From assembly GCF_000015765.1 (NCBI RefSeq), contig NC_008942.1, forward strand, positions 1,627,921 to 1,691,920: a stretch of DNA of 64,000 nt, read 5' to 3'. Below the pieces are notes generated by a model, which saw only the letters and a program-made list of their open reading frames with translations, had not been told where the DNA came from and ran no database searches. Positions 1-64,000 of this stretch are shown in pieces. The translations under genes were made by a program, and so were the position numbers. Position 1 is the stretch's first letter, and each line of letters starts with the position of its first letter. Source of the DNA: Methanocorpusculum labreanum Z (GTDB lineage Archaea; Halobacteriota; Methanomicrobia; Methanomicrobiales; Methanocorpusculaceae).

Positions 1-2
1 GA

Positions 3-887
3 ACCGGGATAATGAATTTCACCAAGACTGACGATCAAAACATGACGATGCCTACTATGGGAGGCGGAGGAATGGAAGGAGGGATGAGCGGCAGCGGCGG
101 AGGTGCGGATCTTGTCTATATCGATGACGATATCGACAGTTATGATCAGATCTTCGATAATGCGGTTACTGATGCGAAGAAGTCGGATGAAAAACGCGTG
201 ATTACAGCGATCAGGAATCTGAATGAAGGCACCTATCTGGAGACCTACGTCGATGTTGACGAGGTGCTGAGATACTTTGCGGCGAATACGGCTCTGGTGA
301 ATCTGGATAGTTACGTGAGTTCGATGAAGCACAATTACTATCTGTACGAGGAGGATGGTCAGATTTCGATCCTGCCGTGGGATTTCAATCTGGCATTTGC
401 TGCCTACGGAATCAGTGATGCGAGCGAGGCGGTGAATTTCCCGATCGATACGCCGGTCGCAAGCGGTGTTTCTCTTGATGAACGGCCGCTGATCGGCGTT
501 CTGCTGGAAAACGAGGAGTATAAGGAGCTCTATCACGCGTATCTGGAAAAGATCGCGACCGAGTTCTACGGGGATTCGTTCGATGAGCGGATCGCGGCGA
601 TCGATGCACTGATAGGTGATTACGTGGAATCCGATCCGACGGCGTTCTATACGTATGATGAGTATAAGACCGGGATCACCACGCTTGTGGAGTACGGCGA
701 TCTGAGGGCAGAGAGTATTCTCGGTCAGCTGAATGATACGATTCCGTCGACCGAGGAGGAACAGACCGCGAATCCCGATCTTTTGGTGGATGCATCGGAT
801 CTCAATCTTTCAGCGATGGGATCCATGAGTGGAGGCGGCGGGGCGTTCCCTATGGGGACACCCTCAGTGGAGCAAGGTCGAGTGTAA
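3..887 (+). CDS. CotH-kinase family protein, 3' part (cut by window edge)
   Basis: The reading frame is open to the left edge, so only the C-terminal ~295 residues are visible. The segment running through YYLYEEDG to LPWDFNLAF (PWD near residue 121 counting from the first visible Met) is the hallmark of CotH-like atypical protein kinases, in which an acidic residue follows the PW. A Gly/Met-rich low-complexity insert (visible residues 10-31) and a Gly-rich tail are typical of archaeal surface-associated members. The last residues (PSVEQGRV) come from a repeat inserted at 861-904, so the natural C-terminus is probably lost. The family is known for protein phosphorylation in spore coats; the role in archaea is not established. 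Confidence 0.75.
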   Translation, partial: TGIMNFTKTDDQNMTMPTMGGGGMEGGMSGSGGGADLVYIDDDIDSYDQIFDNAVTDAKKSDEKRVITAIRNLNEGTYLETYVDVDEVLRYFAANTALVNLDSYVSSMKHNYYLYEEDGQISILPWDFNLAFAAYGISDASEAVNFPIDTPVASGVSLDERPLIGVLLENEEYKELYHAYLEKIATEFYGDSFDERIAAIDALIGDYVESDPTAFYTYDEYKTGITTLVEYGDLRAESILGQLNDTIPSTEEEQTANPDLLVDASDLNLSAMGSMSGGGGAFPMGTPSVEQGRV

Positions 888-904
888 GCGAGAACTTACG
901 ACTG
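861..904 (+). repeat. Hairpin-type dispersed repeat inserted in the CotH gene
   Basis: The block opens with CCCTCAGTGGAGCAAG and ends in GCGAGAACTTACGACTG, with a 5-bp stem (GTAAG 884-888, CTTAC 895-899). The same frame, with a different stem, recurs at 11541-11583 (CCCTCAGCGGAGCAAG, then AAACTTGCGACTG). After it, bases 914-964 would read APMGNQDFGNQTMPGEM in another frame, which resembles the Gly/Met-rich style of the CotH protein and suggests the interrupted tail. Confidence 0.6.
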
Positions 905-1130
905 GGCGGGGTGGCCCCTATGGGCAATCAGGATTTCGGGAATCAGACGATGCCTGGTGAGATGACGCGGCGAATATCCCAGAAAAAAGAAGATGTCACC
1001 CTAACCCGACTATTTTTGTATCGTAAAACACCCACATCCACTCACTGATCACCGCGGTTCCGCTAAAATCGGAGGCACTATCGCACCGCGCGGTTCGGGA
1101 TTTATATTGGTATATGATGATGTTGTATAT

Positions 1131-1463
1131 ATGTCAGAAAAAGACAATGAATTAGATGTTGATTTCACCATTCTCGAGAAAGATGTTCTGTATTTTTCAG
1201 GAATAACCTACGTTTTCAATGAAAACCAAGTAGCTCATATTGAGGGAGCAGAAGAGGCATTTCCAAAAGGGTATGGAAATTCCGAGATATATCCCGATCA
1301 ACCACTGGACGAAATACCGGCCATGGAAATCTGTATCACGCAAAAACAGATGGATATTATTGATGAACAGCGCAAAGCACTCAATATTGAGTGGGATGCC
1401 TGCCTCGCCCGTATTATTGCCCGCGGCTTTGCTGCGGTCGCTGCCGATGGGCAGGGTCTGTAA
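1131..1463 (+). CDS. Hypothetical protein, possible ribbon-helix-helix C-terminus
   Basis: This is a 110-residue acidic protein without a recognised family. The ATG at 1131 is preferred over a TTG at 1107 because a TATA-like TTTATATT at 1101-1108 lies about 27 nt upstream, fitting a leaderless transcript. Residues ~70-105 (ICITQKQMDIIDEQ followed by WDACLARIIARGFAA) have a strand-helix-helix pattern like RHH DNA-binding proteins; that resemblance is an inference from pattern only. It stands alone between repeats. Confidence 0.55.
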   Translation: MSEKDNELDVDFTILEKDVLYFSGITYVFNENQVAHIEGAEEAFPKGYGNSEIYPDQPLDEIPAMEICITQKQMDIIDEQRKALNIEWDACLARIIARGFAAVAADGQGL

Positions 1464-1539
1464 CTCCAGACAGGAAACGGGGAAGGAGCCCCTTTTCTTT
1501 TTATCTCTGCTGATCGTACGTTGGTCTAGCCTGGCTAAC

Positions 1540-1770
1540 GCCCGATCCCAAACGCCTTCAACCCGCAATCGCAAATCAAAGATTTGCTCGCAAGGCAAAG
1601 CCTTGCTCGACTAAGGGACCTAAAGGTCCCCGCCTCCGCTGAGGGCGAGCCTTCGGGGCAGCCCGCCTCCGCTAAGGTCGCCGACTCGTTCACAAACCTT
1701 CGGTTTGCTCTCCGACTCGGGTCTACGGCCCTTACTTGTTCACAAACCTGCCTTCATGCCAAACATCGCA
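1540..1770. repeat. Array of short hairpins with varying stems
   Basis: This gene-free stretch between 1463 and 1828 is packed with small perfect palindromes: GCAAATCAAAGATTTGC (~1571), GCAAGGCAAAGCCTTGC (~1589), GGGACCTAAAGGTCCC (~1615) and CAAACCTTCGGTTTG (~1697). The stem sequences differ, but the loops are AAA or TTC-like and the linkers (CGCCTCCGCT, GACTCG) recur. Similar arrays lie at 9640-9707, 10740-10875 and 11465-11705. Confidence 0.65.
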
Positions 1771-1827
1771 CTTCGAACTATCCGGTTAAACCGGACTGTT
1801 GGAATGTTATTTAAAAAATTATCCATT

Positions 1828-2262
1828 TTACTTACACTCGTGATCTTCGCTGGAATCGGATTTCGGGAGATTCAACAGCGTATTTAGTACCTCTTCCAGT
1901 TCATCCTCATCCTCTGTATTTTCCCGCTCCAGCTCCCGTGCCTCGAACACCTCGAACTCCCGCGAAGCCTTACTCTTTGCCCGCTCCATCGAAACTCTCC
2001 CGGCATTAGCAAGAATACTCATATCATTCAGTCGAAGAATCGCCTCCAGCTTCACCTCCCAGTCATGCATCGTCATAACCTTCCTGGAACGTGCCTGCTG
2101 CTCCGCATACTCCAGAAACTGATTCACCAGCGAATTCATCGTCGTAAGCTCCTCGCTCGAAAGATAATTTTTCGCCGTCAAAACATCAGCCTGACGAATC
2201 TTCCCGTTTGGACTCTCCTTCCACGTCGAAAGCCCCATATGCGGTAGATCCGCATTTGCCCG
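1828..2262 (-). pseudogene. rhuM-family protein, 3' remnant
   Basis: The C-terminal ~144 codons of a RhuM (virulence RhuM/Fic-DOC associated) protein are open. They include LPHMGLSTWKESPNGKI, a KNYLSSEEL segment, MTMHDWEVKLEAILRLN and a Lys/Glu-rich tail, all characteristic of the family. The N-terminal two thirds of the protein are absent: homology starts abruptly near 2262, where the sequence is joined to the unrelated upstream gene in a different frame. It is therefore a truncated remnant without its own start. Confidence 0.7.
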
Positions 2263-3238
2263 CAGCATCAGGAGAGGTAAACAGATCATCATAGGTCTCA
2301 AAGTATTTGTCTGTTTCAATGCTGTATTCCTTAAGCGTGTCCAATCTCCAGCAAAGTGATTCTGCAGCACATCTCATCAGCCTACACTGAATATCTTCTG
2401 GAAAATCTGCTTCTCTTGTGGAAAGAATTGCATAGAGTTCATCAATCTCCCAGAGGATATAACTGCTATTTTCAACATTTTCCCAAGATCCATATCTCTG
2501 AACTAATTCAGACTTATACGCTGCAATAATCTCTTTAACAGCAGCGAGACTTGCATTCCAGACAGGACGTGATCCTTCCAGGGGTTCATAGAGTAACTTT
2601 TCTCTGACATATCCGTATTTTGCAAAAATATCAGTCATTTTTCGATCACGATGTGCGTCAATATATTTTTTAAATCTGACATCCAATTCCGTTGAAATAG
2701 TATTCAGGCCTTTTATTACCTCTTCGTGTTGTTTATCCAGATTCTTCATAATATCAACATCCATCATTTCCCCATTTATTTCATTGTTCCATGCTGCATA
2801 CTTAAAAGAGGATTTAGACAAACCATGACGTGCAAGTTGAAAATACGTGTAATCCTCGGGTTTTTTCTTACCCTGGTCTCTTTTAGTAGGATGTCCCGCC
2901 ACATCATTTCTTATCTCGCGAATTGCATGCATATCTGGAAAATCGGTATGTATTGTTATTTTTGGCAATTCCAATGCGGCGTTGGCATTCACTAAAGCAT
3001 CCTGCTGAACAAATAATGCTTGTAATAGCCCATAGATGGCGAGAAACTTTCCTCTCATATCCTCTGGAAACTCGCTTTCTCGGAAATACTGTATCATCTC
3101 CTCAGTATCCTGCAAAGTATCCAGAGAAACACAGAGCATGTTCCAGTTTTCTTTCTTTTGATAAATGAGATTATAGGTTTCCGTCCTCATAATATGAGCT
3201 CTAATTTGCCGGATAGTGGTATCAAAATCTGCATTCAT
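2186..3238 (-). CDS. HEPN-like hypothetical protein with chimeric C-terminus
   Basis: The product is 350 residues with no family I can name firmly. Residues ~105-125 contain IREIRNDVAGHPTKR, an R-x5-H arrangement like the catalytic motif of HEPN RNases, within a mostly helical protein; the assignment to HEPN is inference. The start ATG overlaps the stop of the preceding membrane-protein gene by ATGA, so it is the last gene of the operon starting at 5883. The final ~27 residues (from about 2270 down) are read out of frame from the rhuM remnant, so the native C-terminus has been replaced. Confidence 0.6.
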   Translation of the reverse strand: MNADFDTTIRQIRAHIMRTETYNLIYQKKENWNMLCVSLDTLQDTEEMIQYFRESEFPEDMRGKFLAIYGLLQALFVQQDALVNANAALELPKITIHTDFPDMHAIREIRNDVAGHPTKRDQGKKKPEDYTYFQLARHGLSKSSFKYAAWNNEINGEMMDVDIMKNLDKQHEEVIKGLNTISTELDVRFKKYIDAHRDRKMTDIFAKYGYVREKLLYEPLEGSRPVWNASLAAVKEIIAAYKSELVQRYGSWENVENSSYILWEIDELYAILSTREADFPEDIQCRLMRCAAESLCWRLDTLKEYSIETDKYFETYDDLFTSPDAAGKCGSTAYGAFDVEGESKREDSSG

Positions 3239-4221
3239 TCTTTACTCATCTCCTCACATTCATCAGCACTCTCCAACTTGTTATACAAACTCTCATCTGA
3301 ATGAATTTTCAAATCATTTTTAAAGTCATCCAGGGTTACATCCTTAAAAATATAAGGAGCACTAGTCCAAGGCACATGACAAAATACTTCGCATCTTTCC
3401 ACTCCATTTTCGGTTATTATCTTGCATTTTGATACGCCGTCTTTATCAATAATCTCAGTAAACCCGCATATTTCATTTAGAACTGAGGCTTTAAACCACT
3501 GTCCAGCAAGATTCCGGTAATAGGTTGTTACTACTATCTTTGGATGCGGTGTGCTACAACGAATTTTTGCCCCCATAATATTCCCCGACTCGTCAAACCC
3601 TATTCCAAGTCTCTTACATAAAGGCGAAGATCGTTTTACAGTAAACTCAAGACACAAATCAATTTGACCGTCTTTCAAAAGATAAGAAAATGAATCACGA
3701 TATGAACTTGATTTCATTATCACGGTTTCGTCACCATCTGTTTTTGGGATCTCAATATAACCAAATAAAAATACAGATAGTGCCGGTTCGTTCGATATAT
3801 TAACACATTTACAACGAACCTGCAGGTGTCCAGTCAACAACTTTGAGAGCTCAAGATTTCTTACTATATTTGTTGAAAGAATTGAGGGAATAACTAAGGG
3901 TTGTTTGTCCAGTTGAATCTGCTTTGATAATAACTTCGTCTGTTCTTCAGCCTGTTCTAATGATTTCTCCGAAGCCTTTGCCATAGAGTGAGTAAATATT
4001 ACATAGCTAATTGTCACGCCAACTAAAATCACCGAGGCAAAAAACGAAAGAACACCGGAATACATATTTGCCCACTCCCAAAACCCTTCGGCATCGACAA
4101 TCCCGCTCGCGCCAAGTCCCAAGAAAAATCCAATCACGCCAAACAGAAGGATCAGCACGCCGATCATCCAATTGGACTTGATTCTCTTACCAGCATTCCC
4201 GCTCTCTTCACTCATTCCCAT
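3235..4221 (-). CDS. Two-helix membrane protein of a putative defence/TA operon
   Basis: The product is 328 residues. After a short polar N-terminus there are two hydrophobic helices (about WMIGVLILLFGVIGFFLGLG and SGVLSFFASVILVGVTISYV), then a coiled-coil-like stretch (KASEKSLEQAEEQTKLLSKQ) and a large soluble domain. The start at 4221 follows a GGGGTG ribosome site and lies one base after the PIN gene's stop; its own stop overlaps the next start (ATGA). The fold is not recognised. Its context suggests the membrane-facing component of the operon, but no activity can be read from the sequence. Confidence 0.7.
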   Translation of the reverse strand: MGMSEESGNAGKRIKSNWMIGVLILLFGVIGFFLGLGASGIVDAEGFWEWANMYSGVLSFFASVILVGVTISYVIFTHSMAKASEKSLEQAEEQTKLLSKQIQLDKQPLVIPSILSTNIVRNLELSKLLTGHLQVRCKCVNISNEPALSVFLFGYIEIPKTDGDETVIMKSSSYRDSFSYLLKDGQIDLCLEFTVKRSSPLCKRLGIGFDESGNIMGAKIRCSTPHPKIVVTTYYRNLAGQWFKASVLNEICGFTEIIDKDGVSKCKIITENGVERCEVFCHVPWTSAPYIFKDVTLDDFKNDLKIHSDESLYNKLESADECEEMSKE

Positions 4222-4222
4222 T

Positions 4223-4843
4223 TCACACCCCAGAATAATCCGACCTGCTCTCAGGAGAAACCATAACAACGATCTCCTCAACCTCAGAAACTACCCCAAA
4301 ACCCTCAGCATACAAAGGACTCTCCTCCAAAACCGCATCCTCCGATGACGTCTCAGAATACTTTTCCAAATATTTTTTGCAGTCATACCGTTTCTTCAAA
4401 AATGTCGAACCAAGCTGATCAAAAATGCGGCATGCCCTCTTGTGAGAAATAATACCCTCCTGCATCATCATACCGACAACATCAGGAAGCGGAATACGCT
4501 GCCAGCCCTCTCGTTCCATCTCCGAAATCATCTTCTTATCCTCAGTAATAAGGGGGATGCCAGTATCCCTGCAGAGGATCAGCAACCCAGCATCATATAT
4601 ACTGAGACCTCTTCGTTTTCTCATCAGGGATGCCGCATCCGACATCTGCGTCCCAGATAAACTCATCGTCTGCAGACCGTAACCGGCCATTTCCTCCCAT
4701 GACGGTCGCTTCATTTCCGTCTCCTTAATCAAATCAAGCGTAAAGGACTCTCCCACATTCCCGAAAAACTCCTCTTGGATCGAAAGATCCAAAAAGTATG
4801 TGAGCCCGTTCATATCAAGCAAAACCTGGTTAAACAGACTCAT
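4223..4843 (-). CDS. PIN-domain-like protein, probable toxin-type RNase
   Basis: The product is 206 residues. LSIYDAGLLILCRDTGIPLITEDKKM (about residues 80-105) matches the conserved central part of PIN nucleases, where Asp residues coordinate the metal (YDA, and the D of TED). LLDMNGLTYFLD near the N-terminus provides the first Asp. It has an additional ~80-residue C-terminal extension. The ATG overlaps the stop of the XRE-ImmA/IrrE gene (4840-4843), so the two are translationally coupled, as in toxin-antitoxin pairs. Confidence 0.7.
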   Translation of the reverse strand: MSLFNQVLLDMNGLTYFLDLSIQEEFFGNVGESFTLDLIKETEMKRPSWEEMAGYGLQTMSLSGTQMSDAASLMRKRRGLSIYDAGLLILCRDTGIPLITEDKKMISEMEREGWQRIPLPDVVGMMMQEGIISHKRACRIFDQLGSTFLKKRYDCKKYLEKYSETSSEDAVLEESPLYAEGFGVVSEVEEIVVMVSPESRSDYSGV

Positions 4844-5883
4844 GCAACCTCCCCGGACAGACTCGTAAAGGAGATCTTCTCTCCAAGAAGCTCACGCCCC
4901 TTACTTGCCGAAATGATTCCCTCGGAAACAGCCCGGCGAACCAGAAGTTCCACGCGTTTCGGCTCCTCCGTATGCAAATATGCCTCACCGTTGGAACGAA
5001 CACTCCATCTCTTCTCCTTGTCAGCCTTCATGAGTTTCTTCTTCGTCTTCTCATCTATGATCTTGAGCGACTCCATCCGGACCAGAAGAGCGAAAACGCT
5101 CATCCCATACTTCTCCCGAAGCAAAAGCAGCTCCTCTTTTGTGAAATCCGTTCGATGCACCCCAGTATCCTTCACCAGCATCTGCATTGGAGCCAGCAAA
5201 GCAGCAGCAAACCTGTTTGCCGCCATCTCGGCATCACACCATCCGCGATTCACAAAATAATGCCCGAGTTCATGTGCCAGAGAAAACCGCTGACGTTCCT
5301 TTGGAGCATTTTTCCTCAATACGATCACGGTACCTATACTCTCATGTGGAAAAGTCACAGCTTCAAAATTATCCGGCCCATCCACAAGCATGATCTTAAA
5401 CCCGTTATCCTCCGCAGTAGACATCAGATTGTCGATCGGATCCAGACCGAGGTTCCACTTTTTCCGAACCTCGAAAGCGAGGGCTTCAATATCCTCATGA
5501 AAATCCTTTACATCCCATTTGAGATCAGAATAATCCACCATCTCATCAGGAATATCCATGATTGACATGATCTCCAGATATTTTTCCAGAAGCTCCTGGG
5601 TCCGTGCAATGATCTGTTTTTCTTCCTTCTTCGGCAGTTTTTCCTTAGGATTCGCAAGCCTGAACTGAGGCGTCGATGCCAAAACAACCGAAGTCTCGCG
5701 AAAGAAATAATCAATATCGACATGGAGAGCGCGGCTCAGTGAAATCAGCGTACTGGACGATGGACTGATTTTCCCAGCCTCATATTTGGAAATGGTCATT
5801 TTTTCTACCGAAACCAGTTCACCGAGCTCTTCTTGGGTCAGCCCGGAAAGTTTTCTTGCTTGTTTCAACCTTTCACCAAACAT
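4840..5883 (-). CDS. XRE-family HTH fused to ImmA/IrrE metallopeptidase
   Basis: The product is 347 residues. Residues 1-60 form a Cro/cI helix-turn-helix (LSGLTQEELGELVSVEKMTI, then YEAGKISPS). Residues ~145-260 form an ImmA/IrrE (COG2856) domain with the zinc motif HELGH at about 205. Such fusions act as regulators or antitoxins that can be inactivated by proteolysis. It is the first gene of a four-gene operon with ATGA overlaps (PIN, membrane protein, HEPN-like) and probably autoregulates from the region at 5884-5990. Confidence 0.9.
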   Translation of the reverse strand: MFGERLKQARKLSGLTQEELGELVSVEKMTISKYEAGKISPSSSTLISLSRALHVDIDYFFRETSVVLASTPQFRLANPKEKLPKKEEKQIIARTQELLEKYLEIMSIMDIPDEMVDYSDLKWDVKDFHEDIEALAFEVRKKWNLGLDPIDNLMSTAEDNGFKIMLVDGPDNFEAVTFPHESIGTVIVLRKNAPKERQRFSLAHELGHYFVNRGWCDAEMAANRFAAALLAPMQMLVKDTGVHRTDFTKEELLLLREKYGMSVFALLVRMESLKIIDEKTKKKLMKADKEKRWSVRSNGEAYLHTEEPKRVELLVRRAVSEGIISASKGRELLGEKISFTSLSGEVA

Positions 5884-5990
5884 AACGTATCACCAAATCA
5901 CGGTTTACTGAAATCTATTTTTTAATAAATTTGTAACCTAATGTAATCATACGCACCTTCACTATATAAATCTATTTGTGATGAAAAAAA
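5884..5990 (-). promoter_or_regulatory. Promoter/operator of the XRE-ImmA/IrrE operon
   Basis: Read on the minus strand, a TATA box TTTATATAG lies at about 5961-5969. Between it and the ATG at 5883 are AT-rich near-repeats (AAATCTATTT at about 5911 and 5969, plus strand) and paired TCACCAAATCACGG / CACAAA motifs that could bind the encoded HTH protein. The operator assignment is inferred. Confidence 0.45.
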
Positions 5991-6054
5991 CCGGCAAATA
6001 ATAACTGTAAATCAAGATAATAATCACAAAAAAGTAAGCAAACACAGTAAATAA

Positions 6055-6177
6055 CTACGTTTCAGAAATAAGAACGGGTTGCTGAAAAACATCTGGAGAG
6101 GGCACGTATCCAACCAGAGCCCCGTTCATTTCATCCAGAATCTGCTGATCATGCTCGCGTGGGCTGCGAACAAAAAA
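6055..6177 (-). other. In-frame coding-like extension after the RHH stop codon
   Basis: Immediately after the TGA of the ribbon-helix-helix gene (6178-6180) the same frame stays open for ~40 codons to a TAG at 6055-6057. It reads like protein (EHDQQILDEMNGALVGYVPS, then an 11-residue tail). It could be a separate very small gene starting at an internal ATG, or the old C-terminus cut off by a nonsense mutation. There is no clear start or ribosome site. Confidence 0.25.
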
Positions 6178-6423
6178 TCACCCCAACCTTCTGCACAGCT
6201 CCTTTTGGATCTCCGGATCCTGCAGCATTGCAAGCATCTTCGCCTTCTCCGCATCGATCCCCATATCTCTTCTGGCAAGATCCGTCAGAATCGTCGCCGT
6301 CAGATAATCACTGATCGACTCAAACTGCGGCTTCTCTCCCTTCGTCAAAGCAACCACGCGGTCATAAACCTCCCAGCTCACCCGTGTGCTCAGCAAAGGC
6401 TTCTTACTTTTCACTGCGACCAT
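6178..6423 (-). CDS. Ribbon-helix-helix DNA-binding protein
   Basis: The product is 81 residues. The N-terminus KKPLLSTRVSWEVYDRVVAL, followed by a helix, has the strand-helix-helix pattern of RHH regulators and antitoxins. The C-terminus is charged. The start at 6423 is chosen because a TATA box (TATATAAG on the minus strand, ~6436-6444) lies just upstream with almost no leader; the longer open frame to 6630 has no such signal and overlaps a likely gene on the plus strand. Confidence 0.65.
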   Translation of the reverse strand: MVAVKSKKPLLSTRVSWEVYDRVVALTKGEKPQFESISDYLTATILTDLARRDMGIDAEKAKMLAMLQDPEIQKELCRRLG

Positions 6424-6519
6424 GTCTGTATGTAAACTTATATACGCATGAGTATATAATACCAATACAAAACAACAGCAATTAAATATCCTCATGACAT
6501 AATTACTCTTGTAACCCCA

Positions 6520-6741
6520 ATGGAACCAAAACTCGGCGGGGCAAATACCTATCTGAATCAGAATAACCACACTACTTACCGGCAGCATCTGGCAGAGGGG
6601 AGCCACAGGCAGTACCCCGAAGCACAGCAAGGCATTTTGGCCCAGATAGACTACAGGGATCCCAGCATCCAGACCCTGTTTTCACCACTTATTCTTGGAT
6701 GCATCAAAGAGATCCTGGAAAAAGGACGGGACAAAACCTGA
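6520..6741 (+). CDS. Small hypothetical protein
   Basis: The product is 73 residues and polar, beginning MEPKLGGANTYLNQNN. The C-terminal half contains a possible amphipathic helix (LILGCIKEILEKG). A TATA-like TTAAATAT at 6482-6489 stands about 33 nt before the ATG. I recognise no family and no partner; it diverges from the RHH gene. Confidence 0.45.
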   Translation: MEPKLGGANTYLNQNNHTTYRQHLAEGSHRQYPEAQQGILAQIDYRDPSIQTLFSPLILGCIKEILEKGRDKT

Positions 6742-7229
<488 letters not shown>

Positions 7230-7388
7230 GTGATCAAGATAGCACAGATATTCTCGCTCTATGTCGGAGAAGTCGACAGAAAAACCTTCGAAGCCTTCTC
7301 CAGAAAGTATCCAAGACCGCACACATCGAAAATGATCCTCGGTCTCATGAGAAAACACCTAAACGACCACGGAGAACCTGATGCCTGA
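7230..7388 (+). CDS. Small hypothetical protein, first gene of virus-like cluster
   Basis: A GTG-started frame encodes 52 residues (IKIAQIFSLYVGEVDRKTFE and onward, ending HLNDHGEPDA). The motif spacing KTFEAFSRKYPRPHTSKMIL resembles the N-terminal part of the next protein (YQYKEQFGKDASPMIVGFM), suggesting related small proteins. Its stop lies 8 bases inside the next gene. The frame is open back to 7197, so the true start is uncertain. Confidence 0.5.
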   Translation: MIKIAQIFSLYVGEVDRKTFEAFSRKYPRPHTSKMILGLMRKHLNDHGEPDA

Positions 7389-7746
7389 CTACAAAGTCTA
7401 CATCCCCGAAGCAAAAGCCGGCCTTCTCTACCAGTACAAAGAACAGTTCGGCAAAGACGCCTCGCCCATGATCGTCGGATTCATGGAACAAAGCGTTATC
7501 CAAACGCCGAAGATCCGTGAAAACCCCGAGGAAACGACCCGCTTCATTTACGAAATCTACTTCGGCGACATCGAAAACGAACGCGAATTCTCCGACCTCC
7601 TTGGAGGCAGGGAAAACATGAAAGCAGCACTCCTCAATCGGACGGCTGAACTCTGCAGAAAATACCCGGCTCTCTACCCGGAAGTCATCGCCCAGCTGAA
7701 CAAAGACCATCCAAACCTTGCAAAAATCACAGGAATTACACAATGA
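7381..7746 (+). CDS. Hypothetical protein of virus-like cluster
   Basis: The product is 121 residues, soluble and without a recognised domain. The N-terminus (YKVYIPEAKAGLLYQYKEQF) has a strand-helix pattern that could be RHH-like. It overlaps both neighbours by a few bases, so it is part of one tightly packed transcription unit running to 9617. Confidence 0.6.
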   Translation: MPDYKVYIPEAKAGLLYQYKEQFGKDASPMIVGFMEQSVIQTPKIRENPEETTRFIYEIYFGDIENEREFSDLLGGRENMKAALLNRTAELCRKYPALYPEVIAQLNKDHPNLAKITGITQ

Positions 7747-8123
7747 GACAGAACAGAAAGAAACAAACCACAAGTAGCGAAACCATTCGCGAAAAACATG
7801 CCTGCCCGATGACCGTCGCGAAACAGAATCAGGGAACAGGCAACAACAGATTCGACCCGAAAACACAAAAATCCACCGGGCCGGAGATCCACATCGTCAC
7901 CGGGTTCTCGTATGCCGCCACCCCGGGCCTTTATTCCCATCTCGAACATTTCGACCCGGTAGAACGCACCGTTTTCAGCGCGATCTTAAACGACGCACAC
8001 TACGACATCGCCCAGACGATTCTCTCGATCCTCGCTGCAAAGGGCGTCGCCGTTTCTTCGCTGGACGGAGAATCCCTCCGGGTGACGATCCGGTTCCTCA
8101 AAAACATCCCGGAGGCACCATGA
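7743..8123 (+). CDS. Hypothetical protein of virus-like cluster
   Basis: The product is 126 residues. The first ~50 are polar, lysine- and threonine-rich and probably disordered. The rest (residues ~55-126, FSYAATPGLYSHLEHFDPVE onward) is likely folded. The ATG overlaps the previous stop and its own stop overlaps the HNH gene (ATGA). I recognise no family. Confidence 0.6.
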   Translation: MRQNRKKQTTSSETIREKHACPMTVAKQNQGTGNNRFDPKTQKSTGPEIHIVTGFSYAATPGLYSHLEHFDPVERTVFSAILNDAHYDIAQTILSILAAKGVAVSSLDGESLRVTIRFLKNIPEAP

Positions 8124-8647
8124 CCCAGGAACATAAACCCTGCCTGGGTCTCCGGCTCGCCGACCGGGTGATCCTCTCGCGGGTCCTTGCCGGGACCTGG
8201 AGAGTCGACGGGGAAAACGGCGAGATCATCTCGCGAAATACAGGAAAGCCCCTGAGCTTTTCCCGTAAGAACAACGGGTATCGTTCGATTCGGGCCAAGT
8301 ATAAGGGGTTCATGGTGGACATCACGAAACACCGGGCCGTCTACATCGGCGGGACCTGCAGAACGATGGACGATCTTCCGGTCGATCTGAACCTCCATAT
8401 TGACCACATCAACGGGAACATCGATGACTGCCGGCTCGCAAACCTCCGGCTGATTCCGTGCTGGGACAACAACCACCCGCAGTCGGGGCGAAAACTGCGG
8501 ATATTCACGGACGAGCAGGTTGGAGAGATCCGACGACGATACGCAAAGGGCGAACCCCCGCGGATCCTTGCGGTGGATTTTGGTGTGGCCAGGAGCACGA
8601 TTCACCGGATCGTTTCCCGGCGGAGCTATGCGGAGGTGGGTCTGTGA
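8120..8647 (+). CDS. HNH endonuclease with C-terminal helix-turn-helix
   Basis: The product is 175 residues. Residues ~90-115 carry the HNH core: HIDHINGNIDDCRLANL, then RLIPCWDNN. It follows a ~70-residue domain (RNTGKPLSFSRKNNGYRSI) like the substrate-binding part of phage and intron HNH enzymes. Residues ~135-170 (EIRRRYAKGEPPRILAVDFG and VARSTIHRIVSRRSY) form a resolvase-type HTH. Such proteins are common in phages and homing elements. It sits fourth in the overlapping cluster. Confidence 0.88.
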   Translation: MTQEHKPCLGLRLADRVILSRVLAGTWRVDGENGEIISRNTGKPLSFSRKNNGYRSIRAKYKGFMVDITKHRAVYIGGTCRTMDDLPVDLNLHIDHINGNIDDCRLANLRLIPCWDNNHPQSGRKLRIFTDEQVGEIRRRYAKGEPPRILAVDFGVARSTIHRIVSRRSYAEVGL

Positions 8648-8910
8648 GTGGGAGTGAACCCGGGACAGAATACCTGCGAAGGATCAAATTCTCCTGCCCG
8701 GTCTGCCTGAACTCGGTTACGGAAAAGGTCTGGGTCGAGGATACACGCGATCTGAAACAGGCGGTTCAGAACTGCCCGGTCTGCGGGTCGCCGACGATGC
8801 GGATCGATTCGCCGGACGATGATATCCAGTTCTTCGCCTATCTGGATATGCGAAGGACGATTCACGAGCGGATGGCTGAGCAGATGGAGGATACGTATGA
8901 CTATCTGTGA
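8644..8910 (+). CDS. Zinc-ribbon protein of virus-like cluster
   Basis: The product is 88 residues starting at GTG 8644, which overlaps the HNH stop (GTGA). Two CPVC knuckles (about residues 20-23 and 48-51) make a zinc ribbon, followed by an acidic helical tail rich in Asp, Arg and Met. It could bind DNA or a protein; no specific family is recognised. Confidence 0.7.
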   Translation: MSGSEPGTEYLRRIKFSCPVCLNSVTEKVWVEDTRDLKQAVQNCPVCGSPTMRIDSPDDDIQFFAYLDMRRTIHERMAEQMEDTYDYL

Positions 8911-9382
8911 TGCTGACGGGATCCGGGAGATTCTGGAGACGGCGTTTCCCTGCCCGGAGGAGGAGTATGCGGATGCGTTTTTCTGCCAGGAGATGACGAA
9001 GGTCCTGGAGGAACTCGCGGGTTTCTATGCGACCCGGTTTTCGGAGACGGTCGAGGAGATCAAAGCAGGCGGTCTCGAGTCTACGGAGTTTGTTCTCCGG
9101 GTGGAGGAGCGGCGGAGTAAGATGGTGAATGTGCCGCTGCTTCGCGAGGAGATGCCGGATCTGTTTGCGGAGCTGGCGTTTGTTTCCGCCGCGAATGCGT
9201 CGAAGCTTCTGTCGAAGAGGTTCATCTATGATGCGACGAAGAAGCTGATCAAGGATCGGATCACGAAGTATGAGGAGGTGAATGTGAAGGAGCTTGAGGC
9301 ACGGCTGCCGGAACCGGAGTATTCGCGGTATGTTTCGGATAAGCTGATCTCGGAGAAGTATGTGATCGAGGTGAAGTCGTGA
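8897..9382 (+). CDS. Hypothetical helical protein of virus-like cluster
   Basis: The product is 161 residues from ATG 8897, overlapping the zinc-ribbon gene by 14 bases. It is rich in Glu and Lys and predicted mostly helical (for example VLEELAGFYATRFSETVEEI). No domain is recognised. The overlap supports co-translation with its neighbours. Confidence 0.65.
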   Translation: MTICDADGIREILETAFPCPEEEYADAFFCQEMTKVLEELAGFYATRFSETVEEIKAGGLESTEFVLRVEERRSKMVNVPLLREEMPDLFAELAFVSAANASKLLSKRFIYDATKKLIKDRITKYEEVNVKELEARLPEPEYSRYVSDKLISEKYVIEVKS

Positions 9383-9413
9383 AGGATACTGCCGACGAGG
9401 GAGGAACGAACCG

Positions 9414-9617
9414 ATGAAGCACTGGTATGATTTTCCCGAACTGCTGGATCGAACGAAGCTGAAGGAACTGGTGGATGCAGGGCTGAGTGTCCGGGAGCTG
9501 TCGATTAGGGCGGGGTGTTCACGGCAGTGCGTGGAGACAGCTTTGAAGCGGCACGGGCTTGCGGCGAAGGGGCAGCGGGGGGTGATGCCGCGGTTTATCA
9601 ATAGGGGAGGGGAGTAG
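9414..9617 (+). CDS. Small helix-turn-helix protein
   Basis: The product is 67 residues. LSVRELSIRAGCSRQCVETA with the following LKRHGL (residues ~24-50) is a sigma/resolvase-like HTH. It is the last gene of the cluster that starts at 7230, 31 nt after the previous stop. T-rich sequence at 9627-9640 follows and may terminate transcription. Confidence 0.65.
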   Translation: MKHWYDFPELLDRTKLKELVDAGLSVRELSIRAGCSRQCVETALKRHGLAAKGQRGVMPRFINRGGE

Positions 9618-9639
9618 AATCCCTATTTTTTCTTTTTTT

Positions 9640-9707
9640 TAGCTGAGCAATCTTTGATTTGCGAGCGAAGCGAAGCGGAGAGCGAACCGCAGGTTTGCGA
9701 GCGTGCT
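9640..9707. repeat. Hairpin-array repeat fragment
   Basis: AGCTGAGCAATC, TTTGATTTGCGAGCG and GAACCGCAGGTTTGCGAG belong to the same family as the arrays at 1540-1770 and 11465-11705 (GAGCAA and TTTGCGAG frames with paired stems). It directly abuts the left end of the GxxExxY element. Confidence 0.55.
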
Positions 9708-9751
9708 TTGGTTTCGTGTAAGGCTGGGTATTGATACATGAGATAAAACCC

Positions 9752-9893
9752 ACCGCGAATCTCCGCGAATCCTCGCGAATCGCATTTTCCTTACGTTCGG
9801 ATGCTCTGCTCCGGCTGATCGCCTGCGCAGGAATCGCACCCTCACTTGAAAAATGCTATCGGAAAAACCCGCGTGCGGGTTTTTCTTTTTGGG
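9752..9893 (+). repeat. Left arm of the GxxExxY element
   Basis: It reads iterons, GCATTTTCCTTACG, GCTCTGCTCCGGCTGATCGC, GCAGGAATCGCACC, AAAAATGCTATCGG and finally the hairpin AAAAACCCGCGTGCGGGTTTTT. The hairpin sits just before the gene's TATA box (9901-9908), so the arm could insulate or terminate transcription from outside. Confidence 0.85.
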
Positions 9894-9932
9894 GTAAATC
9901 ATATATAATTTAGAATGAAGAAAAAAAGGATC

Positions 9933-10370
9933 ATGGATCTTATTGTGGAAAAACCGGAGATTCTCTATCCTGATGAAGTTCACAAAATAATCGGCTGCGC
10001 TATGACCGTCTATAATATTCTGGGACGCGGGTTTCTGGAAGCCGTATATCATGATGCTCTGGAAGTTGAACTGGAATTACAGGGAATTCCCTTTGAACAC
10101 AAGAAACATCTGAATATTTTTTATAAAGGCGTGAAACTGCCGAGTTACTATCAGGCAGATGTGGTCTGTTATGATAAGATCATCCTTGAACTGAAAACTG
10201 AGACAGAGTTGGTTAAAGAGGATGAGGCACAGCTCATCAATTATCTGAAAGCAACCGGAATCAAACTTGGAATTCTCATCAATTTTGGAAAACGGCGAAA
10301 ACTCGAGTGGCAGCGGGTCGTATATTCCGATGAACGATATCTGAATAATGCAAATATTCCAATAGAGTGA
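9933..10370 (+). CDS. GxxExxY protein (PD-(D/E)XK-like)
   Basis: The product is 145 residues. G-F-L-E-A-V-Y (about residues 33-39) is the family signature GxxExxY, after a LYPDEVHKIIGCAMTVYNIL helix. The later segment ADVVCYDKIILELKTE provides the Asp and E-x-K pattern of the PD-(D/E)XK nuclease fold to which the family is assigned. Its function is unknown in all organisms I know of. The TATA box ATATATAA at 9901-9908 places transcription start near 9930, so ATG 9933 is preferred; ATG 9915 would add six residues. Both flanks are arms of the inverted-repeat element. Confidence 0.88.
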   Translation: MDLIVEKPEILYPDEVHKIIGCAMTVYNILGRGFLEAVYHDALEVELELQGIPFEHKKHLNIFYKGVKLPSYYQADVVCYDKIILELKTETELVKEDEAQLINYLKATGIKLGILINFGKRRKLEWQRVVYSDERYLNNANIPIE

Positions 10371-10373
10371 AAG

Positions 10374-10506
10374 AAAAACCCGCACGCGGGTTTTTCCGAT
10401 AGCATTTTTCCAGACGGCGTGCGATTCCTGCGCAGGCGATCAGCCGGAGCAGAGCACGCAGGCGCAAGAAAAATGCGATTCGCGTTAATTCGCGGAGATT
10501 CGCGGT
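10374..10506 (-). repeat. Right arm of the GxxExxY element
   Basis: This is the inverted copy of 9752-9893, starting 4 bases after the gene's stop with the hairpin AAAAACCCGCACGCGGGTTTTT, which may terminate the transcript. It ends with three ATTCGCG iterons at 10478, 10488 and 10498. Confidence 0.85.
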
Positions 10507-10552
10507 TAAATGATATCATGCTTCCGCGTCTTACCATACACGAAATCGAAGT

Positions 10553-10884
10553 AAATTCCAAAAAAATACAGAGAAATCAAGACATTTCCCCCGCGTTATA
10601 TCTTCTTTTACCCCCTATAATCCTATAGCATGTGTGAAACGGCACGTGAATTCCGATCAACGATCTCCTCCAAATAGGACAGAAAAAACCACGTGCGTTT
10701 TGCATGTGTCTAATCGTTGAGAGTCGATGACTCGACTAACCCGGTCGCAGGTTCCATATTTCTTTGGACCCTGCCGGATGGTTTGACGATCATCAGATGC
10801 CTTCGGTGACCTCGACGGGTCGCAAACCTCCGGTTTGCTCCTCGCTTCGACCGCCGTGGGCGGTCTCAGCGGATCACCTCCACC
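10553..10884. repeat. Gene-free region with hairpin array
   Basis: I see no gene here. From 10715 to 10875 there are short palindromes: GAGTCGATGACTC (~10720), GCAAACCTCCGGTTTGC (~10822) and GACCGCCGTGGGCGGTC (~10848). They end with CTCAGCGGA just before the start of the next gene. The region to the left of 10715 is unremarkable AT-rich sequence. Confidence 0.55.
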
Positions 10885-11376
10885 ATGACAGCAGATTTCA
10901 TTCAGACAGCAATCTCGAAGTCCGCAAAGCGGATCTTCACCGCAGAGTTTACGAACGCCGCCGCGTATGATGCGATCGTCGCAGAAATTACCGGCGTGGA
11001 AAATCCCCTCGGCCTTGCCGAAGTCGAACTCGGGAAGGAGATCTACAAGACCTATGTCGGCTACTTCGACCCGAACACCAGCGAAATGAACGGCAAGGTT
11101 CAGGTCACGGCATATACCCGGGCCGAGTATGCCGCGGCAATCACCGCCCTCACCGGCAGTGCGGATCTCAAGACCGCATTCGGGAACGGCGGTACCGCAG
11201 AGACCACCGAGATCGGTACCGAAGCAACGTGGAACGTCCGCATTTCCGCGAAGCTTGGGACCGACACCTTCCAGATCAGCCTGAACCGCGATTCGATGAC
11301 CGTCTCCGGCTATGCCGACGACGCCACCCTTGCAGCAGTTGACGCCTGGGCAGACACCAAGCCGGCCCTGAACTAA
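10885..11376 (+). CDS. Hypothetical protein, possibly of viral origin
   Basis: The product is 163 residues, Ala/Thr-rich, without a signal peptide. It begins MTADFIQTAISKSAKR, and the second half is predicted beta-rich (WNVRISAKLGTDTFQISLNR, then TVSGYADD). I recognise no family. It lies between two hairpin arrays and is followed after 12 nt by a tiny membrane-peptide gene with a strong ribosome site. The isolation and the amino-acid style would fit a virus or plasmid remnant, but this is inference. Confidence 0.6.
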   Translation: MTADFIQTAISKSAKRIFTAEFTNAAAYDAIVAEITGVENPLGLAEVELGKEIYKTYVGYFDPNTSEMNGKVQVTAYTRAEYAAAITALTGSADLKTAFGNGGTAETTEIGTEATWNVRISAKLGTDTFQISLNRDSMTVSGYADDATLAAVDAWADTKPALN

Positions 11377-11388
11377 CGGGAGGCGGAG

Positions 11389-11481
11389 ATGCAGATCTCC
11401 CGCCGGCTCAGGAAGCTGATCCTTGTGTTCCTCGGGTTTCTCATCATGCTTTTTGGGAAGCTTGTAGAAGGGGCGAGGTGA
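11389..11481 (+). CDS. 30-residue single-span membrane peptide
   Basis: ATG 11389 follows a strong ribosome site (GGGAGGCGGAG) and encodes MQISRRLRKL, then a hydrophobic helix ILVFLGFLIMLFGKLV and EGAR. The positively charged N-terminus and single span resemble small phage or stress membrane peptides. The stop falls at the edge of the repeat array at 11465-11705, which supplies the last codons. Confidence 0.5.
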   Translation: MQISRRLRKLILVFLGFLIMLFGKLVEGAR

Positions 11482-11705
11482 GCCGAGAAGCGAGGGTCGT
11501 AGACCCGAGTCGGAGAGCAAACCAAAGGTTTGCGAACAGGCTCGCCCTCAGCGGAGCAAGTTTTCGAAGGAAACTTGCGACTGTGGGTTGGACGCTGAAA
11601 GCGGACGACCTCAACTGAGGCGGGTTGCCCCAAAGGGGCGGCCATAGCTGAGCAAGTTTTCGAAGGAAACTTGCGATCAAATCTCTGATTTGCGAGTTTC
11701 CTCAC
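11465..11705. repeat. Array of short hairpins with varying stems
   Basis: Palindromes include GCAAACCAAAGGTTTGC (~11517), GCAAGTTT/AAACTTGC with a TCGAAGG loop (twice, ~11561 and ~11653), CCCCAAAGGGG (~11628) and CAAATCTCTGATTTG (~11678). Linkers such as CTCAGCGGA, CTCAACTGAGG and GCCGAG recur. It occupies the gap up to the nuclease gene at 11871. Confidence 0.7.
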
Positions 11706-11870
11706 AGGTCAGAGATAATTTCACCTCTGCCTGCGGGGTACTTTTGTGGTGATGGAAGTTAGAGTGAATAAACGCGTTGACACATATTTGTGCATTTTTC
11801 CGCTCCGATATTTAACACCCAGCAAATAAATGCCCCTTCTTTTAAGAACATTTCCATAAATTAAAGATTG

Positions 11871-12434
11871 ATGGGATCTTATATGCTCACTATGGACTTT
11901 CTAGATAAATTACGTGCTACAAAATCTATTTATTTACCATCAGAGGAAGAAAAAAATAAAATGAAAGGAGATATGTTTGAAATATACGTTGAGAGCCTTT
12001 TTGATAAAAGATATTTCGTAACCGAAGAATGGACGTCAGACATCTACAATAAACGCAATGGCTCATATGTTGAGTCAAACAAAAATCCGGATATGGTTAT
12101 CCGATATAATCCAACCGGGGAACGATTTGCCGTGGAATGTAAATATCGGTCCGATTTTACCTATTCTGAAAAGATTGATGATAATTGTGTGAAATGGTCG
12201 TATCCAGAACAAATTTACAGGTATAACGAGTTTCAGCAGATAAGACAGATTCCAGTATTTATTGTCATAGGTATTGGAAATGGAAGTGACATTCGGAAAA
12301 AAGAGATTCCGGAATTCATGTTCTGCATACCATTAAGCAAGGCAAAATATCCTGAGATCTTCCCCTCTGTTTTGCAGCAGTATGAAAGAAATCCTTGCAG
12401 TAACTTTTTCTGGAAATCCGGGATATTGACGTAA
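11871..12434 (+). CDS. PD-(D/E)XK-type nuclease-like protein
   Basis: The product is 187 residues. NPDMVIRYNPTGERFAVECK, with the D of NPD and the E-x-K of ECK, matches the catalytic core of restriction-endonuclease-like folds; a KMKGDMFEIYVESLF helix precedes it, as in Mrr-type domains. The protein is AT-rich in codon use compared with the housekeeping genes to its right. The start could also be ATG 11883. No methyltransferase or partner gene is adjacent; the left end of a gene-less repeat element begins 40 nt after its stop. Confidence 0.7.
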   Translation: MGSYMLTMDFLDKLRATKSIYLPSEEEKNKMKGDMFEIYVESLFDKRYFVTEEWTSDIYNKRNGSYVESNKNPDMVIRYNPTGERFAVECKYRSDFTYSEKIDDNCVKWSYPEQIYRYNEFQQIRQIPVFIVIGIGNGSDIRKKEIPEFMFCIPLSKAKYPEIFPSVLQQYERNPCSNFFWKSGILT

Positions 12435-12473
12435 TACCCCCATATTATAGATATCACATATTTTTCTCCAATT

Positions 12474-13010
12474 GGAGTTGCGCGGTGCTAGCGTCAATCC
12501 AATTCGGGATGGAGGGTGACCGAGTGCGGACACATGAGAAATTCCACCGCGAATAATCGCGAATAAACACGAATCGCATTTTCCTTACGCTGTCTTCTTG
12601 TCCTCGTCGCTTCACTCCTCGGCCGCGTTCCTATGCTCCGCCTTATCGGCTTCGCATGGCCGGAACGCCAGCGTGGAAAGTCCACGAGCTTTAAGCTCGT
12701 GAGACGTCTCAAGAGCCTTTGGCTCTTGGACAAATGCTGGAAAACCCGCGTCGCGGGTTTTCTACCGAGAGAATTGTGATATTTTTGTAATTACGAGGAT
12801 TTGACCCTCTTTAAAGAAAACCCGCGACGCGGGTTTTCCAGCATTTTTCGTTTCGCCGTCCCGGCCACGCGGAGCCGATAAGGCGGAGCGTAGGGACGCG
12901 ACCGAAGGTCAAGAAGGCGAAACAGGAAAAATGCGATTCGCGGAGATTCGCGATTATTCGCGGTGGGATATCTTATAGTTCCAAAGAATCCCTTACACGA
13001 ATTCAACGTA
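12474..13010 (+). mobile_element. Gene-less paired-inverted-repeat element (site 2)
   Basis: The left end GGAGTTGCGCGG (12474) is followed by iterons at 12548, 12558 and 12568 (the last degenerate, CACGAAT). Next come a chain of hairpins (CGTGGAAAGTCCACG, CGAGCTTTAAGCTCG, AAGAGCCTTTGGCTCTT at ~12672-12737), the AAAACCCGCGTCGCGGGTTTT hairpin, a ~53-bp spacer without a gene, and an inverted arm (12817-12962) with iterons at 12936, 12946 and 12956. The right end CCTTACACGAATTC lies at 12991-13004. Confidence 0.7.
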
Positions 13011-13275
13011 CGCTCCCGCACCCGAAAATCCACAACAACACAGATTCACCGAATCAAACCGCACATCCGATAAATCTCTTCGATAACAGGCCCCTTTTCT
13101 CTATCCATCTCTAGTATTTTTCCCATATTTTTCCATATTGAAAATAGGAAACACCACCTATTTCGTCAAAAATATTCCCGGCTGGAAAATGCAAAAAAAA
13201 GATATTCATGTTTCGCAGCAGGCATATCCTCCTGTGCGAAACGACCCAATGACCCTTGGACGTGAACGATTGAAT

Positions 13276-15474
13276 TTACTCGAGGTAATCCTTCGGAGTC
13301 GGGATCTGTTCTTTGAGACCCTTTCTCTTTCTGATACCCATAACGATCTCGGAAAGCATTCCCTGGGGAACAGCGGAGAAACCTGCGAACTCGGTAGACC
13401 ACATAGCGCGGCCTTCGGTTGCTGAACGGATATCGCCCGCGAAACCAAAGAGCTCGGCAACCGGTGCCTCACCGTTAACCACGATCTGGTCACCCTCGGA
13501 CTCGGTCGTGGACAGCTGACCGCGGCGTCCCTGGATCTGGGAAATGGCAGCTCCCATCTGATCCTGCGGAACGGTGATCTGGATCTTCTGCATCGGTTCA
13601 AGCAGCGTGTCGCCGGCCATAAGAAGAGCCGCCTTCATACCGCCGCGAACTGCCGGAATGACCTGTCCCGGACCACGGTGGATAGCATCCTCGTGAAGCT
13701 TCACATCGTGCAGCTTGATCAGAACATTCTGAACCTGCTCGTCAGCGAGCGGTCCGCCGTCGAGTGCCTCGTGAATACCGTCGATGATCAGTTCCATCGT
13801 TTCATTCAGGTACTGAATACCTTTCGTGCAGTCGATGAACATGTTCGAGCCGTAGATATCCTTCACGGACTTGGCTTCATCCTTGTCCATGCCAAGTGCG
13901 ACAAGCGCATCACGGCGGGCAATGTTGTCCATGTTCATGGAGATCTCGTTCGACTGGATCGCATTAAGAATGGCTTCCGGCATCGGCTCGACAGACATAA
14001 AGAATCTGTTGTGTCTGTTTGGAGACTTACCTTCGACAGTACCCTCAAGCGGCTTGGAAACCGTCTCACGGTACACAACGATCGGCGGGGACGTAACGAT
14101 CTCTACACCCTTATCTCTCTTGATACGGCCGGTAACGACCTCAAGGTGGAGTTCGCCCATACCGGCGATAAGGTGCTCGCCCGTCTCTTCATTGATGTTG
14201 ATACGAACGGTCGGATCCTCTTTACCTACCTGGTGAAGAACTTCGATGAGTTTTGGAAGATCCTTCATGTTCTTTGCTTCGACCGCGACGGTCATAACAG
14301 GCTCGGAGTAGTGCTTGAGGGATTCGAACGGCGTCATATCCTTAAGGGACGTAACGGTTGAACCGACGATAGCATCGCTGAGACCAGTGACTGCCGCAAT
14401 GTTTCCGGCAACGATCTTATCTACTTCAACACGGGTCGGACCCATGAAGATACCGACACCCTGAAGTCTGTTCGGCTTACCTGCAGTACCGGAGATAAAG
14501 ACCTCCTGACCGCGGGAAAGGGTTCCCGAGAATAAACGACCGGTTGCGACCTCTCCTGCGTGTTTATCGAAGGAGATATCGGTGATCATCATAGCGACCG
14601 GACCGTTTGAATCGCAGGCGTACATTGCCTTTCCGATCGGTGACTCAACATCGCCGTGCCAGATGATGTGGCATCTCTTACCCTGTGCCTGGAGCGGGTT
14701 CGGGAGGAAGGTTACGACCATATCGAGAAGGACTGCGTGAAGCGGGGATGCCTTTGCAAGGTACTTCGAGTCGCCCTCGTTACACTTGTCGATAACGGTC
14801 TGGAGCGTGACGCCGGACTTCTTCATGTAGGGGATCGAAATTGCCCAGTTGTAAAGAGCGGATCCGAATGCGACGTTTCCTTTCATTGCATCGAGTTTCC
14901 AGCCGCCGTTGGTGTAGAGATCCTCGTTCATGCCTTTGATAAGCTTGTTGACCTTGTCAATAACTTTTCCAAGGCGGATCATCATTTCCTGCGGGTTGAC
15001 CTTCAGTTCGTTGATAAGTCTGTCGACCTTGTTGATGAACAGGACCGGGTGAACACCCTCTTTGAGTGCCTGACGAAGAACGGTCTCCGTCTGGGGCATC
15101 GGACCTTCGACTGCGTCCACAACGACGACTGCGCCGTCGACTGCACGCATTGCACGGGTAACATCTCCGCCGAAGTCGACGTGGCCGGGAGTATCGATCA
15201 TGTTGATAAGATACTCGTGGTCGCCGACTTTGTGGACCATGGATACGTTCGATGCATCAATGGTGATACCGCGTGCCTGCTCTTCCTCATCCGAGTCCAT
15301 CCAGCAGGCTTTACCGGATAGTTCCTCGCTGATCATTCCTGCGCCGGCAAGAAGGTTATCTGAAAGGGTGGTCTTTCCGTGGTCAATGTGCGCTACGATA
15401 CCGATATTACGGATGTGCTCGGGATCATTCATGAGCTCCGTAATTCGTTCTACCATCTTTTTTCCGCGTGACAT
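13276..15474 (-). CDS. fusA: Translation elongation factor aEF-2
   Basis: The product is 732 residues, the usual archaeal length. The GTPase P-loop AHIDHGKTT is at residues 28-36, DTPGHVDF is near 95 and NKVD near 150. The domain IV loop [14 protein letters not shown] (His near residue 599) is the site modified to diphthamide in archaea and eukaryotes. It drives ribosomal translocation. It is the last gene of rpsL-rpsG-fusA, 35 nt after rpsG. Confidence 0.98.
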
Positions 15475-15509
15475 AAAACACCTTTTTTAAAAAAGAATAT
15501 ATGGGGGGA

Positions 15510-16094
15510 TCACCGTGCGGATTTTGCAATCCGTTCGACTTCTTCCTTCTTTCCAACAGAGAAGCATTTTGCATCGCCTTTTGCCGCCATGATGAGTTCA
15601 TCGGCGAGCACAAGATATGCCGGCTTCTTTGTTTTGTGCGAACCTTTCCAGGTTGCAAGAGCAATGTATCTGAGAGCCGTGTTGACGCGGCGGATCGGGG
15701 CCGAGTCGACGGACTTTGGAACGTTGATACCGCCGTACTTCAGACGAACGGTCTCTTCGCGGGGTCCTGCATTGGCTACGGCGTCGACAAGGACCTGAAG
15801 CGGGTTCTGCTTGGTCTTCTTGTTGATGACATCGAACGCGTCCATGACCATCTTGGTGCACATCATCTTCTTACCGGTGTTGTACTCCTGCTGCATGAGA
15901 CGGTTGATGAGTCTTTCGACGATCGCCATTTCGCTCTTGGTAAACTGCTGCTGGGTAAGTCTGCCGCAGCTGCTTGGAACTTCGGTTGAGGTGATAGTGA
16001 CGTATCTGACCATGCCGGCGTCTTTGACGACGACTTCGCTCATATCCCACTTGTTAAAGAGAAGGATCTTGCTGGTTGCTGCTTCTTCGGTCAT
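15510..16094 (-). CDS. rpsG: Small ribosomal subunit protein uS7
   Basis: The product is 194 residues, archaeal length with an N-terminal extension. The conserved RLINRLMQQEYNTGKK, NAGPREETVRLKYGGI and C-terminal SAPIRRVNTALRYIA motifs identify S7, which binds the 16S 3' domain and nucleates head assembly. The gap to rpsL is 5 nt, so they are co-transcribed. Confidence 0.97.
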   Translation of the reverse strand: MTEEAATSKILLFNKWDMSEVVVKDAGMVRYVTITSTEVPSSCGRLTQQQFTKSEMAIVERLINRLMQQEYNTGKKMMCTKMVMDAFDVINKKTKQNPLQVLVDAVANAGPREETVRLKYGGINVPKSVDSAPIRRVNTALRYIALATWKGSHKTKKPAYLVLADELIMAAKGDAKCFSVGKKEEVERIAKSAR

Positions 16095-16099
16095 ACTAT

Positions 16100-16528
16100 T
16101 TACCTTCTTGCTTTCTCGGCACGTCCGATAACAAGTTCGTTAAGTGAGACGCCGTTGACGCCGCTTACAACGAAACGGACACCGGGGATATCACCCATTG
16201 AACGGCCTGCACGACCACCGATACCACAAATGGTAACTTCGTCGTGTTCATCAATGAAGTTGATGGCACCGTCGCCGACCGCGAAGGCGGTGACCTGGCG
16301 GCCGTTTTTGATCAGCTGAACACGGACACATTTTCTGATTGCCGAGTTCGGCTGTTTTGCTTCCACACCGACCTTTTCAAGAACGATTGCGCGTCCGATT
16401 GGTGCTCCCTCGAGGGGATCTGCTTTCAGTTTCAGTTTAAGTGCTCTGCGCGAGTAAACTGAGTCGCTCCACCGGAATTTCTTTGCGGTGCGAACGAGAT
16501 TTCTAGCTGCGAATTTTCCCTGTCCCAT
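16100..16528 (-). CDS. rpsL: Small ribosomal subunit protein uS12
   Basis: The product is 142 residues. [15 protein letters not shown], followed by [10 protein letters not shown] and NGVSLNELV, are the conserved decoding-centre segments of S12. It is the first gene of the operon with rpsG and fusA. The upstream 16529-16700 leader has possible TATA elements (ATATAATCC, ~16548; AAGTATAGG, ~16670, minus strand). Confidence 0.97.
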
Positions 16529-16780
16529 GAAGTTTCCTCATTGGTTTGGATTATATTGTGAATGGACCCGCCCGAATAACGGGAGGGATGGTTCGGGATC
16601 CTGCATAGAAGAACCCAAACACCTGCTGACAGACCATGCCAAACATGGATACGGTCTTCTCAGCGTGTTCCTATACTTATGAGCGGGGAGTGATAATAAT
16701 ACTAATGGGCACTCTCAGAGAGAGCAAAAAACAGCAGTTTTGTCGATAAATTTTGGAAAGGCCAACTTTCAATCAGCACA
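16529..16780 (-). promoter_or_regulatory. Leader/promoter region of the rpsL operon
   Basis: The gap between the divergent rpsL and que operons contains no open gene. A small stem (CCATGCCAAACATGG, ~16637) lies in a possible ~140-nt leader if the TATA-like element near 16670 is used; a second TATA-like element near 16548 would give a very short leader. I cannot decide between them. Confidence 0.35.
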
Positions 16781-16790
16781 TTTATATATT
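16781..16790 (+). promoter_or_regulatory. TATA box of the que operon
   Basis: TTTATATATT is a near-ideal archaeal TATA box. It predicts transcription start near 16812 and an unusually long leader of ~130 nt before queD. Confidence 0.6.
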
Positions 16791-16887
16791 ACATTTCAGG
16801 AATCGGTTTCGCGGGTGAAGACAGCAGGCACCCCCACATCACCGCAGACTGCGGGCGAGCAACGGGAAAAATGCGTGCCCTCGCGGA

Positions 16888-16944
16888 ATGCCGATGAGCC
16901 TCGAGGAAGAGTATTATGGTCTTCAAGGCAAAACAGTACACTAA
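16888..16944 (+). CDS. Possible leader peptide overlapping the queD start
   Basis: ATG 16888 opens 18 codons (MPMSLEEEYYGLQGKTVH) whose TAA overlaps the queD ATG as TAATG, an arrangement suited to translational coupling. A preceding start at 16871 gives only MRALAECR. It could be a regulatory leader peptide or chance. Confidence 0.3.
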   Translation: MPMSLEEEYYGLQGKTVH

Positions 16945-17351
16945 TGGTTACCCGGATCTATAAAGAAACCCACTTCGATGCATCCCACCGTCTGATGCAT
17001 TACGAAGGCAAATGTTCCAGGCTGCATGGTCACCGCTGGAGTGTTGAGGTCTGGATGGATGGAACGCCCGACGAAAAATCACGGATCCTGCTTGATTACA
17101 ATATCATCAAAAACATCATCAACGTCTACGATCATCAGGTCGTTTTGAATAAAGACGATCCGATGGTGGAGGCCCTTTCCCGATTCCAGACACCGGTTCT
17201 TACAAACGGCGACCCGACAAGCGAACTTCTGGCAGAAGATATTCGCGAACGGCTCAACACGTTCTGCAGAGAGCATGATCTGAGCGCCCGGGTCGCAAAA
17301 CTGCGGGTATGGGAGTCGGAAGGCTGCTATGCCGAGGTCTTTGCAGAATGA
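16944..17351 (+). CDS. queD: 6-carboxy-tetrahydropterin synthase-like QueD
   Basis: The product is 135 residues. HFDASHRL, the HGHRWSVEVW zinc-ligand motif (His residues near 31 and 33) and the final WESEGCYAEV match the PTPS/QueD family. It converts dihydroneopterin triphosphate to 6-carboxytetrahydropterin on the route to preQ0, used for archaeosine in archaeal tRNA. The start at 16944 is preferred to upstream in-frame codons because residues before MVTRIYKETHF lack family similarity. The stop overlaps queE. Confidence 0.93.
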   Translation: MVTRIYKETHFDASHRLMHYEGKCSRLHGHRWSVEVWMDGTPDEKSRILLDYNIIKNIINVYDHQVVLNKDDPMVEALSRFQTPVLTNGDPTSELLAEDIRERLNTFCREHDLSARVAKLRVWESEGCYAEVFAE

Positions 17352-17956
17352 GAGTCACCGAAACGTTTGTGAGTCTGCAGGGAGAAGGCGAAAGACAGGG
17401 TATGCCCTGTTTTTTCCTCAGGCTTTCGGGCTGTAATCTCCGATGCGCCTGGTGCGACACCGAATACTCGTTCGAGAAAGGGACCGACAGAAGCGTGGAT
17501 GAACTCGTGAAAGAGATCGCGGACTCCGGTCTTTCCTATGTCTGCGTGACGGGAGGCGAACCCCTTCTCCAGAAAGAGGAGCTGATTCCCCTTCTGGAGA
17601 TCCTTGCGGCCGCTGATATCCATGTGGATATCGAAACGAACGGTACGATCCCGTTCGACGATGTTTCGGCGTATGCGTCCATTTGTATGGATGTGAAGTG
17701 CCCTTCTTCCGGGGAGATGAGCGATCTGTCGCTTTTGTCGGCCCTTACGGAAAACGACTGTGTGAAATTCGTGATCGGCGACGAGGCGGATTATCTGTAT
17801 ATGGTCGAGGTCCTCGCCGCCCATAAACCGAAAGCCCCGGTCTGTATCACGCCCGTATTCGGCACGGATACGAAGTGGCTCGTTGAAACGATCATAGCTG
17901 AACGTCTGCCGGTCAGATTCCAGCTTCAGCTGCATAAAGTGGTGAATGTACAATGA
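17348..17956 (+). CDS. queE: 7-carboxy-7-deazaguanine synthase QueE
   Basis: The product is 202 residues. The radical SAM motif CNLRCAWC (residues ~29-36) is preceded by [20 protein letters not shown], typical of QueE, and VTGGEPLLQ follows near residue 60. It rearranges 6-carboxytetrahydropterin to CDG. The ATG at 17348 overlaps the queD stop (ATGA), and its own TGA overlaps queC. Confidence 0.95.
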
Positions 17957-18621
17957 AAAAAGCAGTATGCCTCCTTTCAGGAGGAATGGACTCCACGACT
18001 CTTGCCTTTGTTGCAAAGAAGATGGGGTATGATATTCTGGCCCTTCACGTGAATTACGGTCAGAGAACGGAAAGAAAAGAACTTGAAGCTGCAAAGAAGG
18101 TAGCAGACGTCCTTGGCGTGGTGGAATTTCTGGAGATTTCTCTGGATTACTTCAAGAAGTTTGGAGCGAGCAGTCTGACCGATATGAACATCGAAGTGGA
18201 AGCCGGCGTGCTTGGCAGAGCGGATAATCCGAATACGTATGTGCCGTTCAGAAATGGGAATCTGATTTCGATCGCGACGTCCTACTGCGAATCGCGTGAC
18301 GGCGAGGCGATTTTCATCGGCGTCCAGTCAGGCGACCACACAGGATATCCGGACTGTACTCCCCGGTTCATCGAGGCGATGCAGCATGCCATTTATGTCG
18401 GGACCCAGACGGAAAAGTCGATTGAACTGCTGACTCCTTTTGTTATGATGAACAAGACCGATATCCTGAAGGAAGGGATGGAATTGTGCGTTCCGTATGA
18501 GCATACCTGGTCCTGTTATTCGGAGAACGATGAGGCTTGCGGGGTATGTTCATCCTGTCTTGCACGGCTGAAGGCTTTTGCCGACCTCGGGATGGAAGAT
18601 CCGATCCCCTATAAAAAATAA
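17953..18621 (+). CDS. queC: 7-cyano-7-deazaguanine synthase QueC
   Basis: The product is 222 residues. The PP-loop ATPase motif SGGMDSTT is at residues 9-16, and the C-terminal zinc cluster ([16 protein letters not shown], ~194-210) is complete. It makes preQ0 from CDG with ATP and ammonia. ATGA overlap with queE completes a queD-queE-queC operon; the archaeosine-inserting TGT is not in the window. Confidence 0.97.
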
Positions 18622-18682
18622 TTTTTGAAATCAGGCTTCTGCGGTGTACTCTCAACCGAAAAAAATGACGCACTTATGAGAT

Positions 18683-18963
18683 GTACTTCGATTTCGTGTA
18701 CGGCATTAGTGCAGACGTAAGAAAAAAACCAACCGCGAATCTCCGCGAATTAACGCGAATCGCATTTTCCTTACGTTCGGGTTCTCTGCTCCGGCTGATG
18801 CGTGCAAATCGAAGATTTGCACGCATCAGCCGGAGCAGAGCACGACGGCGCAAGAAAAATGCGATTCGCGAAGATTGGCGGAGATTCGCGGTTAAATAAT
18901 CTCTTGTCTCGACACCCAGCCATACCCCTCCCGAATTGGATTGGGTGAGACCCTCGTAACTCC
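18683..18963 (-). mobile_element. Gene-less palindromic repeat element (site 3)
   Basis: The two arms meet almost directly. Iterons sit at 18734, 18744 and 18754, and inverted at 18864, 18874 (one mismatch) and 18884. The centre is a perfect 23-bp inverted repeat (18788-18810 and 18814-18836) with a GAA loop. The TTTCGTGTACGG end lies at 18692-18703 and the GGAGTTACGAGG end (minus strand) at 18952-18963, so the copy is in the opposite orientation to sites 2 and 4. It lies downstream of queC. Confidence 0.75.
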
Positions 18964-19025
18964 CATTAAAAAAACGCTCTTTTTTCTACGGAAAATTCGC
19001 TCGAAAAATAAAAGAAAAAAAAGGA

Positions 19026-19400
19026 TTACTCTGCGGTTTCCTTTTTCGGCCGCTCGGGTTTCACATACGTGATCTCGTAGGTCTCGACGCCCCGCTCCGT
19101 CGGGGTCGCGGACTTCGCGTATTCCCGTTCCATCGAGAGAACATCGAACTTACACACATCAACACAGTTCCCGCACATAACACAGCGGAACCGGTCGAGT
19201 GTCCAGATCTTTTCGGCCCGCTGAACGGTGATCGCCTGCGAAGGACACCGTTTCATACACATCATGCATGACGTGCACTTCGACGGATCGAAGACCAGAT
19301 GACCCCGTGTCCCCTCGAAATTTTCCAGCGGAGTATACGGGAACGTCGTCGTCGCAGGCTTGTCGAAGAACTGTTTCAGGATCGTTTTAAGCATCTTCAT
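19026..19400 (-). CDS. echF: Ech hydrogenase ferredoxin-type subunit EchF
   Basis: The product is 124 residues. Two [4Fe-4S] motifs, CTSCMMCMKRC and CVMCGNCVDVC (about residues 41-87), are followed by a Lys/Glu-rich tail. It relays electrons between ferredoxin and the catalytic subunits. It is the last gene of an operon whose order A-B-C-D-E-F equals that of Methanosarcina ech. A six-base gap separates it from echE. Confidence 0.88.
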   Translation of the reverse strand: MKMLKTILKQFFDKPATTTFPYTPLENFEGTRGHLVFDPSKCTSCMMCMKRCPSQAITVQRAEKIWTLDRFRCVMCGNCVDVCKFDVLSMEREYAKSATPTERGVETYEITYVKPERPKKETAE

Positions 19401-19406
19401 GACGTT

Positions 19407-20485
19407 TCACCTCTCCATACAGCCGATACACGGATCGATCGTCAAAACGATCTGCGGGACATCGGCAAGTTCACAGCCTGCAAGGATCGACACCAGCGGC
19501 GGGATATTCGTCAGAGTCGGCGTTCTCACGCGGAACTGTGCAAGATTCTTGGTTCCGTTCCCTTTCAGGTAATGGATGACTTCGCCTCTGGGCTGCTCGG
19601 AGCGGCTGAAGTATTCTCCGTCGGGAGTGCCCTTCACGGCTGTGAAAACTTCGCCGTCCGGCATATCGGTGATCACCCGGCGGATGATCTCCACCGACTG
19701 GAAAAGTTCCCTGCATCTGACCGCACAGCGGGCGTATCCGTCGCCGCCTTTTTCAACGACCGGTTTGAACCCGATATCGCCGTAGGCGAGATAGCCGGTA
19801 GACCGGGCATCCAGCTCAAGACCGCTGCCTCGGCCGGTCGGACCGACCGCTCCAAGATAATAGGCATCCTCTTTTGAGAGAACGCCTTTGCCGATCAGAC
19901 GTTTGGTCAGGGTATAATCATTCAGGAACACGTTCGTGAGATCCTTCATCTCATCCTCGATCTCGTCGAGCCGGTCATCCATATCCGAAAGGAAGGAGTT
20001 TGAAACATCCCGGTGGACACCGCCAACCTTACGCCCTGAATCACCCGACCGCCGGTCGTTGCTTCAAGCTCGTCCAGGATCGATTCGCGGATCTTCCATG
20101 CCTGATAAAACAGACTCTCGAACCCGAGCGAGTCGGCAAACAAGCCGAGCCACAGAAGGTGACTGTGGATACGCGAGTACTCGCCCCACATCGTCCTAAG
20201 ATACGTTGCCCGGGGAGGGACCTGAACACCCATCAGACCTTCAATGCCCTGGCAAAAGGTCGAGGAGTGCGTGAAACTGCAGATACCGCAGATACGCTCC
20301 GCGAGAAACACAAAGTCCTGATACTCCCGGCGGTCAACCAGGCTCTCGAGACCGCGGTGAACATACCCGATCGACGGGATCGCCGAAACGACATGCTCGT
20401 CTTCCACGACCAGATCCAGATGGATCGGCTCGGGAAGCACGGGGTGCTGGGGTCCAAACGGGATCACCGTCTGTCTGCCGGTCAT
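19407..20485 (-). pseudogene. echE: Ech hydrogenase large subunit EchE, frameshifted
   Basis: Two frames together encode a ~359-residue NiFe large subunit. The upstream part (from 20485) has the first nickel-ligand motif RICGICSFTH at residues ~60-70. The downstream part (to 19407) has the second, DPCIGCMER, at the extreme C-terminus with no cleavable extension, as in EchE. Between GGC (20035-20033) and AAG (20030-20028) only two bases remain, so one base is missing; restoring it gives an uninterrupted protein (KVGGVHRDVSNSFLSDMDDR). As written, the catalytic subunit is cut after ~152 residues. It could be a sequencing error, a true mutation or recoding. Confidence 0.85.
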
Positions 20486-20865
20486 TCTTTATCCTCCTTA
20501 ACGACGGTCACCGTAGGCGCCGGCTGCTCCTTCTTTTTGAACGGATAAGGAACGGATGTTTTGATGAACGTTCCGCCGAAATCCAGAGACATCCCTTCAA
20601 ACGTAAACCCATACAGATCGTGGATCTCGTTTTCGTACACGAATGCCCCGCCGTAGGATGACCCGATCGACGGGATCGTCATCCCTTCGGCAGCGGTAAT
20701 GCGGTAATGCCGAAGATCCGCCTCCTTTTCGAATGAGTAGGTGATATAGTAGCCTTCGTCGGCCGGCGTGCAGGTAATGACAACCAGCCGGTAGCCGCCG
20801 GATCTCATGGTGCCGGCGGTTTTCTGCACATCGGCAGCCTGTATTGGGTCGATTTTCATATTCAT
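20482..20865 (-). CDS. echD: Ech hydrogenase subunit EchD (NuoC-like)
   Basis: The product is 127 residues from ATG 20865, which overlaps the echC stop (ATGA). YENEIHDLYGFTFEGM is the conserved NuoC/EchD segment preceding a short basic-proline tail. In Ech it links the small and large subunits. The stop overlaps the echE start. Confidence 0.85.
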   Translation of the reverse strand: MNMKIDPIQAADVQKTAGTMRSGGYRLVVITCTPADEGYYITYSFEKEADLRHYRITAAEGMTIPSIGSSYGGAFVYENEIHDLYGFTFEGMSLDFGGTFIKTSVPYPFKKKEQPAPTVTVVKEDKE

Positions 20866-21296
20866 TTTTTTGCCTCCAGAGCTGCACGTTTCTCTTCCAG
20901 AACGCCGAGAGCCTTGACAATTCCCTCGATAAGCGCCTCGGGACGGACGGAACATCCGGGAACATACACATCCACCGGGATGATCGTATCAACGCCGCCG
21001 GAAATATTATAGCAGTCGCGGAAAACACCGCCGCTCGATGCGCAGATTCCGACCGCGACCACTACTTTCGGTTCGGGGATCTGGTCGTAGAGATTTTTCA
21101 GAACAACTTTGTTCTGTTCGTTCACCCCGCCCGTTACCACAAAGATATCGGCGTGCGCAGGGTTTCCGGTATTGATGATCCCAAACCGCTCGACGTCGTA
21201 CACCGGCGTTAAGGCGGCAAGGATCTCGATATCGCATCCATTACAGCTGGACGCATTGTAATGGAGAAGCCAGGGGGATTTTGATGCCGAACTCAT
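20862..21296 (-). CDS. echC: Ech hydrogenase small subunit EchC (NuoB-like)
   Basis: The product is 144 residues. The proximal [4Fe-4S] cluster ligands are CNGCD (residues ~16-19), the Cys in VGICASSGG and the Cys in VPGCSVRPE. It couples ferredoxin electrons to the NiFe site. The start at 21296 overlaps the echB stop (ATGA). Confidence 0.9.
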   Translation of the reverse strand: MSSASKSPWLLHYNASSCNGCDIEILAALTPVYDVERFGIINTGNPAHADIFVVTGGVNEQNKVVLKNLYDQIPEPKVVVAVGICASSGGVFRDCYNISGGVDTIIPVDVYVPGCSVRPEALIEGIVKALGVLEEKRAALEAKK

Positions 21297-22162
21297 AATA
21301 ACATACCTCCAAAGATACCGAGTATGACAATGTTTCCAACACCAAAGACGAGGGTGATGATCCACAGACTCTTGACCGTCATCTTCCAGGTCACACGCGG
21401 GAAGACATTATCGATGACGATTTCCAGAAGGAACGCGAGAACGATCGCAATTGCGGAAAGTCCCGGATAATTGGCAAAGAAGATGAGAATCATGGAAAGG
21501 AAGATCATCATCTCGTACCAGTGGGCGATCTCGACTTTGGCAAGGCTCCTGCCCGAAAGCGAGGTGGTCACGCCTTTCACCAGTTCCTGATGGGCATGGT
21601 GCGAGGTCGAGATATCGAACGGCGATTTTCTCAGTTTGAGCGTCAGGACCGCAATCAGAGCAATGAACACACCGGGAAGATAAACGATTCCTGGTACATC
21701 CAGAGTCAGCATATGGAATGTCTCGAAACTTCCGCTGACCATATAGAATCCTACGGCAAGCAGGATCAGGATCGGTTCGGCGATCATAACGCCGAGAAGT
21801 TCACGTTCCGCCCCTATGTTGGAGAACGGAGCGTTCGCGGCATACGCGGCAAGGATCAGGAAGGTGTGGGCGAGTGCGAGCGAGAAGACGACAAACAGGA
21901 AACTGCCCCCGGTCGCGTACATCATTCCGGTAAATACGATCAGGAGTAAGTATGCCGTCGTGAAGATGATCTCGACAGGATTGGAGAACGCCTTCTCCTT
22001 ATGCCAGAGTTTGGCCACATCGTAGAACGGCTGAAGGAACGGCGGGCCGACCCTTGACTGGAAACGGGCAGTCAGTACCCGGTCGCATCCGGTAAGAAGG
22101 CCGCCGAAGATCGGGGCAAGTATCAGAAAGGCCACCGCCCCTACAAGAAACATTATATCCAT
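21293..22162 (-). CDS. echB: Ech hydrogenase membrane subunit EchB (NuoH-like)
   Basis: The product is 289 residues with about eight membrane spans. The loop RFQSRVGPPFLQPFYDVAKL near the N-terminus and SPFDISTSHHAHQELVKG are NuoH/EchB signatures at the contact with the hydrophilic arm. The gene overlaps echA by ten bases. Together with echA it forms the ion-translocating membrane part. Confidence 0.93.
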   Translation of the reverse strand: MDIMFLVGAVAFLILAPIFGGLLTGCDRVLTARFQSRVGPPFLQPFYDVAKLWHKEKAFSNPVEIIFTTAYLLLIVFTGMMYATGGSFLFVVFSLALAHTFLILAAYAANAPFSNIGAERELLGVMIAEPILILLAVGFYMVSGSFETFHMLTLDVPGIVYLPGVFIALIAVLTLKLRKSPFDISTSHHAHQELVKGVTTSLSGRSLAKVEIAHWYEMMIFLSMILIFFANYPGLSAIAIVLAFLLEIVIDNVFPRVTWKMTVKSLWIITLVFGVGNIVILGIFGGMLL

Positions 22163-24099
22163 ATCATCACCCCCATAAATCCGAGAACAAGCATCACGAT
22201 GAGAAGGATTCCCGAGATAACCCAGGAGGGTTTGAGAAGCACGTTCTCACCGCAGTATTCTTCGAGATAATAGTTCGAGGCCTTCGCCTCTTTGTAGACG
22301 CCAAGGGAGCCGAGGAACCTGCCTTCCGTATCGACCGCACGGCCGCCAAGATAAGGCGGAATGGGTCTGCCTTCTTTGGATCCGAGGAAAGCCCCGATCA
22401 CAAGGAAGACGAGAATTGCCGCCATGAGACCAAGCATGACCAGGGTATCGAAGAAGAATAATCCGTTATTCGGCTGATAGAAGTACGGGTGAATCCTGTC
22501 GAGATACGGAATGATCACGCCGGAGATGATCGCCGGGAACCCGAGACAGCAGGCAACCACGAGAATCCCCATGACGATGACCGAAATTTTTTCGGAGAAG
22601 TGCAGGGTGATCTTTTCTGCCGGCGGTCTGTTCATTCTCATGAACAGTTTTCCGAGCCATTTGGTCCAGAAGAATATGGTAAACGCACTTCCAAAGGCAA
22701 GAAGAGATGCGAAGACGCATCCAAACGGAGCGGTGATGAAGGCTTCCAGAGCTATCCACTTGGAAATGAGCATACCAAACGGCGCAAGATACATGCCGCA
22801 GATACCAATGACCATCATCGTTGCCAAGAGCGGGAGACGGACCAGAAGTCCGTCCATATCCTCGATGTCCCGGCTGCCGATCTTGTGTTCGACTGCGCCG
22901 ACGCAAAGGAAGAGCAGCGCCTTGGCGACCGCATGGAAGATGATCAAAAGGATAGCCGCTTCGATAGCCTCTGCCGTGCCTATACCGGCACATGCGGTGA
23001 TCAGACCGAGATTGGCGATCGTGGAGTAGGCAAGAACTTTCTTCGCATTACTCTGCGAGATTGCCAGAGCCGAGGTCACAAGGAAGGTGAATGCCCCGAT
23101 CAAAGCAAGGAAGATACCAACCCAGGTCTGCGAGAAGAGCGGGGCGAAAAGGACCAGAAGGTAGACGCCGGCCTTGACCATGGTACTTGAGTGGAGCAGG
23201 GCGGAGACCGGTGTCGGAGCGACCATTGCCCCCGTAAGCCAGGTGGAAAACGGCATCTGAGCTGCCTTGGTCAATCCCGCGACGGCGATCAATGCCAGAG
23301 GTATCGTGAGAAGAGAGACGTTCGGGAAGTTGAGCAGGTTGTTTACCGAGAGAAGACTTACCGGCGAATTGATGCGAAGCAGGAAGAATATCGCCAGGGT
23401 AAAGCATATCCCGCCGATCAGGTTCATCCACACGGCACGGAACGCATTTTTCACTGCTTCGGGGGTGCGGGAGTACCCGATCAGAAGGAAGGAGCAGAGC
23501 GTGGTTATTTCCCAGGCGCACAAAACCCACATCAGATTGTTCGAGAGAACCAGCCCGAACATTGCCGAGAGGAAGATGAACATCACGGCAAAGAAGTAGC
23601 GTTTCCTCACCGGAACACCGATCTGGTGTTCATGATAATCCTTCATGTAGCCAAGAGCATAGACGCAGATCAGCGTTCCGATTATTCCGATGATAAGAAC
23701 CATGATCGCGGAAAGACTGCTGACCGTGAACGTTTTTATTGCATGGGGTCCGGTAACACCGAAGAGTTCGAGGATCACGATAAGGATGAGCTGGATCCCG
23801 GAAAGAATGAGCGGAAGTATTTTCCGATATTTTATGGACAGTCCCAGAATTATGAGGGCAATTGCCAGGTCGACGATGAATAACAGAATGCCGATCCATT
23901 CGGTATTCTCAAGGGTCACAGATACGGGAGCAAGGAATGCTTTCCAAGCGAGGAAGATGGACGTCCCGATAATAATGACCGAAGTTATGCCTACGAGGAT
24001 ATTGCGGACAAGATCCGGTTTGAAGACCGCTAAGAGTGCAGCGGCGCAAACAGGAACGAGCAGCAATATCAGTATGGCAATGAGTTCCGGCGGGTACAT
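22153..24099 (-). CDS. echA: Ech hydrogenase membrane subunit EchA (NuoL-like)
   Basis: The product is 648 residues with about fifteen predicted membrane spans. The proton-channel region includes AAQMPFSTWLTGAMVAPTPV and SALLHSSTMVKAG, typical of NuoL/MrpA antiporter-like subunits. The start at 24099 is chosen because a GTGAT ribosome site precedes it and the family N-terminus begins with this hydrophobic segment; an upstream ATG at 24153 adds only polar residues. It is the first gene of echABCDEF. Confidence 0.93.
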   Translation of the reverse strand: MYPPELIAILILLLVPVCAAALLAVFKPDLVRNILVGITSVIIIGTSIFLAWKAFLAPVSVTLENTEWIGILLFIVDLAIALIILGLSIKYRKILPLILSGIQLILIVILELFGVTGPHAIKTFTVSSLSAIMVLIIGIIGTLICVYALGYMKDYHEHQIGVPVRKRYFFAVMFIFLSAMFGLVLSNNLMWVLCAWEITTLCSFLLIGYSRTPEAVKNAFRAVWMNLIGGICFTLAIFFLLRINSPVSLLSVNNLLNFPNVSLLTIPLALIAVAGLTKAAQMPFSTWLTGAMVAPTPVSALLHSSTMVKAGVYLLVLFAPLFSQTWVGIFLALIGAFTFLVTSALAISQSNAKKVLAYSTIANLGLITACAGIGTAEAIEAAILLIIFHAVAKALLFLCVGAVEHKIGSRDIEDMDGLLVRLPLLATMMVIGICGMYLAPFGMLISKWIALEAFITAPFGCVFASLLAFGSAFTIFFWTKWLGKLFMRMNRPPAEKITLHFSEKISVIVMGILVVACCLGFPAIISGVIIPYLDRIHPYFYQPNNGLFFFDTLVMLGLMAAILVFLVIGAFLGSKEGRPIPPYLGGRAVDTEGRFLGSLGVYKEAKASNYYLEEYCGENVLLKPSWVISGILLIVMLVLGFMGVMIWI

Positions 24100-24147
24100 T
24101 GATATCACTTGTTGAAAGTATGGGCATTCATCATTATTAATCATTCT

Positions 24148-24166
24148 AATCATCCCGGGGATGATT
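24148..24166. promoter_or_regulatory. Perfect palindrome upstream of echA
   Basis: AATCATCCC-G-GGGATGATT is a perfect 9-bp inverted repeat with a one-base centre, 49 bases upstream of the echA start. Its symmetry and position suit an operator. Two near-direct 20-bp repeats follow further upstream (24215-24234 and 24236-24255, AAATATTC..AATACMYCC). Confidence 0.5.
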
Positions 24167-24214
24167 CAACATTTTCGGTGCGGATACTAGGCCCCGATAC
24201 AGAAAAACATGAGG

Positions 24215-24255
24215 AAATATTCAAGAATACCTCCAAAATATTCGAATACACCCCC
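24215..24255. repeat. Tandem 20-bp near-repeats upstream of the ech operon
   Basis: AAATATTCAAGAATACCTCC and AAATATTCGAATACACCCCC lie one base apart, each containing an internal GAATAC or TATTC half-palindrome. No gene occupies the 24167-24444 gap. They may be regulator sites or part of the promoter; they are not otherwise explained. Confidence 0.4.
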
Positions 24256-24444
24256 GCAATTTGAACATGCACCCGTCTTTTGCCCGGCGGTGCGGATACG
24301 AAAACAGCCGGGGTATTCGCCGGGAAGAGCTGGTAATTCCCTAACCCATGGGATGAGGGACGGACATTTCCTTGAAAAATGCTCAAAGAATTCCATCAAT
24401 GCGGCCGAAACTGCGCGCCCGCACAGGTATGAAGAAAAAAAAGA

Positions 24445-24837
24445 TTAGATATCCGGAACGAATTTGGTTCCGTAATGGATGATCCCGTCCGAACCTTCGC
24501 GGTCCAGAACACGGAAGACGGACTTGACCGGCATACCGATGCGGACCTCGTCGGGTTCGCAGACGAGATGGGAGGTGACCCTTGTTCCTTCTTCGAGCTC
24601 AATGATCGCGAGAACGTACGGTTTCAGTGCGGAGAACTGATCGCTTGCTGCGGAGAGGACCGAGTAAGTCAGAACCTTTCCTTTCCCGGAGAACTGGCAG
24701 GGGACAATTTTTCCATCCCGGCGGCAGTGCGGACAGATTGCTCTTGGCGGGAAGAATACATCCCCGCAGATATCGCATTTCGTTCCGACCATATTGTATC
24801 TCTGGGGAATCTCTCTCCAGAATCGTGCTACGGTCAT
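24445..24837 (-). CDS. DUF35 OB-fold/zinc-ribbon protein
   Basis: The product is 130 residues. CDICGDVFFPPRAICPHC (about residues 21-38) is the rubredoxin-like zinc ribbon, followed by an OB-fold domain. In archaea this family bridges acetoacetyl-CoA thiolase and HMG-CoA synthase, channelling the intermediate. Its place directly after both genes (one base after the thiolase stop) supports this role. Confidence 0.92.
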   Translation of the reverse strand: MTVARFWREIPQRYNMVGTKCDICGDVFFPPRAICPHCRRDGKIVPCQFSGKGKVLTYSVLSAASDQFSALKPYVLAIIELEEGTRVTSHLVCEPDEVRIGMPVKSVFRVLDREGSDGIIHYGTKFVPDI

Positions 24838-24838
24838 C

Positions 24839-26002
24839 TCAGGCCCTCCCGAAGATGTGCGATACAACGGTTGCGCCGGTTCCTCCGACGTTCTGGGTCA
24901 TACCTATTTCTGCTCCTTCGACCTGACGTTTGCCGCCTTCGCCGCGAAGCTGCTGGACGACTTCCCAGATCTGTTTGATACCGGTGGCTCCGACCGGGTG
25001 GCCGCATGCCTTGAGACCTCCGGACGTGTTTACCGGAAGCTTTCCGCCAAGCTGGGTCTCGCCCTGCTCGGTGAATTTGCCGGCAGTTCCCTTCGGAACG
25101 AAGCCGAGATCCTCGATCGCACAAAGTTCGGCGATCGTGAAACAGTCGTGAACTTCAACGAAGTCGATGTCCTTTCGTTCGAGTTTTGCCTGACGGAACG
25201 CGGAGTTTCCTGCGGCGACCGTGGCACCCATCGTGGAAAAGTCCGGGCGGTCGTGTAAAGCGATCGTATCGCCGGCCTGGGCTGAGGCAAGGACCTTGAT
25301 CGGCGTGTCGGTAAACTCCCGTGCTTTTTCAAGCGGGCAGACGACAACGACCGCGGCACCGTCGGAAACGGGCGAGCAGTCGAAGAGCCTAAGCGGGGAG
25401 GCAACGAGCGTTGAGTTCATCACCGTAGCCTGGGTGATCTCGTTCTGGAACTGCGCATACGGGTTTCTTGCTCCGTGGAAGTGGTTTTTCACCGCAACCT
25501 GGGCAAGCTGCTCGCGGGTCAGTCCGTATTTGTGCATGTAGTCGCAGGCGATCATCGCATACAGACCGGGGAAAGTTGCTCCTGCAAAGCTTTCCCACTC
25601 TCTGTCAGCGGCTCCGGCAAGGACATCCGTCGAATCGCCGACATCAGTCATCTTCTCGACACCTGCCGCGATAACGACATCGGACATGCCGGAAGAAACT
25701 GCTGCTACGGCCTGACGGAAGGCAAGGCCTCCGGAGGCACAGGCAGCTTCAACACGGGTAGCCGGGGTGTGGAGGTCTCCGCCGAGTCCTACGTAATCGG
25801 CAACGAGTGCCCCGACATGTTCCTGACCGACGAATCTTCCGGCGGACATCGAACCGACGAACAATGCATCGATCTGTTCGCCCGCCACATTTGCATCTTC
25901 AAGTGCGGCGATTCCTGCTTCTGTACACAGATCACGGAAAGATGTGTCCCATCTTTCTCCGAATTTCGTGATTCCTGCACCTATTACTGCTACATCTCTC
26001 AT
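24839..26002 (-). CDS. Acetyl-CoA C-acetyltransferase (archaeal thiolase)
   Basis: The product is 387 residues. The catalytic Cys is in VEAACASGG (near residue 85), the His in HDCFT and the final CGHPVGATG are conserved. It condenses two acetyl-CoA to acetoacetyl-CoA at the entry to the mevalonate pathway. The start at 26002 follows a GAGGTG ribosome site; a GTG at 26014 is an alternative. Confidence 0.94.
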
Positions 26003-26010
26003 GATACACC

Positions 26011-27054
26011 TCACATCCGGATCTTGCCCTTGTGCCGGGCATACACTGCATAGTCAAGATACTTCTTTGTGGAAAGCATCTGTTCAACGGACGGACCCTG
26101 GGAACGGTCGATCTTATCTAAAATCGCGTCGGTCACGGTGATGTCGAAGGCATCGGATCCTGCGCCGCTGCCGTAGCTTGTAACGAAGATCCGGTCGCCG
26201 GGTTTTGCCACATCTAAAACGGCTGCTAAACCGAGAGGAACAGCGCCGCTGTAGGTGTTGCCGAGCGTGGGGGCCAGAAGACCCGCCTTGATCTGGTCTT
26301 TCGTGAATCCCAGCATCTGGGATGCTTTCTGCGGGAATTTGGCATTCGGCTGGTGGAAGACTGCATGCGTATAATCGGAAGGTTTCGTTCCGCGAAGTTC
26401 CATCATCAGCTTTGCAGCCCCAAGGGTGTGTTTGAAGTATCCGGGGTCACCGGAGAATCTTCCTCCGTGTCTTGGATAATCCTCTCCTTCGCGGCGCCAG
26501 AAATCCGGCGTGTCGGAGGTAAAAGAGCAGGTCTCATTGATGACCGCTATCGGATCGTCATTTCCAATAACGTATGCCGCTCCTCCGGCAGCTGCCGTAT
26601 ATTCCAGTGCATCGCCGGGAGCTCCCTGAGCGGTGTCCGCTCCGATTGCGACGGCGTATTTCATCATTCCCGATGATACCAGACCCATTGCCGTCTGAAT
26701 AGCGGCAGTGCCGGCTTTACAGGCGAATTCGTAATCTGCAGCCGTCATAACGGGTGTTGCGCCGATTGCCTCTCCGACGGTGACCGCGGTCGGTTTGACG
26801 GCATAGGGGTGTGACTCGGATCCTACATAGACTGCCTTTATGTCGGCAACGTCTATTGGACGCCGGCGAAGGGCCGAGCGTGCGGCCTCTACAGAAAAGG
26901 TTGCCGTGTTTTCATCGTAATCGGGTACGGCTTTTTCTAAAACGCCAAGACCGCCGGTGATCTCCGCGGCGTTCGCTCCCCATACACGGGCAATCTCTTC
27001 GACTTTTATTCTGAAACGGGGGATGTATGCCCCGTAGGTGATTATGCCTACCAT
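26011..27054 (-). CDS. Hydroxymethylglutaryl-CoA synthase
   Basis: The product is 347 residues. The active-site Cys is in [16 protein letters not shown] (near residue 112), with His in the [11 protein letters not shown] segment. It adds acetyl-CoA to acetoacetyl-CoA. It forms an operon with thiolase and DUF35; the upstream HTH gene overlaps it by seven bases, pointing to co-transcription with its own regulator. Confidence 0.95.
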
Positions 27055-27758
27055 TGTGTTTTCCTTAAACGTGTAACGAGATCCTGAACTCCCAGGGGCG
27101 TACAGAGAACGGTAATGTGATCTTTTTCTGCAAGCTTTTTGACGAGCGGGTTGACATGTGCCTCCTCTATCCCCTGAAGGATAACATACGGGGGTTTGAA
27201 CGGTGTCACGCGGATTGCGATCATCGGGGATTTTCCGGTTGAAATATCCGTGAAAATCAGAGCGCGCTCCGTACTCCAGCCGTAAATGCGGTTGAATTCA
27301 TTGGGCGAAAGATTCAGAATGGCATTCGTACTGTTTATAACAGTATAGCCGAAGATTTGTGAATCCAGCTCCCCGCAGATGAGGGTACATTCAATCAGTT
27401 CCGATAATTCCTTGATTGGAATAGAAGAAGCGAAGTCATGAATATCATAAATGACCTCGTCGTCGTAATCCGAGAACAGGAGTTTGCCATACTTTTTGAT
27501 GTATGTCCCACCATTTTCTTCGTCAACATCCAGAAGCGAGTCTACGATTTTCCCAACGACACCCGTTCCCGGACTTTTCCTCCGACCGCTCTCATAATCA
27601 CTGATAACGGACGGAGATACTCCAAGATGATCTGCGAGTACACCTGGAGCTATCTGAAAACTTGTACGCCATTTTTTCAGAGCTTTTCCCGGTGAATCGG
27701 AGAGGGTGATTTCGCCTGCCATCTTCTCGGCAAGCTGCTGGCGAAGTACCGGCTTCAT
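27048..27758 (-). CDS. HTH-XRE transcriptional regulator (COG1709-like)
   Basis: The product is 236 residues. An N-terminal HTH ([20 protein letters not shown], then [10 protein letters not shown]) is followed by a ~150-residue effector-type domain. Archaeal genes of this type regularly precede HMG-CoA synthase, and here it overlaps it, so it is likely to control isoprenoid synthesis; the ligand is unknown. The TATA-like GAAATATAGG lies just upstream of the start. Confidence 0.82.
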
Positions 27759-27835
27759 ACCTACCTATATTTCGTTACTTACATAAGAAGTTGGTTGTCG
27801 AATTCGTCAATACGCGAACATGACCGATACTAACT

Positions 27836-27844
27836 CATATATAG
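27836..27844 (+). promoter_or_regulatory. TATA box of ribK
   Basis: CATATATAG is centred 26 nt before the ribK ATG, predicting a leaderless mRNA. Confidence 0.6.
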
Positions 27845-27865
27845 TAATCACTCCAACAATGAGTT

Positions 27866-28534
27866 ATGGAGACAATAGATGCTGAGGATGCAGCCTGTCT
27901 GCGGCGGATCGCTCTGCTTGGAGGGTGTAAAGGCCCGGTGCGTCTGTCCACGCAGGCACTGGGAGACCAGCTTGGGATCAGTCAGCAGACCGCATCACGC
28001 AGACTTCAGTCGCTCGAAAAGGCACAGATGATCTCGCGGACCGCCGAGTCGACCGGCCAGTATGTTCTCGTAACCAGGTCCGGGGAGGAGCATCTCCGCC
28101 GCGAGTTTGCCGAGTACGCCAAAATATTCGATGTAAAAGACGAGCAGTATGTCCTCACAGGGACGGTCATGTCCGGGGTGGGCGAGGGAAGATACTACAT
28201 GTCGATCCCCCATTACCAGGAGCAGTTTGAAAAACTCTGCGGATTTACTCCGTATCCGGGGACACTCAACATTAAACTCAATCCGCAGAGTGTTCTGATC
28301 AGAAAACGTATGGACTCTCTGGAATGGACAATCGTCCCCGGGTTCAAAGATGAGCACCGGATGTTCGGCGAGGCACGCTGCATCAAATGCACAATATCAG
28401 GAATCCCGTGCGCAATAGTTGTACCAGGCCGAACCCACCACCCGGAAGAAGTCATTGAAGTTATATCCGGCACCCAGCTCCGCGATGCGCTGGACCTTAC
28501 AGAAAACAGTGAAGTCGTTGTGGTCATAGGATAA
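27866..28534 (+). CDS. ribK: CTP-dependent riboflavin kinase with winged-helix domain
   Basis: The product is 222 residues. Residues 1-85 form a winged helix (TQALGDQLGISQQTASRRLQ); the rest is the archaeal RibK fold with SGVGEGRYYMSIPHY and FTPYPGTLNIKL. It makes FMN from riboflavin using CTP; the fused DNA-binding domain may repress riboflavin genes. It stands alone, divergent from the mevalonate regulator. Confidence 0.95.
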   Translation: METIDAEDAACLRRIALLGGCKGPVRLSTQALGDQLGISQQTASRRLQSLEKAQMISRTAESTGQYVLVTRSGEEHLRREFAEYAKIFDVKDEQYVLTGTVMSGVGEGRYYMSIPHYQEQFEKLCGFTPYPGTLNIKLNPQSVLIRKRMDSLEWTIVPGFKDEHRMFGEARCIKCTISGIPCAIVVPGRTHHPEEVIEVISGTQLRDALDLTENSEVVVVIG

Positions 28535-28607
28535 ACCATAACTTTTTTAGCAAATTTCCATTTATCCGGATCACGGAAAAGAAGATCAGGATTCTAATAA
28601 CCAGCGA

Positions 28608-28799
28608 TCACTCAAAGGAAAATATTTCTTCGATAGTAGTCTGAAAATATCGGGAAATCCTAAAAGCCAGTTCAAGGGACGGATCATACTTGCCTTTTTC
28701 TATCGCAAGGATCGTCTGGCGGGTCACGCCTAACTCTTTTGCAAGAGCGTCCTGCGTCAGATCGTGCATAGCCCGGTAGACCTTGATCTTATTCTTCAT
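28608..28799 (-). CDS. Small XRE-family regulator
   Basis: The product is 63 residues: MKNKIKVYRAMHDLTQDALA, then ELGVTRQTILAIEKGKYDPS, a complete Cro/cI HTH of the YozG/RstR type. The start at 28799 overlaps the upstream membrane-protein gene by 11 bases, a pairing frequent in archaea and bacilli. Confidence 0.9.
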   Translation of the reverse strand: MKNKIKVYRAMHDLTQDALAKELGVTRQTILAIEKGKYDPSLELAFRISRYFQTTIEEIFSFE

Positions 28800-29301
28800 C
28801 TTCACCCCATACCCCGAACTTGCGGGCGTAATAGAACCTGAATCCCACATAGATGAAGAGGGCCGCAACAATCAAAATGAGCTGCAGTACGGCAAATAAC
28901 CCCAGCTGTGAAATCGGGATCGTCTCAGGAGGGACGGGAAAATACGGGACGGATTCTAAACTCCCGGCAGGGAGCATCATGTCATTTTGGCGATGATAGG
29001 TAAATGACTGAAAACCCAGGGGGCCGCTGAACACATAGACGATCGTTGCAAGATTAACGGTCAGGAAAAGAACGACCGATGCCTTGATCGTAGCGGCGGC
29101 GGTTTTCATATCGATTAAAACACTGCGTTCATCCATAACAAGATCGGTGACACGCTTTTTGAGAACGAAGAAAAGCACAGCAGCTATTAGGATAGAAACT
29201 GCGATAATCACCGGACTCGAAAGTTCTATCGAGAGCCAGAATAAAAGAAGAAGCAAGACAGCCAGCAGACCGCATATAATATAGAACGTATTTTTCTTCA
29301 T
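28789..29301 (-). CDS. DUF2178-type membrane protein
   Basis: The product is 170 residues with four predicted spans (FYIICGLLAVLLLLLFWL; PVIIAVSILIAAVLFFVL; ASVVLFLTVNLATIVYVF; LFAVLQLILIVAALFIYVG). The segment VTDLVMDERSVLIDMKTAAAT between spans is typical of DUF2178. It is coupled with the small XRE regulator that follows. Function is unknown. Confidence 0.8.
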   Translation of the reverse strand: MKKNTFYIICGLLAVLLLLLFWLSIELSSPVIIAVSILIAAVLFFVLKKRVTDLVMDERSVLIDMKTAAATIKASVVLFLTVNLATIVYVFSGPLGFQSFTYHRQNDMMLPAGSLESVPYFPVPPETIPISQLGLFAVLQLILIVAALFIYVGFRFYYARKFGVWGEDEE

Positions 29302-29726
29302 TGGTTAATCCTACTTTATGTTAATTGAACACGATAAGGATTTGCAAAATATAAATATCCGCCCCGTGTGTGTGGGTCAGGGCGGATATTTGTGTATGGT
29401 GGTATGAGAAAAAATCTGATTCTGCTTTTTCCTGTTGTGTACTGAAGAACAGGAGGGCGATCCCCGTCCACCCCATACTTCAGCGTATAACATATTTTAC
29501 ATAATGTATTATATAGTTTCCGTTTTCAGCGATGGAGATGCCATCAATAAAATAAAAAGAAGAATCTCCGGATCCTGTATGGCGTGTGTGGACCGAATCC
29601 GGAGTGTGCTGGTGTGTATATGGTTCTATTTGGGAAAATCTGTGCTGTCTGTGTCATGAAGGATCGGCATATCCGACACTTCATTAATCTGTATATAATT
29701 CATTTAACAATATAAACATTCTGAAC
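29302..29726. promoter_or_regulatory. Gene-free region with the ygiQ-type gene promoter
   Basis: I see no supported gene in this ~425-base gap. It contains GT-rich runs (29365-29405) and, at 29692-29699, the TATA box TATATAAT about 31 nt before the downstream ATG. Confidence 0.5.
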
Positions 29727-31619
29727 ATGGAACTCTGCGTGAAAGTTAATCTCCGTAAAGAACCCACGATAGTGATAAGAATGCCTGCAATCACCCCCGG
29801 AAAAATAACCGACCAGCCGCACTATCTCCCGATAACAGCGGAAGAACTAAAAAATACCGGAAAATCGACCCCGGACATTATTCTCGTATCGGCCGATGCC
29901 TATGTCGATCATCCGTCATTTGCCGCCGCACTTCTCGGACGAACACTGATCAACGCAGGATTCTCCGTTGCGATAATTAGCCAGCCCGACTGGAAAGAAA
30001 GAGAAGGAAAGGACTTTGCCCGGTTTGGAAAACCGAACCTCTTCTTCGCCGTTCTTCCCGGAGCCGTCGATCCGATGGTGAGCGCCTACACCCCGGCACT
30101 CCGCCGCCGGCATGACGATGCATACTCGCCCGGAGGAAAACTTACCCGCCCGGAAAAAACGACCCTCGTTTACACGAATATCCTGCACCGTCTGTTCAAA
30201 GACACCCCAATAATAATCGGCGGGATCGAAGCAAGTCTCAGACGCTTCGCCCATTATGATTACTGGAGCGACTCGGTCAAACAGGGGATCCTTGCCGACG
30301 CTCCCGCCTCGCTTCTCGTTTACGGAATGGGCGAACTCCAGATGATCGAGATCGCCGCCCGCCTGAAAAACGGCGAAGAGATCAAAGACCTCACCGATAT
30401 CAGAGGCACCAGTTACACAATATCTATTGCAGAATTCCGGGAACATCCGCCGACAGGAATCATCCTTCCCGCATATCCGGCAGTAGTTAACAAGGAAACC
30501 TATGCGGAGACGTTTAAAATACAGTACCTCTCGAAGGATACGCTGATCCAGCCCCATCCGAAAACGGTCATCGTCCAGAACCCGCCGGCACGCCCGCTTA
30601 CAAGCGAGGAACTCGATATCATCTACGAACTTCCGTACACAAGAAAACAGCACCCGGCATACAAGGAGCCGATACCGGCTCTCACCCCGATCCAGTTTTC
30701 CATCACCACCCACCGCGGCTGTTTCGGCGCCTGTTCGTTTTGCGCCATCACTCATCATCAGGGAAAAGAGATCGTCTCGCGAAGCGAAGCGTCCATCTTG
30801 AGAGAAGCAGAGCGGATCGCCAAAATGCCTGAGTTCAAAGGGACGATCTCGGATCTGGGCGGGCCGTCGGCAAACATGTATGCCTGCAGCTGTGCAAAAT
30901 GGGAGAAAAACGGACCGTGTCTCGACAAAAACTGTACGACATGCCCTTCCATGAAGTTAGGCACAGCAGAACAGATTTCCCTCCTCAGAAACGTATCGGA
31001 GATTCGAAAAGTCAAACATGTTTTCATCAGCTCGGGAGTAAGATACGACCTCATCCCAAAAACGGAAGAGGGCGACCGATACCTGAGAGAGCTGACCGAA
31101 CGCCACATCTCGGGCCACCTGAAAGTGGCACCCGAACATATCAGCGATCGGGTAACTCAGCTGATGAACAAACCGGGTAAAGCAGTCTTCGATGCGTTCT
31201 GCAAAAGATTCGATGCCCTCCAAAAAGACAAGCTAAAGAGGCAGTATCTCGTTCCGTATCTTATGTCGTCCCACCCCGGGTGCCGGATAGACGATATGGT
31301 TACCCTTGCCCTATATCTTAGAGAGAAAGGGATGTACACCGAACAGGTCCAGGACTTTACCCCGGTCCCGATGACCCTTTCGACGGCGATGTATTATACA
31401 GGGATCCATCCTCTTACCGGAAAAAAAGTCTACGTGCCGCTGGGGGATGAAAAGCGGATTCAGAGAGCTCTGCTTCAGTGGAAGGATCCAAAACAGTATG
31501 AATATGTCGTCTCGGGGCTTTTGAAAGCAGGAAGACGTGATCTGATCGGCGATCTGGTTCCAAATAGAGGTCTGCCCCCGGTGAGAAAATCAGGCAGTTC
31601 GAAAAAAAGAAGAAGTTAA
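29727..31619 (+). CDS. YgiQ-family radical SAM protein
   Basis: The product is 630 residues. N-terminal segments PDIILVSADAYVDHPSFAAA and GGIEASLRRFAHYDYWSD are diagnostic of YgiQ (UPF0313). The radical SAM cysteines are in GCFGACSFC (~residues 331-339). A further Cys-rich stretch (CSCAKWEKNGPCLDKNC, then C) suggests an extra cluster or zinc site. The substrate is unknown. The gene converges with the antiporter gene and overlaps its stop. Confidence 0.93.
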   Translation: MELCVKVNLRKEPTIVIRMPAITPGKITDQPHYLPITAEELKNTGKSTPDIILVSADAYVDHPSFAAALLGRTLINAGFSVAIISQPDWKEREGKDFARFGKPNLFFAVLPGAVDPMVSAYTPALRRRHDDAYSPGGKLTRPEKTTLVYTNILHRLFKDTPIIIGGIEASLRRFAHYDYWSDSVKQGILADAPASLLVYGMGELQMIEIAARLKNGEEIKDLTDIRGTSYTISIAEFREHPPTGIILPAYPAVVNKETYAETFKIQYLSKDTLIQPHPKTVIVQNPPARPLTSEELDIIYELPYTRKQHPAYKEPIPALTPIQFSITTHRGCFGACSFCAITHHQGKEIVSRSEASILREAERIAKMPEFKGTISDLGGPSANMYACSCAKWEKNGPCLDKNCTTCPSMKLGTAEQISLLRNVSEIRKVKHVFISSGVRYDLIPKTEEGDRYLRELTERHISGHLKVAPEHISDRVTQLMNKPGKAVFDAFCKRFDALQKDKLKRQYLVPYLMSSHPGCRIDDMVTLALYLREKGMYTEQVQDFTPVPMTLSTAMYYTGIHPLTGKKVYVPLGDEKRIQRALLQWKDPKQYEYVVSGLLKAGRRDLIGDLVPNRGLPPVRKSGSSKKRRS

Positions 31620-32887
31620 ACCTGTATTTCCTTTTCCTGCTCACATGTAAGGGGTTTGGGCTTTTCTCCCTTGAAGAAAAATCCCCGATAAATCATTGGA
31701 ACGATGATCGTCGTCACAAGAGACACGACCACGATCGCGATGAAAAGCTCATTTCCAAGCTGGAGAAGATGTGCAGCCTCCGTCGGATCCACAGCCAAGG
31801 CTGCCATCTCTTCGAAATGATTCAAAGCGATAAGACCAACGATCATTGCCACCTCGCCGCGGGGAGTCATACCAAATCCGATCACCGCCGCATCCCGCCA
31901 GCTCATCCCGGTTAGTTTCGCCGGGAGACCGCAGCCGACAACTTTCGTGATGACGGCGACGACAGTCAGGATGGCGATAAAGAGGATCATGTCCTGCGTG
32001 AGATACCGCAGATCCGCGATGATACCAAGCGAGACGAAGAATATAGCCGCGAAGATGATATACAGATACTCGGCGCCGAGTTTGATATCCATACTATGTT
32101 TCAGACTGACTCTGTTCACGCAGACACCCGCAAGGAACGCCCCCACAATAGCGGAGATCCCCACCATTTCAGCCATCATTGCGTAGAAGAATGCGATCAT
32201 CATAGCAAAGATGAACACGAACTCCGGGAACTGCCGGGCGATCTTTGTTTCATCCATCTTGGTGATCAGATACGGGATAACTTTAACACCGACACCGGCA
32301 GCAATAATCACGAAACCGAACGCTTTGATAACGGTTAAACCGATTCCGAGAGGGACAAGCTCGCCGGTCGAGGCAAGATCGGTACAGATCGAAAGCACGA
32401 TCAAACTTAAGATATCGTCGATGACCGCAGCACCGATGATGGCCTTCGCAAACGGCTGATGGAGCTTGCCCATCTCCCGCAGAACATTTGCCGTGATCGC
32501 AATACTCGTTGCCGTCAGCGCGGTACCAATGAAAATGGCGCTGTAAAAGTCCATGCCGAAGAAGACCGCGGTGATGTAGCCCCCGACCCACGGAACGATA
32601 ACGCCGATGAGGGCAATTACCATGTACCGCCAGTTGGTGATATCACGCAGCTCAAATTCAAACCCTATGACAAACAGCAGAATGATTGCGCCAAGACCCG
32701 CAAGACTCTGGACAAAATCCGTATAAGTAATGAGTCCGAGAACGCTTGGTCCGACGATCAGACCTACCAGGATCTCGCCGATGACCGCGGACTGGTGGAT
32801 CCGTGTAGCGAGAAGATAACCACCCAGCGCAACGAATAACAGAAGACTCATCTGAAATTCGATGGTGGATATGAGTTCTTCCAACAT
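31616..32887 (-). CDS. Cation/proton antiporter, CPA2 family
   Basis: The product is 423 residues with about twelve spans. GEILVGLIVGPSVLGL near residue 40 and AAVIDDILSLIVLSI (the conserved DD pair, near 155) match KefB/NapA-type Na+(K+)/H+ exchangers. No TrkA-N domain is present. It stands alone and overlaps the convergent YgiQ gene by four bases. Confidence 0.9.
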   Translation of the reverse strand: MLEELISTIEFQMSLLLFVALGGYLLATRIHQSAVIGEILVGLIVGPSVLGLITYTDFVQSLAGLGAIILLFVIGFEFELRDITNWRYMVIALIGVIVPWVGGYITAVFFGMDFYSAIFIGTALTATSIAITANVLREMGKLHQPFAKAIIGAAVIDDILSLIVLSICTDLASTGELVPLGIGLTVIKAFGFVIIAAGVGVKVIPYLITKMDETKIARQFPEFVFIFAMMIAFFYAMMAEMVGISAIVGAFLAGVCVNRVSLKHSMDIKLGAEYLYIIFAAIFFVSLGIIADLRYLTQDMILFIAILTVVAVITKVVGCGLPAKLTGMSWRDAAVIGFGMTPRGEVAMIVGLIALNHFEEMAALAVDPTEAAHLLQLGNELFIAIVVVSLVTTIIVPMIYRGFFFKGEKPKPLTCEQEKEIQV

Positions 32888-32945
32888 AAGTATCTTGAAT
32901 TTAGGTTCTGCTAGTAAAAAGAATTTCTCTTAATGCCTTCGGATT

Positions 32946-33545
32946 TCAAAAATCGGGATCCTGTTTTGCCGGGCAGTAATTACATAACGCCTGCGGGAGA
33001 TCCTTTTCCCGATCACGAATCGGGCAGTAGACGATGTCGCCCGCCTGCCGGATGCGAAAACCTCCCGGAAACGGCATGCCGACCGGATGACCGCAGCCCC
33101 CTTTTACGAACATGACGTAGGCAAACACCAGACGGTAGAAGAATTTGGACAAGGGGTGGTTCTGGACCGGCCTTGGACTCTGTGAAGAAACCGCATCCTG
33201 AAAACAGTATTCGGGGACACCCGTCCAGTATTTTTTCCAGAGATCAAGATCGGGCAACGGACCATGACAAACAATACCCGGCCTGAAATCCTGCATGAAT
33301 GCATGATACTGATCGAAGAGATCCATGCAGTACGGCCGATACAACCGACGGTACGGATCGGGGAGGCGTTCCGCTTCGCACTTCAGATATCCGCCGATAT
33401 ACTGGAGATCGAATACCGTGTAGGCAGAGAGAGCCCGACCGATGATCTCGGCCGCGGCCTGGTTCGACTCGGCAGAAAGAAGAGCCGTGACCGTCTCTTC
33501 GATAAATTCCCGGGAGGAGGAGGCCGAACGCGAAAAGATGTCCAT
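32946..33545 (-). CDS. DUF2115 (UPF0305) family protein
   Basis: The product is 199 residues. The C-terminus contains conserved cysteines (GGCGHPVGMPFPGG; YCPIRD; LCNYCPAKQDP) that may bind metal. The family is widespread in methanogens with unknown function. The ATG at 33545 is used because family similarity starts there. It diverges from the TerC-like gene. Confidence 0.8.
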   Translation of the reverse strand: MDIFSRSASSSREFIEETVTALLSAESNQAAAEIIGRALSAYTVFDLQYIGGYLKCEAERLPDPYRRLYRPYCMDLFDQYHAFMQDFRPGIVCHGPLPDLDLWKKYWTGVPEYCFQDAVSSQSPRPVQNHPLSKFFYRLVFAYVMFVKGGCGHPVGMPFPGGFRIRQAGDIVYCPIRDREKDLPQALCNYCPAKQDPDF

Positions 33546-33608
33546 TGACTGATGAATATAACATTGGCTCCGAATCCTATAATATCTGTGTTCTGGAAAA
33601 CAACACAT

Positions 33609-33616
33609 GTTTATAT
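33609..33616 (+). promoter_or_regulatory. TATA box of the TerC-like gene
   Basis: GTTTATAT lies ~35 nt before the ATG at 33647, giving a short leader. Confidence 0.5.
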
Positions 33617-33646
33617 CCCGATACGTCAAACTACAGTGTAGTTTTC

Positions 33647-34618
33647 ATGGACATTCTCTACGCTGTAGTCGTCATCATTGGTCTTGTCGCTTTCGAGACC
33701 GTGGCCAGCATAGATAATGCCATAATTAATGCAGATATTTTATCCACGATGAAGGCCTGGGCCCGCCGGTGGTTCCTTACCTGGGGTCTTATCATCGCAG
33801 TTTTTGGAGTCAGAGGGCTTCTTCCCTGGGCCATTATATGGGCATCAGCCCCCTCGCTTGGTCCGATCGGGGCACTTACCGCGACATTTTCAGGCGATGA
33901 GACGGCGGCTCTCGCAATCGAGCATAGCGCTCCGTTCCTCCTTCTCGCCGGAGGAGTGTTTATGATTTTTCTGTTTCTGCACTGGTTTATGGTGGAGCAG
34001 AAAAACTGCATCGTGCCTGGAGAACTCGCTTTCTCCAAAACAGGCCCCTGGTTCTATGCGGCAGCTGCGATTATTCTTCTCGCAATCGTTTACTTTACCG
34101 TTCAGATAAATCCGTTCCTCGCCGTCGCGGCAGTCGCGGGATCTGCGATCTTCTTTATCATGCAGGGATTCAGGCTTTTTGCAGATGCCAAATCCCTGGA
34201 ACTTGAAACGAAAACGGTTGACGTGAATGAAACGGGACACAAGTCCGATATCAGCAAACTGATGCTTCTCGAAGTGATCGACGCAACATTTTCCATCGAT
34301 GGAGTCGTCGGGGCATTCGCATTCACGATGTCGGTACCGCTGATTCTGATTGGAAACGGTATCGGAGCCTTGGTCGTTCGTGAACTGACGATTCGAAATG
34401 TTGACAGTATCCGGAAATATGCGTATCTCAAGAACGGAGCGATGTATTCTATATTCTGTCTGGGTATCATCATGTGCTCGGAAGGATTCGGTCTTGAACT
34501 GCCGATCTGGATCGCACCCGTCCTTACCGTGAGCATTGTCGCGGTCTTCTTCTGGCTCTCCCTTAGAAGAATAAAGAGACATGATTACGGAGAGTGCCCG
34601 GCACCGAGAAAAGAGTAA
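33647..34618 (+). CDS. DUF475/TerC-like integral membrane protein
   Basis: The product is 323 residues with about nine spans. The motif FETVASIDNAIINADILS near the N-terminus and EVIDATFSIDGVVGAFAF in the second half contain the paired acidic residues of TerC-type proteins (DUF475). The family is linked to metal ion export and tellurite resistance. The start at 33647 is supported by the TATA box at 33609. Confidence 0.88.
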   Translation: MDILYAVVVIIGLVAFETVASIDNAIINADILSTMKAWARRWFLTWGLIIAVFGVRGLLPWAIIWASAPSLGPIGALTATFSGDETAALAIEHSAPFLLLAGGVFMIFLFLHWFMVEQKNCIVPGELAFSKTGPWFYAAAAIILLAIVYFTVQINPFLAVAAVAGSAIFFIMQGFRLFADAKSLELETKTVDVNETGHKSDISKLMLLEVIDATFSIDGVVGAFAFTMSVPLILIGNGIGALVVRELTIRNVDSIRKYAYLKNGAMYSIFCLGIIMCSEGFGLELPIWIAPVLTVSIVAVFFWLSLRRIKRHDYGECPAPRKE

Positions 34619-34651
34619 GATAAGTAATTTTTTAGAGGGAAACTGCCCCTC

Positions 34652-35254
34652 TTAGATTTTTCTGCAGACGATCGCCGCGTGCTCTTTGTGATACGGATCC
34701 AGCCACACGCTTTTTTCCATCAGATATCCGCCGGCCGTCAGCTCCGCACACGTATCGGCAAACACCTCATCGGCAGACTTTCTGATATCCACGCTCCGGG
34801 TTTTCAGCATCAGAATGAGACGGCCTCCTGATTTTACAAACGGCAGATGCTTCACTGCGATCTCTGCCTGATCCGGCTGGGCAACATCCTGATACAGCAG
34901 ATCTGCCGGTTCGAGAAGAGCGGCGTATCGAACCGGGCGGGTCGCATCGGCGTAGATCGGGATGATGTTTTTACGTTTTTTGGCAACCGCCAGAAGGTCC
35001 TCCATCGGGCGGGGAGCAAACTCTACGGCGTAAACTGATTCCACATAGTCCGCCACGTGGGAGACGGTCGTTCCGTTTGCGGCTCCGAGATAGAGGACGA
35101 CATCGTCCTTCCCAAGGGAGGTCGTTTTGTCCAGATACCAGAGAGCGGCAAGTTTGCTCCGGTACGGATCCCAGACACGGAAGTTTCCAAGCATCCGCTC
35201 ATTGTACACTCCTCCGGGGCCTTCGGAGACGAGCGTGCCGTTGATCTGAATCAT
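34652..35254 (-). CDS. flpA: Fibrillarin, rRNA/tRNA 2'-O-methyltransferase
   Basis: The product is 200 residues. It carries the SAM-binding LYLGAANGTTVSHVAD (residues ~54-69) and YQDVAQPDQA near 125. It methylates RNA ribose within C/D-box RNPs. Its start overlaps the Nop5 stop (ATGA), so the two partners are made together. Confidence 0.97.
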   Translation of the reverse strand: MIQINGTLVSEGPGGVYNERMLGNFRVWDPYRSKLAALWYLDKTTSLGKDDVVLYLGAANGTTVSHVADYVESVYAVEFAPRPMEDLLAVAKKRKNIIPIYADATRPVRYAALLEPADLLYQDVAQPDQAEIAVKHLPFVKSGGRLILMLKTRSVDIRKSADEVFADTCAELTAGGYLMEKSVWLDPYHKEHAAIVCRKI

Positions 35255-36138
35255 GCTTCCCCTCCGAAAATGCTGTCGATTTTGGCATTCGCCTGATCGA
35301 CGAATTCGGGATCAAGTTCGCCCCGATACAGATCCAGACGGGCGGCGATCGCGAGTTTTGCGGCAAGCTGACGGGCAACTTTTCCGCGGACCTCCTTTTT
35401 GGCGTTGTGAACACGCCGGTGCTGGAAGATGATTCCGTGTTTGGGCGAGGAAGAACCCGTTCTGATGTGGGAAAAGAGGGCAGACTCGGCGCCGATCACC
35501 TGAATGGATGAGCCGGGCATTTTTGCCGCCGCATCAAGACCGCCGGCACGGGCAATCAGCCGTGCGGCAACAAGACCGCCGACAAGGGCGCTCATATTCG
35601 GGATAACGCTCACGGCTTCCCGGGAGACTTCTTTCATGAGATCGGTTCTGACTCCGGAAAGAGAGAGGATCTCTCGTGCTACACGTTTTAAGGAAGGACT
35701 CCCGGATTTTGCGATCTTCTGGACGAGACGGGGACCGTTCGACCGGGTATATTTATGCGAGGTCCCAGGCGTCGTCGCCGCATGCCAGTCGGTCACTCTT
35801 TCCGTTAAGAGGTTGATCACATCATCCATCTCATCGAGGGTCCGAACCATCTGGAGGAGAGCGGCATCTTTTTTGTCAAGATCGGCGGCGATGCCTTTTT
35901 CCGCGAGAGAAAACGTGACCTCCCTGACCGCCCGGATGTATTCATCTCTGGATGAGATCAGGCCGGCATCCCGGAGGTCTTCCCAGTTACAAAGAACGGA
36001 CGGTATCGTAGTAGTATTCAGTACCCGTTCTTCGCATGCGGCCGTGTCCGTCGACAGATCTCCAGCTTCCCCATACCAGTGCATATAGTAATGTGGGAGG
36101 TTGTGGGGGATATAGATAGCGTGAGGGAAATCAACCAT
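35251..36138 (-). CDS. Nop5/Nop56-58 C/D-RNP core protein
   Basis: The product is 295 residues. The Nop domain is recognisable by PNMSALVGGLVAARLIARAG, AKMPGSSIQVIGAESALFSH and KHGIIFQHRRV. A shortened N-terminal domain binds fibrillarin, with a central coiled coil between. It is an archaeal-type protein without a Lys-rich tail. The start at 36138 is used because the upstream in-frame residues are few and unconserved. Confidence 0.95.
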   Translation of the reverse strand: MVDFPHAIYIPHNLPHYYMHWYGEAGDLSTDTAACEERVLNTTTIPSVLCNWEDLRDAGLISSRDEYIRAVREVTFSLAEKGIAADLDKKDAALLQMVRTLDEMDDVINLLTERVTDWHAATTPGTSHKYTRSNGPRLVQKIAKSGSPSLKRVAREILSLSGVRTDLMKEVSREAVSVIPNMSALVGGLVAARLIARAGGLDAAAKMPGSSIQVIGAESALFSHIRTGSSSPKHGIIFQHRRVHNAKKEVRGKVARQLAAKLAIAARLDLYRGELDPEFVDQANAKIDSIFGGEA

Positions 36139-36172
36139 AACAATTAACACAAACCTCTCTCAATAATACATC

Positions 36173-37102
36173 ATGCTTAATAACTACAAAGGATGCCTTG
36201 TAGGATCAATCCTTGGTGACGCTCTCGGCATGCCGAGCGAGACGAACACCGCACGTTTTTCAACAGAACCCGCCTTTTCACGAGCATACAAAGGCCACCC
36301 GAATCATAATCTCCTCCCAGGTCAGTACACCGACGACGGCCAGCTGATCTTAATATCCTCGCGTATTCTTGCAGAAGGTTCCTGGGACAATACCAATTAT
36401 GCAAAAGAACTTCTCAGGACCTATACCTTACAGAAATTCAGATACCCTGACGGGACCACGTTTGCCGCATGCAAAAAAATGGAGAAAAGCGGAGACCTCA
36501 CCGGATCCGGCATCTATTCCGACAGTACCGGATGTATCGGACTCGCCGTTCCTTTTGCCCTCGCATTCAAAGACCGAAAAGAGATGGCAAAGGAGCTTTT
36601 GACCGCCTGCATGGTGACTCACACGCATCCTGGAGTCCATGCGGCCGTGATCGGATTCGCTCTTCTTTTGAACACGCTTCTCGAAACACATGATGTGGAA
36701 GCTGGTTTTACAGCACTTCAGACAGCAGCGGAAAATATGGACCCTCTGCTTGCAGGAAAGATCGCCAATGCCGTAAGAATTGAAAAAACGGGCATGCCCA
36801 CGGCGGATGCCGTGAGTATTATTGGAAACACCGCCTCCGTTTATCAGACGCTCCCCCTAGCGGTTTTCTTCTGCCGACGATATTATATTCCGCGTGAACT
36901 CCTTGGAATATCCTCCACCTGCGGCGGCAACGCCGACACGGTCTCACTTTTGTGCGGGGCATTTTGCGGGGCCAGATTCGGGATCTCGGCTCTTCCCGAG
37001 GATCTGATACCCCAATTGGAAAGGGTCGGCATCTTTGCTGATCTTGCAGAAAAACTCATGAACCGGGAGACAAAATCTCCGGACGAGGAGTCCGGGGAAT
37101 AA
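36173..37102 (+). CDS. ADP-ribosylglycohydrolase (DraG-like)
   Basis: The product is 309 residues. GDALGMPSE (15-23), YTDDGQ (~52) and GGNADTVS (~250) carry the acidic metal ligands of the ARH/DraG family, which removes ADP-ribose from proteins or nucleic acids. It diverges from Nop5 with a 34-base gap and lies just before argC; no partner ADP-ribosyltransferase is visible. Confidence 0.92.
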   Translation: MLNNYKGCLVGSILGDALGMPSETNTARFSTEPAFSRAYKGHPNHNLLPGQYTDDGQLILISSRILAEGSWDNTNYAKELLRTYTLQKFRYPDGTTFAACKKMEKSGDLTGSGIYSDSTGCIGLAVPFALAFKDRKEMAKELLTACMVTHTHPGVHAAVIGFALLLNTLLETHDVEAGFTALQTAAENMDPLLAGKIANAVRIEKTGMPTADAVSIIGNTASVYQTLPLAVFFCRRYYIPRELLGISSTCGGNADTVSLLCGAFCGARFGISALPEDLIPQLERVGIFADLAEKLMNRETKSPDEESGE

Positions 37103-37137
37103 CATCTTTAAACTAGTTGTAAACCAATAATTTACGT

Positions 37138-38130
37138 ATGGATATAGCGATTATCGGAGCATCCGGTTATGCCGGGGGCGACCTTATCAGACTGCTGCTG
37201 ACGCACAAGGAAGCAGACATAGTCTGTGCCACGTCACGGAAGCTGGCAGGCACCCCGGTAACCAAAGATCACATCCACCTGAAAAATCTCATTGACCTTG
37301 AGTACACAAATCCTGATGTCGAAAACATCGACGCAGATTTTGCTTTCCTCGCCGTTCCTCATACCGCTGCCATGCAGTATGCCGGAAAACTGAAAGAACG
37401 CGGCATCAAAACCGTTGATTTCTCTGCAGACTACCGCCTGCCAAGAGAGATCTATGAAAAGACCTACGGGGTGAAACATTCCGATTACTTCAAAGCACCG
37501 TACGGTATCCCCGAACTTCACCGAAATGAGGTGAAAAACGCAAGTTTTGTCGCAAACCCCGGCTGCTTTCCGACAGGGGCGACCCTTGCTGCAGCTCCGG
37601 TGGCAAAACTCGCACACACGATAATTTACGATTCAAAGAGCGGGGTTTCCGGAGCCGGCGACTCGATCTCGGAGACCACACACTTCCCAAATGTTGCTGA
37701 AAATATCCTTCCCTATAAAATAACAGCACACAGGCATCTGCCGGAGATGCGTCAGGAAGCGGCGTTCCTCGGATCGAAAGCAAATGTCTACTTCACCCCC
37801 CATCTCCTCCCGGCGATACGGGGGATCATAACAACTGCCCATATTCTCTTCAATGAACCAATGGAGCTGGAAATGATACAGAAACTCTATCAGGACTTCT
37901 ACAAAAACGAACCGTTCGTCCGACTTCAGCCTGCAAAACTCGGAGGAGTCAGAGGGTCGAACTTCTGCGACATCAACTTCGAGCTGGAAAATGACGGAAC
38001 AAGACTCGTCGCCGTATCGGCAATAGACAACCTTGTGAAAGGAGCCGCAGGTCAGGCGGTCCAGAATATGAACATCATGTGCGGATTCGATGAAGCCGAA
38101 GGCATTAGAATGCCGGGGATGTTCCCATGA
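37138..38130 (+). CDS. argC: N-acetyl-gamma-glutamyl-phosphate reductase
   Basis: The product is 330 residues. The NADP loop [14 protein letters not shown] is at residues ~7-20 and the catalytic Cys in NPGCFPTGA near 142. It is the third step of arginine synthesis. First in argC-argJ-argB, with an ATGA overlap to argJ; a 35-base upstream gap leaves room for only a short promoter. Confidence 0.97.
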
Positions 38131-39290
38131 CGCAGGAATTTCAAAGCATCTGCGGTGTTGAAGGAGTCAACGCCTGGGGTATCAAAGAGGGAAAATACGG
38201 TCTTGCTCTCATCCAGGCCTCCGGAACCGGAGCTGCGGTCTTCACCAAAAACCGGGTACGTGCCCCTGTCGTCAATCTGATGGCTGAGCGGACCAAACGC
38301 GGAAAACTGTCGGGAGTCATCGTGAACTCCGGATGCGCCAATGCATACACCGGAAAGCAGGGCCTTGCCGATGCTGAAAAGATGGCAGGGATCGGAGCCG
38401 AGGTTCTTGGAATCAGCGAACTCGAGTGCGGGGTCGCCAGCACCGGAGTTATCGGACGATATCTCGATCTTGACCTGATCAGGAGACAGGCCAGAGACGT
38501 TGCCGGAAAACTCGCACACTCTCCCGAAGCGGAAATCGCGGCGGCCAAGGCGATCATGACGACCGACACGCGGCAAAAGCACGCGATCGTGCGCCGCGAG
38601 GGATTTACCGTCGCCGGCATTTGTAAAGGCTCCGGGATGATCGCCCCGAACATGGGGACGATGCTTTCTTTCGTCTACACCGATGCCGAGATCCCGGCAA
38701 AAAAGCTTCAGGACGCTCTGAAATCTGCAGTAAAACGGAGTCTGAACAGAGTTGTCGTAGACGGAGATGAGAGTACGAATGATTCGCTCTTCTGTACCGC
38801 AACCGGCGAAGCAGGACAGGTCCCGGCGACCGAGTTTTCCGAGGCTCTCGAGACGGTCTGCATCAGCCTTGCAAAGCAGATCGCGGCAGACGGAGAGGGA
38901 GCGACAAAGATGCTCGAGGTAAAAGTTCTCGGCTGCAAACGTGAACGCGACGCAGAAAAGATCGCAAAAACCGTCATCACTTCACCTCTCGTGAAAAGTG
39001 CCGTCTACGGGGAAGATCCAAACTGGGGCAGAGTTGTCTGTGCCGCAGGATATTCCGGCGTAGAGTTTACGGTCGAGGAGCTGTCTCTTTCGATCGGTGA
39101 AGGAGAAAGCGAGACTCCGTTAGTGAAGAACGGCGTCATCGTGGCCGACCTTGTACGGGCAAAATCTGCGATGGCCGGCGACCACGTGGTGTTCACCCTC
39201 ATGCTCGAGTCCGGCAGCAAACAGGCCACCGCGTGGGGCTGCGACCTCACAGAAAAATATGTGGAGATCAACGGGAAGTATACAACATGA
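38127..39290 (+). CDS. argJ: Glutamate N-acetyltransferase ArgJ
   Basis: The product is 387 residues. [16 protein letters not shown] (near 165-182) contains the Thr at which ArgJ cleaves itself and which serves as nucleophile. It transfers acetyl from ornithine to glutamate, closing the acetyl cycle. It lies between argC and argB with four-base overlaps. Confidence 0.97.
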
Positions 39291-40174
39291 ATAATAGACA
39301 AAGCGTGCTAATGGAGGCACTTCCTTACATCCGGAAGTTCCATAAAAAAACTATTGTGATCAAACTCGGCGGACATGCCATGGTCGATTCGGCCATCATG
39401 AACTCGGTGGTTCAGGATGCGGTCCTTCTTCACTACGTTGGGATGCGTGTGGTCCTCGTCCACGGCGGCGGACCGGAGATCACGCTGAAGATGAAGGCGC
39501 TCGGGAAAGAAGCAAGGTTTGTCGGCGGTCTTCGCGTGACGGATGAAGAAACGCTCGAGATCGCCCAGATGGTCCTTGCCGGAAAGATCGGCAACATGAT
39601 CGTTTCCATGATCGCAAAGAATGGAGCAAAAGGCGTTGGGATTTCAGGAAACGACGGCGGTCTGGTCATCGCAGAGAAGACGCCGATCAGAAAAATGATG
39701 GTTGGAGACGAGGAAGTTGAAGTGGATCTCGGCTTTGTCGGCGACGTCAAGGAGATCAACTCGAACCTTCTCGAGACTCTGCTGGATGCCGGATATATCC
39801 CCGTGATCTCCCCGCTGGCTCTCGACCGGAAAGGAAACGACCTGAACATCAATGCCGACACGATGGCAGGCGAGATCGCCGTAGCCTTAAAGGCATTCAA
39901 ACTGATTTCCCTCACCGATGTAGACGGCGTTATGAACAAAGAGCGGACCGAGATCTTCCACAGACTCACGCTGAAAAATGTGGATGCCCTGATGTCTGAC
40001 GGAACGATCTCCGGCGGAATGATCCCGAAACTCGAGGCGAGCGTGAACGCGGTACGTCATGGTGTCGAAGGGGCACATATCCTGAACGGGAATTCCGAAC
40101 ATAACCTGCTGCTGGAACTTTTCACCAACGACGGCGTCGGGACGATGATCACGGCCTCGATGATCTCGTTATAA
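39287..40174 (+). CDS. argB: Acetylglutamate kinase
   Basis: The product is 295 residues. VIKLGGHAM (~23-31), [10 protein letters not shown] (~63) and GGMIPKLEA near 247 are the nucleotide- and substrate-binding motifs. ATG 39287 overlaps the argJ stop. Its stop is 26 bases before a gene-less repeat element. Confidence 0.97.
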
Positions 40175-40200
40175 CCGAAAATACCCACTCTTTTTTTATA

Positions 40201-40634
40201 GGAGTTACGCGGAGTTGGGGCGGATCAAATTTGGGAAGGAGGTTGTTGGGTGTGGACACAAGAGATTATTTAACCGCGAATCTCCGCGAATTAACGCGAA
40301 TCGCATTTTTCTCGCACCGTCGTGCTCTGCTTCGGCTGATCGCCTACGCAGGAATCGCACGCCGTCTGGAAAAATGCTGGGAAAAACCCGCGTGCGGGTT
40401 TTTCTGTCGTTTCATTATTTTTTCATCGCACAAAGAGAGAAGAAAAAGGAGAGAAAAACCCGCACGCGGGTTTTTCTTATAGCATTTTTCAAGAGAGGGT
40501 GCGATTCCTGCGTAGGCGATCAGCCGAAGCAGAGCACCCGAACGTAAGGAAAATGCGATTCGCGTTAATTCGCGGAGATTCGCGGTTCTTTTATCTCATA
40601 CATCCACACTAATGCCTTACACGAAATCGAATTT
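40201..40634 (+). mobile_element. Gene-less paired-inverted-repeat element (site 4)
   Basis: The left end is GGAGTTACGCGG (40201-40212). Iterons are at 40275, 40285 and 40295, followed by the full arm to the hairpin AAAAACCCGCGTGCGGGTTTTT (~40383-40411). After a 40-bp AT-rich spacer comes the inverted arm (40453-40584) with iterons at 40558, 40568 and 40578. The right end CCTTACACGAAATCGAA is at 40616-40632. Arms match those of the GxxExxY element closely, but no gene is inside. Confidence 0.78.
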
Positions 40635-40708
40635 CGATGCATATTTATGACCTGCTGTCCTAGTTCTCAGTAATGGGTTTTATTTGTCCTATGACGCAGG
40701 AGAGATGT

Positions 40709-40834
40709 ATGGGCAAGCAGTGTAAATTCTGGCGTGCCGATGCGAAAATCGATAAAAAAGCCGATACCTTTTATGAGCTTAGTACAGGAGAATGTCTGTT
40801 TATCAAACTGGCGAACCATCTGCTGATGAAGTAG
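40709..40834 (+). CDS. 41-residue hypothetical protein
   Basis: ATG 40709 with ribosome site CAGGAGAG five bases upstream opens MGKQCKFWRADAKIDKKADT, then FYELSTGECLFIKLANHLLMK, ending TAG. Two Cys and an amphipathic C-terminus make it look like a genuine small protein. It is alone between the repeat element and the Cache-domain gene. Confidence 0.55.
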   Translation: MGKQCKFWRADAKIDKKADTFYELSTGECLFIKLANHLLMK

Positions 40835-40932
40835 ATTCAGCAGGTTTCATCATCATCTCTTTTGCGGATTCAGCTTATCAAGCGTGGATTTCGATAATGA
40901 ACGTTTAAAAAAGAAGGAGGGGGATAAGCCCC

Positions 40933-42636
40933 TTATTCGAGGATCAGCATACTGCCGAAATACGTTGCATCGTCTGCAGGTTCCACGTAGATCAGGACAT
41001 AGGTTTCCTGCATCGTCTCCGGAGTCCAGACCTTGCTGTACATCAGTCCGCCGCCTTCCTGGGACAAAGAGATGACCTCGCGCATGACCGACATGCCGTA
41101 CGAATTGCTCATACTCAGCTGATTCGTGCCCACAAGAGAGTGATCAAGCGCGTATGCCAGCATCGTGCCGTCTTCCGTAATTGCAAACGGATACAGTCCT
41201 TCCTGCCCATTCAGTTCACTCTTTGGATCATTGATCATATCCAGAACGGCAGGGATTCCTTCAACGATCGTGAGATAATCCATGCCCCGCACCTGACGGA
41301 CAAGGTCCTCGCGTTTTTGCCAGTCGATATAGAACGTGTCGGAAAACGGCTGGTCCTCAAGATAGATGCCCGAGCCGATGAACCATGTGTCATCAACGGC
41401 CATCACGTAGGAAAGCTTCAGTTCGCTCGCGAAATTGTCGAACGGGTTTTCATACAGGTAAAGCACAAACCCGCCGCCAAGATTTGCCCGGGCGGTCATG
41501 CGCTGAATATACTTTATCCCGGTTGTATCCTGGAGATACCAGCGGTTTTCCCCTACCAGATCCGGCTGATACGGCAGAGACAGAACGGTTCCGTTCATAT
41601 CATAGGCAAAAATATACAGCTCTCCGTCGATGAACTCTCCCTTAGGATCATTAAACGCGGAGAGAGCAGCGGTCTTACCCATTTTATTCGCATACACATA
41701 TGCATTCTCGACAAATGCCTTCAGCTCCTCGACGGTGACACTGGACCCGTCGGGTCCCGTACTCTTTGGAACGTTATCGGTAAGAACGACACGCCACTCC
41801 TTGCCGCATCCGAGATCCACCGTATTCCAAACTGCATTTATCTGGGCTTTTTCGCCTCTGGATGTGTCATAGAAGGGATAGGAGATGTTTCCGGATGTGG
41901 TCGTCAAAACGGCGTTCACCATATTCTGAAGTTCCGGGGTCTGATATTCCGGATCATCCGTCAGATACTTTCCAATCTCCACGGCATTTTCATCGTAGAA
42001 CTTCAACCCTGTGGTATGCATGGCCCACAAAGTGTACCCGTATTCGTTTTTGAGATATTCAGTCAGTCCGGAGAATAAACTGTCTATATCATAGGAGAGT
42101 CTAAGGACACCGTCATACTCGCCGTTTTCATCATAGACGGGTGTGATGATCATAAGTCCGCGGTCCCCATCCTGATACTGGTAGAAATCCGAGACCACAC
42201 AGCAGGGACCTGCGGCTTCAAGCACCTCCACCGGATAATTGAGTCGGGATTTTGTTTCGCCCGGAACCCACCATGGATCAAGGTATCTGGTCGTGGTGAT
42301 CAACGTATTGTTTTTGTCGAATCTGCCTATCTCGATCGAGAGCGGGATCTCGCTTCTGAGTTTATATAACGCAAGCGTCACTGCCGGATCATCTGCCGGG
42401 ATTCCGTCCAGTTCACGGGCAGTATTCCACAAAGAAGAAGTGACCTCATCCATCTCATCTTCAACGGTATTGATCACCGGAAGAAGAGCATCGTTCATGT
42501 CGATTACCTGCTCATCGGAAACGGACTGTTGAGTAGATGATTCTGGAATTATGCAGCCGGCAGCACATACACAGAGTATTGTGAAACCCAGGAGGGATAT
42601 TATTGAAAATGCATGTCTGAACAAGCTTATCACCAC
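40933..42636 (-). CDS. Cache-domain lipoprotein
   Basis: The product is 567 residues. The N-terminal hydrophobic segment ends in LCVCAAGC, a lipobox-like site, so it is probably anchored outside the membrane. Two Cache-type sensor modules follow (about residues 60-280 and 310-560; the second includes YVYANKMGKTAALSAFNDPK and SYVMAVDDTWFIGSGIY). No kinase, HAMP or methyl-accepting domain is present, so it is a stand-alone binding protein; the ligand is unknown. Confidence 0.8.
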   Translation of the reverse strand: MVISLFRHAFSIISLLGFTILCVCAAGCIIPESSTQQSVSDEQVIDMNDALLPVINTVEDEMDEVTSSLWNTARELDGIPADDPAVTLALYKLRSEIPLSIEIGRFDKNNTLITTTRYLDPWWVPGETKSRLNYPVEVLEAAGPCCVVSDFYQYQDGDRGLMIITPVYDENGEYDGVLRLSYDIDSLFSGLTEYLKNEYGYTLWAMHTTGLKFYDENAVEIGKYLTDDPEYQTPELQNMVNAVLTTTSGNISYPFYDTSRGEKAQINAVWNTVDLGCGKEWRVVLTDNVPKSTGPDGSSVTVEELKAFVENAYVYANKMGKTAALSAFNDPKGEFIDGELYIFAYDMNGTVLSLPYQPDLVGENRWYLQDTTGIKYIQRMTARANLGGGFVLYLYENPFDNFASELKLSYVMAVDDTWFIGSGIYLEDQPFSDTFYIDWQKREDLVRQVRGMDYLTIVEGIPAVLDMINDPKSELNGQEGLYPFAITEDGTMLAYALDHSLVGTNQLSMSNSYGMSVMREVISLSQEGGGLMYSKVWTPETMQETYVLIYVEPADDATYFGSMLILE

Positions 42637-42879
42637 TATTCATATATTCATATGGATGTGCAGTAATTATAGTTAATCATTAAGGAATGTGGATAGTTAC
42701 TCAATTTCAGCATGAATAACCATGATAATTGTTCGAAAACAATCTATTCTTGAAAAAATCAAATAATTATGGATATCCAGCAAATTCTCTGAAAATCCAC
42801 TTTTTTTCCAAAACAGCGGGAATTCCAATATGAATAGCAGCTCAACAGAGAATAATCATAAGAAAAATTGATGGTTATA
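42637..42879. other. Gene-free AT-rich gap
   Basis: No gene is seen. ATTCATATATTCATATGG at 42638-42655, just before the Cache-gene start, may hold its TATA box on the minus strand. Confidence 0.4.
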
Positions 42880-43605
42880 TTATTTTGCGCAATCAATACT
42901 CTTTTTCAGCCAGTTTCTAAAAGATCCCAGTTGTTCTTCCGTATGGAAATAATGTTCTGCCCCTTTCGCGACGTCAAGGACTGCTGAGTTTTTCTCTGCA
43001 AAAGCGGACACTTCATCAAAAGGAATCATATCATCATGTTCCCCGTAGAGTATCCGTGTCGGTACATTCCAGGAACCGATTGGGTGCGTTTTCACATAAC
43101 AGTAGTAATCCCAGTAAAGCGTTATGCCGATCGGCAGCACGATCTCCTGTTTTTCTTCCAGCGTTTTCTCTGAAATATGGAAACTCGTCATCAGACCGTC
43201 GATGATCCGCTCCATATCGACCAGAGGCGAGAGAAACAGGCTTTTTTCGATCGGCATGCCGGAATAGGCCAACAGGCCGAAATAAACACCCATGCTGCAG
43301 CCGAAAAAACTGATATGATTAGTGATAGACCTGGCATACTGATACACCGCCGTAAGATCGCTTACGCAAGGATCCGGTTTGCAGAGATACGGCTCGTTTG
43401 ACCGGTCACCGTGTTCCGGAAGATCGAAACTCAGGACCTGATAGCCCTTTTCGACCGCTTCCTCTGCAAAAACCGCGATGACGTCATCCTCTTTATTCGA
43501 CATACTGCCGTGCACGGCAATATAGAGCTTTCCCGTATTTTCCCCCCACAAAATTGCCGGGATCCTGATGTTTTCATTCTGTATAGTGACGGATTTTTGT
43601 AACAT
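42880..43605 (-). CDS. Alpha/beta hydrolase
   Basis: The product is 241 residues. VHGSMSNKED forms the oxyanion-hole region, GCSMG (near residue 103) the nucleophile elbow, EHDDMIP the acid region and AEHYFHTEEQ the terminal His. It is related to serine-active esterase-like proteins; substrate unknown. The TATA-like GATATATCAAAT (~43630) precedes it. Confidence 0.88.
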   Translation of the reverse strand: MLQKSVTIQNENIRIPAILWGENTGKLYIAVHGSMSNKEDDVIAVFAEEAVEKGYQVLSFDLPEHGDRSNEPYLCKPDPCVSDLTAVYQYARSITNHISFFGCSMGVYFGLLAYSGMPIEKSLFLSPLVDMERIIDGLMTSFHISEKTLEEKQEIVLPIGITLYWDYYCYVKTHPIGSWNVPTRILYGEHDDMIPFDEVSAFAEKNSAVLDVAKGAEHYFHTEEQLGSFRNWLKKSIDCAK

Positions 43606-43735
43606 ATAATCGCCTGCCTAAAATATTTGATATATCTATCTGTACGATTTTCAATGTAAAATACATCCACGTTTTGCGTGGAGAGGCAGAGACGCAGAAA
43701 AGGATCGACAAGGATTCTGAAAAAAAGAGAGAAGC

Positions 43736-44317
43736 TTATACCGCTTCTTTTCCGAGATTGAATGCCTTCTCGTTAATCTGGACGGTCTTTGGCGGAACAT
43801 TGCGGCGAACCGCTTCGGATAAGGATTCTGCTGCAAGCGGGAGATTGTGTGAAGCAGCACCAAGCAGAACGATGTTTGCCGCAAGGGGATTTCCTGCCTC
43901 GGCAGCAATACTCGTCGCATCCACGAGAATCACCTTAGCCGAACCTGCTTTCAGCTCGGCCTCGACATCTTCGATTTTCGGGACGGACTGTTTTGCAGAA
44001 AAGACCGAGGTCGGGACTACGATCTCGCGGTTCACGATCATCACGCCGTCGGGTTTGAGGAAGTGCCGATAGCGAACTGCCTCAAGAACATCGAAGGCAA
44101 TCAGAAGATCAGCGGTGCCCGGAGCGATCAGAGAGCCGAATTTTCCGTCGATACGGATGTGTGTTTCCACCGAGCCGCCGCGCTGGGACATGCCGTGCGT
44201 TTCGGCCCCACGGACATGACGACCCTCGATCACACAGGCATCGCCCAGAACATTCGAGGCAAGGATCGTTCCCTGTCCGCCGATACCGACGATCAGAACA
44301 TCAAAACTCTTCTTCAT
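43736..44317 (-). CDS. iorB: Indolepyruvate ferredoxin oxidoreductase beta subunit
   Basis: The product is 193 residues. VGIGGQGTILASNVLGDACV, then VRGAETHGMSQRGGSVETHI, are the gamma/delta-type POR-family motifs of IorB. With IorA it oxidises aryl pyruvates to aryl acetyl-CoA (or reverses this in methanogens), using ferredoxin. The start at 44317 overlaps the iorA stop (ATGA). Confidence 0.95.
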   Translation of the reverse strand: MKKSFDVLIVGIGGQGTILASNVLGDACVIEGRHVRGAETHGMSQRGGSVETHIRIDGKFGSLIAPGTADLLIAFDVLEAVRYRHFLKPDGVMIVNREIVVPTSVFSAKQSVPKIEDVEAELKAGSAKVILVDATSIAAEAGNPLAANIVLLGAASHNLPLAAESLSEAVRRNVPPKTVQINEKAFNLGKEAV

Positions 44318-46098
44318 TGTCTCGCACCTCCTCGGTGGATCGCGCCGGTTGGACAGATATCCGCACAGACGCCGCAGCCGGTACAAAGAGCGGTGATCTT
44401 GGCAGCGCCGGTCTCATCGGTCTCGATCGCCGGGCATCCATACCTCAGGCATGCCCCGCATTTCGTACAAGCTTCTGCATCCACGACATACCGGTTTCTT
44501 TTGATCCCGAGCCGTTTGTTCATGATAACGCAGGGCTGTTTGGCGATGATGACCTTGACGCCGGGTTTTTCCTTTGCTTCCCGGAGAGTGGCAAGAAGAT
44601 AGGTCAGATCATATGGATCGACCGATTCAACATACGCGACACCACAGGCTCTCGCAAGTTCTTCGAGCGAGATCTTCGGCGACTCCTCACCGGTCGCGGT
44701 CAGACCGGTGTTCGGATTGGGCTGGTGACCGGTCATTGCGGTGATCCGGTTATCCAGAATGATCACGATCTGGTTCGTATTATTGTACACCGCGTTGATA
44801 AGACCGTTCACACCCGTGTGGAGGAAAGTCGAGTCGCCTATCGTGGAGACCACGTCAGTTCCCGGGCAGGAGTGGGCGATTCCCGAGCCGACCGTGATCG
44901 AAGCACCCATACAGATCGTCGTGTCGACCGCGCCGAGCTGGAGACCGAGCGTATAACAGCCGATGTCGGATGGGAATACACCGTCTTTGAAGACCTTTTT
45001 CATTGCGTAGAAGACCGAGCGGTGGAGACATCCCGCACAGAGAATCGGCGGACGGACCGCGACCTGGGTCACTTCCGGCGGGACCGGGTAGGTGTTTTTC
45101 GCAAAACCTGCCTTTTCAAATGCTCCGGCGATCAGTTCAGGGGAGTATTCTCCCTCGTGAGGCAGATAGCCGTCGAGTTTTCCGTGAACGACCGTCGAGG
45201 ATGCGGCCTGGAGTGCCGCTTCTTCGATGACCGGCATAAGCTCTTCCACAACGAGAACCTCGGTGTGTTTTGCAAGGATCTCCGCAAGCCAGTTCCGGTC
45301 GATCGGATATGCGCTGATTTTGATGAACGAAACGTCATCAGGGATGATCTCCTCGACATAGGAGATGGAGATGCCTCCGGCGATGACGGCCTTTTTCCCG
45401 CGGATCTCTGCAGAGTTGAGACCTGCCTCCACCAGATATTTTGCGACCTCGGGTTGTTTTTTCGTGAGGGCGACATGCAGCGGACGGGTGTGTGCCGGGA
45501 TCACGACGTACTGTTTCGGATTTTTGACAAACTCGCCTTTCCGGGGCGAGGGCGAAGGCTCGCCGAGACGGACATCCCCTTTCGAGTGGCAGATCCTTGT
45601 CGTTGGACGAAGAAGAACGGGAAGCGCGAACTTTTCGGAGAGTTCGAACGCAGACTTGGCAAAGTCATGCGCTTCCTGGGCGGAAGAGGGATCCAGGCAC
45701 GGGATCTGAGCAAACTTCGCGTACATCCTCGAGTCCTGTTCGTTCTGAGAACTGTGCGCGAACGGGTCGTCGGCTGAAAGAACGACGAAGCCGCCTTTCG
45801 TCCCGGTGTAGGACGAGGTCATAAGGGGATCGGCCGCAACGTTCAGACCGACGTGCTTCATGGTGACGATCGACCGAAGGCCGCACCAGCTTGCGGCCAG
45901 AGCATTTTCGAACGCGACTTTTTCGTTAACTGACCATTCTAAGTAGTACCAGGGGTTTTTTTCGGCACGCAGTCGGTCAACAACCTCGGATGACGGGGTC
46001 CCGGGATACCCGGAAACAAAGTCGATGCCCGCTTCGAGACAAGCATGGGCGATAGCGTCGTTTCCAAGGAGGTATTTCTTGGGTGTCTCTTCTGCCAT
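44314..46098 (-). CDS. iorA: Indolepyruvate ferredoxin oxidoreductase alpha subunit
   Basis: The product is 594 residues. The N-terminal SGYPGTPSSEVVD region and the TPP-binding GDSTFLHTGVNGLINAVYNN, then ITAMTGHQPNP, define IorA. Two C-terminal [4Fe-4S] motifs, CTKCGACLRYGC and CTGCGVCADIC, end the protein. It forms an operon with iorB. Confidence 0.96.
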   Translation of the reverse strand: MAEETPKKYLLGNDAIAHACLEAGIDFVSGYPGTPSSEVVDRLRAEKNPWYYLEWSVNEKVAFENALAASWCGLRSIVTMKHVGLNVAADPLMTSSYTGTKGGFVVLSADDPFAHSSQNEQDSRMYAKFAQIPCLDPSSAQEAHDFAKSAFELSEKFALPVLLRPTTRICHSKGDVRLGEPSPSPRKGEFVKNPKQYVVIPAHTRPLHVALTKKQPEVAKYLVEAGLNSAEIRGKKAVIAGGISISYVEEIIPDDVSFIKISAYPIDRNWLAEILAKHTEVLVVEELMPVIEEAALQAASSTVVHGKLDGYLPHEGEYSPELIAGAFEKAGFAKNTYPVPPEVTQVAVRPPILCAGCLHRSVFYAMKKVFKDGVFPSDIGCYTLGLQLGAVDTTICMGASITVGSGIAHSCPGTDVVSTIGDSTFLHTGVNGLINAVYNNTNQIVIILDNRITAMTGHQPNPNTGLTATGEESPKISLEELARACGVAYVESVDPYDLTYLLATLREAKEKPGVKVIIAKQPCVIMNKRLGIKRNRYVVDAEACTKCGACLRYGCPAIETDETGAAKITALCTGCGVCADICPTGAIHRGGARQ

Positions 46099-46165
46099 AT
46101 CTCCATAATGTTTGGCATGATAAGAGAATAAGCCTACGTCAAAGGCAGGAAATGAATTTCAGAAC

Positions 46166-46175
46166 ATATTTATAC
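46166..46175 (+). promoter_or_regulatory. TATA box of tRNA-Ile
   Basis: ATATTTATAC is centred ~34 bases before the tRNA 5' end. Confidence 0.55.
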
Positions 46176-46204
46176 GGCCACATCCTATGTAGTAAGGTAA
46201 AAGG

Positions 46205-46278
46205 GGGCCCGTAGCATAGCTAGGTGGTGCGCCCGGCTGATAACCGGGAGGTCATGAGTTCGAATCTCATCGGGCCCA
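46205..46278 (+). tRNA. tRNA-Ile (GAT anticodon)
   Basis: The acceptor stem GGGCCCG pairs with CGGGCCC, discriminator A at 46278. The anticodon stem CCCGG/CCGGG holds CTGATAA (anticodon GAT), and ATGAG-TTCGAAT-CTCAT forms the T arm. No intron; CCA is not encoded. Confidence 0.97.
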
Positions 46279-46401
46279 CTGTTTTTCTGATTTTTGTATT
46301 TTATCATAAAATGTATCTTCCATCATTTTCGGTTTGACAAAGAGCATGCGCTTTTCTGAAATGCTGCGGAAAAAGAGAACAGGTTTTGGTTTTGACTGAG
46401 T

Positions 46402-46938
46402 TCAGTCTGATTTTTGCTGAAGATACCCAAGCGTCAGACTGAGAGCTTCCAGAACATCTTCTTCTGCAAGGGCATACTCCCGTATCGCAGAGTAGAGCAT
46501 GTACAGGATATCATAGCCGTAGAAGTCAAGAGCATCCTCCGCTGAAAGGGGCGAGGCATAGGTGTCCACCACAAAACCGTCATTCGAGAACATCAGTTCG
46601 AACAGTTCACCCTTCTCCGATGCGACGCAGAACTGCTGGGTGACCTTCTTTTTCGGATCGTCAGGTCTAAAACTTGCCGGGCTCTCAGTTTTTCCAAGGA
46701 TGATCATCTTCTCAGGGTAATACTTCTGATCGTAGAGATCCCCTTTGGTGTCCTGTTTTGCTTTCTCCAGAAAGAGCGATCCGGCGGCCTCAACCACGGG
46801 AACAACGGCAGAAAGCATCTTTTCGAGAAGGACCTTATCCTCATGGATGATCAGTTCCGACGTCTCCTGCTGTTTTGCTTTCGTTTCCTTGATAATATCA
46901 AGGAGACGGTCAAATCCCTGTTCTACAATTGGGTCCAT
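46402..46938 (-). CDS. Conserved-looking hypothetical protein
   Basis: The product is 178 residues, acidic. A helical N-terminus (RLLDIIKETKAKQQETSELI) is followed by a region with strands around KKKVTQQFCVASEKGELFEL and a helical C-terminus. It has no membrane span or known domain. It shares a 64-base divergent promoter region with the AEC transporter. Confidence 0.7.
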   Translation of the reverse strand: MDPIVEQGFDRLLDIIKETKAKQQETSELIIHEDKVLLEKMLSAVVPVVEAAGSLFLEKAKQDTKGDLYDQKYYPEKMIILGKTESPASFRPDDPKKKVTQQFCVASEKGELFELMFSNDGFVVDTYASPLSAEDALDFYGYDILYMLYSAIREYALAEEDVLEALSLTLGYLQQKSD

Positions 46939-47002
46939 GTAATATAGTATGACGGTCCCGATAGATTAACTACATGCCTTGTGCTATCTGTATAGAAGAA
47001 GA

Positions 47003-47935
47003 ATGGATTATTTCATCGCCCTGAATCAGATTCTCATCCTGTTTATTCTGATTGGGATAGGATACTTTGCACGACGGATCAAACTCTTGAACGACGCTTC
47101 CGTCTCTTCCCTTTCAAAGTTCCTTCTGCACATCTGTATTCCCGCGATGGTGATCTTCTCCATGCAGATACCTTTCACGAACGAAGTTCTCATGAAGGGC
47201 GAGTATCTGATCTTAGCGGCGTTTGCCTACTACGGGATCGCATTTCTGGTTGCCTGGTTTTCGCCCATTCTAATGAGGGCAAAGAAGGAGGAATACGGCG
47301 TGTTCCGGTTCATGATCATGTTCTCGAACTCGATGTTCATGGGATTTCCCATCCTTTCGATGCTGTACGGCCAGGACGCAATATTTTATGCAGCGCTCTT
47401 CAATATTCCCTTCACGATACTGACATACTCCGTTGGAATATGGATTCTGCGGGCACAGGAGAAAGATAACGGGAAAATATCATTCAATCCGAAGCTCCTG
47501 TTGAACCCGGCTTTTCTTTCAACGATCGTGGGACTGATCTTTTTCCTGACGTCGTTTTCGATTCCAGACCCCCTCTACAGCTCTTTGGAACTGCTGAATA
47601 ACGTTACCACGCCGCTTTCTCTTGTGGTGACCGGCGGGTTCCTTGCCCAGCTGAATTTCACCTCGATATTCAAAAATGTCCGGCAGTACATCGTTGCGGC
47701 GATCCGTCTTCTTGGTATGCCGGCACTGGTGTATCTGATCTTCTCGCAGTTCATCGACGACACGCTGATCCTCGGAATCATCGTCGTAACTGCGGGAATG
47801 CCGGCGGCCGTGAATACAGTGCTGCTGGCTGAAGAACATAAGGCCCATCCGGATATTGCGGCCCAGGGCATCTGTATCTCAACACTGCTTTGTCTCGTGA
47901 CGCTACCGCTCCTCGCGGTGTTTTTGACAGGGTAA
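47003..47935 (+). CDS. AEC-family (auxin efflux carrier-like) transporter
   Basis: The product is 310 residues with ten predicted spans. LIGIGYFARRIKLLNDASVS, FSNSMFMGFPIL and the late VTAGMPAAVNTVLLAEEH are conserved in the AEC/BASS-like family. Substrates of relatives include organic acids. Start 47003 is used because the membrane domain begins there; an upstream ATG adds eight residues. Confidence 0.9.
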   Translation: MDYFIALNQILILFILIGIGYFARRIKLLNDASVSSLSKFLLHICIPAMVIFSMQIPFTNEVLMKGEYLILAAFAYYGIAFLVAWFSPILMRAKKEEYGVFRFMIMFSNSMFMGFPILSMLYGQDAIFYAALFNIPFTILTYSVGIWILRAQEKDNGKISFNPKLLLNPAFLSTIVGLIFFLTSFSIPDPLYSSLELLNNVTTPLSLVVTGGFLAQLNFTSIFKNVRQYIVAAIRLLGMPALVYLIFSQFIDDTLILGIIVVTAGMPAAVNTVLLAEEHKAHPDIAAQGICISTLLCLVTLPLLAVFLTG

Positions 47936-47956
47936 TAAAAGTGTAAAAAAATATTT

Positions 47957-49012
47957 CTATTTTTTCGGGTACCAGGCAGCACCCTCATGCATTTTCTCTA
48001 TGAATACGTCCTTATTGGATGACCGAAGGTCCAAAAGAGCGTCCAGCAGGTTTTGGACGGCCGCTTCGTTATATGGATTTTCCTTCTGGATGGAGTAATA
48101 GAGTTCGCCGTTTTCCCGGGAAACATCAGAGGATACGGCCGTCTGTCTCTGAAACGTTGTCGAGGCCGCGGCACAGAGTGTTTCTGAAGAAAAGCCGCTT
48201 CTAACAAGTGCTTCGCTGAAAGCAAGATTCACCGCATGGGAAAGGCCGAGAACGTAGGCAGTGATCGGATCGTGATCTTCGATATTCAGCCGAAGAATGG
48301 TCCCTCCGCTGAAAAGATCCGCCGCTTCATCCGCCGCTTCATCGTTGCCGCATGAACATACGATGATGTTTCTGCCGGCTATCGAAGGGGCACTGGACCC
48401 AAACATCGGATGAACCGAGCAGACTTTCGCACCCAAAGCTGACGCTTTACAGAGAACCGGAATGACCGGAGTTTTAACGGAGATGAGATCAAAAATGAGA
48501 GCGTTTTTGTTTTCGGATAGGACGGTCTCAAGGATTTCTGCAGAGATTTTTATCGGCGTTGCTACGATAATGACATCGGCATTCCTGCATCCCGAAAAAA
48601 TATCCACAACTGGATAGACAGCCCCATTGTGTTTCTGGTCATTGATTGTTACGATATGACCTCTGGAAGAAAAAAACTCAGAGAGCCATCTGCCCATCCC
48701 GCCGTTCCCTCCGATAATGAAGATTTTCTGCGGAACAGAACGGCGTGGAATCATACCCTGTACATCCACCGACTCATCGATAACCGCCCGGGCGATTCGT
48801 GCAGCCGTTTCCGCACTCACGCCGGAAACTTTCCCGGCATCAACATATCTTTGAACGACGTTTGTTTCGACGGATGGAACGACAATCTCCTTGTTGGCGG
48901 CTGCCTTTTTCTCACCGATCTCCAGAGCTATTTTGTTTCTGCGGCCGACAAGTTCCATGATCTCGCGGTCGATCGACGCCAGTTCATCCCTGAATCCATT
49001 AATATCAGACAA
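47957..49012 (-). CDS. tyrA: Chorismate mutase-prephenate dehydrogenase fusion
   Basis: The product is 351 residues. Residues 1-85 are an AroQ-type chorismate mutase (FRDELASIDREIMELVGRRN, KIALEIGEKK). Residues ~97-350 are the prephenate dehydrogenase with FIIGGNGGMGRWLSEFF and HPMFG. A TTG start at 49012 is chosen: it follows GAGGGGGA at the right distance and overlaps the aroC end by eight bases; the in-frame ATG at 49042 would overlap aroC by 38. It is last in the aromatic operon. Confidence 0.88.
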   Translation of the reverse strand: MSDINGFRDELASIDREIMELVGRRNKIALEIGEKKAAANKEIVVPSVETNVVQRYVDAGKVSGVSAETAARIARAVIDESVDVQGMIPRRSVPQKIFIIGGNGGMGRWLSEFFSSRGHIVTINDQKHNGAVYPVVDIFSGCRNADVIIVATPIKISAEILETVLSENKNALIFDLISVKTPVIPVLCKASALGAKVCSVHPMFGSSAPSIAGRNIIVCSCGNDEAADEAADLFSGGTILRLNIEDHDPITAYVLGLSHAVNLAFSEALVRSGFSSETLCAAASTTFQRQTAVSSDVSRENGELYYSIQKENPYNEAAVQNLLDALLDLRSSNKDVFIEKMHEGAAWYPKK

Positions 49013-50078
49013 GAAATCCCCCTCTGAGTGCGAGATCCGCAAGCGTGAACACGGTCATCGCTTCGACTACGATCGCTCCCCGATTCGCAATGCACGGATC
49101 GTGGCGTCCTTTCACTGAAAGTTCGGCGTCTTCGCGGGTCAGCAGATCAACACTCATCTGCTGTTTTGCAATAGACGGGGTCGGCTTGAATGCCACGGAA
49201 AAATCCAGAACAGCGCCGCTCGACATCCCGCCAAGGACGCCGCCCGCATGATTCGTCAGCGTGACGACAGACCCATTTTGAATACGGTAGGCATCGTTGT
49301 TTTCGGATCCGCGAAGGCCAGCGGCGGCGAACCCCTCGCCAAATCCGATGGCTTTCACGCCGGGAATGGCGAAAACCGCTTTAGATATCTCGCCGTCGAG
49401 CGTGTCGAAGAAAGGCTCTCCAAGACCAGCCGGAAGACCTGTCGCAAAGCACCGAACGATCCCGCCGACACTGTCTCCATCCGATTTCGCCACGAGGATC
49501 TCGGCTCTCATCCGATCCTCGATGCCCGAAGACATGGCACGAAGCGGATTTGTCCGCGATCTCGTCAGCACATCGGCAGGATCGTAGGTATTTGTATCGA
49601 CGACGCTGCCGATCCGGGTAACATACGAGCCGACGGAGATTCCCAAACTGCCGATCAGATCACGGAGGAGAGCACCAGCCGCAACAAGGGGAGTCGTCAT
49701 TCTGCCGGAAAACATCCCGCCGCCACGGATGTCATGAGCCGGACCGAATTTTGATACCGCAGGGTAATCGGCATGGCCCGGACGGGGGATGCGGCGGAGT
49801 TGTTCATAATCCGAACTCCGGGTATTGCTGTTTGAAAAAGTAATCACGACCGGACAGCCCGTAGTGATTCCATCCACAATACCGGAGATCTCAGGAACAT
49901 CCGCCTCCACCCGCGGAGTTCCGATACCGGCGGATGGTTTTCTAAGCTCGAGATCTGCAGTGATACTCTCAACGTTTACAGGATAGCCCGGAGGAATTCC
50001 GTCTATAACACAGCCGATACGACTGTCGTGACTCGCCCCAAACAACGTGAGCGTTATTGATTCTCCGATTCGATTCAT
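49005..50078 (-). CDS. aroC: Chorismate synthase
   Basis: The product is 357 residues. GASHDSRIGCVIDGIPPG, RPGHADYPAVSKFG, DIRGGGMFSGRMT and GRHDPCIANRG are its conserved motifs. It converts EPSP to chorismate with reduced FMN. ATG 50078 overlaps the aroA stop. Confidence 0.97.
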   Translation of the reverse strand: MNRIGESITLTLFGASHDSRIGCVIDGIPPGYPVNVESITADLELRKPSAGIGTPRVEADVPEISGIVDGITTGCPVVITFSNSNTRSSDYEQLRRIPRPGHADYPAVSKFGPAHDIRGGGMFSGRMTTPLVAAGALLRDLIGSLGISVGSYVTRIGSVVDTNTYDPADVLTRSRTNPLRAMSSGIEDRMRAEILVAKSDGDSVGGIVRCFATGLPAGLGEPFFDTLDGEISKAVFAIPGVKAIGFGEGFAAAGLRGSENNDAYRIQNGSVVTLTNHAGGVLGGMSSGAVLDFSVAFKPTPSIAKQQMSVDLLTREDAELSVKGRHDPCIANRGAIVVEAMTVFTLADLALRGGFLV

Positions 50079-51343
50079 TCTTCCCTCATATCCGCACCGA
50101 GTTTCTGCATATCTTTCACAAAACCCGGATAGGAAACTGCGCAGCAGCCGGCATCATCTACGGTCGTAGTACTATCTGCGATAAGCCCGGCAACCGCTGA
50201 TGCCATCATTATACGGTGGTCGCCAAATGTAGTAACATTTGCCCCGGAAAGATTGGCAGGTCCCGTAACAATGCATCCATCCTCAGTCTCGCTGATATCT
50301 GCACCCATCGATCTGAGGAAAAGGACCGTGGACATGATACGGTCGCTTTCCTTGAATCTGAGATGAGCGGCGCCGTATAATCTGCTGGTGCCTTTCGCCT
50401 GCGACGCAAGGACCGCGATAATGGGAAACAGATCCGGAGCGTTCGCAAGATCGATGTCTGCAGCCTTCAAAGCTGCTTTTCGAATCGTAACGTTTTCGCC
50501 ATCACGAACTACTCCTGCCCCGAATGTTTCAAGGATGGAGATCACAACCTGATCGCCCTGAGGGTCAGCCGGGTCGAGTCCGGAAACGGCGATCTCCCCG
50601 GCGAGTGCCGCCGCCGCAAACAGAAATGCGGCCGACGAGTAGTCGCCGCCAACCTGAACATCCTCGGAAGAATAGACCTGACCTGAACGGACAAGATATC
50701 CATCTTCGATCGTCTCGACCGAAACGCCGTGCTTTTTCATAGCAGAAATCGTCATGTCCACGTATGGTTTTGACGTGAGGGGAGTTGTCAGGTGGATCCT
50801 CGTGTCAGCTTTGCCAAGCGGAGCAGAGATCAGCAGGCCGGAGATGAATTGAGAACTCACGTCACCGCGAATATGGACATCGCCGCCCGATACCGGACCC
50901 GTTATGGTGAACGGAGCACATCCGTTGTCGGATGTTACCCCGGCTCCAAGTTCTGACAGGGCGTCAAGCAGAGGCTTCATAGGGCGGGAACAGAGCGAAG
51001 CGTCACCCGTGAACTCAGTCGTTCCATCCAGACGGGAAGCTATGCCTGCAAGCATCCGAATGGAGGTGCCCGAGTTTTTACAGTTTATCACCGTTCCTTT
51101 CGGGAGCGGGGCGTGTAAATTGCCGCCCTGGATCGTGATTCGATCATCCCCTTCGCATACGTTCGCTCCAAGCGCTTTGACCGCGGAGAGAGTAGCCAGA
51201 GTGTCCTCGCCCAGAAGCGGAGAGAGAACGACCGATTCTCCTTTTGCAAGAGACGCAAGGAGAAATGCCCGGTGTGTGTGACTTTTTGAGGGAGGTGCAT
51301 GGACACATCCGGAGATTTGAGAACGAGATACGATAAGTTTCAT
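50075..51343 (-). CDS. aroA: 3-phosphoshikimate 1-carboxyvinyltransferase (EPSP synthase)
   Basis: The product is 422 residues. PPSKSHTHRAFLLASLA (~17-33), NCKNSGTSIRML near 86 and FGDHRIMMASAVAGL near the C-terminus are substrate- and PEP-binding motifs. The start at 51343 lies one base after the shikimate kinase stop. Confidence 0.97.
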   Translation of the reverse strand: MKLIVSRSQISGCVHAPPSKSHTHRAFLLASLAKGESVVLSPLLGEDTLATLSAVKALGANVCEGDDRITIQGGNLHAPLPKGTVINCKNSGTSIRMLAGIASRLDGTTEFTGDASLCSRPMKPLLDALSELGAGVTSDNGCAPFTITGPVSGGDVHIRGDVSSQFISGLLISAPLGKADTRIHLTTPLTSKPYVDMTISAMKKHGVSVETIEDGYLVRSGQVYSSEDVQVGGDYSSAAFLFAAAALAGEIAVSGLDPADPQGDQVVISILETFGAGVVRDGENVTIRKAALKAADIDLANAPDLFPIIAVLASQAKGTSRLYGAAHLRFKESDRIMSTVLFLRSMGADISETEDGCIVTGPANLSGANVTTFGDHRIMMASAVAGLIADSTTTVDDAGCCAVSYPGFVKDMQKLGADMREE

Positions 51344-51344
51344 C

Positions 51345-52187
51345 TTACACACCGTTCCTGATGTTCGCGAGGAGAACATTCTCCCGACCGAACCGATCGA
51401 GAAATTCGTCAAGGCCTTCATCCGGCACAAGGATCCCGGTGGCGGGACCCGTCCCGGAAAGTCCGGCCGCAGCGGCTCCGCATGAGAGGGCTCTATCGGC
51501 CGTCTCCGGCGTGATGCCGATCGCCTCACAGGTACATCTTCCATTCACGTACATCGCTGAAAAAACATCTCCTTCGACCGCCAGATCGTAAGCTGCCGCG
51601 ACCATTTCACGCATTTCACGCATCTTTTCACTCGGAAATGTGGTTTTCCGAATCTGGAACGGCGGGATGTGGATTACAGCCGTGTAACCTTCAGGCATCG
51701 GGCGGCGGAGCAGAAGTTCGCGGTTAGAATTGTCGGTAAAGACAAGACCGCCGAGCTGACAGGCGCAGGCATCATCAAATGCCCCGGTTATACTGACGCC
51801 GGCCCTGATAGCGGCCGTCGCGCCGATCCGGCCGATCTCGAGCGGATCGATCGTAACCCCAAGGGCCGCGGCAGTGGCCGAAATAATAGCGTTCGCAGCG
51901 GAACTGCTGCTTTTCAGGCCCTGGGATATGGGAATATTCGAGGTGGTCCGGATCACCGCACCGTTCATTCCCGCGTTGGGATACCGCTGAAGTACTTCCT
52001 CGACGGAAAAACGAGCGAGGGAAACGGACTCGGTCGGGTGGCCGTCGATCTCAACTGTGAACTCAGGTTCTGAAATGAGCTGAACGGTCGCCTCGGTTTT
52101 GAGGTCTATGCCGAATGCTGCCCCTTTTCCGGTAGATACCGCATTGATCACCGACAAAGCACCGTAGGACATGCCTTTACCGATCAT
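51345..52187 (-). CDS. aroK: Archaeal shikimate kinase (GHMP family)
   Basis: The product is 280 residues. IPISQGLKSSSSAANAII (~85-102) is the GHMP ATP-binding loop, and GLSGTGPATGIL the third GHMP motif. It replaces the bacterial P-loop AroK. The ATG overlaps the AroDE stop (ATGA). Confidence 0.95.
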   Translation of the reverse strand: MIGKGMSYGALSVINAVSTGKGAAFGIDLKTEATVQLISEPEFTVEIDGHPTESVSLARFSVEEVLQRYPNAGMNGAVIRTTSNIPISQGLKSSSSAANAIISATAAALGVTIDPLEIGRIGATAAIRAGVSITGAFDDACACQLGGLVFTDNSNRELLLRRPMPEGYTAVIHIPPFQIRKTTFPSEKMREMREMVAAAYDLAVEGDVFSAMYVNGRCTCEAIGITPETADRALSCGAAAAGLSGTGPATGILVPDEGLDEFLDRFGRENVLLANIRNGV

Positions 52188-53605
52188 GCCGCCCTCGCTT
52201 CGAATGCTTTTCTCATCACATCACGATTCGGAGTAATTCCTGTCCAGAGAGTGAATGACGCGGCGGCCTGTTCGATAAGCATGGTCTTTCCGTTGATGCA
52301 GGCACGAACGCCGGCTGCTTTTGCAGCGGCAAGAAGGGGAGTCACTTCCGGATCATAGATCATATCCATAACAACCGTGTCTTTGGTGAATAGCGTATTT
52401 GGAACCGGTGAGCAGTGTTCAAACCCGCTCATTCCAGCCGGGGTCGCATTCAGAATCAGCTGATACTCCGGAGCAAGGTCCTCCAGCTTCACTGCCCGGG
52501 CACCAAATATTTCGGCAAGTGTCTCTGCCCGGGAATGGGTCCTGTTGGTTATCGAAAGACGAGCACCGGCAGATTTCAGATATGCGGCGGCGGCCTTTGC
52601 TGCCCCTCCGGCACCGATGATAAGCACATCGGCATCCTTTGGATCCATATCCACCGAAGCGAGCGACGCCGCTATTCCCAGAATATCGGTATTGTACCCC
52701 TCAAGGCCGGCGGGAGAATTTCGGATAGTGTTCACTGCGCCGGCAGACTCCGCGAGAGGATCTATCCGTTTCAGGAGAGGGATGACCGACTCTTTATGAG
52801 GAATGGTTACGTTCATCCCGATGATCCGATATTTTTTGATAACATCAGGAATCAGGGGCACTTCCTGAGAAGCTGCGGGGATCTTCACATATCTTCCCCG
52901 GATCTTCGCGGCTTTGAACGCTGCGTTGTGGATCTCCGGCGAGAAGGTATGGGTCAAAGGATATCCGGTTACGGCAGTAATCTGCGGGTCGGTACCGAGT
53001 CTCTCAGCCTCTTCCAGTGTTATCTGACCCGGAGCGGATGCAAGTTCCGGCCTTAAGGCACAGTAGTTGAGCATTGATCCAAGCTCGGCGGCACGGATAC
53101 GTGTAACCTCACCGGCGGCCCCCATGCCTATAAAGATAAACGGATATCCTCTTTCTCTCAGAACTGATGCTGCATTCCAGACGGCAAGCAGATCCGCCGG
53201 CCCCCTCACCATGAATGCGGCTTTGGGGATTCCCGAAGATTGGAGGTCTTTGAAGATCGTGAGAATTTCATCATCGGCAGGAGTTTTTTCAAAGTCATGA
53301 TACGAACAGATGACCTGTTCTTTTGGAAACTGACCTCTCAGAACCGAATCTGATTCTATGTCGATGTATGTCGCGCCCGACGAAAGAGCACGGATGAAAA
53401 TCTCCTTCCGCTCTTCGTCCAACGGAGATCTGAGTGTGGCTATTGATGGAACCCCGCATGAAAGAAAGGAGAGGTCTGCAGGAATAACCGGGAAGGAATC
53501 CAGCCGGAATTCAAGAGCCTCTGCTCCTTTCGAGATCGCTTCTTCTGAAAGAGTTCGAACTTCTCTCTCATCTTTCGCCACGATAACGGCACAATTTGCA
53601 GTCAT
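52184..53605 (-). CDS. 3-dehydroquinate dehydratase-shikimate dehydrogenase fusion
   Basis: The product is 473 residues. Residues 1-205 are a type I AroD: EALEFRLDSFPVIP, CSYHDFEKTP and PFIFIGMGAAGEVTRIRA with the Schiff-base Lys in KAAFMVRGP. Residues ~210-473 are AroE: TGYPLTHTFSPEIHNAAF, NVTIPHKE and the NADP loop IGAGGAAKAAA. It performs two successive steps. The fusion order matches that of plants and some archaea. ATGA overlap with the upstream gene. Confidence 0.95.
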   Translation of the reverse strand: MTANCAVIVAKDEREVRTLSEEAISKGAEALEFRLDSFPVIPADLSFLSCGVPSIATLRSPLDEERKEIFIRALSSGATYIDIESDSVLRGQFPKEQVICSYHDFEKTPADDEILTIFKDLQSSGIPKAAFMVRGPADLLAVWNAASVLRERGYPFIFIGMGAAGEVTRIRAAELGSMLNYCALRPELASAPGQITLEEAERLGTDPQITAVTGYPLTHTFSPEIHNAAFKAAKIRGRYVKIPAASQEVPLIPDVIKKYRIIGMNVTIPHKESVIPLLKRIDPLAESAGAVNTIRNSPAGLEGYNTDILGIAASLASVDMDPKDADVLIIGAGGAAKAAAAYLKSAGARLSITNRTHSRAETLAEIFGARAVKLEDLAPEYQLILNATPAGMSGFEHCSPVPNTLFTKDTVVMDMIYDPEVTPLLAAAKAAGVRACINGKTMLIEQAAASFTLWTGITPNRDVMRKAFEARAA

Positions 53606-54639
53606 TTTTCGCAGATTGTTTCCGCCATCGTATGCCCGAAGTGGCGGCCGCCGCTTTCAAGTCTGACGTAGACCAGATCGCCGATCGCGAGATCGGATAC
53701 GGAAACCGCGCCCGAGGGAGTTCCAAGGCGTATGGTCTCGGCATTCTGGAGAACGACGGAGTAGGTCTTTCCTCCGGCTTTTGCCTCGATATAGAGCATG
53801 GGGCGGATCTCGATTTTTACTCTGCCGACATTCACGGTCCGGAGATTGCCATCAGGCATTCTGGAAAGCAGTTCATTGCCGCTCGCAATCTCGGAGAGAT
53901 ATTTCGTCGTACCGTCCGGACAGAGAATATATGAGTGGACCGCCCCGGCGTTCACCCGGAAAGGCCGCGAGTTTACGTACTCGCTTTCAAAACTTTCCGA
54001 GCAGACAAGGAAGAGGCAGGACGACTGGGAGCCGATCAGCATGCCTTCGCCCCTCTCCAGAAGCGAACAGGTGTCGATACAGACACGGTCCCCTAAAGAG
54101 AGCGTGGAGATCTTGGTAACCACTGCGGTTTCGAGATCGACTATTGGGTATTCATCATTTCTGATTCCGGAAAATGCGGCAAGATCGGCCGGACCGTCCG
54201 GTGTGATGACGATACCGTCGCAGCCCACCTCCATTGTTTGGAAAGCGAGACGGGCTTCTTCGGGGGTCTTCACGCAAATATATACACTCGTCTCGGCATT
54301 CTGGAACCTTGAGATGAGATTTTCAAGAGGGATGACCTTCCAGTTTTCGGGAGAGATGATAAGATTTGGAACGGCATTTTTTAGGCTATACGCCTCCTCC
54401 ATCTCCTCGGCACCGGTCAGATTCAGAAGAACGCCGATGCGTTCCCCGGAATACATGAGATTTTTGCCGTCGGCAAGTATTGCTGTATATCTGCCGAGAT
54501 GACGGAGAGCCTCATCTTCGGGTCTTAGAATAATATGAGTATACCCGGATTCAAGAGCTGAGGCGACGATTGCCTTTCTTTCGTCATAAGTCTGCAGGTG
54601 GTCGGCACGGATCAGGATTGGAGGAAGTTGGATTGTCAT
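53602..54639 (-). CDS. 3-dehydroquinate synthase II (archaeal AroB')
   Basis: The product is 345 residues. ESGYTHIILRPEDE at the N-terminus and GRVKIEIRPMLYIEAK, then NAETIRLGTPSG, are typical of the family. It oxidatively deaminates and cyclises ADH to 3-dehydroquinate. It follows ADH synthase by seven bases. Confidence 0.95.
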   Translation of the reverse strand: MTIQLPPILIRADHLQTYDERKAIVASALESGYTHIILRPEDEALRHLGRYTAILADGKNLMYSGERIGVLLNLTGAEEMEEAYSLKNAVPNLIISPENWKVIPLENLISRFQNAETSVYICVKTPEEARLAFQTMEVGCDGIVITPDGPADLAAFSGIRNDEYPIVDLETAVVTKISTLSLGDRVCIDTCSLLERGEGMLIGSQSSCLFLVCSESFESEYVNSRPFRVNAGAVHSYILCPDGTTKYLSEIASGNELLSRMPDGNLRTVNVGRVKIEIRPMLYIEAKAGGKTYSVVLQNAETIRLGTPSGAVSVSDLAIGDLVYVRLESGGRHFGHTMAETICEK

Positions 54640-54646
54640 ATATTTT

Positions 54647-55441
54647 TCACCGGGTGAGATGTTTCGCGGCTTCTTCTACGGATGCATCCCTTAATACAAT
54701 ATCGGATACGGCCGAGGTAATACCGATAATATCATTGTGCTGGAAAATGTTTCTTCCTATCGAAACACCTTTTCCCCCAGCATCAAGGGAGTCGCGAACC
54801 ATCTGAAGCATCTCCAAATCAGAGCCCATCTTAGGACCTCCGGCGATGACGACCGGGATCTGAGCTCCGCGGACCACTTCGCGGAACGTGTCAATGTCTC
54901 CTGTGTAGCTGGTTTTTACGAGATCGGCACCAAGTTCGGCAGCGACTCGGGCACAGGTTTTGAGGGCATCCACGTCGAACGAGTCTTTGATGTTTTTGCC
55001 GCGAGGGTAGACCATGGCAAGAAGCGGCATGCCCCACTGCTGGCATTTGCGGGAAATTTCCCCTGCATTGCAGATCATCTCGGGTTCGGTATCGGCTCCC
55101 AGATTGATGTGAATTGAAACGGCGTCCGCTCCAAGCGTGATCGCCTCCTCGACGGTCGTGACGATGACTTTTGAGTTGGGATCGGTTCCAAGACCGGTTC
55201 CGGCGGAAAGATGGACGATCAAACCGATATCTTTTCCGGATGTCCGATGACCGTAGGGAACCATCCCTTTGTGCATAAGGACGGCCGTTGCTCCGCCAAT
55301 CGAGATTTTATTTCTGGTGTCACGCATATCGGTGAGTCCAGGTATAGGGCCCATCGAAATGCCGTGATCCAATGGTACAATTACGGCACGACCGGAATTC
55401 CGGTCGATAATCCGTTCCATACGGATATGTTTTCCAAACAT
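54647..55441 (-). CDS. 2-amino-3,7-dideoxy-hept-6-ulosonate (ADH) synthase
   Basis: The product is 264 residues, class I aldolase type. [17 protein letters not shown] is at ~20-36, MVYPRGKNI near 138, and LVKTSYTGD near 177 carries the Schiff-base Lys. It starts the archaeal shikimate route from aspartate semialdehyde and heads the seven-gene aromatic operon. A perfect palindrome touches its start region. Confidence 0.95.
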
Positions 55442-55443
55442 GT

Positions 55444-55460
55444 GTGCTAATGATTAGCAC
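55444..55460. promoter_or_regulatory. Operator-like palindrome of the aromatic operon
   Basis: GTGCTAAT-G-ATTAGCAC is a perfect 8-bp inverted repeat three bases upstream of the first gene's ATG. A TATA box (TATTATATCC on the minus strand, ~55482-55491) places the transcription start inside it, so a bound repressor would block initiation. The regulator is not identified. Confidence 0.65.
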
Positions 55461-55708
55461 GGTGACAACATCAATCTTCTGGATATAATACATAGCAATG
55501 AAATTATGGCCGATATATTCAGATATATGGCATTTATTACACGACAACCATCGATAAATCAACAATATTCCAGATAATTTACCCCATACAAAATACAAAA
55601 AATGAGGTCTTCCAAGGCGAGAGTAAGAGAATCTCCGCGCATAAAACCAGTGAAGAACGCAGAAAAAAGAACATTATAATAAAAATGGAGAAAGGAGGAT
55701 TTGATAGA
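55461..55708 (-). promoter_or_regulatory. Promoter region of the aromatic operon; otherwise empty
   Basis: This AT-rich gap holds the TATA element near 55486 and no supported gene up to the hmgA stop. Confidence 0.5.
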
Positions 55709-56923
55709 TTACTTTTCGCCCCTTCCAAGTTCCCGGTGAGCTTTGCCGAGATGCTGGGCCCCAAGTGCTCCAAGAAGCGACAATTCGCCGGCGAGAACCC
55801 CGGAAGCTACGATCTCGGCAAATGCTTTTGCATTGTCTCCCGGATTTTCCGCTCCGCCGGCCACACCCAGCGTTGAGAGACATGCATTCTGGGTGGCAAT
55901 ACTCGTTCCTCCGCCGATCGTTCCGACCTGAAGCGAGGGAAGCGTAACCGAGACATATACTCCCCCTTCGACCAGATCCACGGTCGTGATCGCATTGCTT
56001 CCCTCAACCACATGTGCCGGATCCTGCCCGCAGGCGATGAACATGGCGGCGACCACGTTCGCTGCCTGGGCATTGAATCCAAAGGAGGCCGCCCGGGCAG
56101 AACCTGTCAGGTTTTTCCGGGTGTTGACCTCGGCAAGGGTAGCCGAGTTTGTTTTAAAAACCATGGATACAAGTTCATCAGAGAGAAAAACACCGGCTGA
56201 AACCGTTTTCCCCCGGCCTTCGATAATGTTGATCGCGGAGGGTTTTTTGTCGCAGCACATGTTTCCTGAAACGGCGATAAGTTTTGCTTTCGTTTCTTCT
56301 TCGATTAAATGAGCCGCGGCTTCAGAGGCGATGGTCGCCATGTTCATGCCCATCGCATCCTTCGTGTCGAACTCAAAGCGGATAAAGACGCTCGTACCTG
56401 CCGTATACGTGGTTAGTCCAATCAGCTCGCCGTGGTTTGTGGTTTCCTCGGCGGCGACTTTTAAAAGAAGGAGATTGTCCTCGGCCCATCTGGCAACCTC
56501 GGCTGCGTGGGCCACGCTTTTCGCCGCAAAAATAGGAGCACGGGTCATTCCGTCCCTGAGAATACGTACCTCGGTACCGCCCGCTTTCGTGATAGCACTG
56601 CACCCCCTGTTGATTGAAGCGACCAAAGCACCTTCGGTCGTTGCCAGCGGAAGCCAGAAGCTGCCGTTCGCATACTCACCTTTAACCGTCAGAGGTCCCG
56701 CAACCCCAAGCGGGATCTGAACACAGCCGATCATATTCTCGATATTTCTGGTCACTACGCGGTCGATGGGTATCGTATAGGTTCCAACAGCGGAAAGATC
56801 CGCGCCGGTCTCCTCTTCGATATATTTTCGGCGAAGAGAGACGGCATCATCTGCCGGCAGACTCTTTTCCAGGGCATAAAGTTTCAGATCGCCGGAACGG
56901 ATCTTTGAGATATATTCATCCAT
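55709..56923 (-). CDS. hmgA: Hydroxymethylglutaryl-CoA reductase (class I)
   Basis: The product is 404 residues. ENMIGCVQIPLGVAGPL (~62-78), TTEGALVASINRG with the catalytic Glu near 94, DAMGMNMAT (~190) and GGGTSIATQNACL are class I motifs. It makes mevalonate for archaeal lipids with NADPH. It is monocistronic, divergent from thiM; its pathway partners are at 24.4-27.1 kb. Confidence 0.97.
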   Translation of the reverse strand: MDEYISKIRSGDLKLYALEKSLPADDAVSLRRKYIEEETGADLSAVGTYTIPIDRVVTRNIENMIGCVQIPLGVAGPLTVKGEYANGSFWLPLATTEGALVASINRGCSAITKAGGTEVRILRDGMTRAPIFAAKSVAHAAEVARWAEDNLLLLKVAAEETTNHGELIGLTTYTAGTSVFIRFEFDTKDAMGMNMATIASEAAAHLIEEETKAKLIAVSGNMCCDKKPSAINIIEGRGKTVSAGVFLSDELVSMVFKTNSATLAEVNTRKNLTGSARAASFGFNAQAANVVAAMFIACGQDPAHVVEGSNAITTVDLVEGGVYVSVTLPSLQVGTIGGGTSIATQNACLSTLGVAGGAENPGDNAKAFAEIVASGVLAGELSLLGALGAQHLGKAHRELGRGEK

Positions 56924-56990
56924 AATTATAGAATAGTTCAGAGGGGACTAATACATTTTTCTGTCAAACGGGCAAATAGTATTCAGGCAT

Positions 56991-57785
56991 ATGCAGAAAT
57001 ACGCTCAGATTCTGGACCTTGTCAGAGAGAGAAATCCCCTGGTTCATCAAATAACCAACTATGTTACCGTAAATGACTGCGCAAATATGACAATTTGTTT
57101 CGGCGCATCGCCCGTTATGTCACACGCGCCCGAAGATGTTGTAGATATGATAAAAATAGCGAGCGCTCTTGTTCTGAATATCGGAACGCTCGATGAAAAA
57201 CAGATCGAAGGAATGATTGCCGCGGCAAACGAAGCAAAGAAATGCGGGATTCCCATCGTTCTGGATCCTGTGGGCGCCGGGGCGACCCTCTATCGCACAC
57301 AAACCGCGGAGAGGTTTATGAACGAGTTCCCCCTCGCAGTTATCAAAGGAAACGCAGGGGAGATCGGAACCCTCGCCGGCGTCTCGGCAACGGTCCGCGG
57401 AGTTGATTCCGGAAATATTTCCGGAGATCCAAAAGAGATCGCACACAGTTTAGCAAAAGAATACGGATGCACCGTTGTCATAAGCGGAGCAGAGGATATC
57501 ATAAGTGACGGGAAACGCATCGCCGGCGTGTTGAACGGCGTTCCAATCATGGGAAAAATCTCCGGAACCGGCTGTATGGCGAGCGCGGTCTGCGGAGCCT
57601 GCGCTGCAGTTTCCGATTCTATGGACGGCTGTATAACCGCGATGGCTGCACTCGGCATTGCCGGCGAAGAAGCAGCAAAAACCGCCAAAGGTCCCGGCTC
57701 GTTCAAGCCGGCATTCTTCGATGCGGTCACTTCACTTACCAATGAGCAGTTCATCAAATCTGCGAGGATTTCCGAGTATCAATGA
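56991..57785 (+). CDS. thiM: Hydroxyethylthiazole kinase
   Basis: The product is 264 residues. NPLVHQITNYVTVNDCANMT is at ~15-34; VLDPVGAGAT and ISGTGCMASAVCGA hold the phosphate-binding Gly and the catalytic Cys. It salvages thiazole for thiamine. No TPP riboswitch is seen in the 67-base gap to hmgA. ATGA overlap to thiE. Confidence 0.96.
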   Translation: MQKYAQILDLVRERNPLVHQITNYVTVNDCANMTICFGASPVMSHAPEDVVDMIKIASALVLNIGTLDEKQIEGMIAAANEAKKCGIPIVLDPVGAGATLYRTQTAERFMNEFPLAVIKGNAGEIGTLAGVSATVRGVDSGNISGDPKEIAHSLAKEYGCTVVISGAEDIISDGKRIAGVLNGVPIMGKISGTGCMASAVCGACAAVSDSMDGCITAMAALGIAGEEAAKTAKGPGSFKPAFFDAVTSLTNEQFIKSARISEYQ

Positions 57786-58414
57786 AGTATGATCTCTATG
57801 TGGTAACCGACGAGAATCTCTCGAACGGATATTCCCATGCAGAGATAGCAAAGCTTGCAGTCGACGGCGGGGCCAACGTGATTCAGCTTCGCGATAAGGA
57901 TATGGACTCCGCATCCCTCTTCACCGAAGCAGTCAAAATCCGCATGATCACCAAGGACAAAGCCCTCTTCATCGTCAACGACCGGCTGGATATCGCCCTC
58001 GCCTCGAAAGCGGACGGCGTTCATCTGGGGCAGAGCGATCTACCGGTCGATGTCGTACGACGCCTTGTTCCGGAGAATTTCATCATCGGCATATCGATCG
58101 GCTCGGTTGAAGAGGCGTTGAAAGGGGTCAAAGACGGAGCGGATTATGTAGCGGTGAGTCCGGTTTTTTCAACCGGATCAAAACCCGATGCCGGAACCGG
58201 CCATGGGATCTCCTGTATTTCCGCAGTAAGACAGGCTGTCGAAAAAGATATCCCAGTTCTTGGAATCGGCGGCATCAACTGCGACAATATTCCGGAAGTC
58301 ATCAAAGCAGGATTAGACGGGATATGCGTCATATCCGCCGTTGTGAGTGCCCCGGATATTACAAAAGCTGCGGAAGATCTGTGTCAAAAGATCAGGAGTG
58401 CAAAGAATGAGTGA
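57782..58414 (+). CDS. thiE: Thiamine-phosphate synthase
   Basis: The product is 210 residues. VIQLRDKDMDS near 36, FIVNDRLDIALASKADGVHL near 63-82 and SPVFSTGSK are ThiE motifs. It joins HMP-PP and thiazole-P. It overlaps the following methyltransferase start. Confidence 0.96.
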   Translation: MKYDLYVVTDENLSNGYSHAEIAKLAVDGGANVIQLRDKDMDSASLFTEAVKIRMITKDKALFIVNDRLDIALASKADGVHLGQSDLPVDVVRRLVPENFIIGISIGSVEEALKGVKDGADYVAVSPVFSTGSKPDAGTGHGISCISAVRQAVEKDIPVLGIGGINCDNIPEVIKAGLDGICVISAVVSAPDITKAAEDLCQKIRSAKNE

Positions 58415-59333
58415 AAAAGTCATGCAGTGGTGCGTGCGGATCCCGGTTCGCGAAGGAGAAGAGGGACGCAGGAAACTGATTGCCGAAGGAAAGGCAGACC
58501 GAAGCCTTCGGCCGTATGTCGAGGACGGACATCTGCTTGTTCCAGTTCTGGAAGAGACCAGCCTTCAGGCAGAGTTTTCCACCACAGGCATCCGGGAAGA
58601 ACTTCCCCGCCACGAACAGATCGGCGGGATCGTCGTTCTTCAGGAGGAAGATATCGCGGGAGCGGAAAAGATTCTCGCAGCGCGGCCTTCGGCCCACACG
58701 GCCCTTTTTGCCACCTCTCCGGTTGAGGGGGAGTTTAGAACAAAAACGTTCAGAGTTCTTGCGGGAGAAAACACAACCGAGACGATGTATCATGAATACG
58801 GGCACAGGATGATCATCGACCTCACCGCCGCATACTTCTCAGCACGACTTTCGAATGAACGCCAGAGAATTCTTTCATCCATGAAAGAGGGAGAGAGAAT
58901 TCTTGATATGTTCGCCGGCGTCGGCCCGTTTCCCGTGATGCTCGGCGGAAAGGCGAAGCTTGTCGTTGCAAACGATATAAACCCGTCCGCAGTTTATCTT
59001 CTTCAGAAAAATATCAGATTGAACCATCTGCATAACGTAGTTCCGATTCTCGGGGATGCGATGAATCTTCCGGAAATGCTCGATTCGCTGAAGTTTGACC
59101 GCATAATCATGAACCTGCCCTTCGCAGCATACGGCTTTTTAGCAGGAGCTGCCAAACTTGCGGCAAAAGGCGCACATATCCACCTTTACTCGCTTGTCGA
59201 GAAAGAGGGAGAACATAATGAAGACATACTCCGTGCTTTTCCGAACGCGAAAATCACCGAACGATTCCTTCGCTCCTACTCACCGACCAGCTGGCACGCC
59301 GTGTACGATATTGAGGTAAGCAATGAAATGTAA
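58407..59333 (+). CDS. Trm5-family tRNA (guanine-N1) methyltransferase
   Basis: The product is 308 residues. The SAM motif ILDMFAGVGPFPVMLGGK (~168-185) is followed by VVANDINPSAVYLLQKNI and the NLPFAAYGF motif typical of Trm5 (COG2520). It probably makes m1G37 or a wyosine precursor in tRNA. It overlaps thiE by eight bases and trpF by eleven, so the four genes form one unit despite unrelated functions. Confidence 0.9.
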   Translation: MSEKVMQWCVRIPVREGEEGRRKLIAEGKADRSLRPYVEDGHLLVPVLEETSLQAEFSTTGIREELPRHEQIGGIVVLQEEDIAGAEKILAARPSAHTALFATSPVEGEFRTKTFRVLAGENTTETMYHEYGHRMIIDLTAAYFSARLSNERQRILSSMKEGERILDMFAGVGPFPVMLGGKAKLVVANDINPSAVYLLQKNIRLNHLHNVVPILGDAMNLPEMLDSLKFDRIIMNLPFAAYGFLAGAAKLAAKGAHIHLYSLVEKEGEHNEDILRAFPNAKITERFLRSYSPTSWHAVYDIEVSNEM

Positions 59334-59964
59334 AATCTGCGGCACCGGAAGTTTTGCAGACCTGAAATGTGCCGTTGACGCCGGAACAGACGCAGTAGGT
59401 TTTCTGATGGGAATCACCCACATCACCCAGGATGCCGTGACTCCCGAAGAAGCGGCGGCAATGATAAAAACACTGCCCCCGTTCATGGAACCGGTCGCCG
59501 TCACCCATCTGCAGGATGCATCTTCTATTATCGATATCATCCGGCGGTCCGGATGCACCACTGTTCAAATCCAGAACGCGATTACCCGGGAGGATATTAC
59601 AATCATCCGGGAGACGCTGCCGTATATTCGGATCCTGAAAGCAGTCCATGTGATGGATATGTCAGCCGTAGAGGCAGCAGAGCAGGCAGCTGCCTATGCG
59701 GACGCGATAATTCTTGATACGCGAACGCCCGAGAAACTTGGAGGAACAGGACTTACGCATGACTGGAACATCAGTGCGAAGATCGTGGAATCATCAAAGA
59801 TACCGGTGATCCTTGCCGGCGGCCTCACCCCGGAAAACGTCGGCGCGGCGATCGAACGGGTTCACCCTTACGCGGTGGATGTCCACACCGGCGTAAAGAA
59901 AAACGACGTCAGGGATGCCGAGAAGACGAAAGCATTCGTCAAGACGGCACATACTGCCGTCTGA
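59323..59964 (+). CDS. trpF: Phosphoribosylanthranilate isomerase
   Basis: The product is 213 residues. KICGTG (4-9) has the general-base Cys, and LILDTRTP and LAGGLTPENVGAAI are the phosphate-binding loops. It is the third step of tryptophan synthesis. No other trp gene is intact in the window, but a trpB-like remnant lies immediately downstream on the other strand. Confidence 0.94.
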   Translation: MKCKICGTGSFADLKCAVDAGTDAVGFLMGITHITQDAVTPEEAAAMIKTLPPFMEPVAVTHLQDASSIIDIIRRSGCTTVQIQNAITREDITIIRETLPYIRILKAVHVMDMSAVEAAEQAAAYADAIILDTRTPEKLGGTGLTHDWNISAKIVESSKIPVILAGGLTPENVGAAIERVHPYAVDVHTGVKKNDVRDAEKTKAFVKTAHTAV

Positions 59965-59988
59965 TTCACATTCTTTTTCCAAAAAAAA

Positions 59989-60162
59989 TTAGACTTCAAT
60001 CACTGGCTGTTTACAGGTTTTGAAGTGATTTGCATATCCAGTCATATCAAGCAGGCCATGCCCTGAAAGATTGAAGACAATGGTCTGTTCTTCATTCTTT
60101 TTCTTTGCTTCAAGAGCGAGTTCGACAACAGCTCGTCTCGCGATTGTACGACAACAGAACCA
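59989..60162 (-). pseudogene. Tryptophan synthase beta-like (TrpB) 3' remnant
   Basis: On the minus strand 57 codons are open up to an upstream in-frame TGA. They end [20 protein letters not shown], then [29 protein letters not shown] and TAA. This is the C-terminus of a TrpB2-type enzyme (SGHGLLD is its conserved PLP-phosphate region tail). Nothing of the remaining ~380 residues is present, so it is a decayed fragment between trpF and the 5S gene. Confidence 0.7.
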
Positions 60163-60433
60163 TCAATGCAGTGTCCTATGCTCAGGAACGGATTTTCCAT
60201 ACTCGAGGAGAGATACACTATGCCTCCGTAAGTTTCCAGGAGGAAGCTACAGAATACAGAACAGTTTCTGTTCAAAACCCTGCGTTCTTAATTTCTTTTT
60301 TCCTTTCCTGCCTGATGTATGCGGGATACGTTACCGTATCCTGATAAAACATGACGGAAAACAAAAACCATACTACAAACGCAAAAAGCTTACGCTCAAT
60401 ACAAAAAACACACTAAACATTTCAAAAGAATAA
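60163..60433. other. Gene-free region before 5S rRNA
   Basis: I see no supported gene. Short open frames on both strands lack family features. A T-rich stretch (60290-60306) lies here and may contribute to rRNA operon termination, read on the opposite strand. Confidence 0.4.
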
Positions 60434-60563
60434 GGGGGGTGCAGCGTTGACAACTTCCCGAGAATTCGCATATCTCAGTACAATAGCCGACGTAAGAGAG
60501 CTTAACTGCCGGGTTCGGAATGGGTCCGGGTGGAACCTCTCTGCTATGGCCGCATGATCCCCC
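60434..60563 (-). rRNA. 5S ribosomal RNA
   Basis: On the minus strand the 5' GGGGG and 3' CCCCC close helix I. The conserved ACCCGGACCCATTCCGAACC loop, followed by CCGGCAGTTAAGC, is unmistakable. Its 5' end lies one base after the tRNA-Cys gene. Exact ends are inferred from the pairing. Confidence 0.92.
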
Positions 60564-60564
60564 A

Positions 60565-60636
60565 AGCCAAGTTCCCGATTTGAACGGGAGTAGAGTTGCT
60601 CTGCAGGCAACCGCGTGGCCGCTCCGCCAACTTGGC
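60565..60636 (-). tRNA. tRNA-Cys (GCA anticodon)
   Basis: The acceptor stem GCCAAGT pairs with ACTTGGC, discriminator T. The anticodon stem GTTGC/GCAAC contains CTGCAGA (anticodon GCA), and TCCCG-TTCAAAT-CGGGA forms the T arm. It sits between 23S and 5S, on the same strand. Confidence 0.96.
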
Positions 60637-60650
60637 ACAGTAATCTGGCA

Positions 60651-60679
60651 TAATATATAAGCAGTTACTGTTTATAAAG
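60651..60679 (-). promoter_or_regulatory. Two TATA-like boxes before tRNA-Cys
   Basis: On the minus strand TTTATAAAC (60671-60679) and TTATATATTA (60651-60660) stand 15-43 bases before the tRNA. The former is well placed for an independent tRNA-Cys/5S promoter downstream of 23S. Confidence 0.4.
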
Positions 60680-60689
60680 GATATACTTT

Positions 60690-63787
<3,098 letters not shown>

Positions 63788-64000
63788 TTTGTTCTTCGAT
63801 GTTCCAAAGCTAGGAACATCGAAGGGTATGTCGATGATTGTTTTTGATGATTGTTTGTTACAACAATGTATTATTTGTGGTAAATGGAATATGCAGCATC
63901 ATGCTTATGTGCTGTTGCCAGGGTCCCTTTGTCTCTCTTAAAGTGTGTCGATACCGACAAATATACTTTCAGTAAAGAAAGGTTCCGCTGATACCCATTT
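63788..64000 (-). other. Part of 16S-23S spacer with a 12-bp hairpin
   Basis: No tRNA is visible in this piece of spacer. A perfect 12-bp inverted repeat (CTTCGATGTTCC 63794-63805 and GGAACATCGAAG 63813-63824, seven-base loop) lies just upstream of the 23S 5' end and may be a pre-rRNA processing or stable stem. The 16S gene is beyond the edge. Confidence 0.6.

What the first reader, a model, noticed from the sequence alone, without database searches (positions are those of the whole stretch)
9708..10552. GxxExxY gene enclosed by long inverted repeats: a possible autonomous element
The gene has its own TATA box and sits exactly between two ~140-bp inverted arms. Each arm has three iterons, a conserved inner block and a terminator-like AAAAACCCGCG hairpin. 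GxxExxY proteins belong to the PD-(D/E)XK superfamily and have no known role. A nuclease-like gene with repeat ends that recur without the gene suggests a mobile or repeat-maintaining system not described to my knowledge.
Basis: partly seen in the sequence, partly recalled or inferred. Interest (0 to 1): 0.85.

Follow-up and report, generated by a model that had tools for sequence, protein, structure and literature searches.

The report
Nuclease gene inside iteron-tipped DNA palindrome
A small gene for a Cas4-like DNA-cutting enzyme of unknown function sits inside a DNA palindrome tipped with short repeats, and the same gene-plus-repeat arrangement recurs across many bacteria and archaea, where pairs of such genes in related microbes bracket swappable restriction-enzyme cassettes.

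Summary
The GxxExxY gene (9915-10370) lies between two inverted arms of 195 and 193 bp, each with three CGCGAAT iterons and a hairpin. All five GxxExxY genes of this 1.80-Mb archaeal genome (size as I recall for Methanocorpusculum labreanum) are enclosed this way. The pattern is general: in 73 testable loci from many phyla, one-turn iterons flank the gene in 43, against 18 of 173 control window pairs (p=9e-15), mostly pointing inward, and iteron sequence follows protein relatedness. Arm mismatches show no G.U excess (192 vs 206 A.C), so no sign of RNA-level selection. The predicted fold is Cas4/lambda-exonuclease-like.

The "autonomous mobile element" reading is only partly supported. Occupied and empty sites exist, but the abundant gene-less copies are MITEs with IS-type ends (TAGGASTTACGCGGTG, TTNNAA duplications) shared with a rare DDE insertion sequence. 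Gene-bearing copies, including the window's, lack those ends on both sides.

Unexpectedly, in related genomes convergent GxxExxY pairs bracket restriction/defence cassettes. One DpnI cassette is 95-100% identical in three species between GxxExxY genes only about 70-90% identical, with the jump at the stop codon. I infer a recombination nuclease acting on its own repeats.

The parts
9694..9888 (+). left inverted arm (extended); core 9752-9888
   Evidence: 137 nt, 89%; full arm, score 113 vs shuffled max 19
9754..9780 (+). three iterons CGCGAAT at 10-bp spacing, pointing towards the gene
   Evidence: sequence
9862..9885 (.). hairpin GAAAAACCCGCGTGCGGGTTTTTC at the inner end of the left arm
9899..9906 (+). 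TATA-box-like TATATAAT; position suggests a leaderless start at ATG 9933 (inferred)
   Evidence: sequence
9915..10370 (+). GxxExxY gene, PD-(D/E)XK nuclease family; E42, D82, E92, K94, Q106, Y110 conserved
10370..10562 (-). right inverted arm (extended); core 10370-10506, begins at the stop codon
10373..10396 (.). hairpin GAAAAACCCGCACGCGGGTTTTTC at the inner end of the right arm
10478..10504 (-). three iterons CGCGAAT, inverted, pointing towards the gene
7381..11376 (+). host context: local unit whose last gene (10885-11373) has six copies in the genome; GxxExxY elements sit upstream of it in 3 of the 6
40199..40691 (.). gene-less palindrome (MITE) with the same arms and a 48-nt centre between two hairpins
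   Evidence: locus L017
18683..18925 (.). truncated gene-less copy of the arms
   Evidence: (locus L047)
12548..12962 (.). second iteron palindrome (CGCGAATAATCGCGAAT type), gene-less

Best explanation
The window holds one member of a widespread class of small chromosomal elements: a GxxExxY nuclease gene enclosed by a DNA palindrome whose arms carry inward-pointing one-helical-turn iterons (CRCRRAW). The protein is a minimal Cas4/lambda-exonuclease-type nuclease. Most likely it acts on its own iteron palindromes as DNA, cutting or resecting there and so provoking recombination that copies or exchanges whatever lies between or beside the repeats. The gene and iterons travel and diverge together (shown as correlation). 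In this genus the palindromes were also captured, without the gene, between the ends of a DDE insertion sequence and amplified as MITEs (shown for ends and duplications; capture inferred). In related species, convergent pairs of the genes form sockets in which restriction and other defence cassettes are swapped (sequence pattern shown; enzymatic role inferred). Binding, cleavage and any causal role of the protein are inferred, not shown.
For: Arms around all 5 genes of the genome and most single genes of the genus; inward iterons in most of them. In 73 GxxExxY loci of many phyla: iterons near the gene 43/73 vs 18/173 control window pairs, p=9e-15; motif-free test 58/73 vs 41/173, p=3e-16; inward 16 vs outward 2. 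Flanking inverted repeats of 40 bits or more 18/74 vs 0/204 control positions. Nearest protein relatives share the iteron in 58% vs 14% permuted. Arm mismatches G.U 192 vs A.C 206, no sign of RNA-level selection. AlphaFold pLDDT 85.7; Foldseek best hit Cas4 SSO0001 (E=5e-5), then RecE and lambda exonuclease. No phage hits, 7 plasmid records. Occupied/empty sites. Convergent pairs around R-M/defence genes in 9 of 11 inspected loci. DpnI cassette 95-100% identical in 3 species between GxxExxY genes about 69-90% identical, boundary at the stop codon. One orthologous site with unrelated cargo.
Against: No biochemistry. The gene-less copies are accounted for by a DDE insertion sequence, so mobility there needs no GxxExxY. 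Gene-bearing copies show no clean target duplication (window flanks). Protein-iteron covariation also follows from simple co-inheritance. Cassette exchange could be ordinary homologous recombination using the repeated GxxExxY genes as homology. About 40% of the sampled loci show no recognised iteron pair.
Confidence: 0.5

Rival explanations
1. Passenger model: the GxxExxY gene is inert cargo. The palindromes spread only as MITEs of a DDE insertion sequence, and the gene rides along or is left behind.
For: Gene-less copies have TAGGASTTACGCGGTG ends and TTNNAA-type 5-6-bp duplications; an insertion sequence with the same ends and a DDE domain exists in G004.
Against: That insertion sequence is found only as one broken copy and fragments in 2 of 25 species and not in this genome. 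Gene-bearing elements mostly lack its ends. The gene-iteron association spans phyla and the catalytic residues are conserved.
Confidence: 0.2
2. RAYT-like model: GxxExxY is itself the transposase of the palindromes, as TnpA-REP is for REP/REPIN sequences.
For: Gene flanked by palindromes with many gene-less copies elsewhere; empty sites for the gene-bearing L009 element in four relatives.
Against: The nuclease is PD-(D/E)XK of Cas4/exonuclease type, not an HUH transposase; no clean junction or duplication for the gene-bearing insertion tested; gene-less insertions bear a DDE-type signature.
Confidence: 0.12
3. Homing model: the nuclease cuts gene-less palindromes at their centre and the gene is copied in by repair.
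For: The same arm family occurs with and without the gene; the gene lies precisely at the palindrome centre.
Against: Gene-less copies share a conserved 48-nt centre unrelated to the gene flanks; no orthologous site was found where one species has the gene-less and another the gene-bearing form.
Confidence: 0.1
4. RNA-level element: the arms pair in the transcript, as in 23S rRNA intervening sequences with S23 proteins.
For: Architecture of an ORF in the loop of a long hairpin; 23S_rRNA_IVP (four-helix-bundle) genes of the same genomes often also have inverted short repeats (10 of 27 with 30 bits or more).
Against: No G.U excess over A.C in the arms (192 vs 206, p=0.51); not in rRNA genes in the loci read; the predicted fold is a DNA nuclease fold; CRCRRAW iterons in only 1 of 27 IVP loci.
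Confidence: 0.04

Closest known systems
REP/REPIN sequences with RAYT (TnpA-REP) genes
   Same: a small nuclease-type gene flanked by palindromic repeats, with many gene-less copies in the genome
   Different: GxxExxY is a PD-(D/E)XK Cas4/exonuclease-like protein, not an HUH transposase; arms end in one-turn iterons; gene-less copies here are MITEs with DDE-type ends
23S rRNA intervening sequences with S23/four-helix-bundle protein (e.g. Coxiella IVS, PMC4990558)
   Same: an ORF between inverted arms; chromosomal and multi-copy in the same genomes
   Different: no sign of RNA-level pairing selection, not in rRNA genes, different fold, different repeat sequences
MITEs of DDE insertion sequences
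   Same: gene-less copies: terminal repeats and 5-6-bp target duplications
   Different: gene-bearing copies lack the terminal repeats; the gene-iteron unit occurs in many phyla independently of this insertion sequence
Cas4 / lambda exonuclease / RecE nucleases
   Same: predicted fold and D...ExK...QxxxY motif
   Different: about 120-150 aa, no iron-sulphur domain seen, not linked to CRISPR or phage recombination operons in the loci read

Membership tests
GxxExxY family (TIGR04256 / PF13366) | profile match above the curated cut-off | tested here: met
   138 bits vs cut-off 35; 142 bits vs 22
Cas4/RecB/lambda-exonuclease group of PD-(D/E)XK nucleases | fold | tested here: met
   Foldseek best hits Cas4 4ic1 E=5e-5, RecE, lambda exonuclease; TM-scores modest, 0.36-0.53
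Cas4/RecB/lambda-exonuclease group of PD-(D/E)XK nucleases | catalytic D, ExK and QxxxY residues | tested here: met
   D82, K94, Y110 invariant; E92, Q106 nearly invariant in 52 sequences
Cas4/RecB/lambda-exonuclease group of PD-(D/E)XK nucleases | nuclease activity | not testable with these tools
   needs purified protein
REP/RAYT | HUH (Y1) transposase gene | tested here: not met
   gene is PD-(D/E)XK
23S rRNA IVS with S23 protein | four-helix-bundle IVP protein | tested here: not met
   only PF13366 matches
23S rRNA IVS with S23 protein | pairing maintained in RNA | tested here: not met
   G.U 192 vs A.C 206 in 48 arm pairs
MITE of a DDE insertion sequence (gene-less copies) | terminal repeats shared with an insertion sequence encoding a DDE transposase | tested here: met
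   the only such insertion sequence found has a broken reading frame
MITE of a DDE insertion sequence (gene-less copies) | target-site duplication and empty site | tested here: met
   8 of 19 with exact 5-6 bp, mean 2.7 vs 1.1 by random pairing; clean empty site with CCTGAA for one element
MITE of a DDE insertion sequence (window's gene-bearing copy) | terminal repeats | tested here: not met
   no match with up to 3 mismatches around the window gene (L011)
Composite transposon | two element copies bracketing cargo | tested here: met
   only in related genomes, not in the window: 11 convergent pairs read
Composite transposon | movement of the whole unit with target duplication | tested here: inconclusive
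   cargo exchange seen; outer junctions not resolved

The most novel reading that the evidence does not exclude
GxxExxY genes with their iteron palindromes are a distinct, phylum-spanning class of nuclease-repeat element, not built on any known transposase or recombinase, in which a minimal Cas4/lambda-exonuclease-like enzyme recombines DNA at its own repeats; in some archaea pairs of them act as sockets for exchanging restriction and defence cassettes.
Probability: 0.35. Interest if true: 0.9.

Novelty: new variant of a known kind. Interest (0 to 1): 0.78.

Why it matters
GxxExxY proteins are widespread and, in the library searched, essentially unstudied: two papers mention the name, both in passing. 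The association with iteron palindromes gives a concrete substrate to test, and the cassette pattern suggests a route by which restriction systems are swapped between archaeal species. That makes an open question (what this family does) directly testable.

Tried and rejected
RNA-hairpin (IVS-like) model: set aside because of the G.U/A.C symmetry. Holliday-junction resolvase idea: T7 endonuclease I appeared only at E about 0.5 by sequence, and the fold search gave Cas4 and exonucleases instead. Phage or plasmid gene: 0 of 50,697 phage records, 7 of 72,556 plasmid records. GxxExxY as the cause of gene-less amplification: weakened by the DDE-type ends. Literature searches for the iteron strings and for PF13366 found nothing relevant. 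My pasted flank query left out the L010 and window flanks, so empty sites for the window element itself were not searched in relatives; paralogous copies of its host unit in the same genome were compared instead. One flank test (L014) showed a shorter element rather than an empty site. A pattern that required A/T at the iteron end missed the CGCGAAG iterons of another genus until the flanks were read by eye.

Full report
OBSERVATION. The window is G000:C1:1627921-1691920 of a single-contig genome of 1,804,962 bases. That size is what I recall for Methanocorpusculum labreanum Z; the attempt to confirm it in the genome paper failed on a search-term error. The GxxExxY gene and its arms are as described, with longer arms: 9694-9888 and 10370-10562, alignment score 113 against a maximum of 19 in 300 shuffles. 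Each arm has three CGCGAAT iterons 10 bp apart, pointing inward, and a GAAAAACCCGC..GCGGGTTTTTC hairpin.

THE GENOME AND GENUS. The genome has five GxxExxY genes, all between inverted arms of several sequence families. In the genus, 16 of 25 genomes (all 12 of those at least 90% complete) have the gene, and most single copies have immediate inverted arms with inward iterons whose sequence differs by family: CGCGAAT, CACGAAA, CACGGAA.

BEYOND THE GENUS. From 80 loci in GTDB genomes of many phyla (chosen as best matches, hence not an unbiased sample): strong flanking inverted repeats in 18 of 74 loci against 0 of 204 control positions; iteron pairs near the gene in 43 of 73 against 18 of 173 control window pairs taken from the same loci (p=9e-15); a test without any preset motif (exact 7-mers repeated at 9-10 bp) 58 of 73 against 41 of 173 (p=3e-16); inward 16, outward 2. 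The iteron consensus was chosen after looking at the data, which is why the motif-free test matters. Nearest protein relatives share the iteron in 58% of cases, 14% when labels are shuffled; co-inheritance alone would also give this. In another genus of the order the iterons read CGCGAAG. In the order, iteron triples occur in 9 of 19 GxxExxY genomes and 3 of 130 others; nearly all the positives are one genus, so the p-value (2e-7) overstates independence.

DNA, NOT RNA. In 48 arm pairs, mismatches that would be G.U in the sense RNA (192) do not outnumber those that would be A.C (206). The pairing therefore shows no sign of selection as RNA.

THE PROTEIN. D82, K94 and Y110 are invariant, E92 and Q106 nearly so, in 52 sequences. 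The AlphaFold model (mean pLDDT 85.7) matches Cas4 SSO0001 best, then RecE and lambda exonuclease, with modest TM-scores. Activity is not shown.

MOBILITY. Joined-flank queries show occupied and empty sites across species. The clearest case, the gene-less L019 element, has a CCTGAA duplication against an empty site in G020. The site of the gene-bearing L009 element is empty in four relatives, but its junctions are not clean. Among 19 elements with both termini, 8 have exact 5-6-bp duplications; further elements read later fit TTNNAA. The same termini bound a copy of an insertion sequence with a DDE domain in G004, which is otherwise nearly absent from the genus, and they are abundant in species without these arms. 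None of 33 gene-bearing loci has them on both sides: L010 has a one-mismatch copy on one side, and three loci have three-mismatch matches on one side. I conclude that the gene-less copies are MITEs that captured GxxExxY palindromes (capture inferred). The window copy sits upstream of a gene present in six copies; three of those six places hold a GxxExxY element, two show the unoccupied arrangement, and one holds a small palindromic remnant.

CASSETTES. In five related genomes convergent GxxExxY pairs lie 2-9 kb apart. Of 11 such loci read, 9 carry restriction or other defence genes: DpnI, type I systems, an MmeI-type enzyme, a C5-methylase, GmrSD, Abi_alpha. A DpnI cassette is 95-100% identical per 100-bp window in three species, while the flanking GxxExxY genes are about 69-90% identical; the jump is at the stop codon of the gene. 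L191 and L196 share an 82%-identical outer flank but have unrelated cargo, with one GxxExxY gene 98.5% identical. Homologous recombination through the repeated genes would also explain this; a role of the enzyme is inferred. These are draft multi-contig assemblies, but the breakpoints lie inside contigs.

CONTROL FAMILY. 23S_rRNA_IVP genes in 25 of the same genomes often have inverted short-period repeats too, of other sequence; CRCRRAW iterons occur in 1 of 27. Of these two families the signature is therefore specific to GxxExxY.

JUDGEMENT. The architecture is well supported, the mechanism is not. It works somewhat like a REP/RAYT pair but is not one. Literature searches found two passing mentions of GxxExxY and none of the iterons, within one library only.

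Noticed in passing
L189-L199 (G006, G011, G012, G013, G015): Convergent GxxExxY gene pairs bracket restriction and other defence genes in 9 of 11 loci read.
   Followed up: partly
L193, L194, L197: DpnI cassette 95-100% identical in three species between GxxExxY genes about 69-90% identical; boundary at the stop codon, where several copies show GGAGAG..CTCTCC-ATGA-TTTTT.
   Followed up: partly
L305-L334: 23S_rRNA_IVP (four-helix-bundle) genes in the same bacterial genomes often have their own inverted short-period repeats, unlike the GxxExxY iterons.
   Followed up: partly
window 7381-11376: Unit of small genes with an HNH-like ORF; its last gene (10885-11373) has six copies in the genome, 90-100% identical in protein.
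   Followed up: partly
G176 (e.g. C327:11213-11345): 87 iteron triples in one bacterial genome, some in long 9-bp-period arrays.
   Followed up: no
G128: Four CACGAAT iteron triples in a genome of the order with no GxxExxY gene detected.
   Followed up: no
L159, L126, L120: Repeated iteron palindromes form arrays beside GxxExxY genes.
   Followed up: no
L195 / L265: The flank of a composite GxxExxY locus in G012 matches the sequence next to a gene-less palindrome in the window's genome, suggesting shared insertion places.
   Followed up: no
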